Part shown: piece after piece, positions 1-64,000 of the stretch | Layout of the letters: each line of letters opens with the position of its first letter | Numbering within the stretch: the stretch's first letter is position 1 | Source: Natronospira proteinivora | GTDB taxonomy: Bacteria > Pseudomonadota > Gammaproteobacteria > Natronospirales > Natronospiraceae | DNA: 64,000 bases | NCBI RefSeq assembly: GCF_024170465.1 | Contig: NZ_JALJYF010000002.1 | Location: 930,001-994,000, forward strand | Direction: 5' to 3' | The notes under the pieces: model-generated | What the model was told of the DNA's origin: nothing | Databases searched by the model: none | What the model saw: the letters and a program-made list of their open reading frames with translations, nothing else | Position numbers and translations under genes: made by a program

Positions 1-2368
1 TCCGGGCCATCTCCAGAATGCTTCGAACGATTTCCTGCTCCGCGGAGGATTGATCCAGCCTGGATAGAAAACTACGGTCGATCTTGATGGTATCAATGGG
101 CAGTTCCCGGATATAGCTCAAAGAAGAATAGCCCACACCAAAATCATCCACGCTGATCTTGAAGCCTCTTCGGGAAAGGGATTGCAAGCGCCAGCGGGCC
201 TGGTCCAGATTCTCCACCAGGGTGTTTTCGGTTAATTCCAGGCAAATTTGATCCGGCCGAAGTCCATGGCTTTTAAGACAATGCATGAGCCCTTCTTCAA
301 AAGCGTGGTCCCTCAGCTGCAGAGGAGAGAGGTTTAGTGAGAGCCCCACTTGATTCAGTATCCCCTGCCTTTGCCATGCGACCGCCTGGACACAGGCCTG
401 TTCGATAACCGAACGGGTTAATGCATCAATCAGGCCGAAGCTCTCAGCCACGCCGATGAAGGTGGACGGTGGTACCGGACCTAGCCGTTCATCATGCCAC
501 CGCGCCAGCACCTCCAAATAGCAAATACGCTTGTTGGTCAGGGAGAGAATGGGTTGGAAATGAATCGACAGCTGGTCGTTCTCAATGGCATCGGCCAAAC
601 GGTTACGCATTTCCCAGCGTTCCATTAGGCCTGGGCCTTCACTCTGCCCAAATAGGGCGAAGCGGTTCCCCCCACTTTCCCGGGCTTCGAACACGGCTGC
701 TTCCGCCTGACGGACCAGATTGTCGCTACCGTTGGCAATATGGGGATAAAGGCTGCCTCCCACTGATGCCGTGAGGCGTACATCATGGCCTTCCACCTGC
801 AGCGGTTCTCCAACCTGCTCGGCAATCTCTCGGGCCACGCCGGCCAGTAGGCTTTCCGCTGCACTCTGACCACCGGGCAATGGCAGCAGCATGCTGAACT
901 CGTCGCTTTCCGTGCGCCCCAGCACCCGGCCGCCGATTTCCAATGTCTGAAGGCGGGCCACCAGAGCATGCAGCATGTTGTCGCTGAGGGCCTGCCCGTG
1001 GAGGTGCCGCAGACGGCGAAAACCGTCAATATCCACCACCAGCAAGCCCAGACCCTGACCATGCCTGGGGCCCCGGGTGCTGGCTACCCGTTCGCTGACC
1101 AGTTGGAAGAAACGATTGCGTCCGGGAAGTCCCGTGGTGGCATCGAATTCGGCTCGGTGTCGTGCGATTCGCTGGTGGGTCTCCGCCAGCAAGGAGGCCC
1201 GGTCCCTCTGACGGCGAAGATTGGAAAATTCCCATTGAATCGCCAGACCCAGGGACAAGCCCCCGGCCAGCAGGCCCAGTTTGAGCACATCAAAGCTGCT
1301 CAGGCCGGGGTTCGGCAACCAGCCCAGACGAAACAGGCCATTGACCATCAGGGCCAGCATGAGAAAGATAAAGCCCATCAACAGCGGGCCGGCGTTCTGT
1401 CTCCCTTGGCTGACGCCGGCGCCGGTGAGGAGTAGACCGCCGAAGGCAAACAGCAAGGCGCCCGCTTCACTCAGCAGCAAGGCCCGGTCTGGCATCAGGC
1501 CGGCCATGACCAGCAGGCCGCTTGCCAGGATCCCCGTTCCCCACAACACCACATCAATCCAGGGGGCACTCTCTGCATGACGGAAGAAATGGGCCAGGAA
1601 CAAGGTGCCGGCCGCGAAGGCCAGGGCCAGGCAGAAAAAGACGCCGTGCACCTGCCAGGCATGGGTGCCGATCCCCAGCCACTGAACATGCAGGTGTTCA
1701 CCCAGGAACAAGGATGCGGTGAAAAAACCGATATAAGCCGAGAAATGGAGCAGACCCAGACTGCGGATATTGCCAAGTAGCAGCAGCCCGTAGATCACCA
1801 ATGCCAGCAGGGTGCCGTAGACCAGGCCCTGAAGCAGGGTGTTCCGGGTTTGCTCCGCCACCAGCAGATCTGCCGGCCCGGTCTTGACGGGAAATGCCCC
1901 GAAAAAGGGCGATTCAGCGGTGACAAGCACGGGTCGGGTCGGGTCCAATGCTGTGGGGGCAATGAAAATGCTCTGGCGCTGACTCTGGGCTTCCGGCAAT
2001 CCGTCGGGGGCGGGTCCCGCACAGCGGCTCTGCCAGCCCCCCGCCCGAGCCGGCCAGAATACACAGAGATCCCGGTAGCCGGTGACCGGCACACTCAGGC
2101 CCCAGCTCTGTCCAGCCGGCACTGACTGGGGATTGAGTAGTTGCCAGAAGCGTTGACCGTTGGTCTGGGAAGCGGCGGTGGGGGAGCCAAGGCAGTTTGC
2201 CGAAGCCAGCAAATGATCCGGATCCAATTGGTCGGCGGGCCCCCGGACCGTATGGACCTGATTTAGCTCCTGCATCTGCAGGCTTTCATCGCTCCACTCC
2301 ATGGGGCCAAGCCCGGGGCAAGCCGCGACGGCGACAAAACTGAGCCATTGCAGTGTGTGGATGAGCAT
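1..2368 (-). CDS. Membrane-bound GGDEF/EAL cyclic-di-GMP protein (3' end outside window)
   Basis: About 789 residues are visible; the C-terminus runs off the window. A hydrophobic N-terminal segment is followed by a roughly 160-residue probable periplasmic sensor part, then a block of about seven hydrophobic helices (residues ~175-370), an arrangement like the 7TMR-DISM sensors. The cytoplasmic part has a GGDEF-type domain (from ~400) whose signature reads TESDEF instead of GGDEF (~residue 490), so cyclase activity is doubtful. The EAL-type domain (from ~582) has EVL at the signature, then ELTE, DDFGVGYSS and IKIDRSF, which are metal and substrate site motifs, so it is probably a phosphodiesterase. 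The start at 2368 is chosen because GGGGA lies eight bases upstream; an in-frame ATG at 2398 is an alternative. The next gene, uvrD, is divergent. Confidence 0.88.
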   Translation of the reverse strand, partial: MLIHTLQWLSFVAVAACPGLGPMEWSDESLQMQELNQVHTVRGPADQLDPDHLLASANCLGSPTAASQTNGQRFWQLLNPQSVPAGQSWGLSVPVTGYRDLCVFWPARAGGWQSRCAGPAPDGLPEAQSQRQSIFIAPTALDPTRPVLVTAESPFFGAFPVKTGPADLLVAEQTRNTLLQGLVYGTLLALVIYGLLLLGNIRSLGLLHFSAYIGFFTASLFLGEHLHVQWLGIGTHAWQVHGVFFCLALAFAAGTLFLAHFFRHAESAPWIDVVLWGTGILASGLLVMAGLMPDRALLLSEAGALLFAFGGLLLTGAGVSQGRQNAGPLLMGFIFLMLALMVNGLFRLGWLPNPGLSSFDVLKLGLLAGGLSLGLAIQWEFSNLRRQRDRASLLAETHQRIARHRAEFDATTGLPGRNRFFQLVSERVASTRGPRHGQGLGLLVVDIDGFRRLRHLHGQALSDNMLHALVARLQTLEIGGRVLGRTESDEFSMLLPLPGGQSAAESLLAGVAREIAEQVGEPLQVEGHDVRLTASVGGSLYPHIANGSDNLVRQAEAAVFEARESGGNRFALFGQSEGPGLMERWEMRNRLADAIENDQLSIHFQPILSLTNKRICYLEVLARWHDERLGPVPPSTFIGVAESFGLIDALTRSVIEQACVQAVAWQRQGILNQVGLSLNLSPLQLRDHAFEEGLMHCLKSHGLRPDQICLELTENTLVENLDQARWRLQSLSRRGFKISVDDFGVGYSSLSYIRELPIDTIKIDRSFLSRLDQSSAEQEIVRSILEMAR

Positions 2369-2464
2369 TCCGATTTCCCCGAGTGCGAGCTCGCCCATCA
2401 TTGCAGGCCCCGCATCTTTCAACAAGTCGATAAGGGAACCCAGCAAGCAGTAAAACGCCCAGGC

Positions 2465-2480
2465 CTGTTAAAATATCCAG
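2465..2480 (+). promoter_or_regulatory. LexA (SOS) box-like operator at uvrD
   Basis: The sequence CTGTTAAAATATCCAG has the CTG-N10-CAG form of a gammaproteobacterial SOS box with an AT-rich centre. It ends one base before the uvrD start codon. uvrD is a classical LexA-controlled gene, so repression by LexA is a reasonable inference. One half-site base (C for A before CAG) departs from the consensus. Confidence 0.55.
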
Positions 2481-2481
2481 C

Positions 2482-4647
2482 ATGGACGATGTAACCGCAA
2501 TTATTGACCCCTTAAACGAGGCCCAGCGCGAAGCGGTAACCGCCCCTGCCGGGCCGGCCCTGGTTTTGGCCGGGGCCGGCAGTGGCAAAACCCGGGTGCT
2601 GGTTCATCGTATTGCCTGGCTGATGCAGGTGGAGGGGGTCTCTCCCTTCGGCATCATGGCCGTGACCTTCACCAACAAGGCCGCTGCCGAGATGCGGGGC
2701 CGCATTGAACAGCTGCTGGGTGCGCCCGCCGGCACCATGTGGGTGGGCACCTTTCACGGCCTGGCTCATCGCCTTCTGCGCCTGCATTGGCGGGAAGCGG
2801 GTTTGCGGGAAGGCTTTCAGATTCTGGATGCCGATGACCAGCACCGCATGATCAAGCGTCTGATGCGGGCCATGGAAATCGATGACGGGCGCTGGCCGCC
2901 CAAGCAGATTCAGTGGTTCATCAATGCCCGCAAGGACGAAGGCCTGCGAGCCCGGCATGTGCCGGACAACGATGATCCCATCAAGCGACAATTCGTTCGG
3001 GTTTATCATGCCTACGAGGAAGCCTGTGAGCGGGCCGGGGTGGTGGATTTTCCGGAATTGTTGCTGCGGGCCCATGAGTTGCTGCGGGACAATGCTGAGA
3101 TTCTGCGTCACTACCAGCGCCGTTTCCGCCATGTGCTGGTGGACGAGTTCCAGGACACCAATGCCATCCAGTACGCCTGGATTCGTCTGCTCTGCGGGGG
3201 CGAGGGCCAGCCATTTACTGTTGGCGATGATGATCAGTCCATCTATGGCTGGCGCGGGGCCAAGGTGGAAAACCTGCAGACCTTCCGGGAGGATTTTGCC
3301 GAGGTGAAGGTGGTGCGCCTGGAGCAGAATTACCGTTCCACCGGCACCATCCTCCGGGCCGCCAATGCCCTGATTCAGCACAACCATGACCGGCTGGGCA
3401 AGAATCTCTGGACCGATGGCGAAGACGGTGAGCCGGTCACCCTTTATGCGGCCTACAATGAGCGGGACGAGGCCCAGTATGTGATCGAATCCCTGCGTCA
3501 GTACTTGAGAGACGGGGGTGCCCGCTCCGATGCCGCCATTCTTTACCGTTCCAATGCCCAGTCCCGGATCTTTGAAGAGCTGCTCATGGGGGAAGGCATT
3601 CCCTACCGGGTCTATGGCGGCCTGCGCTTCTTCGAGCGCCAGGAAATCAAGGACGCCCTGGCCTACCTTCGCCTGGTGGCCAACCGGGATGACGACCCCA
3701 GCATGGAACGGGTGGCCAATGTGCCCACCCGGGGTATTGGGCAGCGCACCATGGAACAGTTGCGTGCTCATGCCCGGGAGCAGGGCAGCAGTTTGTGGAC
3801 CGGAGCCCGCCATCTGATTCAATCCGGCCATATCTCTGCCCGGGCCGGTGGTGCGCTGCAAAAATTCCTGGATCTGGTGGATCGCCTGGCCGCAGACACT
3901 GCCGGTCTGGATCTTCACGAGCAAGTGGACCATGTCATTCAGATGTCCGGCCTGTATGACCACTATGGCCGGGAGAAGGGGGAAAAAAAGGCCGATGCCC
4001 GTCTGGAAAACCTGGACGAACTGGTCTCCGCGGCCCGGGGCTATGAGCCCGACCCGCTGGAAGAAGAGCTGCCTCCGCTGGCCGCCTTCCTATCCCACGC
4101 TGCCCTGGAATCCGGGGAAGGACAGTCCGATGCCTGGGAAGACTGTGTTCAGCTGATGACCCTGCATTCGGCCAAGGGCCTGGAATTCCCCCTGGTTTTT
4201 CTCACCGGTATGGAAGATGGCCTCTTTCCCCATCAACGGTCCATCGAAGACCCTGAAGGTATTCAGGAAGAACGCCGCCTTTGTTATGTGGGCATGACCC
4301 GGGCCATGAAGCACCTGTATCTCAGTTATGCCGAAAGCCGCCGCCTGCATGGCAATCAGACCTATGGCGTGCCCTCCCGCTTCCTGGTGGAAATCCCCCA
4401 GGATTGTCTGCATGAGGTGCGGCCGCGGGTCCAGGTCAGCCATCCGGCTTCCGGCTTGGGCTTCAGTGATCCGGCCCCGGCCAATGACGGGATTACCCTG
4501 GGCGCTCGAGTGCGTCATCCGGCCTTTGGTGAAGGGGTGGTGCTGCATCGTGAAGGGGATGGCCCCCAGGCCCGGGTGCAGATCAATTTTGAAGGGGTCG
4601 GCAGCAAATGGCTGGTGTTGGGCTATGCAAACCTGGAAGCGGTTTGA
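2482..4647 (+). CDS. uvrD: DNA helicase II, UvrD
   Basis: Superfamily 1A 3'-5' helicase of 721 residues, the usual UvrD length. It unwinds DNA in nucleotide excision repair and methyl-directed mismatch repair and removes RecA filaments. Visible motifs: Walker A AGAGSGKT (residues 30-37), motif II DEFQDT (221-226), GDDDQSIYGWRGA (motif III), LEQNYRST (motif IV), LHSAKGLEFP (motif V) and YVGMTRA (motif VI). The C-terminal ~40 residues form a Tudor-like tail (VRHPAFGEGVV) typical of UvrD/PcrA that contacts partners such as RNA polymerase. GMEDGLFPH after motif V is the UvrD rather than Rep form. A LexA-like box sits immediately before the start. Transcribed alone, followed by trkA on the same strand. 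Confidence 0.96.
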   Translation: MDDVTAIIDPLNEAQREAVTAPAGPALVLAGAGSGKTRVLVHRIAWLMQVEGVSPFGIMAVTFTNKAAAEMRGRIEQLLGAPAGTMWVGTFHGLAHRLLRLHWREAGLREGFQILDADDQHRMIKRLMRAMEIDDGRWPPKQIQWFINARKDEGLRARHVPDNDDPIKRQFVRVYHAYEEACERAGVVDFPELLLRAHELLRDNAEILRHYQRRFRHVLVDEFQDTNAIQYAWIRLLCGGEGQPFTVGDDDQSIYGWRGAKVENLQTFREDFAEVKVVRLEQNYRSTGTILRAANALIQHNHDRLGKNLWTDGEDGEPVTLYAAYNERDEAQYVIESLRQYLRDGGARSDAAILYRSNAQSRIFEELLMGEGIPYRVYGGLRFFERQEIKDALAYLRLVANRDDDPSMERVANVPTRGIGQRTMEQLRAHAREQGSSLWTGARHLIQSGHISARAGGALQKFLDLVDRLAADTAGLDLHEQVDHVIQMSGLYDHYGREKGEKKADARLENLDELVSAARGYEPDPLEEELPPLAAFLSHAALESGEGQSDAWEDCVQLMTLHSAKGLEFPLVFLTGMEDGLFPHQRSIEDPEGIQEERRLCYVGMTRAMKHLYLSYAESRRLHGNQTYGVPSRFLVEIPQDCLHEVRPRVQVSHPASGLGFSDPAPANDGITLGARVRHPAFGEGVVLHREGDGPQARVQINFEGVGSKWLVLGYANLEAV

Positions 4648-4742
4648 TGGGGCAGGATAGGTTTATGGCCAGGCCATGAACAGGTTTGGCGGCGGTCCCG
4701 GGCCATTGCAGAAATCCCCCCCTGGGCGTAATCTTCGCCTGC

Positions 4743-6119
4743 ATGAAGATCCTGATTCTTGGGGCCGGCCAGGTCGGTTCCACCGTTGCACAACACCTGG
4801 CCCGGGAAGAGGCCAATGAGGTCACCGTGGTGGACCTGGACGCCGAGCGTCTGCAGGAGCTTCAGGATCGCCTGGATATTCGCACGGTTCGCGGCTTTGC
4901 CTCTTTTCCCGACGTGCTCAAGCGAGCCGGTGCCGACGATGCGGAAATGATCGTTGCCGTCACCGACAGCGATGAAACCAATATGGTGGCCTGCCAGGTG
5001 GCCTACACTCTGTATCACACCCCCACCAAGATCGCCCGCATCCGTTCCACCGAATACGTTCACGCCGAGGGCCTGTTTGTTCAGGAGGCCATGCCCGTGG
5101 ATGTGGCCATCAGCCCCGAAAAGCTGGTGATGGATTACATTCGCCGCCTGATTCAGTATCCCGGTGCCTTGCAGGTCCTGGACTTTGCCGAGGGTCGGGT
5201 CCGCCTGGTGGCTGTGCGGGCCTATTACGGCGGCCCATTGGTGGGCAGTCAGTTAAGAACCATTCGCGAACACCTGCCTGACCTGGATACCCGGGTGGCG
5301 GCCATCTATCGCCGGGGTGAGGCCATCATTCCAGAAGGCGATACCGTAATTGAAGCGGATGATGAAGTCTTTTTCATCGCTGCCCGTGAAGATATCCGCC
5401 AGGTCATCTCCGAGCTACGCAAGCTGGACAAGCCGGCCCGCCGCATCATCATTGCCGGCGGTGGCAACATCGGTGAGCGCCTGGCCGCGGCCCTGGAAGA
5501 AACCCATAACGTCAAGATCATTGAACGGGACCGGGATCGGGCCCGCAAGCTGTCCGAACGTCTGGACAAGACCATCGTGCTGCATGGGGATGCCGCCGAC
5601 GAGGAACTGCTTCGGGACGAAAACATCGAGGCCACGGATGTTTTCTGTGGTGTGACCAATGCGGAAGAGGCCAACATCCTATCTGCGATGCTGGCCAAGC
5701 ATCTGGGCGCACGAAAGACCATGGCCCTGATCAATCGCCCTTCCTATGTGGACCTGGTTCAGAGTGGCGCCATTGATACGGCCATCTCTCCCCAGCAGGT
5801 AACCATCGGTTCCCTGCTGGCCCATATCCGTCGCGGTGATGTGGTGGCGGTTCACTCCCTGCGCCGGGGGGCAGCCGAGGCCATTGAGGCGGTGGCCCAC
5901 GGTGATCGAAATACCTCCAGTGTGGTGGGCAAGGCCATTGGCGAAATCACCCTGCCGCCGGGGACCACCATTGGTGCCATTGTGCGAGAAAACGAAGTGA
6001 TCATGGGCCACCATGACACCGTGATCGAACCTGAAGACCATGTCATTCTTTTCCTGGTGGACAGGAAATACGTCACTGATGTGGAACGTTTGTTCCAGGT
6101 GGATGTGACATTTATTTAG
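4743..6119 (+). CDS. trkA: Trk potassium uptake system, NAD-binding regulatory subunit TrkA
   Basis: 458 residues, matching the canonical length. Peripheral cytoplasmic gating subunit of the Trk K+ transporter. It has two repeats, each a Rossmann nucleotide-binding domain followed by an RCK_C domain: the first begins [13 protein letters not shown], the second [11 protein letters not shown] near residue 235. An upstream in-frame ATG at 4686 was rejected because the protein family starts exactly at MKILILGAG. No strong ribosome-binding site is visible before it. The trkH gene follows after 19 bases, so the two form one operon. In a salt-adapted cell this system supplies the K+ used for osmotic balance. 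Confidence 0.95.
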
Positions 6120-6138
6120 TGTCACTCGAGGGCCCGCC

Positions 6139-7590
6139 ATGCATGTGAAGGTTATTCAGCGCATCCTCGGCCTCCTTCTCATGGCCTTCAGCCTGTCCAT
6201 GCTGCCCCCCATTGGGGTTTCCTTCTGGTATGCCGATGGCAGCCACATGGCCTTTATCAGTGGTTTTGCCATTGTCGCTGGGCTGGGTTTTTTGATGTGG
6301 CTACCTGCCCGCAAGGAATACCGGGACATGCGTGCCCGGGATGGCTTTGTGGTGGTGGCCGGCTTCTGGACGGTGCTGGGCCTGGCCGGTGCCGTTCCCC
6401 TGATGCTGTCGGAAAATCCGAACATCAGTTTTACCGATGCGGCCTTCGAAGCGGTCTCGGGCCTGACCACCACCGGTTCCACCATACTGGTGGGGCTGGA
6501 AGAGCTTCCCAAATCGATTCTTTATTATCGCCAGCAACTGCAATGGTTGGGTGGCATGGGGATCATTGTGCTGGCCATTGCCGTGCTGCCCATGCTGGGC
6601 GTGGGCGGCATGCAGCTGTTTAGGGCCGAAATCACCGGTCCCATGAAGGAAACCCGCATTACCCCGCGGATTGCCGAAACGGCCAAGGGACTTTGGTATA
6701 TCTATCTGGGTCTGACTGCGGCCTGCGCCTTCGCCTACTGGCTGGCGGGGATGACGCCATTCGATGCCATTGGTCATGCCTATTCAACCGTGGGGATCGG
6801 CGGCTTCTCCACCTATGACGGCAGCCTGGGGTATTTCGATAATCATGTTATCGAAATGGTGGCCGTGGCTTTCATGTTTATCGCCGGGGTGAACTTTGCT
6901 CTGCATTTTTTGGCGGTTCGCCGGCAAATGGTGGGGCATTATTTTCAGGATCCCGAATTCAAGACTTACCTGTTGGTTCAGGTGGTCATCATCGTGGGTG
7001 TGGTGAGCTATCTATTGCTGACCCGGGTGTATGAATCGGGTCTGGATGCCCTGGTCAAGGGCGCCTTCCAGGCGGTGTCCATTTCAACCACCACGGGCTT
7101 CACTTCGGCGGACTATGCGGGCTGGCCGGGTTTTCTGCCGGTCCTGTTGATCTTTTCCAGCTTCATTGGCGCCTGTGCGGCATCCACCAGTGGTGGCATG
7201 AAGGTGATTCGAATGCGTTTGCTGGCCAGCCAGGGGGCTCGGGAAATCAACCGCCTGGTTCATCCCAATGCCGAAATACCGGCCAAGCTGGGTAAGCGTA
7301 TCGTGCCCCAACGGGTGCTGGATTCCGTCTGGGCCTTTTTCTCGGTGTATGTGGCCTTGTTCGTAGTGATGATGCTGATCCTGATGGCCTCAGGACATGA
7401 TCAGGTCACAGCCTTCTCGGCCGTAGCCGCCGCCTTGAATAATCTGGGGCCGGGCCTGGGGGAAGTGTCGGCCAACTTCACGGTGCTGGATGATGTATCC
7501 AAGTGGGTATTGGTGGCAGCCATGCTGATGGGCCGGCTGGAAATCTTCACTGTACTGGTCTTGCTCACGCCGGCCTTCTGGCGACGTTAG
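6139..7590 (+). CDS. trkH: Trk potassium transporter membrane subunit TrkH
   Basis: 483-residue polytopic inner-membrane protein of the TrkH/KtrB superfamily and the pore partner of TrkA. The four P-loop selectivity segments can be seen as GLTTTGSTI, YSTVGIGGFSTYDG, STTTGFTSADY and NNLGPGLG, each with the selectivity glycine. Hydrophobic helices run end to end. It lies 19 bases after trkA in the same operon. The 3' end meets the convergent DUF2007 gene only five bases away. Confidence 0.95.
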   Translation: MHVKVIQRILGLLLMAFSLSMLPPIGVSFWYADGSHMAFISGFAIVAGLGFLMWLPARKEYRDMRARDGFVVVAGFWTVLGLAGAVPLMLSENPNISFTDAAFEAVSGLTTTGSTILVGLEELPKSILYYRQQLQWLGGMGIIVLAIAVLPMLGVGGMQLFRAEITGPMKETRITPRIAETAKGLWYIYLGLTAACAFAYWLAGMTPFDAIGHAYSTVGIGGFSTYDGSLGYFDNHVIEMVAVAFMFIAGVNFALHFLAVRRQMVGHYFQDPEFKTYLLVQVVIIVGVVSYLLLTRVYESGLDALVKGAFQAVSISTTTGFTSADYAGWPGFLPVLLIFSSFIGACAASTSGGMKVIRMRLLASQGAREINRLVHPNAEIPAKLGKRIVPQRVLDSVWAFFSVYVALFVVMMLILMASGHDQVTAFSAVAAALNNLGPGLGEVSANFTVLDDVSKWVLVAAMLMGRLEIFTVLVLLTPAFWRR

Positions 7591-7594
7591 GTTC

Positions 7595-7843
7595 TTATTG
7601 ATCCTGATCCCATTGTTCATCTACTTCCGCGGACCAGTCGGTGTCCAGGATCTCCCTGGCCTCCCGCATGCGTTCTTCGGGGACCTTAAGCCGTACGAAA
7701 TTGCTTCGCGGATTGAAAAAACCCACCAGGGGCCCAAGGCCTACCCCGGCCAGCAGAACCGGGATGCCTTCGGCTTCCAGCCGGGCCTTTGCCACTTCGG
7801 CTTCCAGACTGTTCTTGAATTTTTCAACCGTTTGGTAGCTCAC
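7595..7843 (-). CDS. DUF2007 small protein
   Basis: 82 residues. The pattern of an N-terminal YQTVEKFKNSLEAEVAKARLEAEGIP, a hydrophobic middle and a C-terminal VPEERMREAREILD matches the DUF2007 (putative signal-transducing) family, which folds as a small ferredoxin-like domain. No biochemical function is established. It is the last gene of the long minus-strand run that starts at hisB, 28 bases after the LOG-family gene, and it ends almost touching the convergent trkH. Confidence 0.8.
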   Translation of the reverse strand: MSYQTVEKFKNSLEAEVAKARLEAEGIPVLLAGVGLGPLVGFFNPRSNFVRLKVPEERMREAREILDTDWSAEVDEQWDQDQ

Positions 7844-7871
7844 GTTTTCACCCTTGTCTCGGCTATTGCCT

Positions 7872-8606
7872 TTAGAGATCCAGCATCAGATCTGCTTCCG
7901 TGTCGGACGGTTCGAATTGGCGGGTGCTGTAATAATCAAAGATGATCTTGACCACATCGTCCGCTTCATCCACCAAGTGAAACAGGGACATGTCTTCCGG
8001 TGAGATCATGCCTTTGTCCACCAGCTGTGCCTCCAACCAATCCACCAGACCAGACCAGAATGCCTTGTCCACCAAGACGATGGGGATACGGCGTGTCTTT
8101 CCGGTTTGTACCAGGGTCAGAATCTCTGCCAGTTCGTCGAGGGTGCCAAAGCCACCGGGAAGCACCACATAGGCCGAGGCGTATTTCACGAACATCACCT
8201 TGCGGGTAAAAAAGTGCCGGAAATGCAGCTCAATGTCCTGGAAGCCGTTGGCGTTTTGCTCCTGGGGTAAATCAATATTGAGACCGATGGAAGGCGCGCG
8301 GCCTTTCATGCCGCCTCGGTTGGCGGCCTCCATGATGCCGGGTCCGCCCCCGGTGACTACCGAGAAACCCGAGTCGGACAGTTTATGCGCCACTTCCTCG
8401 GCCAGCTTGAAATAGGGATGATCCGGCTTGGTTCGGGCCGAGCCGAAGATGCTCACCGAAGGCCGGATGCGTGACAGCTTTTCAAAGCCCTCCACGAACT
8501 CGGCCATGATCTGGAAGATCTTCCAGGACTCCCGGGTCAGGCTGCTGTCATTGCGTTGACGCGCCTTCTGGCGATCGGTGAGTTCCCTGAAATTATCGTC
8601 ATTCAT
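7872..8606 (-). CDS. LOG-family (TIGR00730-like) nucleotide phosphoribohydrolase
   Basis: 244 residues. Motifs SIFGSAR near the N-terminus, TGGGPGIMEAANRG in the middle and PGGFGTLDELAEIL toward the C-terminus define the LOG/lysine-decarboxylase-like fold, whose characterised members cleave N6-modified or plain AMP to base and ribose 5-phosphate. PGGxGTxxE is the catalytic signature and is intact. The N-terminal ~45 residues before the fold are charged and look like the longer bacterial subgroup. The exact substrate cannot be read from sequence. It lies 50 bases downstream of the EamA gene in the same direction. Confidence 0.87.
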   Translation of the reverse strand: MNDDNFRELTDRQKARQRNDSSLTRESWKIFQIMAEFVEGFEKLSRIRPSVSIFGSARTKPDHPYFKLAEEVAHKLSDSGFSVVTGGGPGIMEAANRGGMKGRAPSIGLNIDLPQEQNANGFQDIELHFRHFFTRKVMFVKYASAYVVLPGGFGTLDELAEILTLVQTGKTRRIPIVLVDKAFWSGLVDWLEAQLVDKGMISPEDMSLFHLVDEADDVVKIIFDYYSTRQFEPSDTEADLMLDL

Positions 8607-8656
8607 GCTGTGTCTCTTTTGGTTTGAGGCTGGATCAGAATAACAGTGGTTTGAAC

Positions 8657-9568
8657 TTAATCGCCAGCACTGCGCCGGCGACGGGCGGGTGTGGTGACCA
8701 GGATGACGCCGACAATAATGACGAACACCCCAATGAACTGAATTCCCTGCAGGGTCTCATCCAATAGCCACCAACCCAAGACCGTGGCAATGGCAGGGAC
8801 GATATAGGCAGTGGCTCCCAGGCGGGCCGGCGTGGTTCGATCGATCAGCCAGACATAGAAGGCATAGGCAATGCAGGAGCCGAAAATGGTGAGATAGGCC
8901 ATGGCGCCAATGCCAGGTGCGGTCCATTGCCATTCGGACAGCTCCCCGGCCGCAAGGCCGATGACCGTCAGAATCAGTCCGCCGGTGAACATCTGCATGG
9001 CGGCAAACATCAGCGGCCCGGTTTTTACCTTGATATTGCGTCGATAGGTGGTGCCCAGGGCCCAGCCTACCGAGGAGGCCAGGATCACAATCTGGGCCCA
9101 GAGATATTGCAGGTCCAGACCGTTCTGGGGCGCCAGCATCATGGCCGCGCCGGCCAGGCCCACCACCAGGCCGATGCCAATGCGCGGGGTAATCCGGTGG
9201 CCGTTTGGGCCCAGGCTGCCAAACAGGGTAATCCACATGGCGCCGGTGGTGATCAGCAGGGCGGCCTGATTGGAGGGCACCCATTGTTCGGCCCAGGTAA
9301 CCAAGCCATTGCCCGCTGCCACCAGCAACAGACCCATGATCGTGGCCGCCAGCCAATCCGCGCGGCCCCGGGGGCGCTGGCCGAAGGCCAGGGCCACCAG
9401 GCCCAGCAGCCCGGCGGCGATCAGAAAACGAAAGCCTGCCATCAGGGCCGGGGGCAGATCCTGCACCCCAATGCGGATGGCCATGAAGGTGGAGCCCCAG
9501 ATCAGGCAGATCAGGGCAAAGGCAGTGAACAGACCAAGCTTGGCCAGCCAGGGGGGTTGGGACGACAT
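8657..9568 (-). CDS. EamA/DMT-superfamily transporter
   Basis: 303 residues with ten predicted membrane helices arranged as two EamA repeats. The opening FALICLIWGSTFMAIRIG and the second-half start WALGTTYRR are typical of the drug/metabolite exporter family. YedA-like proteins are the closest general resemblance, but the substrate is unknown. It begins 22 bases after tatC on the same strand and may be the distal part of the his-tat transcript. Confidence 0.85.
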   Translation of the reverse strand: MSSQPPWLAKLGLFTAFALICLIWGSTFMAIRIGVQDLPPALMAGFRFLIAAGLLGLVALAFGQRPRGRADWLAATIMGLLLVAAGNGLVTWAEQWVPSNQAALLITTGAMWITLFGSLGPNGHRITPRIGIGLVVGLAGAAMMLAPQNGLDLQYLWAQIVILASSVGWALGTTYRRNIKVKTGPLMFAAMQMFTGGLILTVIGLAAGELSEWQWTAPGIGAMAYLTIFGSCIAYAFYVWLIDRTTPARLGATAYIVPAIATVLGWWLLDETLQGIQFIGVFVIIVGVILVTTPARRRRSAGD

Positions 9569-9590
9569 GGGGCTGAATCCTTCGATTCGG

Positions 9591-10352
9591 TCAGCGTTCG
9601 CCGCGTTGGGCTTCCACTTCCTTGATGCCGGGGACCAGGCGGTAGGCCATGATCAGGCCCAGCTCGAACAGGGCGTAGACCGGCACGGCCAGCAATGTCT
9701 GGGAGATGATGTCCGGTGGGGTCAATACCATGCCGATGACAAAGGTACCCACCAGCACATAGGGTCGTTTTTTCTTGAGTGCGGCCGGCGTGGTGGCCCC
9801 GGCCCGGACCAGCAGCACGGTGGCCACGGGCACCTGAAAGGCAATGCCGAAGGCCACGAACAGGGCCAGCACGAAATTCAGGTAGTGCCGGATGTCGGTC
9901 ATCACCGCCACCCCTTCCGGTGCCACGGCAACAAAAAAGCCAAAGATGATGGGCAGTACCACAAACCAGGCGAATGCCGAACCCAGGTAGAAAAGCAGGC
10001 TGCTGGAGACCAGCAGCGGAAACACCAAACGTTGTTCCCGTTTGTACAGACCCGGCGCCACGAAGGCCCAAATCTGATACAGGGTGTGGGGAATGCTCAG
10101 CATCACTCCGCCCACCAGGGCCAGCTTGAAGGGCGTGAGGAAGGGCGAGGCCACTTCGGTGGCGATCAGCGAACTCTCATCCGGTAAATGACGGGCCAGG
10201 GGTTCGGCCATGAGGGTGAACAGTTCCCGCGCGAAGGGCGCCAGGATCAACATCCCCACCAGAATACCCGCCGCGATACGCAACAAGCGACTGCGCAATT
10301 CCACCAGGTGGCTGATCAGGGGCGTTTCAGGCGCTGATTCAGTCACGCCCAT
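9591..10352 (-). CDS. tatC: Sec-independent protein translocase TatC
   Basis: 253 residues, six transmembrane helices. TatC recognises twin-arginine signal peptides and nucleates the translocation pore in the inner membrane. Hallmarks present: HLVELRSRLLR at the N-terminus, SPFLTPFKLALVGG in the first periplasmic loop and the FGIAFQVP segment. The start at 10352 (MGVTESAPE) is chosen because upstream in-frame sequence reads as tatB in another frame. It overlaps the tatB stop by 14 bases, indicating translational coupling. Confidence 0.95.
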   Translation of the reverse strand: MGVTESAPETPLISHLVELRSRLLRIAAGILVGMLILAPFARELFTLMAEPLARHLPDESSLIATEVASPFLTPFKLALVGGVMLSIPHTLYQIWAFVAPGLYKREQRLVFPLLVSSSLLFYLGSAFAWFVVLPIIFGFFVAVAPEGVAVMTDIRHYLNFVLALFVAFGIAFQVPVATVLLVRAGATTPAALKKKRPYVLVGTFVIGMVLTPPDIISQTLLAVPVYALFELGLIMAYRLVPGIKEVEAQRGER

Positions 10353-10572
10353 CCTCATGCTTGTTGGGGGTGGTCTTCTCCGGACCCTCGCTTGGGTCCA
10401 GATCGCGGCCCAGGCTGTTGGTTTCGCGTTCCAGTTCGGATTGCAGACCATGGAGTGTGGCCTTGCCCCGGCCCACCCAGTAGCCCAGGGTCCGCATGAT
10501 GGTGGGCAATCGCTCGGGGCCGGCCACCACCAGGGCAATCAAGGCGATCAGTACGATCTCCCAGACGCCCAT
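10339..10572 (-). CDS. tatB: Sec-independent protein translocase TatB
   Basis: 77 residues, short for TatB (often 100-170). N-terminal membrane helix MGVWEIVLIALIALVVAGPERLP with the conserved E and the GPxRLP hinge, then an amphipathic helix and an acidic tail. TatB pairs with TatC in the twin-arginine receptor complex. It overlaps tatC by 14 bases and follows tatA after two bases, giving the usual tatABC order. Confidence 0.92.
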   Translation of the reverse strand: MGVWEIVLIALIALVVAGPERLPTIMRTLGYWVGRGKATLHGLQSELERETNSLGRDLDPSEGPEKTTPNKHEDGRD

Positions 10573-10574
10573 TC

Positions 10575-10823
10575 CTAGCGTTCTTTCCGCTCTTCTTGCT
10601 TGTCGAACTCGGCGTCCGCCTTGTCATCCTTCTGACTCAGTTGTTCCGAGGTCTGTTCGTCTTCCTCATCCTGATTTTCCCCGTCTCGAACGGAGGAGCG
10701 AAAGCCGCGGATGGCGCTACCCAGGTCCGATCCCAGGCTACGCAGTCGTTTGCTGCCGAACAGCAGCAGGACCAGCGCCAAAACGATCAGGAGTTGAACG
10801 ATACCGATGTTGCCAAAGCCCAT
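10575..10823 (-). CDS. tatA: Sec-independent protein translocase TatA
   Basis: About 82 residues. The membrane helix MGFGNIGIVQLLIVLALVLL and the FGSKRLRSLGSDLG hinge plus amphipathic helix are diagnostic of TatA, the pore-forming multimer of the Tat system. A strongly acidic tail follows. The start at 10823 is favoured because GGAG lies seven bases upstream; ATGs at 10829 and 10844 are in-frame alternatives. It lies 75 bases after hisE, possibly on the same transcript. Confidence 0.92.
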   Translation of the reverse strand: MGFGNIGIVQLLIVLALVLLLFGSKRLRSLGSDLGSAIRGFRSSVRDGENQDEEDEQTSEQLSQKDDKADAEFDKQEERKER

Positions 10824-10898
10824 GGTCATACTCCGCAAGATCAAGGTGTGGGACCCGGTCGGTCTTGATGGGCCGATTGTACCTCAATCCGGGCTTGC

Positions 10899-11243
10899 CT
10901 ATGCGCTGCCGGGCTCCTGCCGGCGGCGTTTTTCTTCCAGGCCCGAGAGCCCGAAGCGATCGGCCAGCACGGCCAGGACCTGTTCCGAGGACAGGCCCCG
11001 GGTGGCCAGCAAGACCAGGGAGTGGAACCAGAGGTCGGCGATCTCCCCGACCAGGGCCTCATCGCTTTCCTGGAGGCCGGCGATCACCGATTCCACGGCT
11101 TCCTCGCCCAGCTTGCGGCTGATACGTGCCGGACCGTCCCGGAGCAGGCCGGCCACATAGCTGGCCTCCGGATCGGCCGAACGGCGCTCGGCAATGAGCC
11201 GGTCCAGGTCCTGGAGGATGGAGTGGGTGTCAGGATTGGCCAT
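10899..11243 (-). CDS. hisE: Phosphoribosyl-ATP pyrophosphatase HisE
   Basis: 114 residues; an all-alpha MazG-related enzyme that hydrolyses phosphoribosyl-ATP to phosphoribosyl-AMP and pyrophosphate, step 2 of histidine synthesis. The [13 protein letters not shown] and [14 protein letters not shown] motifs contain the metal-binding acidic residues. Here hisE is separate from hisI rather than fused as in enteric bacteria. The start overlaps the hisI stop by 14 bases, so translation is coupled. Confidence 0.93.
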
Positions 11244-11628
11244 AGATGTCGTCTGGGTCTCTTAGCACCGGATCGGTGCTGACCCACTCCCCTTGCTCGT
11301 TGAGTCGTCGAAATAGGCATCGGGCACGGCCCGTGTGGCAGGCAATGCCCCCCAGCTGGCTGACCTGCAGAAGCAGGGTGTCGCCATCGCAATCCAGTCG
11401 GATCTCATGGACCCGCTGGACATGGCCGGATGTCTCGCCCTTGTGCCACAGTCGCTGGCGGGAGCGGGAGAAGTACACGGCTTCGCCGCGTAGAACCGTT
11501 TCCGCCACCGCTTCCCGGTCCATCCAGGCCATCATCAGAACCTGCCCGCTGTCGGCATCCTGAGCGATGGCGGCCACCAGGCCCTGTTCATTGAAACGGA
11601 TCTGCTCCAGCCAGGTGCTCTGGCTCAT
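11230..11628 (-). CDS. hisI: Phosphoribosyl-AMP cyclohydrolase HisI
   Basis: 132 residues; zinc enzyme of histidine synthesis opening the purine ring of phosphoribosyl-AMP. Motifs seen: [29 protein letters not shown], the metal site [11 protein letters not shown] and the zinc ligands around ACHTGRARC. Stand-alone form without the HisE domain. The ATG at 11628 overlaps the hisF stop by four bases (ATGA), fixing this start over longer readings of the frame. Confidence 0.94.
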
Positions 11629-12446
11629 GCCGCCTCCTCCGGTACCGGACGAACCGGCAAACCGGCCGCACGTAAGACGTCCTTGGCCTGCTGGATGCGA
11701 TATTCGCCAAAGTGGAAGATGCTGGCGGCGAGCACCGCGTCGGCCCCGCCGGCTTGTAGGCCTTCCACCAGATGGTCCAGAGAGCCCACGCCACCGGAGG
11801 CGATGACAGGAATGCCCACCGCATCGCTTACCGCACGGGTCAGTTCGAGATCGAAACCGATGCGAGTGCCATCCCGGTCCATGCTGGTGAGCAGCAGCTC
11901 GCCCGCGCCTAGGCTGGCCATGCGTTTGGCCCATTCCACCGCGTCCAGGCCCGTGGGTTTGCGCCCACCATGGGTGAAGATTTCCCAGCGAGGCATCTGT
12001 CCTTCTGTCGAGACCCGTTTGGCGTCCACCGCCACCACGATGCATTGACTGCCAAAGCGCTCGGCGGCCTGGCGGACCAGCTCGGGGTTGTTCACCGCCG
12101 CGGTATTGATGGCCACCTTGTCGGCCCCGGCACGCAGCATGCGGCGTACATCCTCCGGTGTGCGAATGCCGCCGCCCACCGTCAGGGGCATGAAAACCTG
12201 CCCGGCCACCTGTTCCACCATTTCCACCATGGTTTCACGGCCTTCATGGCTGGCGGAGATGTCCAGGAAGGTGATCTCGTCCGCGCCTTCGGCGTCATAG
12301 CGGCGGGCGATCTCCACCGGGTTACCGGCGTCACGAATGTCTTTGAACTGAACACCCTTGACCACCCGGCCCTTGTCCACATCCAGGCAGGGGATGATGC
12401 GGCGGGCCAGCTTGTTGGCACCCTGCCTGCCGCCAAGCGCGCTCAT
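11625..12446 (-). CDS. hisF: Imidazole glycerol phosphate synthase cyclase subunit HisF
   Basis: 273-residue TIM barrel, longer than usual by about 15 N-terminal residues ([11 protein letters not shown]) before the conserved [17 protein letters not shown] start. It uses ammonia from HisH to form imidazole glycerol phosphate and AICAR. Catalytic Asp of CLDVD, the phosphate sites [11 protein letters not shown] and IASGGVGS, and the central [10 protein letters not shown] loop are all present. Four-base overlaps with hisA upstream and hisI downstream. Confidence 0.95.
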
Positions 12447-13198
12447 ACGATGTCATCGTCCGGTCGGGGATCGCCGTGGAAATGCTTGATGGCCTCGGTC
12501 AACTCCAGACCGCCTTCATAAATGGCCCGGCCCACAATGGCGCCCTGGATGCCGTCATCCTGATGCTTGGCCAGGGCCTTGAGATCATCCAGCTTGCTGA
12601 CCCCGCCGGAGGCAATAACCGGAATGTTGATACTGCGGGCCAGTTCCGCGGTGGAATCCACGGCCGGTCCGCCCATCATTCCGTCCTTGCTGATATCGGT
12701 AAAGATGATGGCGCAAACACCATCGCCTTCGTATTTCTGGGCCAAATCCAGCACATCATGTTCGGACAGCTTGGACCAGGCGTCGATGGCCACCTTGCCG
12801 TCCCGGGCATCCAGGCCTACGATGATCCGCCCCGGATACTCCACGCACAAGTCTTCCACGAAATGCGGGGTATTGACTGCCCGGGTGCCGATCACCACCC
12901 ATTCAACCCCAGTGCTCAGATAGGCTTCGGCACTGTCCTCATCCCGGATGCCGCCGCCAACCTGAACGGGGATATCACCGCAGGCCTCGACAATCTCGGC
13001 AATCACCCCCTGGTTCACCGGTTTGCCTGCCTTGGCTCCGTCCAGGTCCACCACATGCACCCGTTCCGCGCCGGCATCCACCCAGCGGCGGGCGACCGCC
13101 GCCGGGTCGTCCGAGAAGACCGTTGCATCATCCAGCTTGCCTTGCCGGAGCCGCACGCAACGGCCGTCCTGGATATCGATTGCGGGGATTACAAGCAT
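12443..13198 (-). CDS. hisA: Phosphoribosylformimino-AICAR ribotide isomerase HisA
   Basis: 251-residue half-barrel-duplicated TIM barrel related to HisF. It catalyses the Amadori rearrangement in histidine synthesis. Begins [17 protein letters not shown] with the catalytic Asp8; the second catalytic Asp lies in [12 protein letters not shown]; phosphate loops [11 protein letters not shown] and [12 protein letters not shown] are seen. It overlaps hisF by four bases and sits 14 bases after hisH. Confidence 0.95.
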
Positions 13199-13212
13199 GG
13201 TTTCTCCTCCAT

Positions 13213-13860
13213 TCAGGCTGCCGGAGAGTGCTTGGACTCTCCATTCCAGGCCACGAAATTCGCCAGCAGGCGAAGCCCACTGGTTTGACTCTTCTCCGGG
13301 TGGAACTGAACCGCCACCAGGTTCTCATGGGCCACAGCGGCACAAAAACGCTGCCCGTAGTCACAGTAGGCGGCACCGTGGGCGGTCTCGTCCGGCTGGC
13401 AATAGAAGCTGTGCACGAAATAGAACCAGGGGGTTTGAATGCCGGACCAGAGGGGGTGGGTGCCGCTCGCTTGGATTTCATTCCAGCCCATATGGGGGAT
13501 CTTGAGCCGCGCCGCCTCGTCAAAGGTAAAGCGGCGGACGCGGCCTGGAATCAAGCCCAGCCCGGCTACACCGCCCCCTTCCTCGCTTTCATCGAACAAG
13601 GCCTGCATGCCCAGGCAGACACCCAGCATGGGCTTGTTCCGGGCCGCCTCCTGAATGGCCGGGATCAGATCCCGCTCCTGCAGTGCCTGCATGCAGGCCG
13701 CCATGGCACCCACACCCGGGAAGACCACCCGGTCGGCTGCGCGGACGGTCTCGGCCTCGTCGGTAATACGAATGTGACTATTCGGTGCAACCTTCTCCAG
13801 GGCCTTGGCCATGGAGTGGAGGTTCCCCATTCCGTAATCAATCAGGGCAATCTGATGCAT
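13213..13860 (-). CDS. hisH: Imidazole glycerol phosphate synthase glutaminase subunit HisH
   Basis: 215 residues, class I glutamine amidotransferase. It supplies ammonia to HisF. The IDYGMGNLHS start, oxyanion strand PGVGAM, nucleophile elbow GVCLGMQ (catalytic Cys) and the His-Glu pair in VQFHPEKS are intact. It lies 15 bases after hisB and 14 before hisA, in the typical hisBHAF order. Confidence 0.95.
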   Translation of the reverse strand: MHQIALIDYGMGNLHSMAKALEKVAPNSHIRITDEAETVRAADRVVFPGVGAMAACMQALQERDLIPAIQEAARNKPMLGVCLGMQALFDESEEGGGVAGLGLIPGRVRRFTFDEAARLKIPHMGWNEIQASGTHPLWSGIQTPWFYFVHSFYCQPDETAHGAAYCDYGQRFCAAVAHENLVAVQFHPEKSQTSGLRLLANFVAWNGESKHSPAA

Positions 13861-13875
13861 AGCGCTTAGCCGGCC

Positions 13876-14469
13876 TCAGAGGCTCCCCTTAGTGGATGGC
13901 GTGGCATCCCCAAGGCGGGGGTCATGCTCGACGGCCATGCGCAGGGCACGGCCGAAGGCCTTGAAGATGGTTTCCGCGATATGGTGGGCGTTCCGCCCCT
14001 GGAGATTGTCCACATGCAGGGTCATTCGGGCGTGATTGACCACCCCCTGGAAAAACTCCCGGATCAGGTCCACATCGAAATCACCGATACGTGCCCGGGG
14101 GTAATCCACCCGGTATTCCAGACCGGGGCGGCCGGAGAGATCGATCACCACCCGGGAAAGGGCTTCGTCCAAGGGCACATAGGCATGCCCATAGCGGACA
14201 ATGCCACGGCCATCGCCCCAGGCCTGGGCCAGGGCCTGGCCCAGAGTAATACCCACATCCTCTACGGTGTGGTGGGCGTCGATCTCAAGATCACCGTCCG
14301 CTTCCACCGTCAGATCCACCATGCCGTGGCGGGCGATCTGATCCAGCATGTGCTCGAGAAAGGGGACGCCGGTCTGGAAATGCCGCTCACCGCTGCCGTC
14401 CAGATTCAACTCCACACGGACATCGGTTTCACGGGTCTTGCGATGAATGGTTGCCTTGCGGGCGGTCAT
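13876..14469 (-). CDS. hisB: Imidazoleglycerol-phosphate dehydratase HisB
   Basis: 197 residues, monofunctional (no histidinol-phosphatase domain as in enterics). A manganese enzyme whose two half-domains each carry a His-rich metal motif: [13 protein letters not shown] and DAHHTVED in the first half, and the [18 protein letters not shown] motif in the second. First gene of the minus-strand his run; its 240-base upstream region separates it from the divergent lipoprotein gene and presumably carries the operon promoter, which I could not pin down. Confidence 0.95.
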
Positions 14470-14708
14470 GACGTTTCTTCTTGCTGGTGTCTGGAACCGC
14501 CAGCATACCCCAAGTCAACCTTCTGTTCAGCCTTTTCAGCGGGCTGATCGGGGCGGGTTTCGTGGTCAGTCGTCCCTGGATGGTCCCCGTGTGGGGGGGC
14601 GGGTGCCCCTTGTATGGGGGGGGGAATTCGTACATCGATCTCAATTATCCTGCGCTTTAGGGAACTGAGATATGCCAGGATCCTAAACTGAAACGGGAGA
14701 GTAAAGGG

Positions 14709-17700
14709 ATGGTTGAGATTGATTGGAAGAACACGAGTTTGAGCAACGCCTCGAAGGTGAATCGTACAACGGTTGGTAGCGCCGTGCTGCTTGCGACTAC
14801 CCTGACATTGGTAGGTTGTCTGGCTGACGATATGGATACGGATGAGGGACCGGACTTCGGTGGAAATGGGGGTCCGCCGTCCGCCGACACGTATTCCGTC
14901 TCTGGTCAGGCAGTGGGCATCGGTGATACGCCGGTGCAACTGTCCCTGTCAGGCGGTGAGAATCTAACCGTTGATGCCGATGGCGGCTTTGAGTTCCAGA
15001 CCGAGCTGGAAGACGGTGACAGCTATTCGGTCAGTATTAGTGATGTTCCGGGAGACCGGCAATGTGGTCTGGCCAACAGTGATGGCAGCGTTGATGGCCA
15101 GGATGTCGATGATGTGCAATTGGATTGCACTATGATTTCCGCCACCGCGGATATCATGCAGGTCCATTTGGCATGGACAGGGCCATCGACTGTTGACCTG
15201 GTCTACTCCACCGACCCCGACTGTGACTGGGGCAACTACGCCAGTTGTGACGATGGGGGCCGAATCAGTGGTGCCTCTGGACATGAATCGACTCTGGTGG
15301 CCGTGGAAGAGGGTATGGTGGTTGATGCCCCCCTGTATTTTGTCGTCGAAAGTGAGGCGGTTCGTTCCGAAGTAGCCGGTGCCCGGGCTGCCGCCCCAAG
15401 CTTCTGGGGTTTTGGGGGTGCCAGAGAATTTGCCGAAGCCGATGGCCGTCTCTATATGGTAGGTGACATAGTAGGTGTTGGTATGGCAACCCCCGGTGGC
15501 CTGACCGTGGACCGGGACACTGCAGCGCCTCGCGGAAGCATGCCCCGCTTTACCGCTGAGGAATTTGGCGCACCGGATCAGGGTGTTGTTGCCACCGCCG
15601 AGCCGGATGGGGCCGGTGGTTGGTATCTTGGTGGCCTTTTCAGTGAAGTCGACGGGGTGGAAAGGCCATCCGTGGCCCATGTGAATGCCGACGGTTCACT
15701 GAATGAGAGTTTTGATCCCGAAATTTTGGGTGGCGAGATACTGGGTTTGAGTCTTGTAGACGGACGTCTTTATGTGGCTGGTGAGTTTGAGGATCAATCT
15801 TCAACGGTCAGAGCGCTTGCCGCGATGGATCCGGAAACAGGTGAGCTGGTAGGTGATTTCTCACCCATGCTTGATGGTGCAGTCCTTGCCATGTTGGAGC
15901 ATGACGGACATCTCTATATCGGCGGTGAGTTCAACGAAATCGAAGGCATAAGCGGTTTTGGAAACCTTGCTGTCTTCGATCTATCTTCAGACGAGGTGGT
16001 GTCGGATTGGCAACCGCAAGCCAGCGATTCGGTGTGGACCTTGGCAGCACAGGGGGATTCCGTCTTTGCTGGTGGCGAATTCGATGAGATCGATGGTCAA
16101 TCCGTTGGACATGTGGCTGCGATCGATACTGTTAGCGGTAACCTGAATCCGTCTTGGGACGCTGGGCTGGATGGGCCAGTTCTTGCCCTGGAAATTCACG
16201 ATGACACTCTCTATGTGGGTGGTCAATTTACTGAGACCAGTCAGGCCATTGAGCGGACTAGTCTGGCCGCCTTCGATGTGGCTGACGGAGGCCTTTCTGA
16301 TTGGGCGCCTGAAGCCCTGGATGATCCGGGAGATCCTGCCCTCATCCGAGGCCTGAGCTATCAAGATGGTCGAATATATGTGGCAGGCAACATGGTGGTC
16401 GTTGATGACGATCTCGCCATGCACGCAGCCGCCCTGGACCCGGTGGATGGTTCACCCGATGTTGATTGGCGGCCGTGGCTGACTGAGTACGGCAGCTTTG
16501 GCGAGGTGGACCTCTGGGAGATCACACCGGGCCATAATGGTGAAGTGTTCATCGGCGGCCTCGTGGACGGTTATCTGGACGGAAGTGATCATCTCCATGT
16601 TGGCGTTGCTGCTTTTGATGCTGAGACGGGTGTTGTTGATCGTGACTGGACAGGCTATGTGTTTCCGGCAGGCGTTGATGCTGTTGAGACTGCCAATAGC
16701 CGCCTTTATATCGGCGGTGACTTCGGTGTTGCAGGCAGCGGGCCTTTTGACTTGGCAACCGTGTTGTCAGCTACTCCGCCCGGTGAGCCTCGAGATAACC
16801 TAGCTGCCTATGATCTTTCTGATGGAGGCTTGGACGGTTGGGCACCTGATGGTGCAAGTAATGTGAATGCAATAGTTGCAGATGATTCCTATCTTTATGT
16901 TGGTATGAATGACTTCTCGGCGGACCACCTGTCAGCCTTTGATCTTGAAACCGGCCAGGAGCATGCCGGCCTGGATGGCGCTGGTTTCAACGGTCAGGTT
17001 CGGGATTTGCTATTGCATAATGGCTATCTGTATATCGGTGGAGCCTTTAGCGAAGATGCATCTGGCGAAGATCGCGATCATCTTGCGGCCCTCAATCCAT
17101 CGACAGGTAACCTCAATAACTGGGACCCCAGTGTGGATTCGCCGGTCAATGTCCTAATTGAGCATAACGGTGATATCTATATTGGTGGTGACTTCACGGA
17201 AGCTAATGGAGATGACCGGGATTTCCTGGCAGCGTTCAGCGCGGAGGATACCCCGGATCCAACGTTGCGTAGTTGGGCGCCAAGTGCCAGTGACAGTGTG
17301 TACGCCTTGAGTGTGGATGGCGACCGTATTTTTGTCGGTGGTGACTTCACGGAGATCGATGGCAACGAGCAATCAGGTCTCGCAGCCGTAAATGCTTCCA
17401 ATGGAAACCTGGATTTAGGTTGGCGGCCCACGGTGAACGGCCCTGTTTTCGGCCTTCATGTTGAGGCTGGAGCTGTTCGAGCGGGCGGTGAATTTACTCT
17501 GGTCAATGAGCAGTTACGGTCAGGTATTGCTTTGCTGGATGCGATCAGTGGTGACCTTGTGCTTGGCTCAGGCTCGTCATACGAGAGTTATCAGGAGCCT
17601 CAGTCCATGAAGCGGGCCTCGCTCTTGTCCTCTGATCGTCGGATTCTTTCATCTCCTCAGGATGAACGGGAGTTGGGCGATGATGTTGACGTTAAGCAAG

Positions 17701-17744
17701 GATCGCTTCTGGAAAAGCTTATGGGGACTGAACGTAACCATTAA
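14709..17744 (+). CDS. Large beta-propeller-repeat lipoprotein (delta-60/DUF5122-like), paralogue 1
   Basis: 1011 residues. After a basic N-region, a hydrophobic stretch ends in LVGC (Cys37), a lipobox, so export and lipid anchoring are predicted. Residues ~60-150 look like a small Ig-like beta domain with paired cysteines, ending at a CDWGNYASCDDGG motif (~180). From ~230 onward there are about 13 degenerate ~50-residue units with the core YxGGxFxExxG, a following LAAxD strand and a GxLxxW turn, the pattern of delta-60/DUF5122 propeller repeats, probably two propellers. The protein is extremely Asp/Glu-rich. A GGGAGAG site precedes the ATG. Similar in architecture to the gene at 18641. Function unknown; a surface binding or scaffold role is only a guess. 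Confidence 0.8.
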   Translation: MVEIDWKNTSLSNASKVNRTTVGSAVLLATTLTLVGCLADDMDTDEGPDFGGNGGPPSADTYSVSGQAVGIGDTPVQLSLSGGENLTVDADGGFEFQTELEDGDSYSVSISDVPGDRQCGLANSDGSVDGQDVDDVQLDCTMISATADIMQVHLAWTGPSTVDLVYSTDPDCDWGNYASCDDGGRISGASGHESTLVAVEEGMVVDAPLYFVVESEAVRSEVAGARAAAPSFWGFGGAREFAEADGRLYMVGDIVGVGMATPGGLTVDRDTAAPRGSMPRFTAEEFGAPDQGVVATAEPDGAGGWYLGGLFSEVDGVERPSVAHVNADGSLNESFDPEILGGEILGLSLVDGRLYVAGEFEDQSSTVRALAAMDPETGELVGDFSPMLDGAVLAMLEHDGHLYIGGEFNEIEGISGFGNLAVFDLSSDEVVSDWQPQASDSVWTLAAQGDSVFAGGEFDEIDGQSVGHVAAIDTVSGNLNPSWDAGLDGPVLALEIHDDTLYVGGQFTETSQAIERTSLAAFDVADGGLSDWAPEALDDPGDPALIRGLSYQDGRIYVAGNMVVVDDDLAMHAAALDPVDGSPDVDWRPWLTEYGSFGEVDLWEITPGHNGEVFIGGLVDGYLDGSDHLHVGVAAFDAETGVVDRDWTGYVFPAGVDAVETANSRLYIGGDFGVAGSGPFDLATVLSATPPGEPRDNLAAYDLSDGGLDGWAPDGASNVNAIVADDSYLYVGMNDFSADHLSAFDLETGQEHAGLDGAGFNGQVRDLLLHNGYLYIGGAFSEDASGEDRDHLAALNPSTGNLNNWDPSVDSPVNVLIEHNGDIYIGGDFTEANGDDRDFLAAFSAEDTPDPTLRSWAPSASDSVYALSVDGDRIFVGGDFTEIDGNEQSGLAAVNASNGNLDLGWRPTVNGPVFGLHVEAGAVRAGGEFTLVNEQLRSGIALLDAISGDLVLGSGSSYESYQEPQSMKRASLLSSDRRILSSPQDERELGDDVDVKQGSLLEKLMGTERNH

Positions 17745-17835
17745 GAGATTCAGGGCTCGCTACTTTCAAGTGGCGGGCCCTGATGATCGAGCACAAAATC
17801 ATGCAATATCGCAAAGCATTCTTAGGGAGAATGAA

Positions 17836-18381
17836 ATGAAAGCTAAACAGAACCTTCTGGTGGTGACTGCAGTTTCCTTGCTGATGGGGGCCGGCTCCGC
17901 CAGCGCAATAGACATGGAAGTCGGAATCCATTTTGCCGACTATGACGACTTTGATTCCGGCTTTGGCGCTCACGGGCAGTTGGATGTGATCGAATCCGTG
18001 CGCCTGTCCGGTTCCTACACCGCCGTGGACAATCTGGATGCCCTGGTGGGCCGGGCCGGTTGGGTCCTGGGCATGGAAGAAATGGGCCTGGAGATTGAGC
18101 TGGGGGCTGGTTACCAGTTCTGGGATTTTGAAGGCCCGTTCGAAGACGATGTGTACGGCCTTCATGGTATTGCCAGCTATCAGGTCATGGACGAGTTTTC
18201 CGTCCAGGGCAAGCTGGAGTTCCTGAGCTTTGACAACATGGATGACGAAACCCTGGTGATCGGGCTGGGGGCGGCTTACGACATCACGCCCGAGATCTCC
18301 GTGGGTATGGATGTGGAAATCTACGAAGCCGATTTCCTCGACCAGACCTTCATCCGTCTGGGTGGCAGTTTCCGATTCTGA
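17836..18381 (+). CDS. Small outer-membrane beta-barrel protein
   Basis: 181 residues with a clear Sec signal peptide (MKAKQNLLVVTAVSLLMGA to SASA). The mature part alternates hydrophobic and polar residues and closes with a C-terminal Phe (GGSFRF), the BAM recognition pattern of outer-membrane barrels. GGGAGA lies seven bases before the chosen ATG; a longer frame from 17662 overlaps the upstream gene and lacks a signal peptide. It sits between the two propeller lipoproteins and is followed by a terminator, so it may be co-transcribed with the first. No named family is assignable. Confidence 0.78.
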   Translation: MKAKQNLLVVTAVSLLMGAGSASAIDMEVGIHFADYDDFDSGFGAHGQLDVIESVRLSGSYTAVDNLDALVGRAGWVLGMEEMGLEIELGAGYQFWDFEGPFEDDVYGLHGIASYQVMDEFSVQGKLEFLSFDNMDDETLVIGLGAAYDITPEISVGMDVEIYEADFLDQTFIRLGGSFRF

Positions 18382-18390
18382 TGAATATTG

Positions 18391-18416
18391 ACGGGCGGGC
18401 CCTTGGGTCCGCCCGT
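18391..18416 (+). terminator. Rho-independent terminator-like hairpin after the barrel gene
   Basis: ACGGGCGG and CCGCCCGT pair around a short loop ten bases after the stop codon of the barrel gene, followed by only a short T/C tract (TTTCCCTCC). The strong stem supports termination; the weak T-run keeps the call tentative. Confidence 0.55.
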
Positions 18417-18472
18417 TTCCCTCCCTGTGAAAGATTTTTTGCTATTTGATCCCCAAATAATGACTGTGTATA

Positions 18473-18491
18473 TTCCCCCTTCAAGGGGGAA
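18473..18491. repeat. Short inverted repeat upstream of second propeller gene
   Basis: TTCCCCC and GGGGGAA form a seven-base-pair stem with a five-base loop, about 150 bases before the lipoprotein start. It could be a leader hairpin or operator; no protein match is proposed. Confidence 0.3.
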
Positions 18492-18640
18492 TTGGGGATG
18501 GGGCACCGCACCACGGCTGGATACCGCCACGCTTTCAACAGCTTGACCTTCCTTCCCCCATTTTCTGTTCCTGCCGGTCACCGCCGGTCTGTCAGGGCGT
18601 CTGTGCGCCTGATTTGTCCACCAGGGAGGGGGAAGTACCC

Positions 18641-21511
18641 ATGTTTTCTTCAAATTTCCAAGACTGTGAATCCCGGTTCTCAGTCCTGTCTCGTTGTGTC
18701 CGCATGGCGGCTTTTGTCCTGATTCTGCTTTTTACCCTCACCGCCTGCAGTTCCGGCAGCAGTGGTGATAGTGGGGGTGATGATGGGAACGGTGGTTCCG
18801 GAGAGGGGCCCGGTGACGGCGACGACGGTGGCGGGGGCGGAAATGGCGGAAATGGTGGAGAGCCCGTCACCTACCCCGTCGGTGGGCAGCTATCCGGCTT
18901 CGTGCATGGTCAGCTCACTCTCTCCCTGAATGACAGCAGTGAACTGACACTGACATCCAATGGTGGTTTCCTCTTCCCGGAAGAGCTGGAAGAGGGGGAG
19001 GATTATCTGGTCGAACTCATTGATCATTCCATGGGGCAGGCCTGTACGCTCTCCGGTGAGCAAGGGCCAGTGGGCAGCGACGCCGCAACCGCGGTTGCGG
19101 TTGATTGTAGTGAATTGGCCTTGGAGGCAGTCAGTGGAGACCGGGCTGTGAGCTTGGCCTGGAGCGTCGATGGCCTGGTGGATATCCTCTACAGCAGTGA
19201 TCTTGAATGTGACTGGAACAATGTCTCCAGCTGCGAAAACGGGGGGCACATTCCCCAGGTCGAAGACGGGTCTCTCCATCTCTCCGTCCATGAAGATGAC
19301 TTGCTGGATGACCAGCCTTATACCTTTGTCCTGAGCCAGGGTAATGACCTTTCACGGCCGGCCCATGCCACCCCGATCCGCCATTCCGTGGGCGGAACCA
19401 TCTATGATGCCGTCATGGGAGGTGAGCAGATTTTTATCGGCGGCAATCTGAGCGCCTACCACAGCCGCGCTCGAGGCGTGGCGACCTACCAGACCGACCA
19501 CCAACAGGCCCGCCTGGGAGGAGCTGTCCTTAAATTGGAGCCTTTCAGCGCCAAGTTGACGACAATGGTGGAGGATCCCAATGGCGGTTGGTTCGTTGCC
19601 GGGAACTGGAGCGAAATTAGTGGCCATTCACAGGCCAACATCGCCCGCCTTCACCCGGACGGGAGTGTGGATACCGAGTGGCAGGCTAATCTGACAGGGT
19701 ACATTGTTTACGACATGGTCGTGCATCAGGATCGGCTGTATCTCGGTGGCTGGTTTGATTCGGTGGATGATCCGGCTTACCAGCATTTGGTGGCTTTGAA
19801 TCTCGATGGGAGTTTGGCCGACACATTCCAGCCGGAAGTGCCCAATAGTGAGGTCCATCGCCTGGTGGCAGTGGATGATCAGCTCTTTGTTGCTGGCGAC
19901 TTCGATGACTATGGTCCGGATGAGCAGTCTGGAGTGGTGGCTTTGGAGGCTGAAACGGGTGCCGCGATTGCCGGCTTCGCCGCCAGTGCCAACGGACCGG
20001 TTCGGGATCTTCTGATAGAGGAAGATCGAGTGGTTCTGGCGGGTGGCTTCGACCAGGTCAATGGTGAAGAGCAAGCCTATCTTGCAGCGGTTGATCGAGC
20101 GTCAGGCGCTCTGGACGAAGACTTTGCTCCTGAGCTGGATGACGATGTCTGGGCCCTTTACCCGCAGGACGACCAGTTAATCGTCGCCGGGTATTTCAGG
20201 GAGGCCATGGGCGTAATCCGCCGTGGCATGGCTCGCCTGGATAGAGACAGCGGGGCGCTGGACGAGAGCTGGGATGTGGGTGGAGACAGACTGGCCCATC
20301 ATGTGACTTCCGATGGCGAATACCTCTATGTGTCCGCCATCTACCCCTTTGGCTTCCTAGGTCAAAGGCCCGGCTATCGCCGATACGCCATGGCAAGCGG
20401 CGAGTGGGATGAGGACTGGCTGCCGGAATTTGACGACATGGGTACGGGGACAGCCGCCTTCCGCAGCTTTGTGCATGGGAATCAGGTCACGCTGGGCGGC
20501 CGCTTCTCGGGGCCGGGATCTCCTCTGGACAACTTGGTCGCACTCGACCTGGAAACCGGTCTTCGCGACGAGACTTGGCTGGGACGCACCAGTGACACGG
20601 TCCGTTCTCTGCTCATTGACGACGATACCCTCTATGTTGGCGGGGAATTCGTTAATGCTGGCCAAGAGCGTGCCCAGCGACGGAATGGGGCGGCTTTCGA
20701 CCGGGAAACCGGCGACTTGTTGTCCTGGCGTCCGGAAACAGACAGCCGGATCAATACCATGGCCCTGAGCCCGGATGGCATTTATCTTGGCGGCAACTTT
20801 GCCCATCTCAATACCCACGATGACCACTGTCAGCAGAGCCAACTGGCTTTTGTGGATAAGGAAACCGGTCTGTGCATTGAGAGTGGCGGAATTGCCGATG
20901 TGGACATGGATGGCCGGGTAGAAGACTTGGCCTGGGTACCTGACTTTGGCGGCGAGCCGGGTCTCATTGTTACCGGCCTGTTCAACGAGATCTATGGCGA
21001 GACCGTGCGTGACCATGCAGTAATCAATTCGGACACCCAGGAATTGATGCATGCCTTTGAAACCGAGCGGAACCGCTCTATCCACGCAACGGCCTACTCG
21101 GCGGAACACCGTTATCAATTCATCGGGGGGAACTTCGAAGAGGTAGAAGGCCAGGACCATCAGGGTTTCTTCGGCTATTCCGATGACACCGAGCTGGATC
21201 TGTCCACCCCCACCCTCGGCTTCACACAGTCGGTGCGGGCATTGCAGTGGAATTCAGATAAAGACCGTTTGCTGCTGGGCGGGCGATTTTCTACTCTGGG
21301 AAATGAGAATCGGTCCAATTTTGCGGCGATGACATTCGACGGCAGCGATTTCGTTCACCAGGACAATGGCCCCACTTTCGAGGGTCATCAGGTGAACGGC
21401 ATAAAACCGGCGGGTGAGTATCTTCTCGTGTTCGGTTCCTTTGATCGGGTCAATGGGGATGATCATCAAAATTTCGTCGTGCTGGATGCCGAAACCCTGG
21501 AACCCATTTGA
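18641..21511 (+). CDS. Large beta-propeller-repeat lipoprotein, paralogue 2
   Basis: 956 residues from the ATG preceded by GGAGGGGGAAG; a start at 18614 is possible but lacks such a site. A hydrophobic segment ends in LTAC (Cys36), a lipobox, followed by a roughly 40-residue Gly/Asp/Ser spacer of low complexity. Then comes the same plan as the gene at 14709: a beta domain with paired cysteines, a CDWNNVSSCENGG motif and about 14 repeats of the type YxGGxFxxxxG with LDxETG turns. Very acidic throughout. The shared architecture and the same CDWxNxxSC signature show the two genes are paralogues that have diverged strongly. Function unknown. Confidence 0.8.
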   Translation: MFSSNFQDCESRFSVLSRCVRMAAFVLILLFTLTACSSGSSGDSGGDDGNGGSGEGPGDGDDGGGGGNGGNGGEPVTYPVGGQLSGFVHGQLTLSLNDSSELTLTSNGGFLFPEELEEGEDYLVELIDHSMGQACTLSGEQGPVGSDAATAVAVDCSELALEAVSGDRAVSLAWSVDGLVDILYSSDLECDWNNVSSCENGGHIPQVEDGSLHLSVHEDDLLDDQPYTFVLSQGNDLSRPAHATPIRHSVGGTIYDAVMGGEQIFIGGNLSAYHSRARGVATYQTDHQQARLGGAVLKLEPFSAKLTTMVEDPNGGWFVAGNWSEISGHSQANIARLHPDGSVDTEWQANLTGYIVYDMVVHQDRLYLGGWFDSVDDPAYQHLVALNLDGSLADTFQPEVPNSEVHRLVAVDDQLFVAGDFDDYGPDEQSGVVALEAETGAAIAGFAASANGPVRDLLIEEDRVVLAGGFDQVNGEEQAYLAAVDRASGALDEDFAPELDDDVWALYPQDDQLIVAGYFREAMGVIRRGMARLDRDSGALDESWDVGGDRLAHHVTSDGEYLYVSAIYPFGFLGQRPGYRRYAMASGEWDEDWLPEFDDMGTGTAAFRSFVHGNQVTLGGRFSGPGSPLDNLVALDLETGLRDETWLGRTSDTVRSLLIDDDTLYVGGEFVNAGQERAQRRNGAAFDRETGDLLSWRPETDSRINTMALSPDGIYLGGNFAHLNTHDDHCQQSQLAFVDKETGLCIESGGIADVDMDGRVEDLAWVPDFGGEPGLIVTGLFNEIYGETVRDHAVINSDTQELMHAFETERNRSIHATAYSAEHRYQFIGGNFEEVEGQDHQGFFGYSDDTELDLSTPTLGFTQSVRALQWNSDKDRLLLGGRFSTLGNENRSNFAAMTFDGSDFVHQDNGPTFEGHQVNGIKPAGEYLLVFGSFDRVNGDDHQNFVVLDAETLEPI

Positions 21512-21592
21512 GCGGATTGCTGCGTATCAGGGCGCTGGCAATGCGGGGAGGCCGCCCATCGGTCTCCCCTGCTCGTCATCAGAACTTGGCAT

Positions 21593-22042
21593 TCAGGCGG
21601 TGGGGGGTACCGACAACCAGAAGGTGACCGGGCCGGTATTGGTGAGTGAGACCTGCATTTCAGCCCCGAAGCGGCCAGCTTCCACCGGGCCATGATGATT
21701 CCGAGCGAATGCCAGGGCGTGTTGGAACAGGCGCTCGCCCTCCTCGGGCGGGGCCGCAGGGGTAAAGCTGGGGCGTGTGCCCTTGTGGGTGTCTGCAGCC
21801 AGAGTGAACTGGGGGACCAGCAGGAGGCCGCCGCCGGCGTCCTTGAGACTGCGGTTCATCCGGCCCTGATCGTCGGGAAAGACGCGATAGCCCAGGATCC
21901 GCTGCATCAGGCGCTCGGCCCCCTTCTCCCGGTCGCCCTTTTCCACGCCCAGCAAGACCATCAGGCCCTGATCGATGGTAGCTATGGCCTCCTCATCCAC
22001 CACGACTCGGGATTCACTGACTCTTTGCAATAAGGCAATCAC
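21593..22042 (-). CDS. dtd: D-aminoacyl-tRNA deacylase
   Basis: 149 residues, full length. Dtd hydrolyses D-aminoacyl-tRNAs (and Gly-tRNA(Ala)) and so protects translation. The two active-site signatures SxxxxPQFTLAAD (LLLVPQFTLAADTHKGTRPSF) and the Gly-cisPro motif NTGPVTFWL are present. It is convergent with the second propeller gene, 81 bases away, and stands alone. Confidence 0.95.
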   Translation of the reverse strand: MIALLQRVSESRVVVDEEAIATIDQGLMVLLGVEKGDREKGAERLMQRILGYRVFPDDQGRMNRSLKDAGGGLLLVPQFTLAADTHKGTRPSFTPAAPPEEGERLFQHALAFARNHHGPVEAGRFGAEMQVSLTNTGPVTFWLSVPPTA

Positions 22043-22126
22043 ATCACAATCCTTATCCGGGGGTGAGTGTAAAGTCCTTGATTATGGCATTTCCACACAC
22101 CGTCCGGCCAAGCCCGGCCAGGCCAG

Positions 22127-22368
22127 TGTAGGGGTTGTCCTACAGGCGAATCAGCCTTGGGAGGACTGTGGACGGACCGGCTACCGCCCATACTGTAAGC
22201 GTCCGTTGGCCAGGCAGGAGGCGACAGGAAGTCGCTCAAGGGAGAGATCGCGGGATGGCGGTCAGCCGGCCAAAGCAGGGAGCACACGCCAGGTAAGGTG
22301 GCGGGCACGCACTCAATCACCTTTGCGTATCAGGTGAACCCCGGCCAGGAAGGCCGGGGTTTTTTTGT
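22127..22368 (+). ncRNA. Candidate GGA-rich small RNA (possible CsrA/RsmA-binding RNA)
   Basis: A plus-strand Rho-independent terminator ends here, although the nearest plus-strand gene lies on the far side of the antisense dtd, so the transcript must start in this gap. From a hairpin GTAGG...CCTAC at ~22128 to the terminator there are ten GGA triplets in about 240 bases. Two of them sit in AGGAA loops of perfect stems: GCGAC-AGGAA-GTCGC (22221-22235) and the terminator loop itself. GGA in hairpin loops is the binding signature of CsrA/RsmA, so a CsrB/RsmY-like sequestering RNA is possible. The 5' end and promoter were not located. Confidence 0.38.
22337..22366 (+). terminator. Rho-independent terminator of the candidate sRNA
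   Basis: AACCCCGGCC and GGCCGGGGTT form a perfect ten-pair stem with the loop AGGA followed by a run of T. Orientation is plus-strand only, since no A-run precedes the stem. Confidence 0.85.
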
Positions 22369-22372
22369 TTGG

Positions 22373-22531
22373 GGGTCGCTGGCCCGGGGGATCTGCGGTG
22401 GCTGGCCGTCGTCAGCGGCCTCTCGCTTGATCTTCACTCGGCACGTAGCGCTGCTACGCACCTCGCTCCAGATCGGCGCGAGAGACCACTGACGCCGACC
22501 AGCCACCGCAGATCCCCCGGGTCAGCGACCC
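22373..22531. repeat. Long imperfect fold-back (about 160 bp inverted repeat)
   Basis: The left arm 22373-22426 and right arm 22478-22531 are reverse complements over about 54 bases with about five mismatches, beginning GGGTCGCTG and ending CAGCGACCC. The centre (GATCT...CGTAGC-GCT-GCTACG...AGATC) continues the pairing, so the whole block can form one long hairpin. No coding sequence is visible inside. It resembles an extragenic palindromic or MITE-like element. Confidence 0.75.
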
Positions 22532-22539
22532 TGGAAGCC

Positions 22540-22586
22540 GTAGGAGCGGATTCATCCGCGACGAAAGCGGCGATTAGCCGCTTTCG
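22540..22586. repeat. REP-type palindrome and adjoining hairpin
   Basis: GTAGGAGCGGATTCATCCGC followed by GA has the form of gammaproteobacterial REP sequences (GTAGGAGCGG head with short stem GCGGAT/ATCCGC). A second perfect stem, CGAAAGCGGC/GCCGCTTTCG around GATTA, follows directly. The same 22 bases recur identically at 49951-49972. Confidence 0.75.
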
Positions 22587-22700
22587 ATAAGCGCTGCTAC
22601 GCCTTTCAGTCCAGCCCGGCGCGAGCGCACGCCACAGCCCACCAGCCACTCACAGCTACCCCAGGCCAGCGACCCCATGCCCGAAAAGGAGCTGTGGGAG

Positions 22701-22714
22701 GGCCATTCCTGGCC
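22701..22714. repeat. Second short palindromic repeat type (GGCCATTCCTGGCC)
   Basis: GGCCATTCCTGGCC, preceded by GTGGGAG, is nearly identical to GGCCATCCCTGGCC at 32943-32956. It lies just past the end of the malic enzyme gene, a typical REP location. Confidence 0.5.
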
Positions 22715-22726
22715 CGGCTACCCCTG

Positions 22727-24433
22727 TCAGACCGGCACCATCTCCGGATACTCCGGCTCCCACATCAAATGATCCACGGCGGCTTCGATGCCGCCCACCG
22801 GCTCCTCGGCCAGGCCATCCTCAATGCAGGCCCGGGCCACGGTCAGGGCGATATGGCGGGTGATGTCCCGCAGACCACTCATTTGTGGATAGAGGCGACC
22901 TTTATCCAGATCCGCCTGTGAAATGCACTCGGCCAACGATTCCGCCGCCACGGTGAACAGGCGGTCGGAGATGGACCGGGCTTCAACCGCCAGGGCACCC
23001 AGGCCCACGCCCGGAAAGATATACACATTATTCCCCTGGGCGATTTCATGGGTCTCACCCTCATACTCCACCGGGTCAAAGGGGCTGCCCGTGGCCACCA
23101 GTGCCCGGCCCTTGGTCCAGTGAATCAAGTCTTCCGGACGGGCCTCGGTGTTGGCGGTGGGGTTGGAGATGGGCAGGATGATGGGGCGTTCGGCACCCGC
23201 CTGCATGGACTCGATCACCTCCCGGGTGAAAATCCCGGGCTGTCCGGAGGTCCCCAGCAAGACCGTAGGCTTGAGGGCGGCCACCACTGTCTCGAGGCCC
23301 TTGTCCCCTTCCGGATCAATGCCGATGGCTTTGGCATCCTCCGGCCGCCAGGCGAAGTCTTTTTTGTGTTCGTCGCTAATCGAGCCATCGTCAATGATCA
23401 GGCCCTTGCTATCCAGTACCGCAATGGCCCGGGTCAGGGCTTCGCCCTCCACCCCGTCCCGGCGCAGCCATTCCCGCAGCTGACGGGCAATGCCGATACC
23501 CGCGGCACCCCCGCCCAGGATCAACACCCGCTGCTCGGCCGCGCTTTGCCCCAGAATGCGACAGCCGGCCATGACCCCGGCCAGGGTCACGGCCGCGGTG
23601 CCCTGGATATCGTCGTTGAAGGAAAGCAGGCGGTCGGCATAGCGATCCAGCAGGCGGAAGGCATTGGCCTTCTTGAAATCCTCCCACTGCAGCAGGGCCT
23701 TGGGAAAACGTCGTTTGACCGCCTGGATGAATTCCTCCACCAGCTCATCATAGGCCTCGCCCCGCAGGCGCTTCTCGCGGAAGCCCACATAGAGTTCATC
23801 GTTGAGCAGGGCTTCGTTGTCCGTGCCCACGTCCAGGCTGATGGGCAGGCACTGGCTGGGGTGGATGCCGGCGGCCACGGTATAGAGGGCCAGCTTGCCG
23901 ATGGGAATGCCCATCCCCCCGGCACCCAGGTCCCCCAGGCCGAGAATCCGTTCATTGTCGGTGACCACGATCAAGCGAGCATCATCATAGGGTGCATTAC
24001 CCAGGATCTCGTCGATCCGACCCTTGTCCCGGGGCGTGATCCACAGCCCCCGGCCCCGACGAAAGATATGGCTGTACTTCTTGCAGGCCTGGCCCACCGT
24101 GGGGGTGTAGACAATGGGCAGGAATTCATCCAGGTGTTCTTGCAACAGCTGATAGAAAAGCACCTCATTGCGATCCTGCAGGGCCGCCAGGCCGATGTAG
24201 CGTTCAATGGGGTCATCCTTGCGGACAATAGCCTGGTAGGTGCGTTTACGCTGCACCTCCCCGCTGGAGGTCCGTTCCGGCAGCATACCCTCCAGGCCAA
24301 AGCCTCGCCGCTCCTCGGCGGTGAACGCCGTGCCCTTGTTGTACATGGGATGGGCCAGCAGGGCGCGCCCTCGCAGGGGAACTTCCAGCCGGTCCGGGCC
24401 ATCGGGGTTACGCTGCAGTCGGAATGTTTGCAT
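22727..24433 (-). CDS. maeA: NAD-dependent malic enzyme
   Basis: 568 residues, the length of the SfcA/MaeA type. It oxidatively decarboxylates malate to pyruvate. Seen: the catalytic Tyr region YTPTVGQAC, the substrate loop GLGDLGAGGMGIPIGK, the catalytic Lys segment QWEDFKKANAF, metal-binding SFNDDIQGTAAV, a second Rossmann loop LGGGAAGIGIAR and SNPTANTEARPED. The ATG at 24433 has GAGG eight bases upstream; a TTG two codons earlier is an alternative start. The single gene faces away from the barrel gene at 24679. Cofactor choice (NAD versus NADP) is inferred from family type. Confidence 0.93.
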   Translation of the reverse strand: MQTFRLQRNPDGPDRLEVPLRGRALLAHPMYNKGTAFTAEERRGFGLEGMLPERTSSGEVQRKRTYQAIVRKDDPIERYIGLAALQDRNEVLFYQLLQEHLDEFLPIVYTPTVGQACKKYSHIFRRGRGLWITPRDKGRIDEILGNAPYDDARLIVVTDNERILGLGDLGAGGMGIPIGKLALYTVAAGIHPSQCLPISLDVGTDNEALLNDELYVGFREKRLRGEAYDELVEEFIQAVKRRFPKALLQWEDFKKANAFRLLDRYADRLLSFNDDIQGTAAVTLAGVMAGCRILGQSAAEQRVLILGGGAAGIGIARQLREWLRRDGVEGEALTRAIAVLDSKGLIIDDGSISDEHKKDFAWRPEDAKAIGIDPEGDKGLETVVAALKPTVLLGTSGQPGIFTREVIESMQAGAERPIILPISNPTANTEARPEDLIHWTKGRALVATGSPFDPVEYEGETHEIAQGNNVYIFPGVGLGALAVEARSISDRLFTVAAESLAECISQADLDKGRLYPQMSGLRDITRHIALTVARACIEDGLAEEPVGGIEAAVDHLMWEPEYPEMVPV

Positions 24434-24678
24434 GGACAATGCCTCAATCAGGTTCCAGTGAATAGGTCTCGCTCACCGTTGCCACCCAGCTGTGGCACTA
24501 TGGGGGACCCCATTCAGGGGGGGTCATTCCAGCGGCGCGCGTCTGCTAAAATACGCAGTGGATCAAAAGGTTCATTCTCACCGCTGAGCGTGGTGGGTGA
24601 CAAGCATGACCGAGCCCGAAAACCAGCAAGAAATTCTTCGGGCTGATGGCCATATCAGTAAAACCAAGGAGAGTATTC

Positions 24679-25191
24679 ATGATGATGAAGCGTGGTGTTT
24701 TGGCAGCTGCTGTTGGGCTGGCTTTGTCCGCCCCCGTCGCCGCGGACGCGATGGAGTTCGACGCCGGCAATATGTACGCCGGTGGCGGTATCAGCAATAA
24801 CTCCCTGTCCGGCTGGGATGATGCCTTTGGTTTCCAGGTCTTCGGTGGCTACAATTTCGGCGAGATTTTCGGCGTCGACCAGCTGGACCTGCTGGTGGAA
24901 GCTGGCTACATGCAAACGGACGACTTCGAGTCCACCACCACCTGGTTTGGCCAGCCGGTTACCAGTGAAATGGACCATTCCGGTATCTGGACCACCGGTG
25001 GCGTGCGCTATCGCCTGAACCCGACTTGGTCCTTCTTTGCCCGCGCCGGTCTGGACTTCGGCGATGATGATGGTTTCATGATCGGCGGTGGTGCAGCTTT
25101 CCACTTCGGTGACGACTTCGAGCTCCGTGGTGAGTTGGTTGAACGTGACAACATTACCTCTATCCAGGGCAATTTCGTGGTGGGTTTCTAA
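24679..25191 (+). CDS. Small outer-membrane beta-barrel protein (tandem copy 1)
   Basis: About 170 residues. Three consecutive Met codons open the frame; AAGGAGAG precedes them. Signal peptide to about VAADA, then amphipathic beta strands, ending in FVVGF with C-terminal Phe. It shares FARAGLDFGDDDG and LRGELVERDNI with the next gene, so the two are tandem duplicates. The fold resembles OmpA-barrel/OmpW-sized porins, but no family can be fixed. A terminator follows. Confidence 0.8.
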   Translation: MMMKRGVLAAAVGLALSAPVAADAMEFDAGNMYAGGGISNNSLSGWDDAFGFQVFGGYNFGEIFGVDQLDLLVEAGYMQTDDFESTTTWFGQPVTSEMDHSGIWTTGGVRYRLNPTWSFFARAGLDFGDDDGFMIGGGAAFHFGDDFELRGELVERDNITSIQGNFVVGF

Positions 25192-25219
25192 ACCACCCCA
25201 TTGGCTTTGCTCAGTATCG

Positions 25220-25252
25220 ACCCCCGTCGGGGAAATTCGGCGGGGGTTTTTT
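25220..25252 (+). terminator. Rho-independent terminator after barrel copy 1
   Basis: ACCCCCG and CGGGGGT pair around a 14-base loop that itself contains CGGGG/TTCGG, followed by TTTTTTG. It lies 29 bases after the stop codon. Confidence 0.85.
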
Positions 25253-25367
25253 GTGTCCCAAAGATCTCTTTTATGGAAAAAACCCGATATACAAAAATGA
25301 ATATCCAATGGATAATTCCTTGTCTCGACCTGTCTCAGGTCTCACATCCATCGACAAGGAGTGATCA

Positions 25368-25847
25368 ATGAAGCGTCAATATTTTGGATCTGCTTTCGTG
25401 CTTGGGGTGTGTCTGGCAGCCAGCAATGCCATGGCCCAGGATCTGGAGAATTTCTACATCGGCGGTGGTCTGTCTCATAACTCTGCCTCCGGCCTGGACG
25501 GCGCGTTTGGTGCCCAGGTGCTGGGGGGCTACGATTTCGGGCCGATTCTTGGCGATGCCAGTATCATGGCGGAAGTGGGCTATATGAATACGGGCAATAT
25601 GGACCGGAGCTGGAGCCCCGGGAGCGTGTCCGCCCGTGGGCTTTGGGCCAACGGGGTGGTGAGCCTGCCCCTGACCGGTCATTGGAGCTTGCTGGGTCGT
25701 GCCGGTCTCGATTTCGGTGATGATGACGGCATCATGGTGGGAATTGGTGGCGCTTACCGGATTACCCAGCAGTTGGATCTGAGGGGAGAGCTGGTGACTC
25801 GCGATAATATCGATTCCTTCCAATTCAACTTTGCTTACCGTTTCTAG
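25368..25847 (+). CDS. Small outer-membrane beta-barrel protein (tandem copy 2)
   Basis: 159 residues with signal peptide (cleaved near NAMA-QD) and closing FAYRF. AAGGAG lies eight bases before the ATG. Homologous to the preceding gene: GRAGLDFGDDDGIMVGIGGAYR and LRGELVTRDNIDS align directly. Copy 2 is about ten residues shorter in its second extracellular loop. It has its own upstream region after the terminator of copy 1, so separate expression is likely. Confidence 0.8.
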   Translation: MKRQYFGSAFVLGVCLAASNAMAQDLENFYIGGGLSHNSASGLDGAFGAQVLGGYDFGPILGDASIMAEVGYMNTGNMDRSWSPGSVSARGLWANGVVSLPLTGHWSLLGRAGLDFGDDDGIMVGIGGAYRITQQLDLRGELVTRDNIDSFQFNFAYRF

Positions 25848-25917
25848 CGCCGCTCCATACCCGCCTTGTTTGCCGCTAAGGCGGGGCGTATGAAAAACGC
25901 CAAAGCCATCGCTCAAG

Positions 25918-26952
25918 TCAGATCGGGATTCGATACTTTCTGATGCGAGTGCGTAGCTGGTCGTATCTCAAGCCCAGAGCGCGGGCCGTTGCTTTCTGAT
26001 TGAAACGGTTCTGCTCGAGTGCCCCCCGAATCCAATGGGTTTCCAGATTCGTGAGGGCCTGGTCCAGATCGTCGGGAGGTGCGGTGTGACTTAGGGGGGT
26101 GGTATTCTTTCCGGCTGCCTCCATGCTGTCTTGCCCAGGCAGATCCGCTTCGCTTTCCGTTGCCCGCCACGGGGAGCCGAAAGGATGCAGGGCGATGGTG
26201 CTGATGGGGGCATCGGGTTCTTCTTCCCGGTAGACGGAGCGTTCCACCGCGTTTTTCAGTTCCCGCACATTGCCCGGCCAGGGATGATCCAGCAGCTGCT
26301 GGCGGGCCCGTTCATCAAAGCCGGGGAAGTAATCCCTCCCCAGTTCCCGGATGATGCCAATGGCGAAGTGCTCGGCCAGGGGCAGAATATCTTCAGGCCG
26401 CTCCCGCAGGGGCGGGACCCGAATCACGTCAAAAGCCAGGCGGTCCAGCAAGTCCGGGCGAAAGGCGCCTTGCCGGGCCATCTTGGGCAGGTCCGCATTG
26501 GTGGCCGCCACCACCCGCACATCCGCGCGCAATGTCTCGTTGCCCCCCACCCGTTCGAACTCGCCGTACTCCACCGCCCGTAGCAGCTGTTCCTGCATGC
26601 GCTGCGAGATGGTAGCCAATTCATCCAGGAACAGCGTGCCCCCGTCCGCCCGCTCAAAGCGGCCGGGATGCTGGCGGGTCGCGCCGGTGAAGGCCCCCGC
26701 TTCGTGGCCGAAGAGCTCGGTTTCCAGCAAGGACTCATTGAGGGTGGCGCAGTTAAGCCGAACCAGCGGCCCATCCCAGCGGGGCGAGAGGTAATGCAGG
26801 CGTTCGGCTACCAGCTCCTTGCCGCTGCCCCGCTCACCGATGACCAGTACCGGCTTGCTCAGGGAGGCCGCCTTGGAGGCATGCTCCAGCATTTCCAGAA
26901 AGGCGCTGGACTCTCCGATGAGTCCGGAACGATGACGTAGTTGTTGGTCCAT
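25918..26952 (-). CDS. pspF: Sigma-54-dependent psp activator PspF
   Basis: 344 residues from the ATG preceded by AGGTGG. It has an AAA+ enhancer-binding domain without an N-terminal receiver, followed by a C-terminal Fis-type helix-turn-helix (NQKATARALGLRYDQLRTRIRKY). Walker A GERGSGKE, the sigma-54 contact loop GAFTGA, Walker B GGTLFLDEL and the arginine-finger region are present. The lack of a receiver domain and the divergence from pspA identify it as PspF, which is held inactive by PspA until envelope stress. An inserted acidic linker of ~45 residues lies before the HTH. Confidence 0.94.
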   Translation of the reverse strand: MDQQLRHRSGLIGESSAFLEMLEHASKAASLSKPVLVIGERGSGKELVAERLHYLSPRWDGPLVRLNCATLNESLLETELFGHEAGAFTGATRQHPGRFERADGGTLFLDELATISQRMQEQLLRAVEYGEFERVGGNETLRADVRVVAATNADLPKMARQGAFRPDLLDRLAFDVIRVPPLRERPEDILPLAEHFAIGIIRELGRDYFPGFDERARQQLLDHPWPGNVRELKNAVERSVYREEEPDAPISTIALHPFGSPWRATESEADLPGQDSMEAAGKNTTPLSHTAPPDDLDQALTNLETHWIRGALEQNRFNQKATARALGLRYDQLRTRIRKYRIPI

Positions 26953-27056
26953 TAAACCACCTGCGTCGGTGAAAATAACCAAATAATGACATTCTAGACC
27001 ATTTTTTAATCGGCGGGAAATTTATTAAGTTCATGAAAAACAATTACTTACGAGGT

Positions 27057-27072
27057 TGGCACGGTAGCTGCA
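27057..27072 (+). promoter_or_regulatory. Sigma-54 promoter of the psp operon
   Basis: TGGCACGGTAGCTGCA matches the -24/-12 consensus TGGCACG-N4-TTGCW with one deviation (C for T) and the correct GG-to-GC spacing. Transcription would begin near 27084, about 52 bases before pspA. The AT-rich stretch 26960-27050 between it and pspF is where PspF binding sites would be expected. Confidence 0.85.
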
Positions 27073-27135
27073 AAAGAGGCGGTGAGGCACGCCAATGTGC
27101 CACCGGAACCCAACGATCAACATGAGGTGAGATAC

Positions 27136-27807
27136 ATGGGCATTTTTACCCGCTTTAGCGACATCGTGAATTCCAACCTCCATGCCCTGCTCGACAAGGC
27201 CGAGGATCCGGAAAAGATGGTCCGCCTGATCATTCAGGAAATGGAGGAAACCCTGGTGGAAGTTCGCTCCACCGCGGCCCGCACCATTGCCGACCGCAAG
27301 ACTGTGGGGCGGCGTCGGGCCCAGGTGGAGAGCGAAATCCGGGAATGGGAAGAGAAGGCCGAGCTGGCCATCAGCCGAGAGCGGGATGATCTGGCCCGGG
27401 CGGCCTTGCTGGAAAAGAATCAGCTGGCCCAGCAGCTGGAGCGGATCGAGGCCGAGGACAAGACGCTGGCCGACAATCTGGAGCAGCTCAACGAAGACAT
27501 TGGTCGTCTCCAGGCCAAGCTGGATGACGCCCGCAGCCGCCAGAAGAGCCTGATTCAGCGGCGCAAGGCGGTGGGTAGCCGTCTGGAGGCCCGTCGCCAC
27601 GTGCATGACCGGCGCCTGGACGATGCCCTGTCCCGCTTCGAGGGCTATGAGCAGCGCCTGGACCGCATGGAAGGCGATGCCGAGGCCATGGACATGGGCC
27701 GGGAGCCGGGCCTGCGGGCCGCCTTTGACGAGCTGGAATCGGAGCAGGCGGTGCAGAGCGAACTGGAAGCGCTCAAGGCCCGCGTGCGGGGCGGCGACAA
27801 GGGCTGA
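27136..27807 (+). CDS. pspA: Phage shock protein A (PspA/IM30/ESCRT-III family)
   Basis: 223 residues of almost continuous coiled coil, starting MGIFTRFSDIVNSNLHALLDKAEDPEKMVR, the conserved amphipathic helix that binds stressed inner membrane. PspA inhibits PspF and polymerises on membranes as a bacterial ESCRT-III. The start is set by GAGGTGAGA nine bases upstream; an earlier in-frame ATG at 27082 would begin before the leader ends. First gene behind the sigma-54 promoter. Confidence 0.96.
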   Translation: MGIFTRFSDIVNSNLHALLDKAEDPEKMVRLIIQEMEETLVEVRSTAARTIADRKTVGRRRAQVESEIREWEEKAELAISRERDDLARAALLEKNQLAQQLERIEAEDKTLADNLEQLNEDIGRLQAKLDDARSRQKSLIQRRKAVGSRLEARRHVHDRRLDDALSRFEGYEQRLDRMEGDAEAMDMGREPGLRAAFDELESEQAVQSELEALKARVRGGDKG

Positions 27808-27832
27808 GCCGGATCAATAAAGGGGATGTTTC

Positions 27833-28084
27833 GTGGAAGAAGTGAGCTTGCGGTTTATGAGTGAAATGACCTTTGTACTGGCCATCGTCTTCATCACCAT
27901 CGTGGTGCCCTTGTGGCTCTTGCTGCACTACATCACCCGGTGGCGTCAATCCCGGGGCCTGTCCCGGGAAGACGAGCACATGCTCGAGGAGCTGTGGGAG
28001 AGCGCTGGCCGCATGGAAGAGCGTATTGAGACGCTTGAGCGGATTCTGGATGAGCAGAACAGTGAATGGAGGAGGCCGAAATGA
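27833..28084 (+). CDS. pspB: Phage shock protein B
   Basis: 83 residues from a GTG preceded by AAAGGGG; a start at the internal ATG 27857 would give the usual 75-residue PspB. One N-terminal membrane helix (FVLAIVFITIVVPLWLLLHYI) followed by LEELWESAGRMEERIETLERIL, the coiled-coil tail characteristic of PspB. With PspC it senses envelope stress and releases PspF from PspA. It overlaps pspC by four bases. Confidence 0.93.
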   Translation: MEEVSLRFMSEMTFVLAIVFITIVVPLWLLLHYITRWRQSRGLSREDEHMLEELWESAGRMEERIETLERILDEQNSEWRRPK

Positions 28085-28371
28085 AGCCGTATCGCGTGCA
28101 TGGAGAGCATTCCGGACCCCCTTTTGGTCTCTATCGGGACCCGGAAACCGCGGTGATCTTTGGTATCTGCTCGGGCCTGGCTAATCGCCTGGGCATCAAT
28201 CCCTGGGGGCTGCGGGTGCTGGCGCTGATCGCTCTGGTATTTTTCACCGCGGCCACGGTGACGGCCTATTTGCTAAGCGCCTTGCTATTGCCCCGCCGCC
28301 GGCTGTTGTGGCGCGGGCGTCAATCCGAACGGGATTTCTGGCGGGCGGCGGCCCGTGAAGCAAGCGATTGA
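28081..28371 (+). CDS. pspC: PspC-domain protein, first copy
   Basis: 96 residues. LYRDPETAVIFGICSGLANRLGINPWGLRVLALI is the PspC domain, with one amphipathic and one full membrane helix, and a basic/acidic C-tail. Inner-membrane partner of PspB. Its ATG overlaps the pspB stop (ATGA). The tail is shorter than in classical PspC, which carries a long periplasmic coiled coil. Confidence 0.9.
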   Translation: MKPYRVHGEHSGPPFGLYRDPETAVIFGICSGLANRLGINPWGLRVLALIALVFFTAATVTAYLLSALLLPRRRLLWRGRQSERDFWRAAAREASD

Positions 28372-28382
28372 GGAAGAAAACG

Positions 28383-28784
28383 ATGACTCGAATCAACAAT
28401 ATCCATGGTGACGGGCCCCAGCGGCTTTATCGGGACCCCTATAACGGCTGGTTGGCCGGGGTCTGTGCCGGCATCGCCGATTACCTGAGCGTGAATCCGG
28501 CCGGGATCCGCTTGATCACGGTGGTGCTGGCCCTGTTTTTCATGCCTTTTGTCATCACCGCCTATATCGTGCTGGCCCTGGTGCTGTCCAAGCGCCCGCC
28601 CCGGCTGTACCGCGGTGAAGAGGACGAGCGTTTCTGGCGGTCCATGCGCGCCTCGCCGGCCTCCACGTTTGACTCGGTGCGCGGCCGTTTCCGGGACATG
28701 GAACGCCGCCTCCAAAAGATGGAGCGCTATGTGACCTCCGGGCGCTACAATCTGGATCGTGAGTTCCGCGATCTGGAGCGCTGA
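28383..28784 (+). CDS. PspC-domain protein, second copy
   Basis: 133 residues; GAGGAAG lies before the ATG. LYRDPYNGWLAGVCAGIADYLSVNPAGIRLI is again a PspC domain, followed by a membrane helix and a C-terminal coiled coil (SVRGRFRDMERRLQKMERYVTS). That coiled coil is the more typical PspC feature, so this copy may be the true functional PspC and the preceding gene the accessory one. It lies 11 bases after copy one. Confidence 0.88.
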   Translation: MTRINNIHGDGPQRLYRDPYNGWLAGVCAGIADYLSVNPAGIRLITVVLALFFMPFVITAYIVLALVLSKRPPRLYRGEEDERFWRSMRASPASTFDSVRGRFRDMERRLQKMERYVTSGRYNLDREFRDLER

Positions 28785-28808
28785 TCGCTCTTGGGACGGA
28801 GATAGACG

Positions 28809-29612
28809 ATGAATGCTGATGCAAAAGCGGATCGCCACGCTGGGCCCGCCACGGAGCAATCCACGCCGCAGGCGCCGGGATACAGCCCCGAAGAGCTGGA
28901 GCACATTGTTCGCCGGGCGGCGGAACTGCAATCCGCCGATGGGGATGGGGCTTTGGGTACCTTCAGCGAGGCCGAAGTGATCCGGATCGCCGAGGACGTG
29001 GGTCTGGCGCCGGAGTACGTTCGCCGGGCATTGCGGGAAATGCAGTGCCAAGTACCCGAGGCGGTGATCCCGGACAGCCATCCCCTACTGGATCGCTTGT
29101 TGGGTGAGACTGTGGTGAGAGTGGAACGCTCTTTGCCGATGTCGGCGGGCCCTCTACAGGAAAAGCTGGAAGCCCAGCTGAAAGCCGAAGGCCTGCAAGC
29201 CATTCGTCAGGGTGGGGGCTTGTCCGTTTGGGAACCCAGCGGGGACCTGGCGGGAATCATCGAGCGCAGCCTGGATTTCAGCGGGCGGCGCTATCGTCTG
29301 GCGGGGGCGGAATCCATCTCCCTCAGCGTGATTCCCCTGGAGACCGGCTACAGCCGTGTCACCCTGTTTGCCGATATCTCCAATCAGCGCAAGGATTACC
29401 TGGGCGGCTGGGGCGGTGCCCTCTTTGTCCTGTTGTTGATGGCGTGGGGGTTCATCGGTGTTATGGATTGGTCGCTGGGCGGATGGTTGATGGGCTTGAC
29501 CGGCCTGGCGGGTTTGTTTCTGGCTATTTTTGATACCCGCCGCAGTCTAGTAAAGCATCGCAAGATCTACAGCCTGGTGCTGGAAGGCATTCTGGACCGT
29601 GTGCGGCTGTAG
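28809..29612 (+). CDS. Psp-operon membrane protein of unknown function
   Basis: 267 residues. The N-terminal half is soluble: YSPEELEHIVRRAAELQ and GTFSEAEVIRIAEDVGLAPEYVRRALREM resemble the short helical modules found in proteins linked to PspC/LiaF-type stress genes. A beta-rich middle is followed by two adjacent membrane helices (ALFVLLLMAWGFIGVMD and MGLTGLAGLFLAIF) and a short basic cytoplasmic end. It lies 24 bases after the second PspC gene and is probably in the sigma-54 transcript. No name is warranted. Confidence 0.75.
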   Translation: MNADAKADRHAGPATEQSTPQAPGYSPEELEHIVRRAAELQSADGDGALGTFSEAEVIRIAEDVGLAPEYVRRALREMQCQVPEAVIPDSHPLLDRLLGETVVRVERSLPMSAGPLQEKLEAQLKAEGLQAIRQGGGLSVWEPSGDLAGIIERSLDFSGRRYRLAGAESISLSVIPLETGYSRVTLFADISNQRKDYLGGWGGALFVLLLMAWGFIGVMDWSLGGWLMGLTGLAGLFLAIFDTRRSLVKHRKIYSLVLEGILDRVRL

Positions 29613-29674
29613 CGTGACGCCGGATCATCCAATCCATTCAATTCAATTGATCAGAAAAGCAAAGAGGGAAGGCT

Positions 29675-29890
29675 ATGGGGCCGTTTGAGATGGTAGTGGC
29701 GATTGTGGTGGTGGTCACGGTGTGTGGGGTGATCTCCGAGTGGCTCAAGAATCGCCGCAAACAACTGGATGGCGGCGCCAGCCGTCAGGTGCGCGAGGAG
29801 CTGGCCGAGCTGAGAGAGCGGGTGGAGGCACTGGAGGCCATCGTGACCGATCGTCGCTCTCGCCTGCGAGACGAATTCGATCGCCTCTGA
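29675..29890 (+). CDS. Small PspB-like membrane/coiled-coil protein
   Basis: 71 residues; AGAGGGAAGG lies before the ATG. One N-terminal helix (MVVAIVVVVTVCGVISEWL) and then REELAELRERVEALEAIVTDRRSRL, the same helix-plus-coiled-coil plan as PspB although sequence identity is low. Last gene of the psp cluster, 62 bases after the previous gene, followed by a hairpin at 30034. Confidence 0.72.
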   Translation: MGPFEMVVAIVVVVTVCGVISEWLKNRRKQLDGGASRQVREELAELRERVEALEAIVTDRRSRLRDEFDRL

Positions 29891-30033
29891 GTCGGGCTTG
29901 TTGCAGGCCAACATGCTGATTGTAATGATGATTATTCAGGCCGGAGAACTTGCAGAAACCACCCGGGTCTAAATCCCTGGGCGGCGAAACTAGCCGGAGA
30001 CTCTGTCCGCCTGTTAACATATCCGGTCTTTTG

Positions 30034-30054
30034 CCGCGGGCCCAGTGCCCGCGG
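30034..30054 (+). terminator. Terminator-like hairpin ending the psp cluster
   Basis: CCGCGGG and CCCGCGG pair around CCCAGTG, followed by TTCTGGTTTTA. A strong stem with an interrupted T tract; it could also be a leader structure of the following radical SAM gene. Confidence 0.4.
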
Positions 30055-30105
30055 TTCTGGTTTTATGCCGAAAAAATCGGCGCGTAACGTTACATGGGGG
30101 TGACC

Positions 30106-31512
30106 ATGTCCAAGGTGACCAGAATTGAAGAAGGGCGCATGAATCAAGCGACGGAATCCGATCTGGAGCCGCGCCGCTTCAAGGTCTTTACGGACAAGAA
30201 TCTGGACAAGATCGAGCATCTGTCCAAGCTCGACGAGCAGACCGTCTTCGAGATGAAGGTGGTGTCCAGTGTGCTGCCCTTCCGGGTCAACGAGTACATG
30301 ATCAATGACGTGATCGATTGGGAAAAGGTCCCCAACGATCCCCTCTATCAGCTCACCTTCCCCCAGCGGGACATGCTGCCGCCGGAACTCTATGAAGAGA
30401 TGGCGGAGCTGCATCGCCGGGGTGCCGACAAGAAGGAAATCAAGACCAAGGCCCGTGAGCTGCGCGAGGCGCTCAACCCCCATCCGGCCGGGCAGAAGGA
30501 GATGAATCTGCCCAAAGATGATGACGGTGAGGTGATTGACGGACTGCAGCACAAATACAATGAAACCGTGCTGTTCTTCCCTTCCAACGGCCAGACCTGT
30601 CACTCCTACTGCACCTTCTGTTTCCGCTGGGCGCAGTTCGTGGGGGATCAGGAATTCAAGATTGCCTCGGATGACGCGGCAAAGATGCAGAGCTATCTGC
30701 TGTCCAATAAGCAGATTAGTGACCTGCTGCTCACCGGCGGCGACCCCATGATCATGAAGACCCGCAAGCTGCGGGAGTATCTGGAGCCGCTCACCACCGA
30801 GGCCTTTGATCATATCCAGACCATCCGTATCGGCACCAAGGCCCTGTCCTTCTGGCCCTATCGCTTTGTCACCGACAAAGATGCCGATGACGTGCTGGCG
30901 CTGTTTCGTGAGCTAGTGGCCTCCGGCAAGCATGTGGCCGTGATGGCCCACTACAATCACTGGCAGGAAATGCAGACCGACATCGCCCACGAGGCCATCC
31001 GCCGGGTGCGGGAGACCGGTGCCGAGATCCGTTGTCAGGGCCCCCTGCTCAAGAACATCAACGACGATCCGGAAGTCTGGTCCCGCATGTGGAACGAGCA
31101 GGTTCGCCTGGGCATGATCCCCTACTATATGTTTGTGGAGCGGGATACCGGGGCCAAGGCCTACTTCGAAGTGCCACTGGTCCGTGCCTGGGAGATCTAT
31201 CAGCAGGCCATGCAGAAGGTCTCCGGACTGGGCCGTACCGCCCGGGGCCCGTCCATGAGTGCCGGGCCCGGCAAGGTGGAAATCCAGGGTGTGACCGAAG
31301 TGAAGGGCGAGAAGGTGATCGTGCTGCGCTTCATCCAGGGCCGTAACCCGGATTGGGTCAACCGGCCCTTCTTCGCCAAGTACGATCCCGAAGCCACCTG
31401 GCTGGATCAGCTGCAGCCGGCCTTCGGCGAGAAGGAGTTTTTCTTCGACGCCGAGTACCGCCAGATGTGCGAAGACGCCCGCACCTTCCTGGAAGGCAAG
31501 AAACTGGTCTAA
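30106..31512 (+). CDS. KamA-family radical SAM protein (lysine 2,3-aminomutase-like)
   Basis: 468 residues. A radical SAM cluster motif CHSYCTFCFRW (CxxxCxxC) in the middle of the protein, the GGDP motif for SAM binding (LLTGGDPM) and a GPGK motif near the C-terminal third that may correspond to the PLP-binding Lys region of aminomutases. The sequence around the cluster differs from classical lysine 2,3-aminomutase (CxxYCRHCTRRR), so the amino acid substrate is uncertain; glutamate, lysine or another is possible. Start chosen at MSKVT because GGGGGTGA precedes it; an ATG four codons earlier is an alternative. Stand-alone unit with its own terminator. A beta-amino-acid compatible solute role would suit a halophile but is speculative. 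Confidence 0.85.
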   Translation: MSKVTRIEEGRMNQATESDLEPRRFKVFTDKNLDKIEHLSKLDEQTVFEMKVVSSVLPFRVNEYMINDVIDWEKVPNDPLYQLTFPQRDMLPPELYEEMAELHRRGADKKEIKTKARELREALNPHPAGQKEMNLPKDDDGEVIDGLQHKYNETVLFFPSNGQTCHSYCTFCFRWAQFVGDQEFKIASDDAAKMQSYLLSNKQISDLLLTGGDPMIMKTRKLREYLEPLTTEAFDHIQTIRIGTKALSFWPYRFVTDKDADDVLALFRELVASGKHVAVMAHYNHWQEMQTDIAHEAIRRVRETGAEIRCQGPLLKNINDDPEVWSRMWNEQVRLGMIPYYMFVERDTGAKAYFEVPLVRAWEIYQQAMQKVSGLGRTARGPSMSAGPGKVEIQGVTEVKGEKVIVLRFIQGRNPDWVNRPFFAKYDPEATWLDQLQPAFGEKEFFFDAEYRQMCEDARTFLEGKKLV

Positions 31513-31536
31513 TTAAGCCAGTGCTGATCTCGCGAC

Positions 31537-31575
31537 AAGGCCTCGACTGCCCGGATGGTGGTCGGGGCCTTTTTC
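31537..31575 (+). terminator. Rho-independent terminator after the KamA-like gene
   Basis: AAGGCCTCGAC and GTCGGGGCCTT pair (one wobble/mismatch) around a 13-base loop, followed by TTTTTC. It lies 25 bases after the stop codon. Confidence 0.85.
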
Positions 31576-31636
31576 ATTGGATACCACTTACGAGCTGGCC
31601 CTGCGATGGTCGTTTGAGTGACTGGCCCACGAGGGC

Positions 31637-32167
31637 TTAGAAGCTTAGACCGAGGACGAAGCCCCGGGTGCTCAAATTCTGGTCGTGATAACGGCGATAG
31701 CGATAGCCCAGGTCCAGCCGCATGCCCTCGTGGACTCGAATCCCCACTTCTACCTGGGAGACCACATCATTACTGGTAAAGATGGCGCCGACGGTATCGT
31801 CCCGGTTCGCCATGTTGATGTAAGACAATCCCCCTTGCACATAAAAGCCCACCGATTCCCCGGGATAATTCAACTGTCCCAGGCCGCCGGCCTCCCAGAA
31901 ACGCTGTTCTCGGCTGCCTCGTTCAAAGCGACCGTAAGCGCCTTCCGCGCCGGGCCGCAGGAACCAGCCGTTGCCCAGCGGTACACCGGGTGAGGCCAGC
32001 CAGTGACCCCGCAGGGAGGTGCCGCGAATGGTGCCTGCGGGCGTGCTGGTGGTTTCCTGCTGGGCTCGGAGCTGGAAGCTGGCATCCACCGCTTCGGACC
32101 AGAGCAGGCTCGTGGCCAGGCAGCTGAGCAGCAACAGGCTTTGAGGATACTTGGCTAAACGGCTCAT
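31637..32167 (-). CDS. Outer-membrane beta-barrel protein
   Basis: 176 residues with a signal peptide (hydrophobic SLLLLSCLATSLLW, cleavage near VDA-S). The rest is alternating beta strands closing with FVLGLSF. YRYRRYHDQNLSTRGF near the end recalls small barrels such as PagL/lipid A-modifying or OmpA-like proteins, but the catalytic His-Ser of PagL cannot be recognised, so no enzymatic role is assigned. It overlaps the upstream SET gene by four bases (ATGA), suggesting joint translation. Confidence 0.75.
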   Translation of the reverse strand: MSRLAKYPQSLLLLSCLATSLLWSEAVDASFQLRAQQETTSTPAGTIRGTSLRGHWLASPGVPLGNGWFLRPGAEGAYGRFERGSREQRFWEAGGLGQLNYPGESVGFYVQGGLSYINMANRDDTVGAIFTSNDVVSQVEVGIRVHEGMRLDLGYRYRRYHDQNLSTRGFVLGLSF

Positions 32168-32505
32168 TCCTCGTCATCCCAGTCGTCGCCATAATGAAAG
32201 GTGATTTCCTCGTCCTTCTTGATGCCCCGCACCGCATACAGTTCAAAACCGTCAAACTCGGCGTTGGGGCGACTGCTGTGATTACAGTAGCGCAGGATGT
32301 TCTTGCCATTGCGGCCCACGGGGTTCTGGTCATTTTCGTCATAGACCCAGAGCACGTGCATGCCGTCCTTGCGGGTGCTGGGGCCTTCATAGGTGCCGAT
32401 GTGACGGCCCTTGCGAATCGCCTTGCGGGCAAAAAGACCGGTGCCGTGAATCTCGGATGGGCCGGCGTAGACCAGCGGATGCTGCTCGGTATCGTACTTG
32501 GCCAA
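32164..32505 (-). CDS. SET-domain protein (putative protein lysine methyltransferase)
   Basis: About 113 residues, or 121 if the TTG at 32529 is used. The TTG at 32505 is preferred because GAGGAA lies seven bases before it. A minimal SET fold is visible: GPSEIHGTGLFARKAIRKGRHIGTYEG at the start, RYCNHSSRPNA (the NHS cofactor motif) and GIKKDEEITFHYGDDW with the catalytic Tyr at the end. There are no pre- or post-SET cysteines. SET proteins are mainly eukaryotic; bacterial ones of this compact size exist but their substrates are mostly unknown. Coupled by a four-base overlap to the outer-membrane protein gene. Confidence 0.82.
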   Translation of the reverse strand: MAKYDTEQHPLVYAGPSEIHGTGLFARKAIRKGRHIGTYEGPSTRKDGMHVLWVYDENDQNPVGRNGKNILRYCNHSSRPNAEFDGFELYAVRGIKKDEEITFHYGDDWDDEE

Positions 32506-32660
32506 AATGCATTCCTCGTTAACTGACAAGATGGAGCAAATTGTGCCACATCTGGTCGGGAAAACGCCCGGGTATCGCGGAAATGGTTCGGCACCGGCCC
32601 GGCGAACAGCCCCCTACGAGCTTTGTGGTGCTTTGGCACGCAACTTGCGGTGTCTTCGCC

Positions 32661-32909
32661 ATGTTGTGGCGAAAAATGATCAAAGGATTGCGTAACCGGC
32701 CCACCGAAACCATTCTGGCCCTGGTCATCCTGGTGGTATGCGGTGTGGTTGCCTATACCCAATGGCGTGATCCTGGCCCTCCCGCGGGGGCAGAGTATGC
32801 CAACGGCCTGTCTGAAATATCCCAGCTTTGTCGGGATATGGTGGTGGTCAGTGGTGGGGTGTCAATCCGTGGTGCCCTCAAGCGCGTCCCTTATTCGGCC
32901 GACGAATGA
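32661..32909 (+). CDS. Possible small single-pass membrane protein
   Basis: If read from the ATG at 32661 this gives about 82 residues: a basic start (MLWRKMIKGLRNRP), one good helix (TILALVILVVCGVVAYTQW) and an 45-residue C-terminal part. The frame is open back to 32541, but the earlier part looks non-coding. No convincing ribosome-binding site and no family match are visible, so it may be spurious. Confidence 0.3.
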   Translation: MLWRKMIKGLRNRPTETILALVILVVCGVVAYTQWRDPGPPAGAEYANGLSEISQLCRDMVVVSGGVSIRGALKRVPYSADE

Positions 32910-32942
32910 CGACGCTGTTGTAGGCGGCCCTGCTCTTAAAGC

Positions 32943-32956
32943 GGCCATCCCTGGCC
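32943..32956. repeat. Short palindromic repeat (GGCCATCCCTGGCC)
   Basis: Thirteen of 14 bases match the copy at 22701-22714. It lies in the short gap before the convergent end of the porin gene. Preceding sequence TTGTAGGCGGCC has a REP-like head. Confidence 0.5.
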
Positions 32957-32980
32957 AATTGGGGCCAAAATCCGGGTGAA

Positions 32981-34228
32981 TTACCAATAAATGCCAATGT
33001 TGATGTTAAAGCGGGTCTCCCAGTCGGCATTGGGATCGCCCTGGGCAAAGGCGGTCACTGGGTCGCTGCCCATGAAGTTATGGTTCTTGCCTCGGATAAT
33101 GTCCACAAAGGTATAGGTGGGGCCGGCCGTGACCGCGCAACCGGTAGTGTGGAGTTCGGAATCCGCGAAATCCTGGGGCGCCTTGTCCAGCACGCTGTAA
33201 TTGATATAGCAGGTCAGGTGGCTCACCGGGCCCCAGTCCACGTGGAAATCCCGGGTCAGGTTGGCGATGTAGAGATCGCCCTCTGCGGCAGCGAGGCTGT
33301 CGAAGAGGAAGGCCCCGTAGAGCACGGCATCGTCATTGATCCCTTCGGGATTCTCGGGGTTGTACTGGTAGTTGATCCACTCCAGTTCCAGGCCCCAGGC
33401 CTCGTCTTCGCCAAAGTTGGTCCGGGAGTGCAGGGCCGTGGCCCAGTGATCACCATGCTCCTCGGTGATCTCGTTGTAGAGCCGGCCATACTGGGTGGAC
33501 AGGCCGATCTCGGTGGGAAAGTCGCTGTCCTGGAAAAAGGTTCGGGCCAACCGTAGATTGGCCTGGTCATTCTGGCGGTTGGCCTGGGTTTCATAGCCTT
33601 CCGGCGCATCCAGGTCCTGGTTGGTCACGACGTTCCAGGCGTAGCGATCATTGGAACTGGGTGTGGCGATGGCCGGATTGGGATAGTAGGCAGCCTGAAT
33701 GTCCCATTCGCCGGTCTGGTTCACATACTTCACCCCGGCCTGGTAGTCATCCTCGAAGCCCAGGTAATAGGGTACGCCGAACCAGTAGCTGTGAGAGGCA
33801 TAAGGCTGCAGGCCGAAGGGCACCTGACTGATGCCGGTCTGCAGCTGGGCGCCGCTTTCCAGCTCATAGCCGATCCAGGCATGGTGAATCACATCCATGT
33901 ACTCATACCAGCGATACTGGGCGCTGATCTCCCAGGGTCCGGAACTGCCCCGGGCCTCGATGCGAATCAGGTCAAAACGGAAATCACCCAGGCGGTCCTG
34001 TATCTGGTCGTCGTAGGTGTTGTATTCGTAATTGAGCCAGGCCGCACCACCCAGAGTGAACTCGCCGTGGGTGTCTTCCAGATCCACAAGGCGCTCTTCC
34101 AGCCCTTCAATGGCATCCGCATTGGCACGTGGATCGGCCATCGCCGCCGGGGCGGTCAGCAAGCCGGCACAGGCGAGGAGGGTAATGGGCGTGGCTGAGT
34201 GCGGGATGAAACGATTCTTGTTGTTCAT
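32981..34228 (-). CDS. Porin-like outer-membrane protein
   Basis: 415 residues. A signal peptide (cleaved near AAMA-DP), a short coiled-coil segment (ANADAIEGLEERLVDLEDTHG) of the kind that anchors many porins to the peptidoglycan layer, then about 16 predicted beta strands. C-terminus NINIGIYW ends in an aromatic residue. It lies upstream of (5' side after) the BCCT transporter and the small 149-residue gene on the same strand, so it may supply outer-membrane passage for the transporter's substrate; that is inference from position. Confidence 0.8.
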   Translation of the reverse strand: MNNKNRFIPHSATPITLLACAGLLTAPAAMADPRANADAIEGLEERLVDLEDTHGEFTLGGAAWLNYEYNTYDDQIQDRLGDFRFDLIRIEARGSSGPWEISAQYRWYEYMDVIHHAWIGYELESGAQLQTGISQVPFGLQPYASHSYWFGVPYYLGFEDDYQAGVKYVNQTGEWDIQAAYYPNPAIATPSSNDRYAWNVVTNQDLDAPEGYETQANRQNDQANLRLARTFFQDSDFPTEIGLSTQYGRLYNEITEEHGDHWATALHSRTNFGEDEAWGLELEWINYQYNPENPEGINDDAVLYGAFLFDSLAAAEGDLYIANLTRDFHVDWGPVSHLTCYINYSVLDKAPQDFADSELHTTGCAVTAGPTYTFVDIIRGKNHNFMGSDPVTAFAQGDPNADWETRFNINIGIYW

Positions 34229-34302
34229 GATTCTTGACGCTCCTTGAGTCGCGTTCGAATCGAGGGGTTGGCGGGGCGCAAGCCGCCCCGCCGGTGCCTA
34301 TG

Positions 34303-34752
34303 TCATTGCACCCAGTTCTTGTACCCCTCTAGAAAGTCCTCAATGATGCCCTCTCGTGTGAACTCGGCGAGTTTGAATGCACGCTTTAAGCCACCGGGCC
34401 GCTGGATCTCAGCCCGGGCCACTTCATTGTCCTCTTCGCCGGGCCGAATCACGGGCCAAGCGAAGGACATATGGTGGGAGGCGTCGCCCCGAATAACGTA
34501 GGAGAACTCTTCCGCCTCATTCAGATAAACCACCAAGCGGGCCTTGTATTTGCCCGGGGTGACTTCCACCTCCCGCCCGTATTGCTCCAACTCCTGCTTG
34601 ATGTCATCGAAGGCGGGCAGGACGGTTTCCTGAATGAACTGCATGATCTCCTCGCGCCGAGTATCCACTTTGCGTTGGGCGGCTTCCATATCCGCCTGGG
34701 GCTCGGAGGCGCCTTCCACCATGTTTTTCAGTTTTTCTTTCCAGTTACTCAT
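34303..34752 (-). CDS. Conserved-looking cytoplasmic protein of unknown function
   Basis: 149 residues; GGAG seven bases before the ATG (MSNWKEKLKNMVEG). An N-terminal helical part (EAAQRKVDTRREEIMQFIQETVLPAFDDIKQELEQYG) is followed by an alpha/beta part with YKARLVVYLNEAEEFSYVIRGD. No signal peptide. Lies 29 bases after the BCCT gene in the same direction, so probably co-transcribed. Not recognised. Confidence 0.75.
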   Translation of the reverse strand: MSNWKEKLKNMVEGASEPQADMEAAQRKVDTRREEIMQFIQETVLPAFDDIKQELEQYGREVEVTPGKYKARLVVYLNEAEEFSYVIRGDASHHMSFAWPVIRPGEEDNEVARAEIQRPGGLKRAFKLAEFTREGIIEDFLEGYKNWVQ

Positions 34753-34781
34753 GGTCGTGACTCCTGATTCTGCGTCCGCCC

Positions 34782-36320
34782 TTAGCGGCTGAGGGATTTG
34801 GCTTGTTTGTCGCGGGAAAGCCCTCTGTACAGGCTCCAGCAGATGGCCAGCATGATGATGCAGAAGGGCAGTGCCGTGGTGATGGCGGCTGCCTGTAACG
34901 CTTCCAGGCCGGTGGCCGCGTCCACATCCTCCTCTCCGCCATTGGCGACGGCCCTCGCGCCGGCCAATAGCAACACGGCCGCAATGGCCCCTTCCGACAG
35001 GGCCCAGAACACCCGCTGCCACTTGGGCGTGTTCAGTTCACCGCCGGAGGTCAGGGTGTCGATCACCAGCGAGCCGGAGTCCGAGGACGTCACGAAATAG
35101 GTGGCAATTACAATGACCGCCACTACCGAGGTCAGCGCGGCAAACGGAAACTCCGACAGCAACAGGAACAGAGCCGTATCAGTCACGTTTTCCGCACCGG
35201 CCAGATTGGCCAGGTCATTGAGCTCCAAATACAGGGCCGTGTTGCCGAATATCGTCAGCCAGCCGAAGGTCAGCAGGGTCGGCACCAGCAACACCCCGGC
35301 CACAAACTCGCGGATGCTCCGTCCCCGGGAGATGCGGGCGATGAACATGCCCACAAAGGGTGACCAGGAAATCCACCAGCCCCAGTAGAACATGGTCCAG
35401 GCCGACTGCCATTCCGGCCCCTCATAGGCGTCGGTCTGCAGACTCATGCTCACCAGGTTGGAGAGGTAGGCACCCGTGCCCTGCACATAAGACATGAGCA
35501 GGAAGGTGGTGGGCCCGAGCAGGAAGACAAACAGGACCAGGGCCAGCCCCAGCACCAGGTTGATCTCACTCAAGCGCTTAATGCCTTTATCCAGGCCCAA
35601 GAACACCGAGATGGTGGCCGCCAGGGTAATGACGGCGATCAGTATGATCTGGTTGGTTATATTGGATTCGAACCAGCCCAGATGGGCCAGGCCGGCGTTA
35701 ATCTGGGTCACCCCCAGGCCCAGGGAGGTGGCAATGCCGAACAGGGTGCCGAACACGGCAATGATTTCCACCGTGTTCCCAATGCCACCGTGTATGCGGT
35801 TACCCAGGATGGGGTATAGCGTGGAACGGATGGTCAACGGTAAATCATGGCGATAGGCGAAATAGGCCAGAGACAGGCCAATGACGATATAGATGGCCCA
35901 GGCATGCAGCCCCCAGTGGAAGAAGGTGATGCGCATGGCCTCCCGGGCCGCTTCCACATTGTCCTCGGTCCCGCTGGGGGGCGACGAGTAGTGGAACAGG
36001 GGTTCGGCCACGCTGAAGAACAGCAGGCCAATGCCCATACCCGCGCTGAACAGCATGGCGAACCAGGAAAAACGGCTGTATTGCGGTTCATCCCCGGGCT
36101 TGCCCAGGGTGATCTCGCCAAAGCGGCTGAACAGCAGGTAAATGACGAAAACCAGGAAGATGGTTACGCTCATCACATAGAACCAGCCCAGGTTCTCCAC
36201 GATATAGGACTGAACCTGACCGAAGACTTCGCTGGCCTGGACGGTGAAGGTTGCGGTGTAGATCACGAACAACACCGCCAAAATGGCTGATGTGAAGAAA
36301 ATAACAGGATTCACTTTCAT
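34782..36320 (-). CDS. BCCT-family (betaine/carnitine/choline) transporter
   Basis: 512 residues with twelve predicted helices. The family's signature region WTMFYWGWWISWSPFVGMFIA contains the aromatic substrate box, and AGMGIGLLFFSVAEP is the glycine-rich unwound helix. It imports a quaternary ammonium compound, probably glycine betaine or choline, in symport with Na+ or H+. The start at 36320 (MKVNPVIFF) has AAGGAGAA upstream; a 27-codon longer reading lacks one. Unlike BetT it has only a short C-terminal tail, so osmotic regulation may be limited. Operon with the next two minus-strand genes. Confidence 0.9.
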   Translation of the reverse strand: MKVNPVIFFTSAILAVLFVIYTATFTVQASEVFGQVQSYIVENLGWFYVMSVTIFLVFVIYLLFSRFGEITLGKPGDEPQYSRFSWFAMLFSAGMGIGLLFFSVAEPLFHYSSPPSGTEDNVEAAREAMRITFFHWGLHAWAIYIVIGLSLAYFAYRHDLPLTIRSTLYPILGNRIHGGIGNTVEIIAVFGTLFGIATSLGLGVTQINAGLAHLGWFESNITNQIILIAVITLAATISVFLGLDKGIKRLSEINLVLGLALVLFVFLLGPTTFLLMSYVQGTGAYLSNLVSMSLQTDAYEGPEWQSAWTMFYWGWWISWSPFVGMFIARISRGRSIREFVAGVLLVPTLLTFGWLTIFGNTALYLELNDLANLAGAENVTDTALFLLLSEFPFAALTSVVAVIVIATYFVTSSDSGSLVIDTLTSGGELNTPKWQRVFWALSEGAIAAVLLLAGARAVANGGEEDVDAATGLEALQAAAITTALPFCIIMLAICWSLYRGLSRDKQAKSLSR

Positions 36321-36577
36321 TCGGCTTCTCCTTGAGAACGCCGCGCAAAAGTTGCTACGGGTTGGTGCGCGACTTTGTCTGTCCCGGTATGGTATTGCCA
36401 AGTCGGGTTTTTATTTGATGTCGCCAGGGCCGTATGAAGCGGAGGCCCCTTTTGTCGATAGAGGTGTTGCCATTGCGGCAAACCCATCCTCATACCGTAG
36501 CAGCCAGATCCGGTCTCTGCCAAAGAAACTGCCTAGCGGGGCATGCTCACCACGATGAGATGGGCCTGGGCAGTCCC

Positions 36578-38170
36578 TCAGGGGCTGGCGGTCCTTTTGA
36601 GTGTGTTGCGAAAGCTGGGCTCCAGGGAGAGGTAGCCATTATGACGTACCATGAGGGCTTCCAGTCCCTCTCCGGTAAGTGGGCGAGCCAGCCAGTAGCC
36701 CTGCAGAAAATCACAACCCAGAGTCTGCAAGGTGCGGCATTCGGTCTCGGTCTCCACCCCCTCGGCCACGGTTTTGAGTTTGAAGCGCTTGGCCATGTGG
36801 ATAATGATCTCCAGCAAATCCCGATTGCCCTGGTCCTCAGGGACGCCACTGACAAAAGCCCTGTCAATCTTGAGGATATCCAGGGGGTATTGCTTGAGAT
36901 AAGCCAGGCAGGAGTAGCCCGAGCCAAAATCATCCATGGCCAGGGAGTAGCCGATTTGCTGAAGCTCCCGGAGCATTTCGCTGGTGCCCGCCGGGTCATG
37001 CATGGCCAGGGATTCCGTCACCTCCAGGCAGACCTTCCGCCTGTCCACGTGGTGGCGCCGGCAGGCGGCTTCCAGGGTGCCAGTCAGGCTGCTGTCCCAC
37101 AGCTGGCGCCGGGACAGGTTGATACTCATGGACAGGGCAGGATCCGCTACTCGCCTTAGTTGCGCCAGGCTTTGATCAATGACCCAGGCGCCCACGTCCA
37201 CGATCTGTCCGGATTGTTCCAGTAGGGGGATGAAGCGATTGGGCGGGATTAAACCCATCTCCGGATGCTCCCAGCGGATCAGGGCTTCACAGCCTTCAAT
37301 CCGGCCATCCAGCGCGTTGACAATGGGTTGATAAAGCAGCTGGAATTGTTTCCGCTTGAGGGCCAGGCCCAGATCCGATTCCAGCTTCAGGCTTTGCTGG
37401 CTGGGCCCGCTCTGTAGCTCCGAGGCAAAGCAGACGCTGGGGTTCTCCCGCTTCTTGGCCCGGAACACCGCAGTATGGGCTCGTTGAATCAGAGTCTGGG
37501 GATCATCGCCGTCATCCGGAGCCAGGGCAATACCAGCATCCAGTCGCAATCGAATGGCCCGGCCGCCCACCTGCACCGCTTCCCGGGTGACTTGCAGAAG
37601 TCGCTCGGCCCAGCTGATTGCCATTTCCGTCTCACAGGGCGGCTGAACGATGGCGACGAATTGCCCAGCGCCCGGCCGGCCCAGGCTGATGTTGGGGCCG
37701 GCTTCATGGCGCAGGCGATGGGCCAGCTGCAGCAGGGCCGCATCCCCGGCGGCCACCCCGAAGCTTTCATTGATTCGCCGTAACTGGGCCACATCCAGGA
37801 TGATGACCGCCAACTGACCGCCTTTGTGCTCCCGATGTGCCAAGCCCTGCTTCAGGATTTCCATGATCTGGACGCGGCTGGCCAGGCCGGTGAGGGGGTC
37901 GCGCCGGGACCATTGGTCCATGCGATTGGCCTGGAGCAGGGATTGACCGGTCCAGTAGGTAAACAGAAAGAGCATGGTGGCCGTGGCCACCACAAAGAAA
38001 ATGCCCTTGAGCGTCTGCAGCTGGCTGACGGTTTCGGGCTCATCCGCCAGTCGGGCCACCCACTGATCCGAGAACCCGATCCAGGTGACCGCCAAGACCA
38101 GATAGGTCAATGAGATGCTGAGCGCATAGATGCCCGGCCGTCGCCGGGAGAGGTAATCATTCAGCTCCAT
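36578..38170 (-). CDS. Membrane GGDEF/EAL protein, probable c-di-GMP phosphodiesterase
   Basis: 530 residues. Two N-terminal membrane helices (LSISLTYLVLAVTWIGFS and FFVVATATMLFLFTYW) enclose a ~30-residue periplasmic loop. The GGDEF-type domain keeps the RDPLTGLASR start but its active site reads RPGAGQF, so it is almost certainly not a cyclase. The EAL domain has CEALIRWEHPEMG, SINLSRRQL, LEVTES, MDDFGSGYSCL, ILKIDRAFV and AEGVET, all residues expected for catalysis. No PAS or receiver domain. Transcribed alone. Confidence 0.92.
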   Translation of the reverse strand: MELNDYLSRRRPGIYALSISLTYLVLAVTWIGFSDQWVARLADEPETVSQLQTLKGIFFVVATATMLFLFTYWTGQSLLQANRMDQWSRRDPLTGLASRVQIMEILKQGLAHREHKGGQLAVIILDVAQLRRINESFGVAAGDAALLQLAHRLRHEAGPNISLGRPGAGQFVAIVQPPCETEMAISWAERLLQVTREAVQVGGRAIRLRLDAGIALAPDDGDDPQTLIQRAHTAVFRAKKRENPSVCFASELQSGPSQQSLKLESDLGLALKRKQFQLLYQPIVNALDGRIEGCEALIRWEHPEMGLIPPNRFIPLLEQSGQIVDVGAWVIDQSLAQLRRVADPALSMSINLSRRQLWDSSLTGTLEAACRRHHVDRRKVCLEVTESLAMHDPAGTSEMLRELQQIGYSLAMDDFGSGYSCLAYLKQYPLDILKIDRAFVSGVPEDQGNRDLLEIIIHMAKRFKLKTVAEGVETETECRTLQTLGCDFLQGYWLARPLTGEGLEALMVRHNGYLSLEPSFRNTLKRTASP

Positions 38171-38274
38171 GGTTTCTCCAGTCCTTGGTCACCTTGAAGA
38201 ACTATAGCAGCTGCTGGGGCTGGGGTTATGAAACTGTGAACTGGTTCACATTTTAGGGCTTTAAAGCGGCGTAG

Positions 38275-38370
38275 ACTGAAAACCAATTGGCGAGGGGAAG
38301 AAAAAAGGACGGGGGGTCCGGATAAAGAAGCGAGAATGATTAGCCCGGCTTTGCCGGGCTTTTTTTTGCT
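38275..38370 (+). ncRNA. Candidate small RNA with orphan terminator
   Basis: A perfect plus-strand terminator at 38342-38368 is not preceded by any plus-strand gene; both neighbours are on the minus strand. A possible promoter (TTCACA with TAGACT, or TTTAAA, downstream) lies at about 38240-38275. The intervening ~70 bases are purine-rich (GAGGGGAAGAAAAAAGG) with a small GGAC-GTCC hairpin. No open reading frame of interest. Start point uncertain. Confidence 0.35.
38342..38368 (+). terminator. Rho-independent terminator, plus strand
   Basis: AGCCCGGC and GCCGGGCT pair around TTT, followed by eight T. Plus-strand orientation only. Confidence 0.85.
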
Positions 38371-38455
38371 TCGATTTTCCGGAGGCGTGATGGGGAGCCG
38401 GATCCGCAGGCCGCCCCGAACGAGTCAGTTAGTGGGGTACCAGCGTATTGGGCCG

Positions 38456-39412
38456 TTAGCGCTTGGCGTGCTGGCGCATCTCCGGGAAACGCCCCCGCAG
38501 ACCCGAGTTGCTGAGATAGCCGGGTACCACCGCGTCCATGCTGGTGGGATCAATGCCCAGTGTCTCAAGGTCATTGTCGCTGGCCACATTATCCACCTGC
38601 AGGGAGTTGTAGTTGTCCCGGGAGAAGGGTTTGCCCGGCACGAACTCCATGACATTGGCCTGCAGCCGCGCCAGCACATCCGGCAGGCCGATAATCAGGC
38701 GCCGCTTGCCCATGGCCTTGGCAATGTAGCTCACGATTTCCTTCAGGGTCATGATATCCGGCCCGGCCAGCTGGTAGCGCCGACCATGGCTGGATCGGTC
38801 ATCCAGACAGCGCAGGAAAGCTTCCACCACATCCCCCACATAGATCGGCTGCATGCGGCTATTGGGGCAGGCCAGTGGGAAGACCGGCAGCAGTTTGAGC
38901 AGACCGGCGAAGCGGTTCACGAAGCTGTCATTGGGCCCGAAAATGGTGGATGGCTGGAAGATGGTGGACTTGAGGCGTTTGTTGCTGTGCACGTGGATCA
39001 GCCCTTCGGCTTCGCCCTTGCTGCGCAGATAGTGACTGGGCCCGCTGGCATCCGCCCCCAAGGCGCTCATGTGCAGCAGGCGGTTGACCCCCGCTGTTTC
39101 GCAAGCATCCAGCACCTTGCGGGTCAGTTCCACATGGGCATGGCGAAAGCCCTCGCCCTTGCGGCCTTTCTCGTTGAGGATGCCCACCAGATTGATCACC
39201 GCATCCATGCCGCGGAACTCCCGCTCCAGCACCGCCGGATCGTGGCAATTGGCTTCCACCAGTTCCACAGTGGGCAAGACCTTTAGACGCTTGTTGCCAT
39301 GGGCATAGCGAGTGAGGATCTTGACGTAGACCCCTTCCTGGGCCAAGCGTGCGGCCAGGTGTTCGCCCACAAAGCCGGTGCCGCCCAGAAGGCAGATGCT
39401 GCGATAGTTCAT
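38456..39412 (-). CDS. NDUFA9-like NAD(P)-binding SDR protein
   Basis: 318 residues, atypical short-chain dehydrogenase fold. Cofactor loop LLGGTGFVGEHLA at the N-terminus, NLVGILNEKG (strand after the second beta-alpha unit) and YLRSKGEAE in place of YxxxK's usual context. The whole pattern matches the bacterial homologues of the complex I accessory subunit NDUFA9. In bacteria these are often linked with quinone-related metabolism; the reaction is unknown. Followed 30 bases downstream of slt on the same strand. Confidence 0.85.
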   Translation of the reverse strand: MNYRSICLLGGTGFVGEHLAARLAQEGVYVKILTRYAHGNKRLKVLPTVELVEANCHDPAVLEREFRGMDAVINLVGILNEKGRKGEGFRHAHVELTRKVLDACETAGVNRLLHMSALGADASGPSHYLRSKGEAEGLIHVHSNKRLKSTIFQPSTIFGPNDSFVNRFAGLLKLLPVFPLACPNSRMQPIYVGDVVEAFLRCLDDRSSHGRRYQLAGPDIMTLKEIVSYIAKAMGKRRLIIGLPDVLARLQANVMEFVPGKPFSRDNYNSLQVDNVASDNDLETLGIDPTSMDAVVPGYLSNSGLRGRFPEMRQHAKR

Positions 39413-39442
39413 GGAAATCTCCCGCTCAACAAGAGCGCCATT

Positions 39443-41458
39443 CTAACAGCTCAAGGTGATCTCTTCGTCCAGTTCCGGGGTTGTCGCCAGTAGGCAGGAT
39501 TCCGGGTCTGTTTCACCCACCGGCGCCATGCGCATCGCCAAGCGGTCTCCGTTGCCGGCCACCGCATCCAGCTGGCGGTCAAAGCCCAGGCTATGGGTCA
39601 TCACCCGGCGGATATAGCGGCGGGTTTCCCGGAAGGGAACGATCTCGGCCCAGACATCACCGTCCAGGGTGCCTTCTTCGGGCAGCCAGGCCTGAGCGCG
39701 ATGGGGGCCGGCATTGTAAGCCGCGGTGGCTACCAGGGGATGGCCATCGAAACGGTCCAGCATCTGGCGCAGATAGCCGGTGCCCAGCTGGATGTTATGG
39801 GCGGGGTCAATGATGTCACGACTGCCGTTCAGCTCCAGTTCCAGGTCCCTGGCCACCTCCCGGGCGGTGCCCGGCATCAGTTGCATCAGGCCCAGGGCCC
39901 CCACATGGGATTCGGCCCCGATGGCAAACAGGGATTCGGCCCGCATGATGCTCCAGGCCCAACTGGCATCCAGCTCCAAACGCGCCACCGAGGGTTTCAT
40001 GTAATCGGCAAAGGCCAGGGGGTAGTCCAGGCGGGGGTCGCCCCGGCAGCCGGAGCGGGCCGCCATACGCACTGCTTCGCCGGACCAGCCCCATTCATGG
40101 GCCAGCAACGCTGACTGGCAGCGGGTGTGGCGGGGGCTCTCATTGAGGACTTGCCGCCATTCCGTCCGGGCGGCGGTTTCCCAGCCTACATCCAGCAGAG
40201 CCCGGGCCAGCTGCAGGTCCTCGTCGCTTCGCAATTGTGCCAGTACCGTGGCATCCGCTTCGATGATCCGTGGCTCGGTTTCAATCGCCCGGCCCAGGCG
40301 CCGATTGGCGAGAATGCCGTAATAAGCATTGTCTGAAGCGAGCTGCGTGTAAAGCCGGCGGGCTTCATCCTCGCGGCCCAGTTGCTCCAGGGCCCGGGCC
40401 CGCCAGTACTGCCATTGCCGGCTGTTGTCATGGGGGTGGCTGTCGATGGCCTCCAGGGCTGCGGTCCAATCCCCAAGTCGCAAGGCATTGCGAATTCGCC
40501 AGGCGCGAATGAACTGATCATTGGCCGGTGTCTGTTCCAGCCAGGCCTCTGCCTGGGGCAGATGATCCCGGGCCGCTTCCAGGGCCAGGCGGCGCTGGAC
40601 CAAGAAGCGTTGCTGGTCGGTGGTCTCAAGGTCTTCTGCCAGGGCCGCTTCAAAGCGCTCATGGGCCGCAACCGGGTCCTGCCGAGCCAGGCGCTTGGTG
40701 GCTGCCACGAAATCCGCTATTGCCGCTTCCCCGGCTCGGGCCGGGTCGATGTTGTCCAGTACGCTGCGCGGGTTCTGCCGAATGGCCCGCAGCCGGTCTA
40801 CCTGGGCCACCGCGGCCTCGCCTACCTGGGGCGCAAGCTCGGTGGCCAGTGCCAGATTGTCCCGGTTCAAAGCCAGACGAAACCGTTCGGCCACCATGTA
40901 GTCGCTGATTTCACCGGCCTCGCGGGCGGCGGCGAAGAGCGGCTCACAATCCCGGGGCAGGGTTCGGCCCGTTAGCCACAGGCCGGCGGCGGCGCGCAGG
41001 GCCCCTTCGTCATCGCGCACCAGGCGCGATTGCAGATGCAGGCATTGCAGGGTCTGGTCCCGCTCGCCGCGATAATATCGGTCAAAATCCCGCCAGCGTT
41101 CCGCCTGCCCCAGGGCCACCAGCCAGTCCCGCCGGAATTCGGCGGCAAAGGGCCGATGCCGGTGCCGGGATATAAAGCGGATCACTTCCTCGGCATCCAG
41201 TTCACCCAGTCGCGGGCGCATCCACTGCATCTTCAGCCAGGGCATGGCCGGGTGATCATCCAGCACCAGGGGCGGATAGGGGAGGGGTTCACCGGCCAGC
41301 AGGGCCTGGGTAAAGTCACGGACCGGATCATCGCTGCCATGGTTGGCCATAACCGTGGCAGGAAGAAAAGCGAGCAGGGTCAGGGCCAGCAGCGCCTTGA
41401 ACGGGAAAGGGCGAGGTGCGGTGCAGAACCGTTTTCCCTCATCAGGCCGATACCACAT
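39443..41458 (-). CDS. slt: Soluble lytic murein transglycosylase (Slt70 type)
   Basis: 671 residues. Signal peptide (KALLALTLLAFLPATVMA), then a long alpha-superhelical U/L domain of TPR-like repeats (~45-480), and a C-terminal lysozyme-like domain: catalytic Glu508 in IMRAESLF, GALGLMQLMPGTA, and AAYNAGPHRA. It cleaves glycan strands to 1,6-anhydromuropeptides in the periplasm. About the length of E. coli Slt70. The distance to the NDUFA9-like gene is 30 bases. Confidence 0.93.
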   Translation of the reverse strand: MWYRPDEGKRFCTAPRPFPFKALLALTLLAFLPATVMANHGSDDPVRDFTQALLAGEPLPYPPLVLDDHPAMPWLKMQWMRPRLGELDAEEVIRFISRHRHRPFAAEFRRDWLVALGQAERWRDFDRYYRGERDQTLQCLHLQSRLVRDDEGALRAAAGLWLTGRTLPRDCEPLFAAAREAGEISDYMVAERFRLALNRDNLALATELAPQVGEAAVAQVDRLRAIRQNPRSVLDNIDPARAGEAAIADFVAATKRLARQDPVAAHERFEAALAEDLETTDQQRFLVQRRLALEAARDHLPQAEAWLEQTPANDQFIRAWRIRNALRLGDWTAALEAIDSHPHDNSRQWQYWRARALEQLGREDEARRLYTQLASDNAYYGILANRRLGRAIETEPRIIEADATVLAQLRSDEDLQLARALLDVGWETAARTEWRQVLNESPRHTRCQSALLAHEWGWSGEAVRMAARSGCRGDPRLDYPLAFADYMKPSVARLELDASWAWSIMRAESLFAIGAESHVGALGLMQLMPGTAREVARDLELELNGSRDIIDPAHNIQLGTGYLRQMLDRFDGHPLVATAAYNAGPHRAQAWLPEEGTLDGDVWAEIVPFRETRRYIRRVMTHSLGFDRQLDAVAGNGDRLAMRMAPVGETDPESCLLATTPELDEEITLSC

Positions 41459-41546
41459 GCTAACGCTTCCCTGTCAAAACCCCGAAACTGCCGTTATTGT
41501 AGCGGAATCGAGCAATGGCAAACATAATCGAGCCAAAGGGGGTGGC

Positions 41547-42911
41547 ATGACGATTCAAAGTATCAGCCCGGTGACCGGCCAGGTCATGGAGAGCGTGGAA
41601 ACCATGAGTCATGCCCAAGCCGATGTGGCATTGGCGCGGGCCGATGAGATCGGCCCTGCATGGGCCAAGAAAACCATTGACCAGCGTACTGCCCTGTTGG
41701 CTCGCCTGGGCGACGGCTTACGGGCCGGCAAGGAAACCTTTGCCGCGCTTATTACCCGCGAGATGGGTAAATGCATTGGCGAGGCCCGGGCCGAGATCGA
41801 AAAATGCGCCTGGCTGTGTGACTACTATGCTGATACCGCCGCCGGTTTCCTGGCCGACGAAACCATCCCCACCGGGGCCCAGCGCAGTTACATTCATTAT
41901 CAGCCCCTGGGCTGTGTGCTGGGGATCATGCCCTGGAACTTTCCCTTCTGGCAGGTCATCCGCTTTGCCAGCCCGGCGGTCACCGCAGGTAACACGGCCT
42001 TGCTCAAGCATGCCCCCAATGTCCCCAACTGTGCCCGGGCCCTGGAAAAGCTCTTCCTGGATGCCGGCTACCCCGTCGGGGTGTTCCAGAACCTGCCGGT
42101 GGATGTGGATGCGGTAAGCAAGTTGATCGAGGACGATCGGGTCCATGCGGTCACCCTCACTGGCAGCGAGCGGGCAGGGTCCGCCGTGGCCCGCCAGGCC
42201 GGGGCCGCGCTCAAGAAAACCGTCTTGGAACTGGGCGGATCGGATCCCTTCATCGTGCTGGACGATGCGGATCTGGATGCTGCGGTGAAAGCGGCGGTGA
42301 ATGCCCGCTTCCAGGCCAATGGCCAGAGCTGTATTGCCGGAAAACGCTTTATTCTGGACCAAAGAGTTGCGGAACGTTTCACAGAGCGTTTCAAAGCCGC
42401 CGTGGAATCGCTGGAACTTGGCGATCCCATGGACCCGGCGACACGGCTGGGCCCCATGGCCCGCAAGGACCTGAGAGACGAGCTTCACGCCCAGGTTGAA
42501 GATGCCCTGGACAAGGGCGCCCGAAAGGTGACCGGCTGTGAACCCGTGGACGGGCCCGGCTGGTTCTATCGGCCCTCCATTCTGGCCGATATCCGCCCCG
42601 GCATGCGGGCCTGGGAAGAAGAGCTGTTCGGGCCGGTGGCCAGCCTGATCACCGTGGCCAATGATGACGAGGCTCTGGAAGTGGCCAATGCCAGCCCCTA
42701 TGGTCTGGGCGGCAGTCTCTGGACACGGGACCTTCAACGGGGTGAGCGCCTGGCGCGCCAGCTGGAAAGTGGTGGGGCCTACATCAACACCATCACCAAG
42801 AGCGATCCCCGCACGCCCTTCGGTGGCATCAAGCGCTCCGGCTATGGCCGCGAACTCAGCTATCTGGGCCTGCGGGAATTCGTGAACATCAAAACCATCT
42901 GGCTTGCCTGA
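41547..42911 (+). CDS. NAD(P)-dependent succinate-semialdehyde dehydrogenase (Sad/YneI type)
   Basis: 454 residues of aldehyde dehydrogenase. Catalytic Glu228 (LELGGSD) and Cys262 (GQSCIAGKR), substrate-binding IMPWNFPFWQ near 130 and the C-terminal PFGGIKRSGYGRE. GQSCIAGKR and the missing NADP-type Lys loop are typical of the Sad/YneI group that oxidises succinate semialdehyde. The start at 41547 has AAAGGGGG upstream; the frame is open further back but overlaps divergent slt. The actual aldehyde oxidised could differ. Stand-alone with a terminator downstream. Confidence 0.88.
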   Translation: MTIQSISPVTGQVMESVETMSHAQADVALARADEIGPAWAKKTIDQRTALLARLGDGLRAGKETFAALITREMGKCIGEARAEIEKCAWLCDYYADTAAGFLADETIPTGAQRSYIHYQPLGCVLGIMPWNFPFWQVIRFASPAVTAGNTALLKHAPNVPNCARALEKLFLDAGYPVGVFQNLPVDVDAVSKLIEDDRVHAVTLTGSERAGSAVARQAGAALKKTVLELGGSDPFIVLDDADLDAAVKAAVNARFQANGQSCIAGKRFILDQRVAERFTERFKAAVESLELGDPMDPATRLGPMARKDLRDELHAQVEDALDKGARKVTGCEPVDGPGWFYRPSILADIRPGMRAWEEELFGPVASLITVANDDEALEVANASPYGLGGSLWTRDLQRGERLARQLESGGAYINTITKSDPRTPFGGIKRSGYGRELSYLGLREFVNIKTIWLA

Positions 42912-42935
42912 GTTTCACGGGTGTCGAGAACAGAA

Positions 42936-42964
42936 AAGCCACCGCCGGGCTCCGGCGGCGGCTT
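42936..42964. terminator. Bidirectional terminator between convergent genes
   Basis: AAGCC-A-CCGCCGG and CCGGCGG-C-GGCTT form a strong stem with the loop GCT. Preceded by AAAA and followed by TTCTTG; it separates the aldehyde dehydrogenase and the convergent DUF2914 gene. Confidence 0.7.
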
Positions 42965-42986
42965 CTTGTTCCGCTGAGGGTTGAAT

Positions 42987-43436
42987 TTATTCCGGTGCGT
43001 ACTCGAAAGACCAGCTGCCCATTTCATCTCCGTCCTCGTCCAGCACCGACACGGTCCATTCGCCCGCCAAATCCGGCGTCAGGGTCTTGCTGGACCAGGT
43101 CCGCCAGCGAGGTGAGCCGATCTCCAGTTCCACATCGCTGACCAATTCGCCATCATGGCTCCAGCGGTGGGTGAGGGTGGTCTCGGCCATGTCCCGAATC
43201 TCGGTGAAAAAGATCACCCGTTCCACATCCTGTTCCAGAACATCCAGATCATCCATGGGCTCACGGTCTTCCAGGGCCGTGGTGAACTGGGCCCGGTGGA
43301 CGCTGCCTTCCACCGTGTCATCGTTCTGTTCATTGGTCATCTCGTTCGGGGCCATCTCGCCCATGGCCATTCCCCCCATGGCCATGGGGGCCCAGAGAAA
43401 AGCGGCCAGTGTGAGTGTAATCAAACAATGCTTCAT
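42987..43436 (-). CDS. Secreted DUF2914 protein
   Basis: 149 residues. Signal peptide with Met-rich continuation (MKHCLITLTLAAFLWAPMAMGG). The beta-sandwich core VHRAQFTTALEDREPMDD, VIFFTEIRDM, THRWSHDGELV, PRWRTWSSKTLTP and GEWTVSVLDEDG reproduces the DUF2914 pattern. These domains are periplasmic or C-terminal in exported proteins; no activity is known. Lies divergent to the TauE gene. Confidence 0.88.
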   Translation of the reverse strand: MKHCLITLTLAAFLWAPMAMGGMAMGEMAPNEMTNEQNDDTVEGSVHRAQFTTALEDREPMDDLDVLEQDVERVIFFTEIRDMAETTLTHRWSHDGELVSDVELEIGSPRWRTWSSKTLTPDLAGEWTVSVLDEDGDEMGSWSFEYAPE

Positions 43437-43526
43437 GATTTCCCCCTTCGCATTAAATGGTTCAACAGGCGCCTTTATTTTAGACCAAGTGATGAGAAAT
43501 GCCCCTGCCACGGGTAGCATACGCGC

Positions 43527-44318
43527 ATGACTGATTGGATGATGATGCTTCCCTTGCTGCTGTTGACCGGGGCGGTGGCCGGCCTGTTGGCCGGCATGCT
43601 CGGCCTGGGCGGCGGCCTGGCGGTGGTGCCCTCCCTGTTCTGGCTGCTGCGCTGGCAGGGCGTGGCTCCGGAGCTGGCCATGCAGGTGGCGGTGGCCACA
43701 TCGCTTGCCACCATGGTGCTCACCTCGGCCACTGCGGCCCGGGCTCACTGGTTGCTGGGCACCACCCGGCGGGATCTGCTGCCCTGGTTGCTGCCCGGCG
43801 TGGCCGTGGGCTCGGTGCTCGCACCCTTCCTGGTGACCCGGATTCCGGTGTCATTCCTCACCGCCTTGTTTGCCGGTTTCATGTTTGCCGTGGCTGCGCG
43901 CATGGCGATGCCCCAGCGTTCACCCCAACAGGCGGGCCGGGCCCGGCCGCTGGAGTTGGGTTTTGGTGGTGTGGGCGTTGCCCTGCTCTCGGCCATGCTG
44001 GGCGTGGGAGGCGGTATTCTCACGGTGCCCTGGCTGCAGTGGCGGGGTCTGGCCATGGCCCAGGCCGTGGCGGTGTCGGTGACCGCTGTCATGGTGGTGG
44101 GCGTGATTGCCACCGCGGTCTATTTGCTCAAGGGGGCTGCCAGTGACCTGCCCGGCACCATTGGCCTGGTCCACTGGCCCTCGGTGATAGCCATTGCCGC
44201 AGTCAGCATGGTGGTCTCCCCGCTGGGCGGGCGCCTGGCCCGTCGCCTGCCCGACCAGCGTCTGCGGCGCATCTTCGCCCTGGTTTTGCTGGTGGTGGGG
44301 CTAACCATGTTGCTTTAG
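43527..44318 (+). CDS. TauE/SafE-family anion exporter
   Basis: 263 residues, eight predicted helices. Two glycine-rich repeats, AGLLAGMLGLGGGLAVVP and LSAMLGVGGGILTVP, are the family's duplicated GxGGG motif. Family members export sulfite, sulfoacetate or related anions, or import other small carboxylates; the substrate here is unknown. The ATG lies 91 bases from the start of the divergent DUF2914 gene. Confidence 0.9.
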   Translation: MTDWMMMLPLLLLTGAVAGLLAGMLGLGGGLAVVPSLFWLLRWQGVAPELAMQVAVATSLATMVLTSATAARAHWLLGTTRRDLLPWLLPGVAVGSVLAPFLVTRIPVSFLTALFAGFMFAVAARMAMPQRSPQQAGRARPLELGFGGVGVALLSAMLGVGGGILTVPWLQWRGLAMAQAVAVSVTAVMVVGVIATAVYLLKGAASDLPGTIGLVHWPSVIAIAAVSMVVSPLGGRLARRLPDQRLRRIFALVLLVVGLTMLL

Positions 44319-44359
44319 ACTCAAGCGCAACCACCCACGCTTTCCACAGGGGGCAATTC

Positions 44360-44872
44360 ATGGGCAAAACAGCCATTGGGCCACTTGCCCTGCTCACGCT
44401 GCTATTGGCTGCGCCGCTGCAGGCGGAGGATGATCGCCGAGACTTTTGGTCCATCCATGGTGGCTTTGCCTACGTTTGGGATGATCACGCCTTCAATGAT
44501 TTTGACGCCAGCAATGTGGCCAGCTACCTGGGCGGTACCTGGGGCTTCGCGCCGGAGCCGTTTGCCGACTGGCTGGGTGTGGAAGCCGAGTTTGGTCTGA
44601 CCCCCACCGACGGTAGCTGGCAGGGCCGAGATTGGTCTGCTGCCTCTGCTTCGACCTATTTCAGCGCTTACTGGGGCCGTGAAAGGCTCTATCTCAAGTT
44701 CCGGGGCGGGCTGGCAGCGAATTACGTGGATGTGGAAGGCGTCACCGACAGCGATGTCGGCATCGCCGCGGGCGTCGGTCTGGGCTTCAAGCTCTTCGAC
44801 CAACCCCTGGAGCTGCATGTCACCTCCATCGACAGCAACATCAATACCGTCACCCTGCATTGGCGCTTCTAG
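44360..44872 (+). CDS. Small outer-membrane beta-barrel protein
   Basis: 170 residues with signal peptide (LLTLLLAAPLQA-ED), beta strands throughout and C-terminal LHWRF. WDDHAFNDFDASN and WLGVEAEFGLTPTDG fit the general OmpA-barrel-like/porin-family pattern (opacity-type). It follows the TauE gene by 41 bases and shares the terminator below. Little resemblance to the tandem pair at 24679-25847. Confidence 0.78.
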   Translation: MGKTAIGPLALLTLLLAAPLQAEDDRRDFWSIHGGFAYVWDDHAFNDFDASNVASYLGGTWGFAPEPFADWLGVEAEFGLTPTDGSWQGRDWSAASASTYFSAYWGRERLYLKFRGGLAANYVDVEGVTDSDVGIAAGVGLGFKLFDQPLELHVTSIDSNINTVTLHWRF

Positions 44873-44905
44873 TTACGGCCACGGTAGTTTGAAGGAGACA
44901 AGATC

Positions 44906-44939
44906 AAAAAAAGCCCCGCCCAAATGGACGGGGCTTTTT
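44906..44939. terminator. Bidirectional Rho-independent terminator
   Basis: AAGCCCCG and CGGGGCTT pair around CCCAAATGGA (which adds CC/GG pairs). A-run on the left, T-run on the right, so it can serve both the plus-strand barrel gene and the minus-strand protease gene. Confidence 0.9.
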
Positions 44940-44964
44940 CATGCCAGAGGCATGATGGGTGAGT

Positions 44965-46341
<1,377 letters not shown>

Positions 46342-46358
46342 GGGCAAGCTCTCCCTCT

Positions 46359-46374
46359 CAATGTTTCAACATTG
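46359..46374. promoter_or_regulatory. 16-bp palindrome upstream of the Do-family protease
   Basis: CAATGTTTCAACATTG is a perfect inverted repeat 18 bases before the start codon, overlapping a second small palindrome ATTGCAAT. Placement suggests an operator or leader hairpin. No regulator is assigned. Confidence 0.4.
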
Positions 46375-46562
46375 CAATGGTTATGGAAAATGGCCTCTTG
46401 GCCCGCGCGGCTCCGTGGTCGGACGCCTTCCGGGCACCATTCACTAGACCACCACCGACTGCCTGTGTTCCCCCGCAGCCGGTGAAGGGGCCGATTCTCG
46501 CTGCTTTTGCGTCTGGATTCCAGCTTTGCTTTGGCCCCGGGTTTTTTCCGGTCGCCGGGCAC

Positions 46563-46588
46563 AAAAAAGCCCGGGCCGGAGCCCGGGC
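46563..46588 (-). terminator. Rho-independent terminator of the hsp20 gene
   Basis: GCCCGGGC occurs twice around a four-base loop and is followed, on the minus strand, by TTTTTTG. It lies 20 bases after the hsp20 stop codon. Confidence 0.85.
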
Positions 46589-46608
46589 CTTGTCGGCGGA
46601 GAAGGGGG

Positions 46609-47058
46609 TCAGCTTTTCACCTGAATCCGGCGCGGCTGCACCTTCTCCTGTTTGGGGATTACCACTTCCAGCACCCCGTTGTTGCTCTTGGCCGAGATGG
46701 ACTCGGCATCGGCGCTGTCCGGCAGCACAAAGCGCCGGAAGAATTGCCCGGAGACCCGCTCCACGCGGCGGAAGCCATTGCGCTCCTCGGTGTTCTCCGA
46801 GCGGCGCTGACCGCGAATGGTCAGGGTGCCGTTCTCCATGGTGATTTCGATGTCCTTGGGATCCACGCCGGGCACATCCGCGGTGAGGATGAAGCGATCC
46901 GTCTCCTCGCGGATATCCACCGCCGGCATCCAGTCGGACACCTCACCGGTTTCACCTTCGTAGGCGGGTACGCCATCGAAGATGGTGTTGAGTTCGTTCT
47001 GGAGCTGATTCATCAGCCCCCAGGGACGACGACGATAGGGCGTAATGTTCATGGCCAT
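46609..47058 (-). CDS. Small heat shock protein, Hsp20/alpha-crystallin family
   Basis: 149 residues from the ATG preceded by GAGGTG. N-terminal PYRRRPWGLMNQLQNELNTIF, then the alpha-crystallin domain (DWMPAVDIREETDRFILTADVPGV to GVLEVVIPK, including the FRRFVLP and NGVL strands) and a C-terminal PRRIQV tail standing in for the IxI motif. An ATP-independent holdase forming oligomers. It has a sigma-32-like promoter upstream, and a terminator directly after it. Confidence 0.94.
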   Translation of the reverse strand: MAMNITPYRRRPWGLMNQLQNELNTIFDGVPAYEGETGEVSDWMPAVDIREETDRFILTADVPGVDPKDIEITMENGTLTIRGQRRSENTEERNGFRRVERVSGQFFRRFVLPDSADAESISAKSNNGVLEVVIPKQEKVQPRRIQVKS

Positions 47059-47122
47059 GACAATCACCTCCTCGTGGTGTTAATGGCATGTTGGGTCCGG
47101 TACTCACCGTTTCCAGTAGCAG

Positions 47123-47151
47123 AAATAGGGCCGCCCGTAGCCCTTTTCAAG
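47123..47151 (-). promoter_or_regulatory. Sigma-32 (heat-shock) promoter for hsp20
   Basis: Read on the minus strand, CTTGAAA (47151-47145) and CCCTATTT (47130-47123) are separated by 14 bases. The consensus is CTTGAAA-N(11-16)-CCCCATNT, so one or two bases differ. Transcription would start near 47115, about 57 bases before the gene. Confidence 0.75.
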
Positions 47152-47390
47152 ATGCAGGGGATGGAATTTTGACGCCCCTGGTCATTCGACGCCTTTTTGA
47201 CGAATCTGGCTGTCCACCGGGCACAAGATATAGGGGATGTGTTAGAATGGGCCCAAGTGAGGCAGGGATCGCCAAGTGGCTGATTGCTCCGGGTTTTCTT
47301 CAAGTGGCTTTTAGCGTTATTTTTGTAAGTCATTGTATTTAAAGTTTAAATGTCAGCCTCTCGCGATTTTGAAATTCCCCGGAATATTCC

Positions 47391-47419
47391 TTGACAGTCG
47401 CTCCACCCCTGCCTACGCT
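47391..47419 (+). promoter_or_regulatory. Sigma-70 promoter of nrdJ
   Basis: A perfect TTGACA and TACGCT are 17 bases apart; the start would be near 47426. This leaves a long leader (about 350 bases) before nrdJa, which includes the palindrome and DnaA boxes below; the stretch 47484-47777 otherwise shows no gene and no recognisable adenosylcobalamin riboswitch motif. Confidence 0.6.
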
Positions 47420-47430
47420 TGGTGAAGTTC

Positions 47431-47448
47431 ACCACAACATGTTGTGGT
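47431..47448. promoter_or_regulatory. Perfect 18-bp palindrome at the nrdJ start site (NrdR-box-like)
   Basis: ACCACAACATGTTGTGGT is a perfect inverted repeat positioned at the predicted transcription start. The inner CACAACATGTTGTG resembles the NrdR box pattern CxAtATaTwG, but NrdR boxes usually come in pairs about 31 bp apart and no clear second box was found. Confidence 0.5.
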
Positions 47449-47462
47449 TAGTCGTCCCCAGC

Positions 47463-47483
47463 TTATCCACAGGGTTATCCACT
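47463..47483 (+). promoter_or_regulatory. Two DnaA boxes upstream of nrdJ
   Basis: TTATCCACA (perfect consensus) at 47463-47471 and TTATCCACT at 47475-47483 are direct repeats 12 bases apart. DnaA is known to regulate nrd genes in E. coli, so cell-cycle control of this ribonucleotide reductase is plausible. Confidence 0.65.
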
Positions 47484-47777
47484 GATCCTCGGGGTTAAGC
47501 GTTCATTGCAGGGGGCGAGTGGCTTCCAGCGCTTCTCACCGGGGCCCTGGGAGTGGGTCAGGGAGGGGGCCCGGCCCGGTGCCATCGCTGCGGCGGTGAT
47601 GCGGTCATCAAACACCGCCACCAGGGCCACCGTCAGGGTCGAACAACAGGGGCGTAAGAACAGTCTTATCCAATAGAAACCAATGAAGGTCCGGGCCGGG
47701 TGGCCAGGCGCGCGTCGCCGTTTCCCCATCCCGGCCAATGGCGCTTAAATTAAGAACCGAATACTCAAGGAGGTAGC

Positions 47778-49925
47778 ATGAGCACCGCGCTTAAAGTCGA
47801 CAAGGCCGCCGTCAAGGCGATCCCGGTCCAGGACGCGTCCGTGGATATCTGGGACAAGAAGTACCGTTTGAAGACCAAGGATGGCACCGTCCTGGACGAG
47901 ACCGTCGACGATACCTACAAGCGCGTCGCCAAGGCCTTGGCGGAAGTGGAAGCACCCAAGGATCGCGAGCACTGGTATGAGCGTTTCCTCTGGGCCCTGC
48001 GCCAGGGGGCGATCCCGGCCGGGCGGATTATCTCCAACGCCGGGGCCCAGGCCCACAAGCCGGCTACCTCCACCATCAACTGCACGGTCTCCGGCACCAT
48101 CCGGGATTCCATGAACGACATCCTGGGTAAGGTCCATGAGGCCGGGCTGACGCTCAAGGCCGGCTGCGGCATCGGCTATGACTTCTCCACCCTGCGGCCC
48201 AAGGGCGCCTACGTCTCCGGCGCCGGTGCCTACACCTCCGGTCCCCTGTCCTTCATGGATATCTACGACCGCATGTGTTTCACCGTCTCCTCCGCCGGTG
48301 GCCGCCGGGGCGCCCAGATGGGCACCTTCGATATCGGCCATCCGGACGTGATGGATTTCATCCGCGCCAAGCGCGAAGACGGTCGTCTGCGACAGTTCAA
48401 CCTCTCGCTGTTGATCACCGAAGAATTCATGGAAGCGGTGAAAAACGACAGCGAATGGAAGCTGGCCTTCCCGGTCACCGAGAAGGAAGTGGAGCTGGAC
48501 GAGATCGATGTCAACGACCCCGAGCAGGTGGTCTGGCGCGACTGGCCCCAGCGGGATGGCTATGTCCGCAATGAAGCCAATCTCGTCGCCTGCAAGATCT
48601 ACAAGACCCTGCCGGCACGCCGCCTGTGGGACATGATCATGAACTCCACCTACGACTATGCCGAGCCGGGCTTTATCCTCATCGACAAGGTCAACGAGCA
48701 GAACAACAACTGGTTCGACGAAGAGATCCGCGCCACCAATCCTTGTGGCGAGCAGCCCCTGCCGCCCTATGGTTCCTGCCTGCTGGGCTCGGTGAACCTG
48801 ACCAAGTTCGTGCTCGACCCCTTCACTGAAAAGGCCCGCTTCGACTGGGACAACTACAAGGAAGTGGTCAAGGTCTTCACCCGCATGCTGGACAATGTGG
48901 TGGAGATCAACGGCCTGCCCCTGGACAAGCAGGAAGCCGAAATCCGCCGCAAGCGTCGTCACGGCATGGGTTTTCTGGGCCTGGGCTCCACCGCCACCAT
49001 GCTGCGCATGAAGTACGGCAGCAAGGATTCCGTCGCCTTCACCGACAAGGTGGCCAAGGAACTGGCCCTGGCCGGCTGGGAAGCGGCCCTGGACCTGTCC
49101 GAGGAAAAGGGCCCGGCGCCCATCATGGTGGAGGAATTCAGCGTCACCGAGGAAATGCTGCGCAAGCGTCCGGAAATGAAGCGCGACGGCTGGAAAGTTG
49201 GCCAGAAGATCCCCGGCCGCCTGCTGCACGCCAAGTACAGCCGCTACATGCAAAAGATCGCCGAGGAAAATCCGGAGCTGGTTGAGAAGCTGGCCGAGAA
49301 GGGCGCCCGCTTCAGTCACCACAGCTCCATCGCGCCCACCGGCACCATTTCCCTGTCCCTGGCCAACAATGCCTCCAACGGCATTGAGCCCAGCTTCGCC
49401 CATCACTACTTCCGCAATGTGATCCGCGAAGGGCGCAAGTCCAAGGAAAAGGTGGATGTGTTCAGTTTTGAGCTGCTGGCCTATCGCGAGCTGATCAATG
49501 CCAAGGCCATGCCCACCACCGAGAAAGACGACGAGCGGTTGCCGGAATACTTCATCACCGCCGAGGAAATCACCCCGGTGCAGCACGTGGACATGCAGGC
49601 CGCGGCCCAGAAGTGGGTGGACAGCTCCATCTCCAAGACCGCCAACGTGCCCACGGAATACGACTACGAAGACTTCAAGAACATCTATCTCTATGCCTAT
49701 GAGAATGGTCTGAAGGGCTGCACCACCTTCCGCTTCAACCCGGAAGCCTTCCAGGGCGTGCTGGTGCGTGAGGACGATCTGAAAAACACCACCTACACCT
49801 TCACCCTGGAAGACGGCACCACCGTCGAAGCCGCCGGCGACGAAGAGATCGAATACGACGGTGAAATGCACACCGCCGCCAACCTCTACGACGCCATAAA
49901 AGAAGGCTACTACGGCCGCTTCTAA
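47778..49925 (+). CDS. nrdJ: Adenosylcobalamin-dependent (class II) ribonucleotide reductase, catalytic part NrdJa
   Basis: 715 residues. Reduces ribonucleotides using a coenzyme B12 radical. The active-site loop NPCGEQ (residues 321-326) has the radical-bearing Cys323 and catalytic Glu325; SNAGAQ and the TINCTVSGT segment hold the N-terminal substrate-reducing Cys; TGTISLSLANNASNGIEP is the phosphate loop. An unusual feature is that the C-terminal TSCPD/zinc part, fused in most NrdJ proteins, is a separate gene downstream, as in Pseudomonas nrdJa/nrdJb. AAGGAGG precedes the ATG. Confidence 0.95.
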   Translation: MSTALKVDKAAVKAIPVQDASVDIWDKKYRLKTKDGTVLDETVDDTYKRVAKALAEVEAPKDREHWYERFLWALRQGAIPAGRIISNAGAQAHKPATSTINCTVSGTIRDSMNDILGKVHEAGLTLKAGCGIGYDFSTLRPKGAYVSGAGAYTSGPLSFMDIYDRMCFTVSSAGGRRGAQMGTFDIGHPDVMDFIRAKREDGRLRQFNLSLLITEEFMEAVKNDSEWKLAFPVTEKEVELDEIDVNDPEQVVWRDWPQRDGYVRNEANLVACKIYKTLPARRLWDMIMNSTYDYAEPGFILIDKVNEQNNNWFDEEIRATNPCGEQPLPPYGSCLLGSVNLTKFVLDPFTEKARFDWDNYKEVVKVFTRMLDNVVEINGLPLDKQEAEIRRKRRHGMGFLGLGSTATMLRMKYGSKDSVAFTDKVAKELALAGWEAALDLSEEKGPAPIMVEEFSVTEEMLRKRPEMKRDGWKVGQKIPGRLLHAKYSRYMQKIAEENPELVEKLAEKGARFSHHSSIAPTGTISLSLANNASNGIEPSFAHHYFRNVIREGRKSKEKVDVFSFELLAYRELINAKAMPTTEKDDERLPEYFITAEEITPVQHVDMQAAAQKWVDSSISKTANVPTEYDYEDFKNIYLYAYENGLKGCTTFRFNPEAFQGVLVREDDLKNTTYTFTLEDGTTVEAAGDEEIEYDGEMHTAANLYDAIKEGYYGRF

Positions 49926-49950
49926 AGCGGCCCCACACAAAGATGCCCCC

Positions 49951-50020
49951 GTAGGAGCGGATTCATCCGCGACCCCGGGGAAAGGCCCACCCCCCACCGC
50001 AGGCGCGGATTTATTCGCGA
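49951..50020. repeat. Pair of REP elements between nrdJa and nrdJb
   Basis: The first copy (49951-49972) is identical over 22 bases to the one at 22540. The second (49999-50020) reads GCAGGCGCGGATTTATTCGC followed by GA, a variant of the same unit in the same direction. Such elements usually sit between genes and can stabilise upstream mRNA or attenuate the downstream gene. Confidence 0.75.
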
Positions 50021-50071
50021 CCCAGGGGGAGAGCAAAGACCAAACAACCAGAATCAATCGAGGAAAGACCC

Positions 50072-50827
50072 ATGGCCATCAAAATCGAAAAACCCATCGT
50101 CTCCTACGGCATCAAAAAGCCCGAAGACGAAGAAACCAAAGAACAACGCGAACAAGCCAAGAGCGACAAAGCGGAACTCACCGAATTCCGCCGCGAAGGC
50201 AACGTCGTCCACATGACCGAAACCCTCGAGCGCCCGGAAGAACTCATCGGCTCCACCTACAAGGTCAAGCCCCCGGTCGCCGACCACGCCATGTACATCA
50301 CCATCAACGACATCATGCTCAACGAAGGCACGGACCAGGAAATCCGCCGCCCCTTCGAAATCTTCATCAACTCCAAAAACCTGGACCACTACCAGTGGAT
50401 CGTGGCCCTGACCCGGGTCATCTCCGCGGTCTTCCGTAAAGGCGGCGACGTCACCTTCCTGGTAGAAGAGCTCCAGGCAGTCTTCGACCCCAGAGGCGGC
50501 TACTGGAAGCCCGGCGGCAAATTCATGCCCTCCCTCATCGCCGAAATCGGCGAGGTCATCGAAAAGCATCTGACCAAAATCGGGATGATCCAGTCCCCCG
50601 AACTGGACGAACACCAGAAAAAGCTCGTGGAACAAAAACGCGCCGAATACGAAGCCGCCCAAAAACAAAAAGACGCCTTCGCCAAAGACAAAGACGAAGA
50701 CAACAACTCAGACAACGGCGGCTTCCCCGCCGGCGCCCAACTCTGCACCAAGTGCAATACCGCGGCGGTGGTGATGATGGATGGGTGTCTTACGTGTCTT
50801 TCCTGTGGCGACTCTAAGTGCGGCTAG
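50072..50827 (+). CDS. Ribonucleotide reductase NrdJb (TSCPD domain subunit)
   Basis: 251 residues. The TSCPD-type domain covers RPEELIGSTYKVKPP to EVIEKHLTKIG. A charged Lys/Glu linker then leads to the C-terminus CTKCNTAAVVMMDGCLTCLSCGDSKCG, with three CxxC pairs that form the zinc site and redox-active thiols needed to re-reduce the catalytic subunit. GAGGAAAG precedes the ATG. It is separated from nrdJa by 146 bases including two REP elements. Confidence 0.93.
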   Translation: MAIKIEKPIVSYGIKKPEDEETKEQREQAKSDKAELTEFRREGNVVHMTETLERPEELIGSTYKVKPPVADHAMYITINDIMLNEGTDQEIRRPFEIFINSKNLDHYQWIVALTRVISAVFRKGGDVTFLVEELQAVFDPRGGYWKPGGKFMPSLIAEIGEVIEKHLTKIGMIQSPELDEHQKKLVEQKRAEYEAAQKQKDAFAKDKDEDNNSDNGGFPAGAQLCTKCNTAAVVMMDGCLTCLSCGDSKCG

Positions 50828-50984
50828 CGCTTCGCCAGAACCACTATAACGGCGTTAAAAGGCCCATCGCGAATGCTCATACCTTCTTGGTAACTCCGCT
50901 TCGTGACGGGCCCCTTTTGCCTTGTTCTCGCGGCCCTGGCTGTGCGCTGATGGGGTGTAGCCCAGTGGGAGATACCTCGCAGAT

Positions 50985-52052
50985 ATGAAGCGACTAAGCA
51001 AGAAGGGGCGATACAGACATAACAACTATGTCGAGCGGAAATGGAGTCGCGTACTAAGGCGCCGGAAGAGAGCCTTGCCGAAATTAAATCTCACACCTGT
51101 TGTCGTCACCCCCAACGAACTTTGTCTATACTCTAAAAGTAGCTACGAGATCTTGGTTGTCTTCCTTCGTGATATTTCCGTAGTAGTTAGTGATCGACCT
51201 AGAAGGCTGATAATCGATTTTCGGAATACGCGTAGGGTTACAGCCGCGGCTCTTCTGCGTGTCAGAGCGGAGGTGACAAGACTGTCTATTGAGTATGGGC
51301 GTGATGTCAGGATCATAATGCTCAAGCCGAGAGATGCTGAGTTGCGGGATAGGCTTTCCCATGCGAACCTGTTTGTAACAGGCACAATTAATCAACAACC
51401 TAATGATAGGGCTGATTCGCCGGCGGATTTAATTCCCTGTTTCACGGGTATTCATTCAGACGAACATTTGGAGGAGCTTTTAGATCTAATAGCAGAGCGC
51501 CTCTACCTCGGGTCAATCAAGCAGGATGAAGAGCTTAAACTCTATCGTTCATTAACCGAGGCTATGCTGAATGTCTGGCAGCACGCTTATGGTCTGGAGG
51601 GCGTGATTCAGGGGGGCGGTAGAAGTTTAGGTCGAAGGTGGTGGCTTTTTGGTGAGCGTATAGATAATCAATTGTTTTTGGCTATCTATGACCGCGGTGT
51701 TGGTATCCCGGTGACCCTCCCTAAGAAGTATGGGTGGGAGTCGATCTACTCTGTGATGGATTCGTTAGGGCTAAAAGGGAATCATGATACAAACATGATA
51801 AGAGCGGCCATTGAGTTAGGGAGAACTTCGCGCAAAAGTGGTCGTGGAGGTAAAGGGCTTAGAGATGTTCATCGTTATGTGGAAGAAAACCCAGTTGGCG
51901 ATTTGCGGATATATAGCAATCGCGGTGAATACCGCTACCGATCTTCGAGCGGAGTGTCAAGATCCATTGTGCATAAGCGAAGTCTAATTGGTACTCTGAT
52001 CCAATGGAATATTGCTGTTCCTCAAGGCAGGAAGGTCGATGAAGTCAACTAA
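50985..52052 (+). CDS. STAS-like plus GHKL ATPase protein
   Basis: 355 residues. A basic N-terminus (~1-35), then an alpha/beta part resembling a STAS domain (RRLIIDFRNTRRVTAAALLRVRAEV, VRIIMLKP), then a GHKL/HATPase_c domain: N box LTEAMLNVWQHAY (Glu192, Asn196), G1 box YDRGVGIP (Asp236) and G2 box GRGGKGLRDV. Looks like an anti-sigma-factor-type kinase. No transmembrane helix. GC is clearly below that of the upstream nrd genes. The next gene overlaps by 14 bases. Weak ribosome-binding site. Confidence 0.75.
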   Translation: MKRLSKKGRYRHNNYVERKWSRVLRRRKRALPKLNLTPVVVTPNELCLYSKSSYEILVVFLRDISVVVSDRPRRLIIDFRNTRRVTAAALLRVRAEVTRLSIEYGRDVRIIMLKPRDAELRDRLSHANLFVTGTINQQPNDRADSPADLIPCFTGIHSDEHLEELLDLIAERLYLGSIKQDEELKLYRSLTEAMLNVWQHAYGLEGVIQGGGRSLGRRWWLFGERIDNQLFLAIYDRGVGIPVTLPKKYGWESIYSVMDSLGLKGNHDTNMIRAAIELGRTSRKSGRGGKGLRDVHRYVEENPVGDLRIYSNRGEYRYRSSSGVSRSIVHKRSLIGTLIQWNIAVPQGRKVDEVN

Positions 52053-52368
52053 GATAATTATATCTAAGGAATTCAGTGTAATCCCGTTGGGTCGCTATCT
52101 TACGGATGGCCCAAATAGTGGGGAGCGTTTTCGAAAGGACTACCTTGTTCCGGCATTGAGGGATTATGAGTGCGTTGAGGTGGACTTGGATGGGACAAGG
52201 GGGTATGGATCGTCTTTTTTGGATGAGGCTTTTGGCGGTTTGGTTAGAGATGAGGGGATTGAGAAGGGTGAGTTGAAGAAAAAACTCCGAATAAAGACAC
52301 AGTTTGAGAGTCTGATAAAAGAAATAATGGGTTATATTGAAGAAAGCGAGTATAAGCAAAATGAATAG
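52039..52368 (+). CDS. STAS-like DUF4325 protein
   Basis: 109 residues; AGGAAGG precedes the ATG (MKSTKIIIS). The pattern IPLGRYLTDGPNSGERFRKDYLVPAL, VEVDLDGTRGYGSSFLDEAFGGLVR is the DUF4325 signature; these proteins are related to anti-sigma-factor antagonists. It follows an ATPase gene in many genomes. Translationally coupled to the ATPase gene by a 14-base overlap, so the two probably interact as kinase and phospho-target or partner. Confidence 0.8.
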   Translation: MKSTKIIISKEFSVIPLGRYLTDGPNSGERFRKDYLVPALRDYECVEVDLDGTRGYGSSFLDEAFGGLVRDEGIEKGELKKKLRIKTQFESLIKEIMGYIEESEYKQNE

Positions 52369-52386
52369 TCGGGAGAGGGTGGTTTA

Positions 52387-52884
52387 ATGCTCTTGGTTGT
52401 TGTAAATGCCCTGATTATTGCTATCGGCTGGTATGTGATTTACTCAAATGCTAAGCGATTAGCTACTCGATCCGAGAACCGCGGCATTATAGATGGAGCC
52501 CATTCTGTTCTAGATGAACTATCTCGGACATCAAAAACATTTTGGAAAGAAAAAATCACTAACCAGGGAGACTCGCAAATGAGAGCCGGGTTAGTTGAGC
52601 TTCAGAGTCTAATACAAGAATTCGAGCTAAAAACGAATTTGCTTGGCAAGCGGGGGCTTGAGGTTGATGTTGCTGTATCTATCAAAGAGCTTCGCAACTC
52701 GGTTACTGCAAATGCGGAATTGCTTGAGGTGACAAATATCGATCGCATTTCTGCGCGCTTGGCAAATATTGGCAACAAGGTTGGCGATATAAAGTGGAAT
52801 TTAGAAGAGGCGTTTATGGGGACCTATAAGCCTAGTCGAACTGCATTACAGTTTTTAAACGATCGACGGAAGAAGGACGGTTAG
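52387..52884 (+). CDS. Single-pass membrane protein of the STAS/ATPase operon
   Basis: 165 residues; GGGAGAGGGTGG precedes the ATG. One N-terminal helix (MLLVVVNALIIAIGWYVIYS), then a soluble, mostly helical part. Lies 18 bases after the DUF4325 gene. Not recognised. It could anchor or receive the signal of the two preceding proteins. Confidence 0.72.
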   Translation: MLLVVVNALIIAIGWYVIYSNAKRLATRSENRGIIDGAHSVLDELSRTSKTFWKEKITNQGDSQMRAGLVELQSLIQEFELKTNLLGKRGLEVDVAVSIKELRNSVTANAELLEVTNIDRISARLANIGNKVGDIKWNLEEAFMGTYKPSRTALQFLNDRRKKDG

Positions 52885-52968
52885 CGTCGATATTAAGCAG
52901 GAAGGGGTGTTCATTGCCATAGATAGTGAATTTTGTGGAGTGCTGGGTATCGATCAATCAGGACAAAG

Positions 52969-53272
52969 ACACCCACCTTCCTAACTAGCTCTCATTCGGT
53001 TCTAGTTGGGTAATTGCCGTCTCAGAACGGCCAGATCAGCTCGCAGGGCTGCTGATCGCCGTCCCCAATGTCGAATTCTCGTCTCAATGGTACGTTCTGG
53101 GCTTAACTCGCGCGGGGGCGAGCCCCCTTTGGTGGCAGGGTGTGAGGCTTTGAGGGTTGTAGGCGCTTGGTCGGCTAGCTGGGTTCCGGGAAGAGTGTTC
53201 TTGCGAAGCCCAGGCCCTTGAGGAATGACCTTCTGAACTGATTCGCAGCACGAAGACACCGACCTCCCTAAC
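52969..53272. repeat. Direct-repeat-bounded intergenic element
   Basis: GACACCCACCTTCCTAAC (52969-52986) and GACACCGACCTCCCTAAC (53255-53272) bound a ~270-base non-coding stretch that differs in composition (more GC) from the genes on either side. Short ORFs inside on both strands have no credible start sites. Further copies of the core occur at 54060 and 54120. Confidence 0.55.
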
Positions 53273-53339
53273 CTCGTGTCAGGATTTAGGTCCATGTTCT
53301 TCCTGTTTCATCGAACAAATTAAAGGGAGTTCGGCGAGC

Positions 53340-54047
53340 ATGATAAATTTCGATGAGGAAGCTATGGTGAAGGTGAAGGCACTTTTGAGTCGGAAGATGC
53401 ACTCAGAGGTGTTCGCTAAAAGGTTAAGGGATTTTATTGGGGTAAAGTGTATTCTTGTATCTTTAGCTTTTGTTATCACTATTGTTATAGTCGTATTTTT
53501 TCGCGATGATCCCAACGCATTTGCTTTAGCATATTTGCTGTTATTTTCATTTTCAATTATCGTCATTTCTTCGCACCATCTATGGAAAGTAGTAGTAAGC
53601 GCTTTTAGGCGAAGCAGTAAGCTGTCTAAAGAATGGGGCTCGGTAATTGCTGGTGATGTCGGAAAACTATTCATCCTCCAATACAAGTGCGTCCTCGAAT
53701 GGGCTGAAGCGGAGTTGTTCGATGAGAACAAAAGGCTATTAGGGGAAACGCGTTTGATAGGTAAGTACATTGATAGGCTTCGCGGCGTCGTCCGTTTGCG
53801 CCGTAATCTTTTATTCGGCATTGCTTCATTTTCCCTTCTTCTAAGTACCGTTCTAGCTTCAGATTTTGGTGCTATTAATGCTGATGAAATGTCGTCTGTC
53901 GACGTTTTGAGGTGGATCCTAGCTTCCTCTCTTCTAATTGCGACCCTAGTCGCAAATTTTATGGCGATAGGTTTGTATCATGCGGAGGAGCGACTGGAGG
54001 CGGCTTCATTTCTTATCGATGAACTAGTCGATGAATTGAAGGCCTAG
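53340..54047 (+). CDS. Four-helix membrane protein of unknown function
   Basis: 235 residues; GGGAG lies about ten bases before the ATG. Hydrophobic segments ILVSLAFVITIVIVVFF, AYLLLFSFSIIVISS, GIASFSLLLSTVLAS and WILASSLLIATLVANFMAI form two helical hairpins separated by a ~90-residue cytoplasmic part rich in charged residues. Low GC compared with neighbours. Not recognised. Bracketed by copies of a short GACACCCACC repeat on both sides. Confidence 0.72.
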   Translation: MINFDEEAMVKVKALLSRKMHSEVFAKRLRDFIGVKCILVSLAFVITIVIVVFFRDDPNAFALAYLLLFSFSIIVISSHHLWKVVVSAFRRSSKLSKEWGSVIAGDVGKLFILQYKCVLEWAEAELFDENKRLLGETRLIGKYIDRLRGVVRLRRNLLFGIASFSLLLSTVLASDFGAINADEMSSVDVLRWILASSLLIATLVANFMAIGLYHAEERLEAASFLIDELVDELKA

Positions 54048-54059
54048 TAGAAGAACGAA

Positions 54060-54137
54060 GACACCCAGCGCGCCGGGATAAGCCGGCAAGAGATTGGAGG
54101 TGAATCACGGTAGCTTCTGGACACCCACCACCCTACA
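54060..54137. repeat. Two further copies of the GACACCCACC repeat
   Basis: GACACCCAGCGCGCC at 54060 and GACACCCACCACCCTACA at 54120-54137 share their first eight to ten bases with the pair at 52969 and 53255. All four are in the same orientation and outside genes. Confidence 0.4.
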
Positions 54138-54315
54138 AATGGCCAGCATCAAAAGTAGGCTGGTTGTCTGCCAACGGCGGTGCTGTTTCGGCGGCTTGAA
54201 GCCCAAACCCTGTCTCTGAGCCGTTCCCGCCTTCTCCCGCGAAATTCTCTGCTACGCTTAAGTGTCTGGTAGGGAGGAAATTGTCCTTCTATCACATGGA
54301 CTTGGAGAAGTGGTG

Positions 54316-55773
54316 ATGGCGAATGGAAGCATCCTGGATAAGCTCCAGACGGGTGAGCGTGCGCGGCTGATACCCGTTGGGAGTGATCGGCAGAAGGAAT
54401 CCCGGGCTATTTCGGCGTTGTTGGCAGTTTTCCGCCTGATTCCTGATTACGCTAATCTAATGCTCGACGAGGTCGGGGCGCCTACCAACAAGCGCGCCAA
54501 GCTGAGTGCCTGGACAGAGACTACCTTCAAGGTCCTCGGCAAGAAGCCGGCCCAGCTGCCTCGCCCTGACGGGCTCCTGGTGGTCCACAGCGGCAAGAAA
54601 GAGTGGTCGGCGCTGGTTGAGGCCAAGGTGAAGAACGAGGAGATTTCCGCCGATCAGATTGAGCGGTATCTCGATCTAGCCCGCGAAGTGGGCGCAGACG
54701 CGGTCATCACCATTTCCAACCAGTTTGCCCTCTTGCCGAATCATCACCCCGTCAGAGTGAATCGACAGAAGACCCGTTCGGTCTCCCTGTACCATTTCTC
54801 CTGGCTCGCCCTTCAAAGCAATGCCCAGGTCTTGTCAGATTCGGACACGCTCGAAGATGAAGAGCAGGCCTTGGTGCTTAAGGAGCTGATCCGTTTCCTC
54901 GAGCACGATAATTCGGGTGTTAAATCCTATGATCGGATGGGGCCAGCCTGGAAGGAGCTTTGCGCGACGGTTCAGCGCGGCGCCCCTTTACGGAAAAATG
55001 ACGAAGCGCTACAGGAGGCCGTGGCGGATTGGCACCAGCTTTGCCGCTACCTCGCGCTGAAGCTCAGCAGCCGCCTGGCCAAGCCGGTATCTGTTCATGT
55101 ACGCCGCAAGCACGCCAAGGATCCCCTCAAACGGCTTGAGCATGATATTGAGCGCTTGGTGAAGGACCAGATCCTGGCTGACCAGTTCGAGATCCCGAAT
55201 GCGGCCAGCAATGTTCACCTATCGGCAGATGTCATGCGCCGCACCATCAACCTCTCCATGCCTCTGGACCCACCCAAGGATAAGAAGCGCCCGACGGCCG
55301 CCGTGAATTGGCTAACCCGCCAGCTCGATCCAGAAACGGCGAAAGGCGTATTGATCCGATGCACTTGGCCACGCCGCACCCCCGACACAGTTCAACCACT
55401 CGAGGCCGCCCTCGAAGACCCGAAAGTATTGATCCCGGAGGGTATGTCCGATCTCCCGACTGGCCTAGAAGTGATGCGAGTGGTCGACCTTGCGGGCCGA
55501 TTCCGTGGAGCCCGCACCCTCGTTGAGGACATCGAAAAAGCCTTCCCCTCCTTCTACCGCGACATAGGACAACACCTCCGCGCGTGGACACCGCCGCCGC
55601 CGAAATACCGAAAAAAGTCGAAGCCGGTATCCGATCAAGAGGAGCGTTTGGCAGAGCGCGAAGCTGCTTTGGCGGAACGCAAGGAAGAGCCAAGCGAAGC
55701 TGATGTCAGCTCCGCGACCGATTTTGTTACAAGCCCCGATCAGGTAGATGACCGAGGAAACTGGAACCCGTAG
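54316..55773 (+). CDS. PD-(D/E)xK nuclease-like protein of unknown function
   Basis: 485 residues from the ATG (MANGSILDKL) preceded by GGAG; the frame is open from 54262. The N-terminal half carries RPDGLLVV (Asp85), LVEAKV (Glu102, Lys104) and DQIERY (Gln114), matching the D...ExK...Q arrangement of restriction-like nucleases of the family that recognises DNA ends or modified DNA. The C-terminal half contains beta-rich segments and a helical tail with repeated KxxE/R charged residues. No helicase or methylase neighbour in the same direction. Could be a defence nuclease, a stress-response protein or unrelated with a chance motif. Confidence 0.68.
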   Translation: MANGSILDKLQTGERARLIPVGSDRQKESRAISALLAVFRLIPDYANLMLDEVGAPTNKRAKLSAWTETTFKVLGKKPAQLPRPDGLLVVHSGKKEWSALVEAKVKNEEISADQIERYLDLAREVGADAVITISNQFALLPNHHPVRVNRQKTRSVSLYHFSWLALQSNAQVLSDSDTLEDEEQALVLKELIRFLEHDNSGVKSYDRMGPAWKELCATVQRGAPLRKNDEALQEAVADWHQLCRYLALKLSSRLAKPVSVHVRRKHAKDPLKRLEHDIERLVKDQILADQFEIPNAASNVHLSADVMRRTINLSMPLDPPKDKKRPTAAVNWLTRQLDPETAKGVLIRCTWPRRTPDTVQPLEAALEDPKVLIPEGMSDLPTGLEVMRVVDLAGRFRGARTLVEDIEKAFPSFYRDIGQHLRAWTPPPPKYRKKSKPVSDQEERLAEREAALAERKEEPSEADVSSATDFVTSPDQVDDRGNWNP

Positions 55774-56255
55774 GATTATTTCTGCACGCCTTAATTCTTC
55801 TCACGTGATAGGCGATCGAGTGGTGATGGCCGTTCTGGTCGTATGCAGTAAACAGGCTTTCGCCTGTCCGCTCCGTAGGTGAGCGTTCGGTCACGATGGC
55901 CTCGGGTTGATCAACTGGGATCTAGCTCGTTTAGATGAGCAGAATCAAATCTGGAAAAATCAATCGTGGCCGGTAAGCCGCAGAATAAAGCCTATGCTGA
56001 ACATCATATCCGGGCGGTGCGTTACCGTTGGCTCACCAGATATGTGTTTCAAAAGCCCTAGCAGATGCATAATCTGGTCACCTGCTGGCCCTGGCCTTAC
56101 AATAACCAACGATCCCATATGGATCTGGTGGAATAATTCCGAATATGAAGGCCGCTATGGCGGCTTAACCTCTACGTCTGGCGATAGGTGAAATTGGGAG
56201 ATACTGTCGTGGGTGTTTTCATCCATGAATTGGACCCGGACTGGGAGCTCATCAA
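55774..56255. other. Gene-poor interval
   Basis: About 480 bases with no supported gene. A 94-codon open frame at 55907 lacks a ribosome-binding site and has a biased, non-protein-like composition. No repeat, RNA fold or transposon end stands out. Confidence 0.6.
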
Positions 56256-56534
56256 ATGAGCACGGCATTCGATTTTTTAGCTAATTTGGGACTTAGCGGG
56301 TTAATTATTGCCGCAATCATTTTTCTGCCTCTAATGTATCCATTATTTAAGTTAATCAATCGCTGTCCCTCTTTTCGCCTACCGATCGCTGTAGTTGCTG
56401 GAGTTTTAGCTGCGGTTTTGATGCTGCTATTCGCCCCTGGGGATTCTGTGGTCATATCTTCTATAGTTGCTGGGATTGGTATAACCATACTGCTACTCAT
56501 GGATTCGAATAGCCCAAATCCACCGAATGACTAA
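56256..56534 (+). CDS. Small membrane protein
   Basis: 92 residues, GGGAGC before the ATG. Three predicted helices (LGLSGLIIAAIIFLPLMYPLF, LPIAVVAGVLAAVLMLLF, VVISSIVAGIGITILLLM) connected by short loops. Low GC. Not recognised; probably real because of the clean helix pattern and RBS. Confidence 0.6.
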   Translation: MSTAFDFLANLGLSGLIIAAIIFLPLMYPLFKLINRCPSFRLPIAVVAGVLAAVLMLLFAPGDSVVISSIVAGIGITILLLMDSNSPNPPND

Positions 56535-56638
56535 ACGCAAAATCAGAAGCTCCCTGATATCACTCCACAAATTAGCCGAAGAATGAGCGCGCCCACCTCC
56601 TAAGCATTAATCGGCCAGGTCAGCAGAAAAAGGCCAAC

Positions 56639-59600
56639 TTAATCCGCAGTTAAGCGTCTCGAAATCCGCAGGATCCTGGCAGGAATTTCATACTCCATCC
56701 GCCAGATGAAGTTGATCGGCCGGCTGCCTCCATGGGATTGGTATTCCACCGGCCCCAGGAATGCATAGGGCAGGGTGTAATCACCTTTCTTTGCTACTTC
56801 CCGGGCAAACATCAGCGGTGTGTAGCCTTTCTCAGCGTGATGGATGTAGCGTTTCCCGGTGGGGGAAGTGTCCGAGGTGGTGCTTTGGGATTGCCAGTGG
56901 AAATGCCAGGCGTCCAGGGCGTAGTCCTCGTACATGGTGGTTGGGCTGTAGTGTTTCTCGGATTTTTGTAGGGTCGTGAGGAACAGGTCTAGTTTCTGAT
57001 CTGGTATGTGTTTGACCCCCTCCTGCATCATGACTTTCTTCCCCCAGCCTTGAACGCCTGTTAGCGCGAGGATTTCGTCTCGGGTGTAGTGGGCGTGGAG
57101 GATCAGGGGGAGCTTGGCGGTTTCTTCTGGCCGTGTTTGTCGGCCTGCGCCCGGTTGTTGGCGGGGCCAGGCGACGAGGTCGCGGGCTTCGCGGTGGAGT
57201 TCGGGGTTGGCCTGGAGTAGTTGCCAGGCATCTTGTCCCGATTCGATGTTGCTGTCCTTGCCCAGGAGCGCGACGCAGAGCGCTAGGACTAGTGGGTCGT
57301 CGCCCTGGCCGGTTTCCAGCCATTGGGCCCAGCGGTCCAGGCGCAGGGCGTCGTCGGCGTGGGTGAGGCGTCGGAGCCAGCGGCTCAGGCGCTGCTCGTC
57401 TGGACAGGAGAAATCCTCCCGCAGGCCGGCGCGGGCCAGTAGCCGTGACCAGCTCGCGCGACGATAGATATCGTCAGGATTCAGTCGATGGTGCTGGAGG
57501 AAGGCGCCAAAGCTGAGGGGGCGGCCGGTCTCAGCTTCGAAATCGGCAATGTCTCGCACCAGTTGCGGTTGTCCGGCCAGGACCGAGCGGCGGATGTTGT
57601 GCAGTACGCGCTCACGGGCCTTGCGTTCCAGTTCAATCGCGCAGCCAGCGGGGAGGTGGGGGAAGTCTCGCTCCACTTCTTCCTTGAGGTTGGCATCCGG
57701 GTCCGTGGAGAGCGCGCGAAGGCGATGGTCGAAGCGGAATTTCTCGTGCATCTGCCCGACGAAATCCAGCACCGTCAGATAATCCTTGTCGTAGGTCAGT
57801 CGCAGGCCGCGGCCGAGTTGCTGCAGGAAGACGGTGAGGCTTTCCGTGGGGCGCAGGAAGAGCACGGTGTCCACATCGGGAATATCCACCCCTTCGTTAT
57901 AGAGGTCGACGACGAAGATGAAATTGATGTCCCGGCGGCGTAGGCGGTCTCGCACCTGATCCCGTTCGGCGCGGGAGGTTTCACCGCTGAGGTGGGCGCT
58001 GGGGATGCCAGATTGATTGAAGAAATCAGCCATGAAGCGGGCATGCTCGACGCTGACACAGAAGGCCAGGCCCCGCGCTTGGTGCACATCGGGTAGGCGT
58101 CGATGACATTGCTCGACCACCAGGCTGGCTCGCACTCGGTCGCCGGTGATCAGCTTGTCAATCTCGGCGACGCGGTAGCCGCCTCGCTCCCAGTGCACAT
58201 GGCGGTAATCGATGTTATCTGCCAGCCCATAGTAGTGAAACGGCACCACCAGGCGGCGATTGATGGCATCGGGCAGGCGCATCTCGGAGACGATGCGGTC
58301 GCCGAAATAGGCCAGAATGTCCTCGCCATCGGCGCGTTCCGGTGTCGCGGTCAGGCCTAGCAGGATATTGGGTTCCAGACGGTCGAGCACACCTTGGTAG
58401 GATTCAGCAGCGGACCGGTGGGTCTCGTCGATGACGACATATTCATAGGGCTCGCGGGCCGCTTCGGCGAGCCAGTCCCGGCGGTGGAGGGCCTGGATGG
58501 TGGCGAATAAGTGGTTGGTCTGGCTCGGCTTAGCGCTTGCATCCAGCAGGTCACCAAAATTCTGATCTCGTAGCACCGCCCTAAAGCTGTTCAGGCTTTG
58601 TTGCAGGATCTCGCGCCGGTGCGCGACAAACAGCAGGCGAGGGTAACGCCCGCCATATTCCCGAACCTGCCGCCGGTAATCGAAGGCGGCCAGCATGGTC
58701 TTGCCAGTCCCCGTGGCAGCCACCACCAGTTGGCGGTGGGGCGCCTCTCTGTCTTCGCGGTCCGCGGCCAGGGCTTCCAGGATCTCCTGCTGGAACTGGA
58801 AGGGCCGCAAGTCAAAGGCCGGCACAATTGCCTGTTGTTCCCTCGGTCGGCGTTGATCGGCAAGGGCCTCCCGCAGCTTATCGGCGTCAAAGGCCTCGAA
58901 CTCCGGATCTTCCCAGTAGCTTTGAAAAGTGCCGAGGACCTTTTCCCAGATGGCCGGGTCGGCATACTGGGTTGCCTTTAGTGTCCATTCCAGGCCTTCC
59001 GTCAGCGCTGGCCGGGAGAGATTGGCTGATCCGACATAGGCACTACTGAATCCCGTCTGGCGTTCAAATAGATAAGCCTTGGCGTGTAGGCGAGTCCGGT
59101 GGCTGTCATAGGAGACCCGCACCTGGGCATTCGGCAAACGTGCCAGGGCTTCCACGGCGGCCAAGTCGGTTGCCCCCATATAACTGGTGGTCAAAGCCCG
59201 GAGTTCCGTTCCCTCGCGTTGAGCAAACCGCTCCAGCGCGTCCTGCAACAGACCTACCCCGCTCCACTTGATAAAGGAGCAGAGAATATCCACCCGATCC
59301 GCCGTGGCCAGCTCCCGCTTGAGTTGAGACAGCAGGCTGGGGTCTGATCGGGTACCGGTCAGCAGGCTCGACATCGAAGCGGGGGTGTCCGGCCGTGGCG
59401 GGGGCTCGGGACCATCATAAACGGCCAGCAACCGTTCCATCGCTGGTCCCAGTTGCTTTCCGGTCGTCCCCAGCTTGGCGTCAAACTCCCCCAGCACCTC
59501 GACAAGGCGATTGAACAGCGCCGCCTGATGCTTCAAGCGACCATCTGCCGGCTGTCGACGAAGGACCGCCGCCACCAGGATCCGAAGGTGATCGGCCAGC

Positions 59601-59713
59601 ACTGAATGACTGTCTGCAGGGTCCAGGCGCTCAGAGGCAAGCTCCGAACTTAGCGTCTCCAGCGACTCCGCCAGGTCCTGGTCGATGATCCGTTCGTAAA
59701 GTCCCTTACGCAT
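56639..59713 (-). CDS. PLD-like nuclease fused to superfamily 2 helicase with DUF3427 C-terminus
   Basis: 1024 residues from MRKGLYERIIDQD. Order: N-terminal helical region; phospholipase-D-like domain with the single HxK motif RLHAKAYLF (residues ~208-216) and GSANLS; superfamily 2 helicase with AATGTGKT (332-339), DETH (429-432), LTATPER, and QLGRGLR; then an alpha region with HNIRRSVL; C-terminal DUF3427 domain (LHAHYTRDEILALTGV ... IPARILRI). Related proteins occur in bacterial defence islands, but the exact mechanism is unknown. A longer reading of 19 codons lacks the usual start. GC-rich, unlike the neighbouring genes. Confidence 0.88.
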   Translation of the reverse strand: MRKGLYERIIDQDLAESLETLSSELASERLDPADSHSVLADHLRILVAAVLRRQPADGRLKHQAALFNRLVEVLGEFDAKLGTTGKQLGPAMERLLAVYDGPEPPPRPDTPASMSSLLTGTRSDPSLLSQLKRELATADRVDILCSFIKWSGVGLLQDALERFAQREGTELRALTTSYMGATDLAAVEALARLPNAQVRVSYDSHRTRLHAKAYLFERQTGFSSAYVGSANLSRPALTEGLEWTLKATQYADPAIWEKVLGTFQSYWEDPEFEAFDADKLREALADQRRPREQQAIVPAFDLRPFQFQQEILEALAADREDREAPHRQLVVAATGTGKTMLAAFDYRRQVREYGGRYPRLLFVAHRREILQQSLNSFRAVLRDQNFGDLLDASAKPSQTNHLFATIQALHRRDWLAEAAREPYEYVVIDETHRSAAESYQGVLDRLEPNILLGLTATPERADGEDILAYFGDRIVSEMRLPDAINRRLVVPFHYYGLADNIDYRHVHWERGGYRVAEIDKLITGDRVRASLVVEQCHRRLPDVHQARGLAFCVSVEHARFMADFFNQSGIPSAHLSGETSRAERDQVRDRLRRRDINFIFVVDLYNEGVDIPDVDTVLFLRPTESLTVFLQQLGRGLRLTYDKDYLTVLDFVGQMHEKFRFDHRLRALSTDPDANLKEEVERDFPHLPAGCAIELERKARERVLHNIRRSVLAGQPQLVRDIADFEAETGRPLSFGAFLQHHRLNPDDIYRRASWSRLLARAGLREDFSCPDEQRLSRWLRRLTHADDALRLDRWAQWLETGQGDDPLVLALCVALLGKDSNIESGQDAWQLLQANPELHREARDLVAWPRQQPGAGRQTRPEETAKLPLILHAHYTRDEILALTGVQGWGKKVMMQEGVKHIPDQKLDLFLTTLQKSEKHYSPTTMYEDYALDAWHFHWQSQSTTSDTSPTGKRYIHHAEKGYTPLMFAREVAKKGDYTLPYAFLGPVEYQSHGGSRPINFIWRMEYEIPARILRISRRLTAD

Positions 59714-59851
59714 GAATGGAACATACCAGGGAATTCCAATCGCACCTAGACGGCCCAAGAAACAGCGCAAAAACAGATGGTTAGAGGGCGGTTGTGTTCC
59801 TCTGGGTCCTGGCGAATCGAGGTGGTCGCTGATCAGACAAGTGCGGGGGGC

Positions 59852-59952
59852 TTGAAAATGCCGGAATTCCCGCTATTATCTCTCCCTGATAGCGCCCCTT
59901 AGAGTACGGCCCTCGCACATAGCAAGGGCTCGGAAATTTGGGGCTTTTTTTT
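59852..59952 (+). ncRNA. Promoter plus compact structured RNA, copy A
   Basis: TTGAAA (59852-59857), 16 bases, TATTAT (59874-59879): a good sigma-70 promoter. About 14 bases downstream, GCCCC (59894-59898) pairs with GGGGC (59940-59944), enclosing a hairpin GCCCTCGC-ACATA-GCAAGGGC (59909-59929), followed by eight T. This is a roughly 70-base RNA with a terminator-like end located 38 bases before the NYN gene. A near copy with the same promoter and fold is at 63800-63890. It could be a free small RNA, or an attenuator controlling the NYN gene. No known RNA family recognised. Confidence 0.6.
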
Positions 59953-59989
59953 GGCTAAGGTTTTTGGCTAAGGAAAGGGATGTCCGCGA

Positions 59990-60667
59990 ATGAAGACTGC
60001 GATCCTGATTGATGGCGCTTACTTTGTTAAGCGCTATCGTGCCCTCTACCCCGAGAAGCATGACGAACCAATCGAAGACACCGTTTCGAATCTTTATGCC
60101 GGTGCAATAAACCTACTTCGAAAAGCGAACCGGCCGCCACGATCTCGTGAGCTGTATAGAATCTTCTTTTACGACTGCCCTCCCCTAGCGAAGTATATCC
60201 ATAATCCAGTATCACAACGCGGGGAACGGTTAGCAGAATCTCGCGAGGCAATCTTTCGTCATTCTTTGCATGAGCAATTAAAACGTCAGCGAAAAGTCGC
60301 ATTACGTCTCGGTCGGTTGGATGAGAACAATGCCCGCTGGGAGTTGAAAGGAGACCTGCTGAAGAAACTTCTTCGCGGCACATTGGAGGTCAAGGACATC
60401 CAGCCTACCGATGTCTTCTATCACGCAAGACAGAAAGGCGTGGATATGAAGATTGCCTCCGACATTGCCTCGTTGGCACATGGTGGTCATGTCGACCAAA
60501 TTATATTGGTGGCAGGCGACAGTGATTTTGTACCTGCCGCGAAGCTCGCTCGTAGAAATGGCATCGATTTCGTTTTAGATCCAATGTGGAATCATATTAA
60601 TCCGGACCTATTCGAGCACATTGATGGCCTATGCGGAGGCTGGAAAAATCCGAGAAATTCCACATAG
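59990..60667 (+). CDS. NYN-domain protein (putative PIN-like ribonuclease)
   Basis: 225 residues. AILIDGAYF (Asp8) opens a PIN/NYN nuclease fold; KGVDMKIASDIASLA (Asp152, Asp158) and VAGDSDFVPAAKLAR (Asp177, Asp179) complete the acidic metal cluster. NYN proteins cleave RNA and some act in toxin or surveillance systems. An insertion (residues ~55-140) between the first and second motifs is longer than in the smallest NYN proteins. GAAAGGG precedes the ATG. Preceded directly by a structured RNA element. Lower GC than the helicase gene next to it. Confidence 0.88.
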   Translation: MKTAILIDGAYFVKRYRALYPEKHDEPIEDTVSNLYAGAINLLRKANRPPRSRELYRIFFYDCPPLAKYIHNPVSQRGERLAESREAIFRHSLHEQLKRQRKVALRLGRLDENNARWELKGDLLKKLLRGTLEVKDIQPTDVFYHARQKGVDMKIASDIASLAHGGHVDQIILVAGDSDFVPAAKLARRNGIDFVLDPMWNHINPDLFEHIDGLCGGWKNPRNST

Positions 60668-60746
60668 CTAACAGTCAGGTTATAGAGGTGCGATCGTTAT
60701 CCCATAGCAGAAACTCTAGCTCTAAGAATACGGGCCAGCGCGCTGT

Positions 60747-63437
60747 CTACTCCTCGGTCTCCTCTGGCGGTGCGGGGGCCAGGTAGCCCACCAGGATGGA
60801 GAGCAGGCCGAAGGCGAGGAAGGAGATGATGCCGGCCATGTTGGATAGGAACAGGCGGTCGATCAGGAGGAGCTTGGCCAGGACCAGGCCGAGCAGGGCG
60901 GCGCCGCACCACCAGAGGGGGCGATCGCCTCGCCGGGAGCCGAGAACCCAGGCGGTGACGCCCAGGATAGTCCAGAGGACGGTGACGGCGGCCTGGGCGG
61001 TGGGTGCGTTGAGGAGTGCTTCCAAGTTCCAGGGAATGTCGGTGAAATGATGGGTGGCTCGCAGGGTCATGGCCGTGACCACCAGCAGGCCGAGCCCGGC
61101 AAGCGCGGGCTGCTTGTAGGGGTGGGCCGGCAGTTTCCAGGTGAGCAGCAATGCCAGCGCGGCCAGTTGGGCTATTTCCAGGGGATTGAGGATCGGGAGG
61201 TAGATCAGGGGTGAGGGATCGCCTGCCGATTGGAGGCTGATTAGCAGGCCGAGCAGCAGCAGGCTGTTGCTGGCAATTCTCAGGATGCCCTGTTGCTCGG
61301 CCGGCAATGGCCAGGGGCTGAGCGGGGGGCGCTCACGGAACTGTAGCCAGGCGCAAAGCAGTAGTACCGGCAAGCCGCCGAGGGCGATCTGCCAGCCGAC
61401 GCCCATTCCGGCGGTATTGGCGGTCAGGTTGTACAGGGCAATACTTGGTGCGGCGAGCAAGGCTGCGTGGGTGGCCAGGCTGGCCGCTAGGCGCTGCTCG
61501 GGTGGCGCTCTGTCTATGAGCCGTTGTCCCAGCCAGGCCAATGCCAGGAACAGGCCCCAGGCCGGGGCGCTCCAGCCGGCGACGACATCGCCGAAATGAA
61601 TCTGTTGGGCGAGGGCGATGGGGGTGCCTGTGGCCAGGGCGATGATCGCCGCGATGGCGGTGACCGGCCAACCACGCCAGCGATACAGGGCGCCGCCGAG
61701 TCCGGCGGTCAGCCCGGCCAGGGCCAGCATAAGGTCCGCCTGGAGGGCGCCGCTGGCATGGCGTTCGATCTCCACCACACCGGCCAGTGCCCAGACAGCA
61801 ATGCCCCAGACGGCGAGTGAGTGGACCAGGGTTTCCGGGGTGCGGGCGAGATCGAAGCGCCAGGCGCTGAAGAGGCCGGCAAAGGCGATGGCGAGCGCGC
61901 CCATGTATAGCCCGTTGAGAATGGGCAGTTCTGCCGACGGGCCGGTGACGGTGGCCCCGAGCAGGGCCAGGGTCGCCAGGCCCTGCAGACCAAGCCCGGC
62001 CAGCTGGGCCAGGCGTTCTTGCTGTCTCAGGCCAATCCATACCAGGGCGGCCCCTTCCAGGGCCCAGATCAGGGTGACCGTCGGCCCGGTAAAGGCGATG
62101 GGCACGGCGAGGGTGGCAAAGCCCACCGCCAATGCAAGGTGCGCATCGCCGAGCGGGCGAAGCCGGAAGCGCTTAAGCGTCAGCCAGGCCACCAAGGCAT
62201 AGACCACGGCGATCACTGCCGAGCACAGCGCCACCGCGAGGCGTTCGCCGTCGAACAGGGCGGCAAATAGCGGGAAGGCGAACAGCGGCAGGCCGAATAC
62301 CACGGCCACATCCAGCGTGCCGGTCCGGGCCTTGGTTTGCTCTGCGGGCTGGTTCAGGGCGTGGCGAATCGGGACCAGCAGATACAGCAACGAGAAAAAC
62401 ACCAGGAAGGGGAAGGTGCTGGCGAAGTGTTCCGGCTGGTAACGGAGCACGCCCCAGACGGTGCCGATGATGAAAGTGAAGGCGAAGCCCAGGCGGTTGA
62501 GCAGCGGCCAGGGCCGATACCAGGTGACACCTAGGACGGCGAGATTGAGTAGCGCGTAGTAGCTGAACAGGGCGATGTGGCTGCCCTCGCCGGTGGTGAC
62601 GAGTATCGGTGCGGCAAAGCCGGCCACCAGGGCGAGTACACCCAGCGAAAGCGCGTTTTGTAATAGCGCCAGGGCTCCCGTCGCCGCGACCAGAATCAGC
62701 AGTAGGGCGAAGGCCGCTGTTGTGGGGATCAGCTGGTAGAGGCGGAAGGCGGCAAAAACGGTCAGGATCAGCGTGCCGATGGCACCACCCTGCACGGCCA
62801 GGGAGAAAAGCCGGCGAGCGTGGCGTTGCCGCCAGGCAAAGGCAAGCGCGCCCAATGCCACCAGGCTGATTCCGATCAGACGGAACTCAATGGGCGCCGA
62901 GAGCCAGCCCTGTGCCGCGGCGTAACGCAACAGCGCCGCCACGCCAACGAAAGAGACCAGTACGCCCACCTTGACCGGCACATTGCCGTGAGAAAACCAG
63001 TCCTTAAGCCAGCTCAGCGCCTGGCCAAGGGGATCGGAGGCCGGTTTGTCGATGGTCGATGACTGGAAGGCGGCCCGGGCCGGGCGGCGGTCGTCCGGGT
63101 GTTCGGACAGGAGGGTGGAGGCATGGATACGGTTCGAGTCCGGCGCATCGCGCTTGGCGGCTTTTGTTTGCCGGTTTGGATCGGCTGGCGGCTCTTCCCG
63201 TGAAGAATCGGGTGGTGAGGCCGCCGTATCGGTTTCTGCGGTTACCTTGGGGGTTACCTGGGTGGCTTCTTGGGCGGCGGCCCGGGTGGCGGTATTGCGT
63301 TCGTGCTCCTCCAGTCGGACTTCCAGGTCCCGGGTCCGCGCCCGAAGTTGCTTGAGCGCTTCATTGAGTCGGCTCACCACCACCGCGAAGACAATGACGG
63401 CAAGCACCGTCAGCAGGAAGCCAAAATCCCCTTTCAT
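60747..63437 (-). CDS. DUF2339 polytopic membrane protein
   Basis: 896 residues. An N-terminal helix, coiled coil (LNEALKQLRARTRDLEVRLEEH), disordered Ala/Thr/Pro-rich linker, then about 20-25 predicted helices beginning with the hallmark SWLKDWFSHGNVPVKVGVLVSFVGVAALLRYAA. This is the DUF2339 family; function unknown, possibly linked to cell envelope physiology. GC-rich with core-genome-like composition, so it may mark the far border of the accessory segment. Stand-alone transcription. Confidence 0.9.
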   Translation of the reverse strand: MKGDFGFLLTVLAVIVFAVVVSRLNEALKQLRARTRDLEVRLEEHERNTATRAAAQEATQVTPKVTAETDTAASPPDSSREEPPADPNRQTKAAKRDAPDSNRIHASTLLSEHPDDRRPARAAFQSSTIDKPASDPLGQALSWLKDWFSHGNVPVKVGVLVSFVGVAALLRYAAAQGWLSAPIEFRLIGISLVALGALAFAWRQRHARRLFSLAVQGGAIGTLILTVFAAFRLYQLIPTTAAFALLLILVAATGALALLQNALSLGVLALVAGFAAPILVTTGEGSHIALFSYYALLNLAVLGVTWYRPWPLLNRLGFAFTFIIGTVWGVLRYQPEHFASTFPFLVFFSLLYLLVPIRHALNQPAEQTKARTGTLDVAVVFGLPLFAFPLFAALFDGERLAVALCSAVIAVVYALVAWLTLKRFRLRPLGDAHLALAVGFATLAVPIAFTGPTVTLIWALEGAALVWIGLRQQERLAQLAGLGLQGLATLALLGATVTGPSAELPILNGLYMGALAIAFAGLFSAWRFDLARTPETLVHSLAVWGIAVWALAGVVEIERHASGALQADLMLALAGLTAGLGGALYRWRGWPVTAIAAIIALATGTPIALAQQIHFGDVVAGWSAPAWGLFLALAWLGQRLIDRAPPEQRLAASLATHAALLAAPSIALYNLTANTAGMGVGWQIALGGLPVLLLCAWLQFRERPPLSPWPLPAEQQGILRIASNSLLLLGLLISLQSAGDPSPLIYLPILNPLEIAQLAALALLLTWKLPAHPYKQPALAGLGLLVVTAMTLRATHHFTDIPWNLEALLNAPTAQAAVTVLWTILGVTAWVLGSRRGDRPLWWCGAALLGLVLAKLLLIDRLFLSNMAGIISFLAFGLLSILVGYLAPAPPEETEE

Positions 63438-63799
63438 GCCACAAGTCCCCTTTCTCTATCCCCGGCGCTGCCTAATGGCCCGGCTACACGCTCAGATTCA
63501 ATTTGAATGGGAGGGGCATGCGTACTGAACGCCGAATGAACGCCGATAAACGCGGACAGCCCCCTCCCGTAGGCCCTAATCTGCATGATCTGTCGGAAAA
63601 TTTATACACCTGCCGGCCAAACCGCCATGAGTGAATCAATGTCATGACCGCTTGGTCCCTACCACCGGCGTCAGTTGAAATGGGGCCATAATGCATGTGT
63701 CGGTGCTATCTGTGTTCTTGGCCCGTCGAACGAGACTTGCCTTGATGCGATCCATCTCGAAAAATTAAGGGATTATTTCCGCTCGTGAAAGCAGACTAC
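63438..63799. other. Gene-poor interval before the second RNA copy
   Basis: About 360 bases without a supported gene. A 70-codon minus-strand frame (63484-63696) has no protein-like features. No repeat other than the element at 63800 was seen. Confidence 0.6.
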
Positions 63800-63890
63800 T
63801 TGAAAAAAACGGCGCTCCCGATATTATTTATTCCTGATAACGCCCCTTTGAGTACGGCCCATGCGCATAGCAAGGGTGCGGAAATTAGGG
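63800..63890 (+). ncRNA. Promoter plus compact structured RNA, copy B
   Basis: TTGAAA (63800-63805), 16 bases, TATTAT (63822-63827), the same promoter as copy A. The leader CCTGATAACGCCCCT, GAGTACGGCCC, CATAGCAAGGG and CGGAAATT follow the order of copy A with scattered substitutions. The hairpin GCCCATGC-GCATA-GCAAGGGT (63857-63877) is retained: one pair is lost, a neighbouring one gained and a G:C becomes G:U. CCCCT and AGGGG can close the outer stem. The T-run of copy A is missing. What follows downstream lies beyond the window. Confidence 0.55.
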
Positions 63891-64000
63891 GGGCACTAAG
63901 CAAAAAATGGTGGTCAGGGCCTGCATCCCACTAGACTGATCGAACGAACACGGGGAGAGGGTTTGAAAGAAGGGGGGCATTTCGCAGTTTTTATATGGTG

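Follow-up and report, generated by a model that had tools for sequence, protein, structure and literature searches.

Kinase–STAS pairs in bacterial immunity

Two described systems come closest to the locus treated here. In CapK/CapS, ssDNA activates a STAS-GHKL kinase, which then phosphorylates a repressor of immune operons built of STAS and wHTH domains (Chambers et al. 2026, PMC13373217). In VapKSC, the proposal is that a CapK-related kinase phosphorylates a STAS antitoxin, freeing a PIN toxin; the system protects by about 2 logs against one phage (PMC13373217). Aromatic residues that stack on the ssDNA lie between the STAS and GHKL domains of both kinases—W68 in CapK and F54 in VapK (PMC13373217). 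A term search of the same paper returned neither "DUF4325" nor "transmembrane protein".

The locus—hereafter the trio—lies in the window, that is, the 64,000-nucleotide stretch of Natronospira proteinivora DNA that was analysed. It encodes a putative serine kinase, a DUF4325 STAS-like protein, and a one-helix membrane protein in this order (Table 1). A first-pass annotation had described it as a compact operon of an ATPase, a DUF4325 gene, and a membrane protein gene: the reading frames proved exact to the base, gene 2 starting at an ATG, and the 14-base overlap between genes 1 and 2, the 18-base gap after the DUF4325 stop, and the low GC content (0.45 at 52–54 kb versus about 0.60 for the window) were all borne out. 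That annotation also held that novelty would fall if the pair of the first two genes had already been described. By this measure it does fall, since close relatives of the pair, CapK/CapS and VapKSC, now are (PMC13373217); what is new here is the membrane third component and the distinct kinase clade. Among the main texts of openly accessible papers, none was found that describes the trio itself.

Table 1. Features of the trio and of the variable segment that holds it (window coordinates)
Feature	Position	Strand	Basis
Gene 1, putative serine kinase, 355 aa; basic N-terminal helix, STAS-like and GHKL parts	50985..52052	+	ORF, phrog_3364, AlphaFold2 model, SpoIIAB fold
Basic N-terminal extension of the kinase, residues 1–38 (helix 6–30)	50985..51098	+	AlphaFold2 model
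STAS-like domain of the kinase, residues ~39–130	51099..51374	+	Secondary structure of the model; weak sequence matches
GHKL kinase domain, residues ~146–348; N box E192/N196, G1 D236xGxG, G2 G289xG291	51420..52028	+	Invariant residues, fold
Gene 2, DUF4325 STAS-like protein, 109 aa; candidate phosphorylated inhibitor	52039..52368	+	PF14213
Ser59 codon of gene 2; candidate phosphoacceptor	52213..52215	+	Ser in 96/96 distinct relatives
Gene 3, one N-terminal transmembrane helix leading into a cytosolic four-helix bundle, 165 aa; candidate effector	52387..52884	+	AlphaFold2 model, positive-inside rule, conservation
Variable segment with the trio and ORF 53340–54047	50826..54272		Homology break versus same-genus L178

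Conservation and mobility of the trio

Relatives of the kinase became visible to profiles only, a single-sequence search in plasmids and genome contigs having found none. Among class genomes, four more loci came to light, all of them with the kinase, the DUF4325 protein, and the one-helix protein in the same order. The resulting four-kinase profile gave 38 loci in 85,000 species genomes, 7 loci in a phylum sample besides the window (one of them already among the earlier finds), and 62 viral contigs with the kinase. Altogether, 112 kinase loci with 102 distinct kinases were compared; some duplicates occur between the collections, and the locus counts are hence not fully independent. A DUF4325 gene comes next in 108 of the 112 and gene 3 then in 107 of these 108, which answers the doubt raised by the first-pass annotation as to whether the third gene is kept with the pair. 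The exceptions lie at contig ends (L063, L074, and L081) or are broken copies—L045 with a transposase-like ORF and L047 with a truncated kinase. Since all three genes stand side by side in 107 loci, their association is not due to chance. Their distance matrices are also correlated, with a Mantel r of 0.74 for kinase–DUF4325, 0.75 for kinase–gene 3, and 0.67 for DUF4325–gene 3 (p 0.001). The trio is thus confirmed as a real conserved unit. Its hosts comprise Alpha-, Beta-, and Gammaproteobacteria, Nitrospira, desulfobacteria, and a Brachyspira.

The kinase was looked for in 30 genomes, comprising that of the window and its closest relatives (two belonging to the same genus); only the window genome has it. 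Homology to the same-genus genome G658 (L178) stops at 50825, where the conserved gene 50072–50827 ends, and resumes at 54273; in its place, G658 holds about 2.9 kb of unrelated sequence. Because homology breaks on both sides, the trio and ORF 53340–54047 are assigned to one variable segment. The trio is a horizontally moving cassette; of the mobile signaling or defense module suggested at first reading, the mobility and a tie to defense contexts are recovered in its patchy presence and in its prophage, hotspot, and integrase locations.

The kinase

The window kinase by itself matched neither a Pfam family nor, in a PDB sequence search, any chain. Its family is more telling: 36 of 72 relatives scanned match HATPase_c_2, and a PDB profile search with the kinases placed RsbW first (E 0.0018) and SpoIIAB second (0.0055). 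phrog_3364, a family of unknown function, matches the window kinase at E 7e-44 and takes in all 72 kinases scanned. The N, G1, and G2 boxes of the first reading are confirmed by residues that are invariant across the family (E192/N196, D236/G238, and G289/G291), and Y202, W219, G336, and W341 are likewise invariant or nearly so. E192 and N196 represent the catalytic Glu and the Mg-binding Asn of SpoIIAB/RsbW-type kinases.

The AlphaFold2 model of the kinase (pLDDT 84, pTM 0.82) displays the basic helix, an α/β domain, and the GHKL domain. In structural comparison, it comes closest to SpoIIAB (Z 10.8, 2.8 Å over 139 residues) and RsbW (Z 8.5), with CheA, Hsp90, and topoisomerases scoring below both; the resemblance to a kinase/antagonist pair noted at first reading is in line with this fold. 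(For the structure-model alignments, one row from a phage record was left out.) The STAS-like part claimed for the kinase stands as an α/β domain in a confident model, with weak support from sequence: one of the 72 relatives scanned matches STAS (PF01740, E 0.001), and the kinase profile weakly matches STAS chain 4hyl in the PDB (E 0.67). Judged from the order of secondary structure elements and these profile matches, residues 39–130 may be assigned to STAS, albeit weakly. The N-terminal extension measures at least 25 residues in 78 of 102 kinases and has a median net charge of +13. No aromatic residue is invariant in the STAS region of trio kinases, the best being F79 (Phe in 81 of 102).

The DUF4325 protein

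The DUF4325 identity of gene 2 holds (PF14213, E 3.7e-16), the match covering only residues 27–86 of the 109-residue product. A Pfam scan found no wHTH or other DNA-binding domain in this protein. A further conserved region lies at its C terminus (Y108 and I109 in L001 ORF numbering).

Ser59 is a serine in all 96 distinct DUF4325 relatives, and Ser58 just before it in 86 of the 96; together they form the GSSF motif. In the DUF4325 profile, this motif aligned weakly (E 0.46) to 3t6o, an anti-sigma-antagonist-type STAS protein. From this pattern of conservation, Ser59 is the favored candidate for the phosphoacceptor and Ser58 the second choice. PDB sequence matches of DUF4325 were at chance level only and were set aside; the CapS and VapS structures were not among them.

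The membrane protein

A clear hydrophobic helix is present in 95 of 100 distinct gene 3 proteins, in 93 of them near the N terminus. The 15 residues after the helix carry on average 3.8 Lys/Arg versus 0.56 before it, and the positive-inside sense puts the domain inside in 90 proteins versus 4 with the opposite sense. The helical domain is hence predicted to be cytosolic, which would bring it within reach of the DUF4325 protein. The AlphaFold2 model is confident (pLDDT 93, pTM 0.82): helix 2–57 passes from the membrane into a four-helix bundle. Gene 3 is also the fastest-evolving member of the trio, with a mean pairwise identity of 0.16 versus 0.26 and 0.38 for the other two.

Gene 3 matched no Pfam family and gave no significant fold match, and no PIN match was found in the window protein or in 71 relatives scanned. 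Profile matches to lectin, haemagglutinin, and Vpu were rejected as chance matches of coiled-coil and membrane composition, and the fold matches as generic four-helix bundles at noise level. Since the protein bears neither a recognised effector domain nor a significant fold match, toxin, sensor, and anchor roles look alike at this level. Of the first reading—that the output is at the membrane—the membrane link stands, and we infer, with moderate confidence, that gene 3 is an effector and thus output rather than input.

In the converse reading, gene 3 would be a sensor or an anchor: it would tether the kinase or the DUF4325 protein at the membrane and report envelope damage, while DUF4325, phosphorylated or free, would act on a different target. 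Its bundle is indeed built like the sensor domains of chemoreceptors and histidine kinases (LytS, Z 13.6; PcaY, Z 12.6), and sensors in conflict systems can evolve as fast as gene 3 does. Yet, these Z values are noise level for helical bundles, and the positive-inside rule (90 to 4) places the bundle in the cytosol, in contrast to periplasmic sensor domains. Moreover, gene 3 occupies the toxin position of the kinase–STAS–PIN operons described below, the trio DUF4325 protein lacks a DNA-binding domain, and there is no recurrent alternative output gene. A sensor or anchor at the input side is hence unlikely, though it deserves more weight than the other rivals of the effector role.

Comparison with known systems

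PF14213 matches were found in 26 of 299 genomes surveyed. DUF4325 occurs there in several settings: the trio, kinase–STAS–PIN operons, kinase–STAS pairs, and fusions to the kinase. The PIN matches of the operons are clear for L126 (E 7e-9) and L129 (5e-8). In a maximum-likelihood tree of 47 kinases, all 33 trio kinases fall on one side of a branch with support 96/99, and three PIN-type kinases form a separate branch (100/98); one of them, L127, counts as PIN-type by resemblance, without a visible third gene.

In one pair, L144 (genome G364), the kinase and DUF4325 genes are followed by a transposase-like ORF in the place of the third gene. Single-chain fusions are of two types, HTH-GHKL-DUF4325 (L122, L124, and L132) and STAS-GHKL-DUF4325 (L131, L138, L139, and L146), and no description of GHKL-DUF4325 fusions was found in the literature as far as searched. 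The HTH type reads GQAF at the serine position and hence has no serine to phosphorylate. The joining of kinase and DUF4325 in one chain elsewhere is a sign of direct partnership.

VapKSC shares with the trio the STAS-GHKL kinase, a STAS protein of about 110 residues with a C-terminal extension, a third gene, the gene order, and the vicinity of defense genes. The third gene makes the difference—a PIN nuclease there, a one-helix membrane protein here—and for this reason the trio is not VapKSC. VapKSC is also characterised by a STAS-domain Ser/Thr that is absolutely conserved and corresponds to the phosphoserine of SpoIIAA. In addition, the basic N-terminal extension is usual in trio kinases, and the candidate phosphoserine is shifted: the Ser/Thr of PIN-linked DUF4325 proteins aligns with Ser58, one position upstream of the invariant Ser59 of the trio. 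The VapS mechanism may therefore not transfer exactly. All in all, the trio is built like VapKSC and probably works like it.

CapK/CapS likewise pairs a STAS-GHKL kinase with a following STAS partner, and CapK, too, bears an extra N-terminal domain. This domain is an HTH in CapK, whereas the model of the trio kinase shows just one basic helix as its extension; CapS carries a wHTH, whereas the 109-residue DUF4325 protein carries none; and the genes downstream of capKS vary, whereas the third gene of the trio is constant. The SpoIIAB/SpoIIAA and RsbW/RsbV pairs resemble the trio in kinase fold and STAS partner. They differ from it by their sigma factor; in the trio, no cognate sigma factor was found among the neighbors read or scanned, and the extra STAS-like kinase domain and the membrane partner come on top. 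Neither a sigma factor nor a phosphatase was seen among the ORFs scanned or read, as had been noted at first reading.

These likenesses bear on the idea that the trio serves host or lysogeny signaling—by anti-sigma partner switching or by regulation of the CapK/CapS kind—and has nothing to do with phage defense. The kinase does resemble SpoIIAB/RsbW, and CapK/CapS, the closest described pair, does regulate transcription. However, a DUF4325 protein of 109 residues without wHTH, the lack of a recurring sigma factor among the neighbors seen, and a constant third part that is a membrane protein all speak against such a function, and CapK/CapS itself controls immune operons. We regard pure signaling as very improbable.

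Phage and defense contexts

The P2-like gpA–gpQ region is a hotspot of anti-phage systems, old and tin being located there in P2 (PMC9122126). The trio shares this site with old/tin in P2-like prophages: it lies between gpA and gpQ in Escherichia coli D3 (NZ_CP010140.1, 3454640–3456518) and, followed by portal and terminase genes, in about 10 of 48 non-redundant viral contigs. In D3, a replication endonuclease gene comes first, then small genes, the trio, and the portal and terminase genes. The old and tin proteins are not known to be related to those of the trio. More generally, the downstream flanks of the 48 viral loci hold about 10 P2-type portal, 10 terminase, and 10 integrase genes; upstream, the P2 replication nickase is found in 6 of them and a repressor in several. 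A D3-type copy with at least 99% identity is present in 20 of 5426 complete E. coli genomes; a further type in this species adjoins the integrase of other prophages, with full cover in 10 genomes and partial cover in 126.

Other copies lie next to repressor genes. A Pasteurella phage-plasmid carries the trio behind an XRE repressor gene of the same orientation; in Marinobacter phage AS1, the trio and Cro/CI point away from each other, with one small gene ahead of the trio on its own strand. These positions are similar to that of rexAB of phage lambda, which is located after cI. The window copy is chromosomal and not placed between gpA and gpQ; like others, it has no recognised prophage genes alongside. 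In Idiomarinaceae, two copies border on a type I restriction enzyme gene or overlap with it.

The hotspot location is an association only. A term search of the main text of PMC9122126 did not return STAS, GHKL, or HATPase. For the three window proteins, no PADLOC-DB 2.0.0 model matched at E up to 1. PADLOC families number 104 in 131 neighbor genes versus 5 in 98 control genes, a count inflated by redundant HsdS models and set against unmatched control regions; it points in the direction of defense but is no clean measure of enrichment.

Prophages and a phage-plasmid that carry a set of toxin–antitoxin-like architecture might also suggest addiction, that is, a toxin–antitoxin set that stabilizes its element and for which phage resistance is secondary or absent. 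Against this stand the cost of a three-gene kinase relay for mere addiction, the enrichment of anti-phage systems at the gpA–gpQ site (PMC9122126), and the chromosomal copies without adjoining prophage genes—that of the window included—some of which lie by type I restriction genes. Maintenance of the element as the main function hence seems quite improbable.

Proposed mechanism and implications

Some role of the trio against phages or other mobile elements is likely. For the full effector model—a mobile, often phage-carried defense cassette that resembles VapKSC and has a membrane effector—we see a slight preponderance in favor. It builds on the conserved operon, the intact kinase motifs, the invariant serine, the membrane topology, the covariation of the three proteins, the mobility, and the hotspot location, as well as on the occurrence of the same DUF4325 family in kinase–STAS–PIN operons, which is the arrangement of VapKSC, an anti-phage toxin–antitoxin system (PMC13373217). 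At rest, the DUF4325 protein would bind the cytosolic bundle of gene 3 and keep it inactive, in analogy to VapS–VapC. Phage infection would activate the STAS-GHKL kinase; ssDNA as its trigger is speculative, a guess from CapK. The kinase would then phosphorylate the conserved DUF4325 serine, most likely Ser59 in view of its invariance and of the fold. The released gene 3 protein might perturb the inner membrane or block the entry of phage DNA, so that a superinfecting phage fails or growth of the cell stops, in the sense of phage exclusion or abortive infection.

Tentatively, and a little short of an even chance, the trio might represent a new anti-phage system, present in at least four bacterial phyla and in numerous prophages, whose single-helix membrane effectors, an undescribed family, are set free by a phosphorylation relay and not by proteolysis or a second messenger. 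If so, the kinase–STAS trigger, seen so far in gene control (CapKS) and with a PIN toxin (VapKSC), would extend to a membrane effector, and kinase–STAS pairs would, together with these two systems, form a general and swappable trigger for bacterial immunity effectors. It would also provide a function for DUF4325, phrog_3364, and a nameless membrane family. Intact copies of the trio in E. coli prophages make the idea testable in laboratory strains.

Genes in the surroundings

ORF 53340–54047 (+; P0004), which shares the variable segment, was considered as a fourth component and rejected: 455 bases separate it from gene 3, and in the neighborhoods read, none of its homologues was noticed. Its 235-residue product bears several hydrophobic segments and weakly resembles a SLATT model (E 0.037). 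Another gene (54262–55773, +) encodes 503 residues without family matches; a D...ExK pattern seen by eye (DGLLVV...LVEAKVK) suggests a PD-(D/E)xK nuclease, and the gene is retained in G658 at 78% DNA identity (L178 12088–13477). About 4 kb from the trio, 56639–59770 (−) encodes a PLD-nuclease/helicase/DUF3427 protein that matches the PADLOC type IV methyl-directed restriction model (E 2e-213)—perhaps a small defense island. Near the trio, 59990–60667 (+) encodes a protein that is NYN/LabA-like by eye; similar proteins lie directly downstream of the trio in L006 (11923–12723) and L038 (7564–8361), which may be chance. Directly upstream of the trio in L006 (6604–9832), an ATPase, a three-Cys-motif-partner-like protein, and a DUF5131-like protein were recognised by eye, the last of which matches PADLOC PDC-M41B (E 1e-65).

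Follow-up and report, generated by a model that had tools for sequence, protein, structure and literature searches.

In this study we show that a small folded RNA stands before a predicted NYN nuclease gene in many bacteria and phages. The window, that is, the whole stretch of 64,000 nucleotides of the Natronospira proteinivora genome that was analysed, carries two copies of the RNA element, one of them in front of such a gene. From the sequences compared, the association can be recognised by a conserved and covarying RNA structure, its place before NYN, promoter- and terminator-like signals, the NYN fold of the protein, carriage by phages and plasmids, and intact orphan copies of the RNA. This evidence favours an antitoxin-like RNA able to exist apart from the adjacent gene. 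We see about an even chance that RNA and protein form an RNA-neutralised NYN nuclease module acting like AbiF/RCd22 or like a type III toxin-antitoxin system. NYN relatives of this kind number at least 542 in genome stretches and 152 in viral contigs, and the RNA is present at most of the best-scoring NYN loci examined (the best 80 of at least 542 genome loci and the best 80 of 152 viral loci). If true, the module would bring a new nuclease fold among the RNA-neutralised toxins, which through AbiF have been proposed as the source of Cas13 (available parts of PMC12373285 and PMC12737573). It would also offer a structured RNA that comes with its protein partner already identified.

A repeat search of the window returned the two elements as one repeat family, at 59851-59943 (copy A) and 63799-63891 (copy B), each 93 nt long, ungapped and 81% identical. 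An earlier note on this DNA had described two copies of about 90 bases with an identical -35, 16-base spacer and -10, and this description was confirmed: TTGAAA, 16 nt and TATTAT stand at 59852..59879 and again at 63800..63827, both on the + strand with 10/12 matches in the promoter scan, and hexamers and spacer are identical between the copies. These two promoters are the only sigma-70-like sites in 59700-64000; 1.4 are expected in shuffles, and the count itself is unremarkable. Across the 2.93 Mb of the organism's own genome blastn finds copies A and B only (copy B at E 1.3e-18), and a third copy is absent there by blastn and by full-length match to our covariance model R1 (see below).

Copy A would give an RNA of about 67 nt (59886..59952, + strand), with the start placed 7 nt past the -10 box and the end at the U-run. 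Its outer stem P1 (59894..59944, +) pairs GCCCC at 59894-59898 with GGGGC at 59940-59944 and encloses an internal loop and an inner hairpin. The 5' strand of the internal loop reads AGUA (59903..59906, +) and lies opposite GAA at 59933-59935. P1 is followed by a U-run of eight Ts (59945..59952, +), with 37 nt between this run and the ATG of the NYN gene at 59990. A T-rich stretch after P1 is also seen in related elements, where a T-rich tail was part of the descriptor that picked them. R1 matches copy A at 59891-59953 (48.2 bits, E 1.6e-12), by construction, as copy A is a seed row. Copy B is an orphan whose hairpin (63842..63894, +) has a longer outer stem than that of copy A; also a seed row, it scores 24.9 bits over model positions 5-54. 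It has no T-run and lacks a terminator. Downstream of it two ORFs tested gave no Pfam match, and tblastn gave no significant match to an NYN remnant. The terminator-like T-run before the NYN gene and the coupling of a promoter-linked short RNA to an NYN RNase gene, both proposed earlier, thus describe copy A but not copy B.

The outer stem around a hairpin, likewise proposed from the two copies, draws its support from covariation in the family, whereas the folding energy of copy A on its own strand is weak (z -1.19, with 29/200 shuffles folding equally well). The complement of copy A folds more strongly than its own strand (z -3.52), and copy B reaches z -2.91 with 0/200 shuffles as good. The strand of the RNA is settled by the comparative data and not by these energies. 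As a separate observation, the module in the window adjoins a PLD-helicase-DUF3427 gene, for which PADLOC gives a match to a type IV restriction enzyme (E 2.3e-213).

The NYN-domain nuclease gene after copy A (59990..60667, +) encodes 225 aa. The protein matches Pfam NYN (PF01936) at E 7.2e-11, with 43.2 bits against a cut-off of 24.2, and PHROG 5783, a family of unassigned function in PHROG, at E 4.4e-80. In an AlphaFold2 model (pLDDT 95.9) aligned by VIA, the MARF1 NYN domain (Z 15.9, rmsd 2.5, 144/225 residues aligned), VPA0982 (Z 15.1, 150/225 residues) and T5 flap endonuclease (Z around 10) ranked first, well above all others, and NYN relatives also surfaced, weakly, in a viral fold library. 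In the PDB, neither Foldseek (at E 0.001) nor a sequence profile search (at 0.01) gave a match. D8, D152, D177 and D179, which lie in the NYN motifs and which we take to be the catalytic acidic residues, are invariant among 102 sequences (protein alignment A7, comprising the window protein and 101 of 132 listed proteins). By its model, then, the protein has a NYN/PIN fold with conserved acidic residues.

Upstream of NYN start codons, and in the correct orientation, the same anatomy is found in many relatives. The earlier note had proposed that a covariance model be searched against related genomes, with attention to NYN genes, covarying pairs and promoters, and the outcome was positive on all three points. 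We picked 64 elements by a descriptor (outer stem, T-rich tail, GTA in place) and aligned 54 of them, leaving out ten, with copies A and B; R1 is the covariance model built on these 56 seed elements (alignment A4). In the RNAalifold structure of A4, 13/13 pairs are changed on both sides. A 15-pair structure is paired in 88.5% of cells, against 69.4% in shuffles, and contains 191 double-change cells; the corresponding figure is 47.8 for shuffles and no higher than 42 for any slid version. Double changes occur in 15/15 pairs; yet 14/500 shuffles also reach 15, and the rows of A4 share ancestry, so that double changes are not independent events. Helix 1 (P1) shows double-sided changes in 8/8 pairs and is paired in 96.2% of cells over the 56 sequences. 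Pairing is less tight in the inner helix, at 75.4% of cells, and two of its pairs are open in 29/56 and 23/56 rows. A check on 46 non-seed elements aligned by MAFFT alone (A8) gave covariation in 11/11 pairs with the layout unchanged. A8 consists of 42 of the 66 non-seed pre-NYN matches plus L132 copy 2, L020, L021 and L023, and includes near copies (L118 and L023; L111 and seed L110). The claim that differences between the copies tend to preserve pairing hence finds its proof in the wider family, in 15/15 pairs and in 11/11 among non-seeds; the 18/93 positions at which A and B differ are little proof on their own.

The consensus consists of an 8-pair P1 (alignment columns 5-12 with 53-60) followed by the U-run, which makes the RNA, as predicted from this arrangement, its own intrinsic terminator. 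The 5' strand of the internal loop is AGTA in 49/56 seed rows, where GTA was a selection criterion; on the 3' strand, which was not selected for, A is found in 56/56 and GA in 49/56. The AGUA/GA loop presumably resembles the bulged-G pattern of the loop E or sarcin-ricin type. Inside it follow a two-pair helix and a short hairpin with AU in its loop in 51/56. A promoter-like site (at least 8/12 matches, at most 55 nt upstream) precedes 51 of 99 related elements, where random windows drawn from these loci would give 8.7 and mononucleotide shuffles 23; the 99 comprise 98 of the 120 pre-NYN matches and L132 copy 2. In 22 of the 51 promoter-bearing elements 10-11 nt lie between the end of the -10 box and the element, and the transcript there would therefore be little more than the hairpin.

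Given this anatomy, the element might be a plain intrinsic terminator that shields NYN from upstream transcription, its likeness across loci being that of GC-rich terminators in general. R1 does ring short on ordinary hairpins, mostly below 50 nt and up to 31.8 bits. However, full-length matches of 50-76 bits were confined, among the sequences searched, to NYN loci and a few orphans; the letters of the internal loop and of the hairpin loop are conserved, the stem is interrupted at the same place across the family, and a promoter-like site lies right before the hairpin. We therefore hold a plain terminator to be very unlikely. Apart from this, a weak 81-nt R1 match of 22.8 bits was noted in genome G143.

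How closely does the RNA go with NYN genes? Among genome contigs we obtained at least 542 NYN relatives from 596 candidate stretches, and R1 lies just 5' of the NYN start in 57 of the best 80 of these (gap -2 to 44 nt). For viral contigs, with 152 NYN relatives, the same holds for 63 of the best 80 (gap 9 to 69 nt). These counts were taken at E 0.1; at 30 bits or more they are 50 genome and 52 viral loci. Seeds account for 54 of the 120 matched loci (23 genome, 31 viral), and when only non-seed loci of the best-80 sets are counted, R1 precedes NYN in 34/57 genome and 32/49 viral loci. At each matched locus R1 finds a single unit before NYN. Elsewhere in the 1.48 Mb searched, the sole other match that is longer than 55 nt and lies apart from an NYN start is the second copy at L132. 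In 47 genome loci, RNA distances and NYN distances are correlated (Mantel r 0.46, with 0/2000 permutations as high). R1 had no match in 23 of the best 80 of at least 542 genome loci and in 17 of the 80 viral loci; several of these 40 have a similar hairpin whose loop letters differ (for instance L031, L034, L065, L095, L177), while four Rhodanobacter loci (L083, L089, L096, L105) have neither an R1 match nor a similar hairpin.

Two genome samples were searched as well. In the class sample, 17 of 369 genomes have an NYN match at E 1e-10, and R1 matches 9 of the 369 at E 1e-5. Seven of these nine matches lie directly before an intact NYN (one being that of the window), one lies before an NYN remnant (G347) and one is NYN-less (G290). 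Seen from the protein side, 8 of the 17 NYN-bearing genomes carry a strong R1 match, G199 and G242 weak ones (24.7 and 20.7 bits), and G295 a similar hairpin assigned by eye. The other six, more distant and mostly at or below 36% identity, have no R1 match, and the RNA therefore goes with one NYN clade. The phylum sample (398 genomes, partly overlapping the class sample) gave 14 genomes with an R1 match at E 1e-5, in one of which (G528) it is just a 39-nt hairpin. Eight of the remaining 13 have an intact NYN, G400 has an NYN-like start by eye, and four have no NYN downstream (G290, G530, G543, G456). A dispersed repeat or chance duplicate unrelated to NYN, to which the unlinked copy B and the existence of orphans might point, is refuted by the class sample with its seven intact partners and one remnant in nine R1-positive genomes, and we give this explanation next to no credence.

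Some RNAs have no NYN beside them. Full-length RNAs without an adjoining NYN were found in viral records (L250, 75.7 bits; L254, 70.0 bits) and in genomes (L256, 61.0 bits; L258, 53.0 bits; also L260 and L199). The NYN profile had no match in genomes G290, G530, G543 (76% complete) and G400, nor in the possibly fragmentary viral records that carry L250 and L254. In G456 a distant NYN is encoded at another place in the genome. G347 has kept the RNA next to a broken NYN, and so, as judged by eye, has G400. In G530 the orphan is flanked by type I restriction genes, which by eye resemble hsdM and hsdS; this genome has a single abiF-RNA-like match (34.6 bits against a cut-off of 37, E 1.3e-4), and the orphan follows it at a distance of 8 nt. 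No Abi_2 or AbiF protein was found in G530, and a DUF3800 partner of this orphan was rejected, as the 84-aa ORF in question had no match in the Pfam scan or in a PF12686 search of the genome. A truncated ToxN frame on the opposite strand overlaps L250 with its end.

Broken partners were also seen in E. coli, where the sequence 5' of the phage NYN gene occurs in 274/5426 genomes and 73 genomes match at least 80% of this sequence plus NYN. Three of the broken genes opened carry an inserted IS1203 (O157:H7 Z885 in one orientation, two in the other), and a fourth is annotated as frameshifted and incomplete; in L268, where a split annotation had suggested a break, the frame is open. These E. coli cases of intact RNA and broken NYN count as weak support for a module, being largely clonal O157:H7 from a phage whose hairpin R1 misses. 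Overall, orphans and RNAs beside broken NYN genes suggest what is expected of an antitoxin; recent loss of NYN would look alike, and the orphans may be such recent losses rather than functional RNAs.

The orphans also bear on the main rival explanation, namely that the hairpin is an autoregulatory leader, a 5' leader and terminator bound or cleaved by the NYN RNase to set its own expression, with no toxin involved. RNase autoregulation is common, and some housekeeping RNases bind or cleave their own leader, which provides a precedent. The close position before NYN and the terminator between promoter and gene would fit such a leader, as would the second copy at L132, whose place before a phage integrase gene might be that of a regulatory leader. 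On the other hand, a purely cis-acting attenuator is disfavoured because intact orphan RNAs exist, with no NYN profile match in three of the genomes concerned (G290, G530, and G543 at 76% completeness) or in the two possibly fragmentary viral records (L250, L254). Moreover, a few nt separate the inferred start from the stem, which leaves little space for an upstream antiterminator, and carriage by phages and plasmids is more in keeping with a conflict module than with RNA housekeeping. We regard an autoregulatory leader as possible but rather doubtful.

This carriage takes several forms. In Escherichia phage ev099 and Proteus phage Brookers the NYN locus adjoins a LexA-like repressor, and in Streptococcus phage Javan85 it is flanked by a regulator and an integrase; unlike these, the locus of Moraxella phage Mcat4 follows the terminase gene. 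An NYN relative occurs in 163 plasmid records, of which 128 are conjugative and 134 belong to Campylobacter; Xanthomonas, Aeromonas and Thermus are also represented. R1 matches the Xanthomonas and Thermus plasmid loci that we opened. It matched three of five named phage and plasmid loci (L020, L021, L023). The unmatched ones are L024, a Campylobacter plasmid where the hairpin was assigned by eye alone, and L022, which with L267 and L271 represents the E. coli phage type, without an R1 match and with a hairpin assigned by place and shape. Small RNAs have been detected on Campylobacter pTet by dRNA-seq and Northern blot, the available part of the report not saying which (PMC3656092). In the opened phage, plasmid and E. 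coli records the protein, where annotated, is given only as a hypothetical, PIN- or NYN-domain protein, and the RNA is unannotated.

By record title, strong R1 matches come from Proteobacteria, Acidobacteria, Planctomycetes, Verrucomicrobia, Lentisphaera, Rhodothermales and Bacillota, where many records are metagenome bins whose titles may be wrong. Gene neighbours were varied: in a scan covering 110 of 154 neighbours, the commonest Pfam family, phage integrase, accounts for just 5/110, and no defence model matches more than 2/110. The pair of RNA and NYN therefore looks self-contained. A pattern for the Pseudomonas-type RNA found nothing in viral contigs, and the pattern hit L275 was discarded as a chance match with neither NYN nor an R1 match. 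At L004 the sequence on the downstream side looks attC-like.

How might such a module work? We infer expression, binding, toxicity, neutralisation and a trigger, and propose that the RNA probably holds a toxic nuclease in check. The promoter would drive an RNA of about 67 nt that folds into a long hairpin with its own terminator. Most transcripts would end there, leaving the RNA in excess, and occasional read-through would yield the mRNA for the NYN nuclease. The NYN protein would bind the RNA, the probable contacts being the AGUA/GA internal loop and the AU in the loop of the hairpin, and would thereby be kept inactive. A shortage of RNA, brought about by phage takeover of transcription or by loss of the mobile element, could then free the nuclease, which might cut host or phage RNA and so lead to abortive infection or addiction.

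The same parts could be arranged differently, with NYN as the dedicated maturase of a small RNA that acts on other targets. The NYN/PIN nuclease fold and the conserved AU in the hairpin loop would be compatible with such a substrate. However, there is no conserved unpaired region long enough for target pairing, and stem letters vary while pairing persists, which makes this arrangement improbable in our view. The earlier suggestion of a guide RNA was not borne out either, as no variable spacer-like segment was seen and the conserved parts are the stems, the internal loop and the hairpin loop. A bolder version of the RNA-neutralised module is that it represents the first PIN/NYN-based class of RNA-neutralised toxins, with an origin separate from those of AbiF and ToxN and a distribution that takes in several phyla and many temperate phages. 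Here the AGUA/GA loop would imitate the sarcin-ricin loop in 23S rRNA and serve as a decoy for the site on the ribosome that the nuclease would cut; orphan RNAs, including one joined to an abiF-like motif, would be stand-alone antidotes protecting genome or phage against such modules. This version is speculative, and we think it unlikely in full.

The RNA family looks undescribed so far, in agreement with the earlier note, which knew of no matching family. Rfam 15 at gathering thresholds gave 0 matches in the window, and in 24 distinct related loci only tmRNA, tRNA, C4 and isrK, all off the element. A search by title and opening abstract of the open-licence literature, with subscription papers mostly outside its scope, found no report of an NYN gene with a linked RNA. 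The best weak Rfam match on copy A is anti-hemB RNA (RF02837; 19.1 bits against a cut-off of 49.5). We rejected it as a parent: its alignment bridges a long unaligned insert to connect the -10 region with the U-run, the hairpin layout differs, and the model is unspecific, with matches at E 0.001 in 69/143 genomes and above the cut-off in 6.

The closest parallel in layout is offered by AbiF/RCd22. According to the available part of the paper (PMC12373285), RNA and toxin gene share a promoter there, most transcription ends short of the toxin, and the toxin is bound directly by the RNA and thus neutralised both in cis and in trans; part of a second paper views AbiF as a type III toxin and forerunner of Cas13 (PMC12737573). 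As with abiF RNA (RF03085), a promoter, a short RNA and a terminator stand directly 5' of an RNase gene, prophages carry the locus, and the mRNA arises by read-through, there as stated in the part of the paper at hand and here as a prediction (PMC12373285). Unlike AbiF/RCd22, the nuclease here is NYN/PIN and not an Abi_2 HEPN protein, and the hairpin itself is the predicted terminator, whereas abiF motifs are followed by a separate one. The RNA is also unrelated to that of abiF: RF03085 had no match at gathering in the window or the 24 related loci, and none at E 0.1 in the organism's own genome, a search in which control genomes gave none either.

Type III toxin-antitoxin systems (ToxIN, CptIN, TenpIN) have the order RNA gene, terminator, nuclease gene and occur on plasmids and phages; the ToxIN antitoxin RNA consists of tandem repeats. 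Our element shares the position of the RNA immediately 5' of the nuclease gene with a predicted terminator between them. It differs in being a single RNA unit, in copy A and at every matched locus, and its nuclease matches Pfam NYN and not ToxN, for which the window protein had no Pfam match at E up to 1, a distant structural kinship being possible. Because tandem repeats and ToxN homology were looked for and not found, we file the module as a type III-like variant rather than a member. DUF3800-associated motifs are structured RNAs recurrently found 5' of one predicted nuclease family; the protein family here is another one, and the element itself had no match to any Rfam model at gathering. 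The protein is like the NYN nucleases MARF1 and VPA0982 in its predicted fold, and unlike them it has a linked RNA.

Near the restriction-type gene of the window, a PLD-helicase-DUF3427 gene that PADLOC matches to a type IV restriction enzyme, lies a gene for a 503-aa protein (window 54262-55773). Scans of this protein against Pfam and PADLOC at E 1 returned no match; it may be an additional defence gene.

Among the related loci, L200 (G347:C13) has an intact hairpin RNA upstream of an NYN remnant of ~40 residues, followed by a gene that by eye resembles the start of a type III restriction methylase. In E. coli GPEC1209 the NYN frame of 285 codons is open (L268:1626-2483), yet it is annotated as two features in RefSeq. 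Other RNAs and repeats were also seen near NYN genes: the Rfam antisense RNAs isrK and C4 just 3' of the gene in a Moraxella phage (L023:3792-3979), a C4 antisense RNA (Rfam) ~730 nt 5' of it in a Xanthomonas plasmid (L021:2176-2267), and, just 3' of it and near a contig end, an imperfect inverted repeat with attC-like ends (L004, about 1410-1501).

The hairpin RNA also occurs elsewhere than directly before an NYN gene. One RNA-NYN module has a second RNA copy ~250 nt past its NYN gene and immediately 5' of a phage integrase gene (L132:5942-6003), and an orphan with the full consensus overlaps, on the opposite strand, the 3' end of a truncated frame for the type III toxin ToxN (L250:9252-9569).

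In genome G530, where neither an NYN nor an Abi_2 protein was found, the sole abiF-RNA-like match is followed immediately by an orphan hairpin RNA (L256, G530:C70, about 1501-1621, minus strand), and hsdM-like and hsdS-like genes, assigned by eye, flank the orphan. The pair is possibly a double orphan antitoxin RNA, one half resembling the abiF RNA (RF03085) that partners the Abi_2 HEPN nuclease AbiF.
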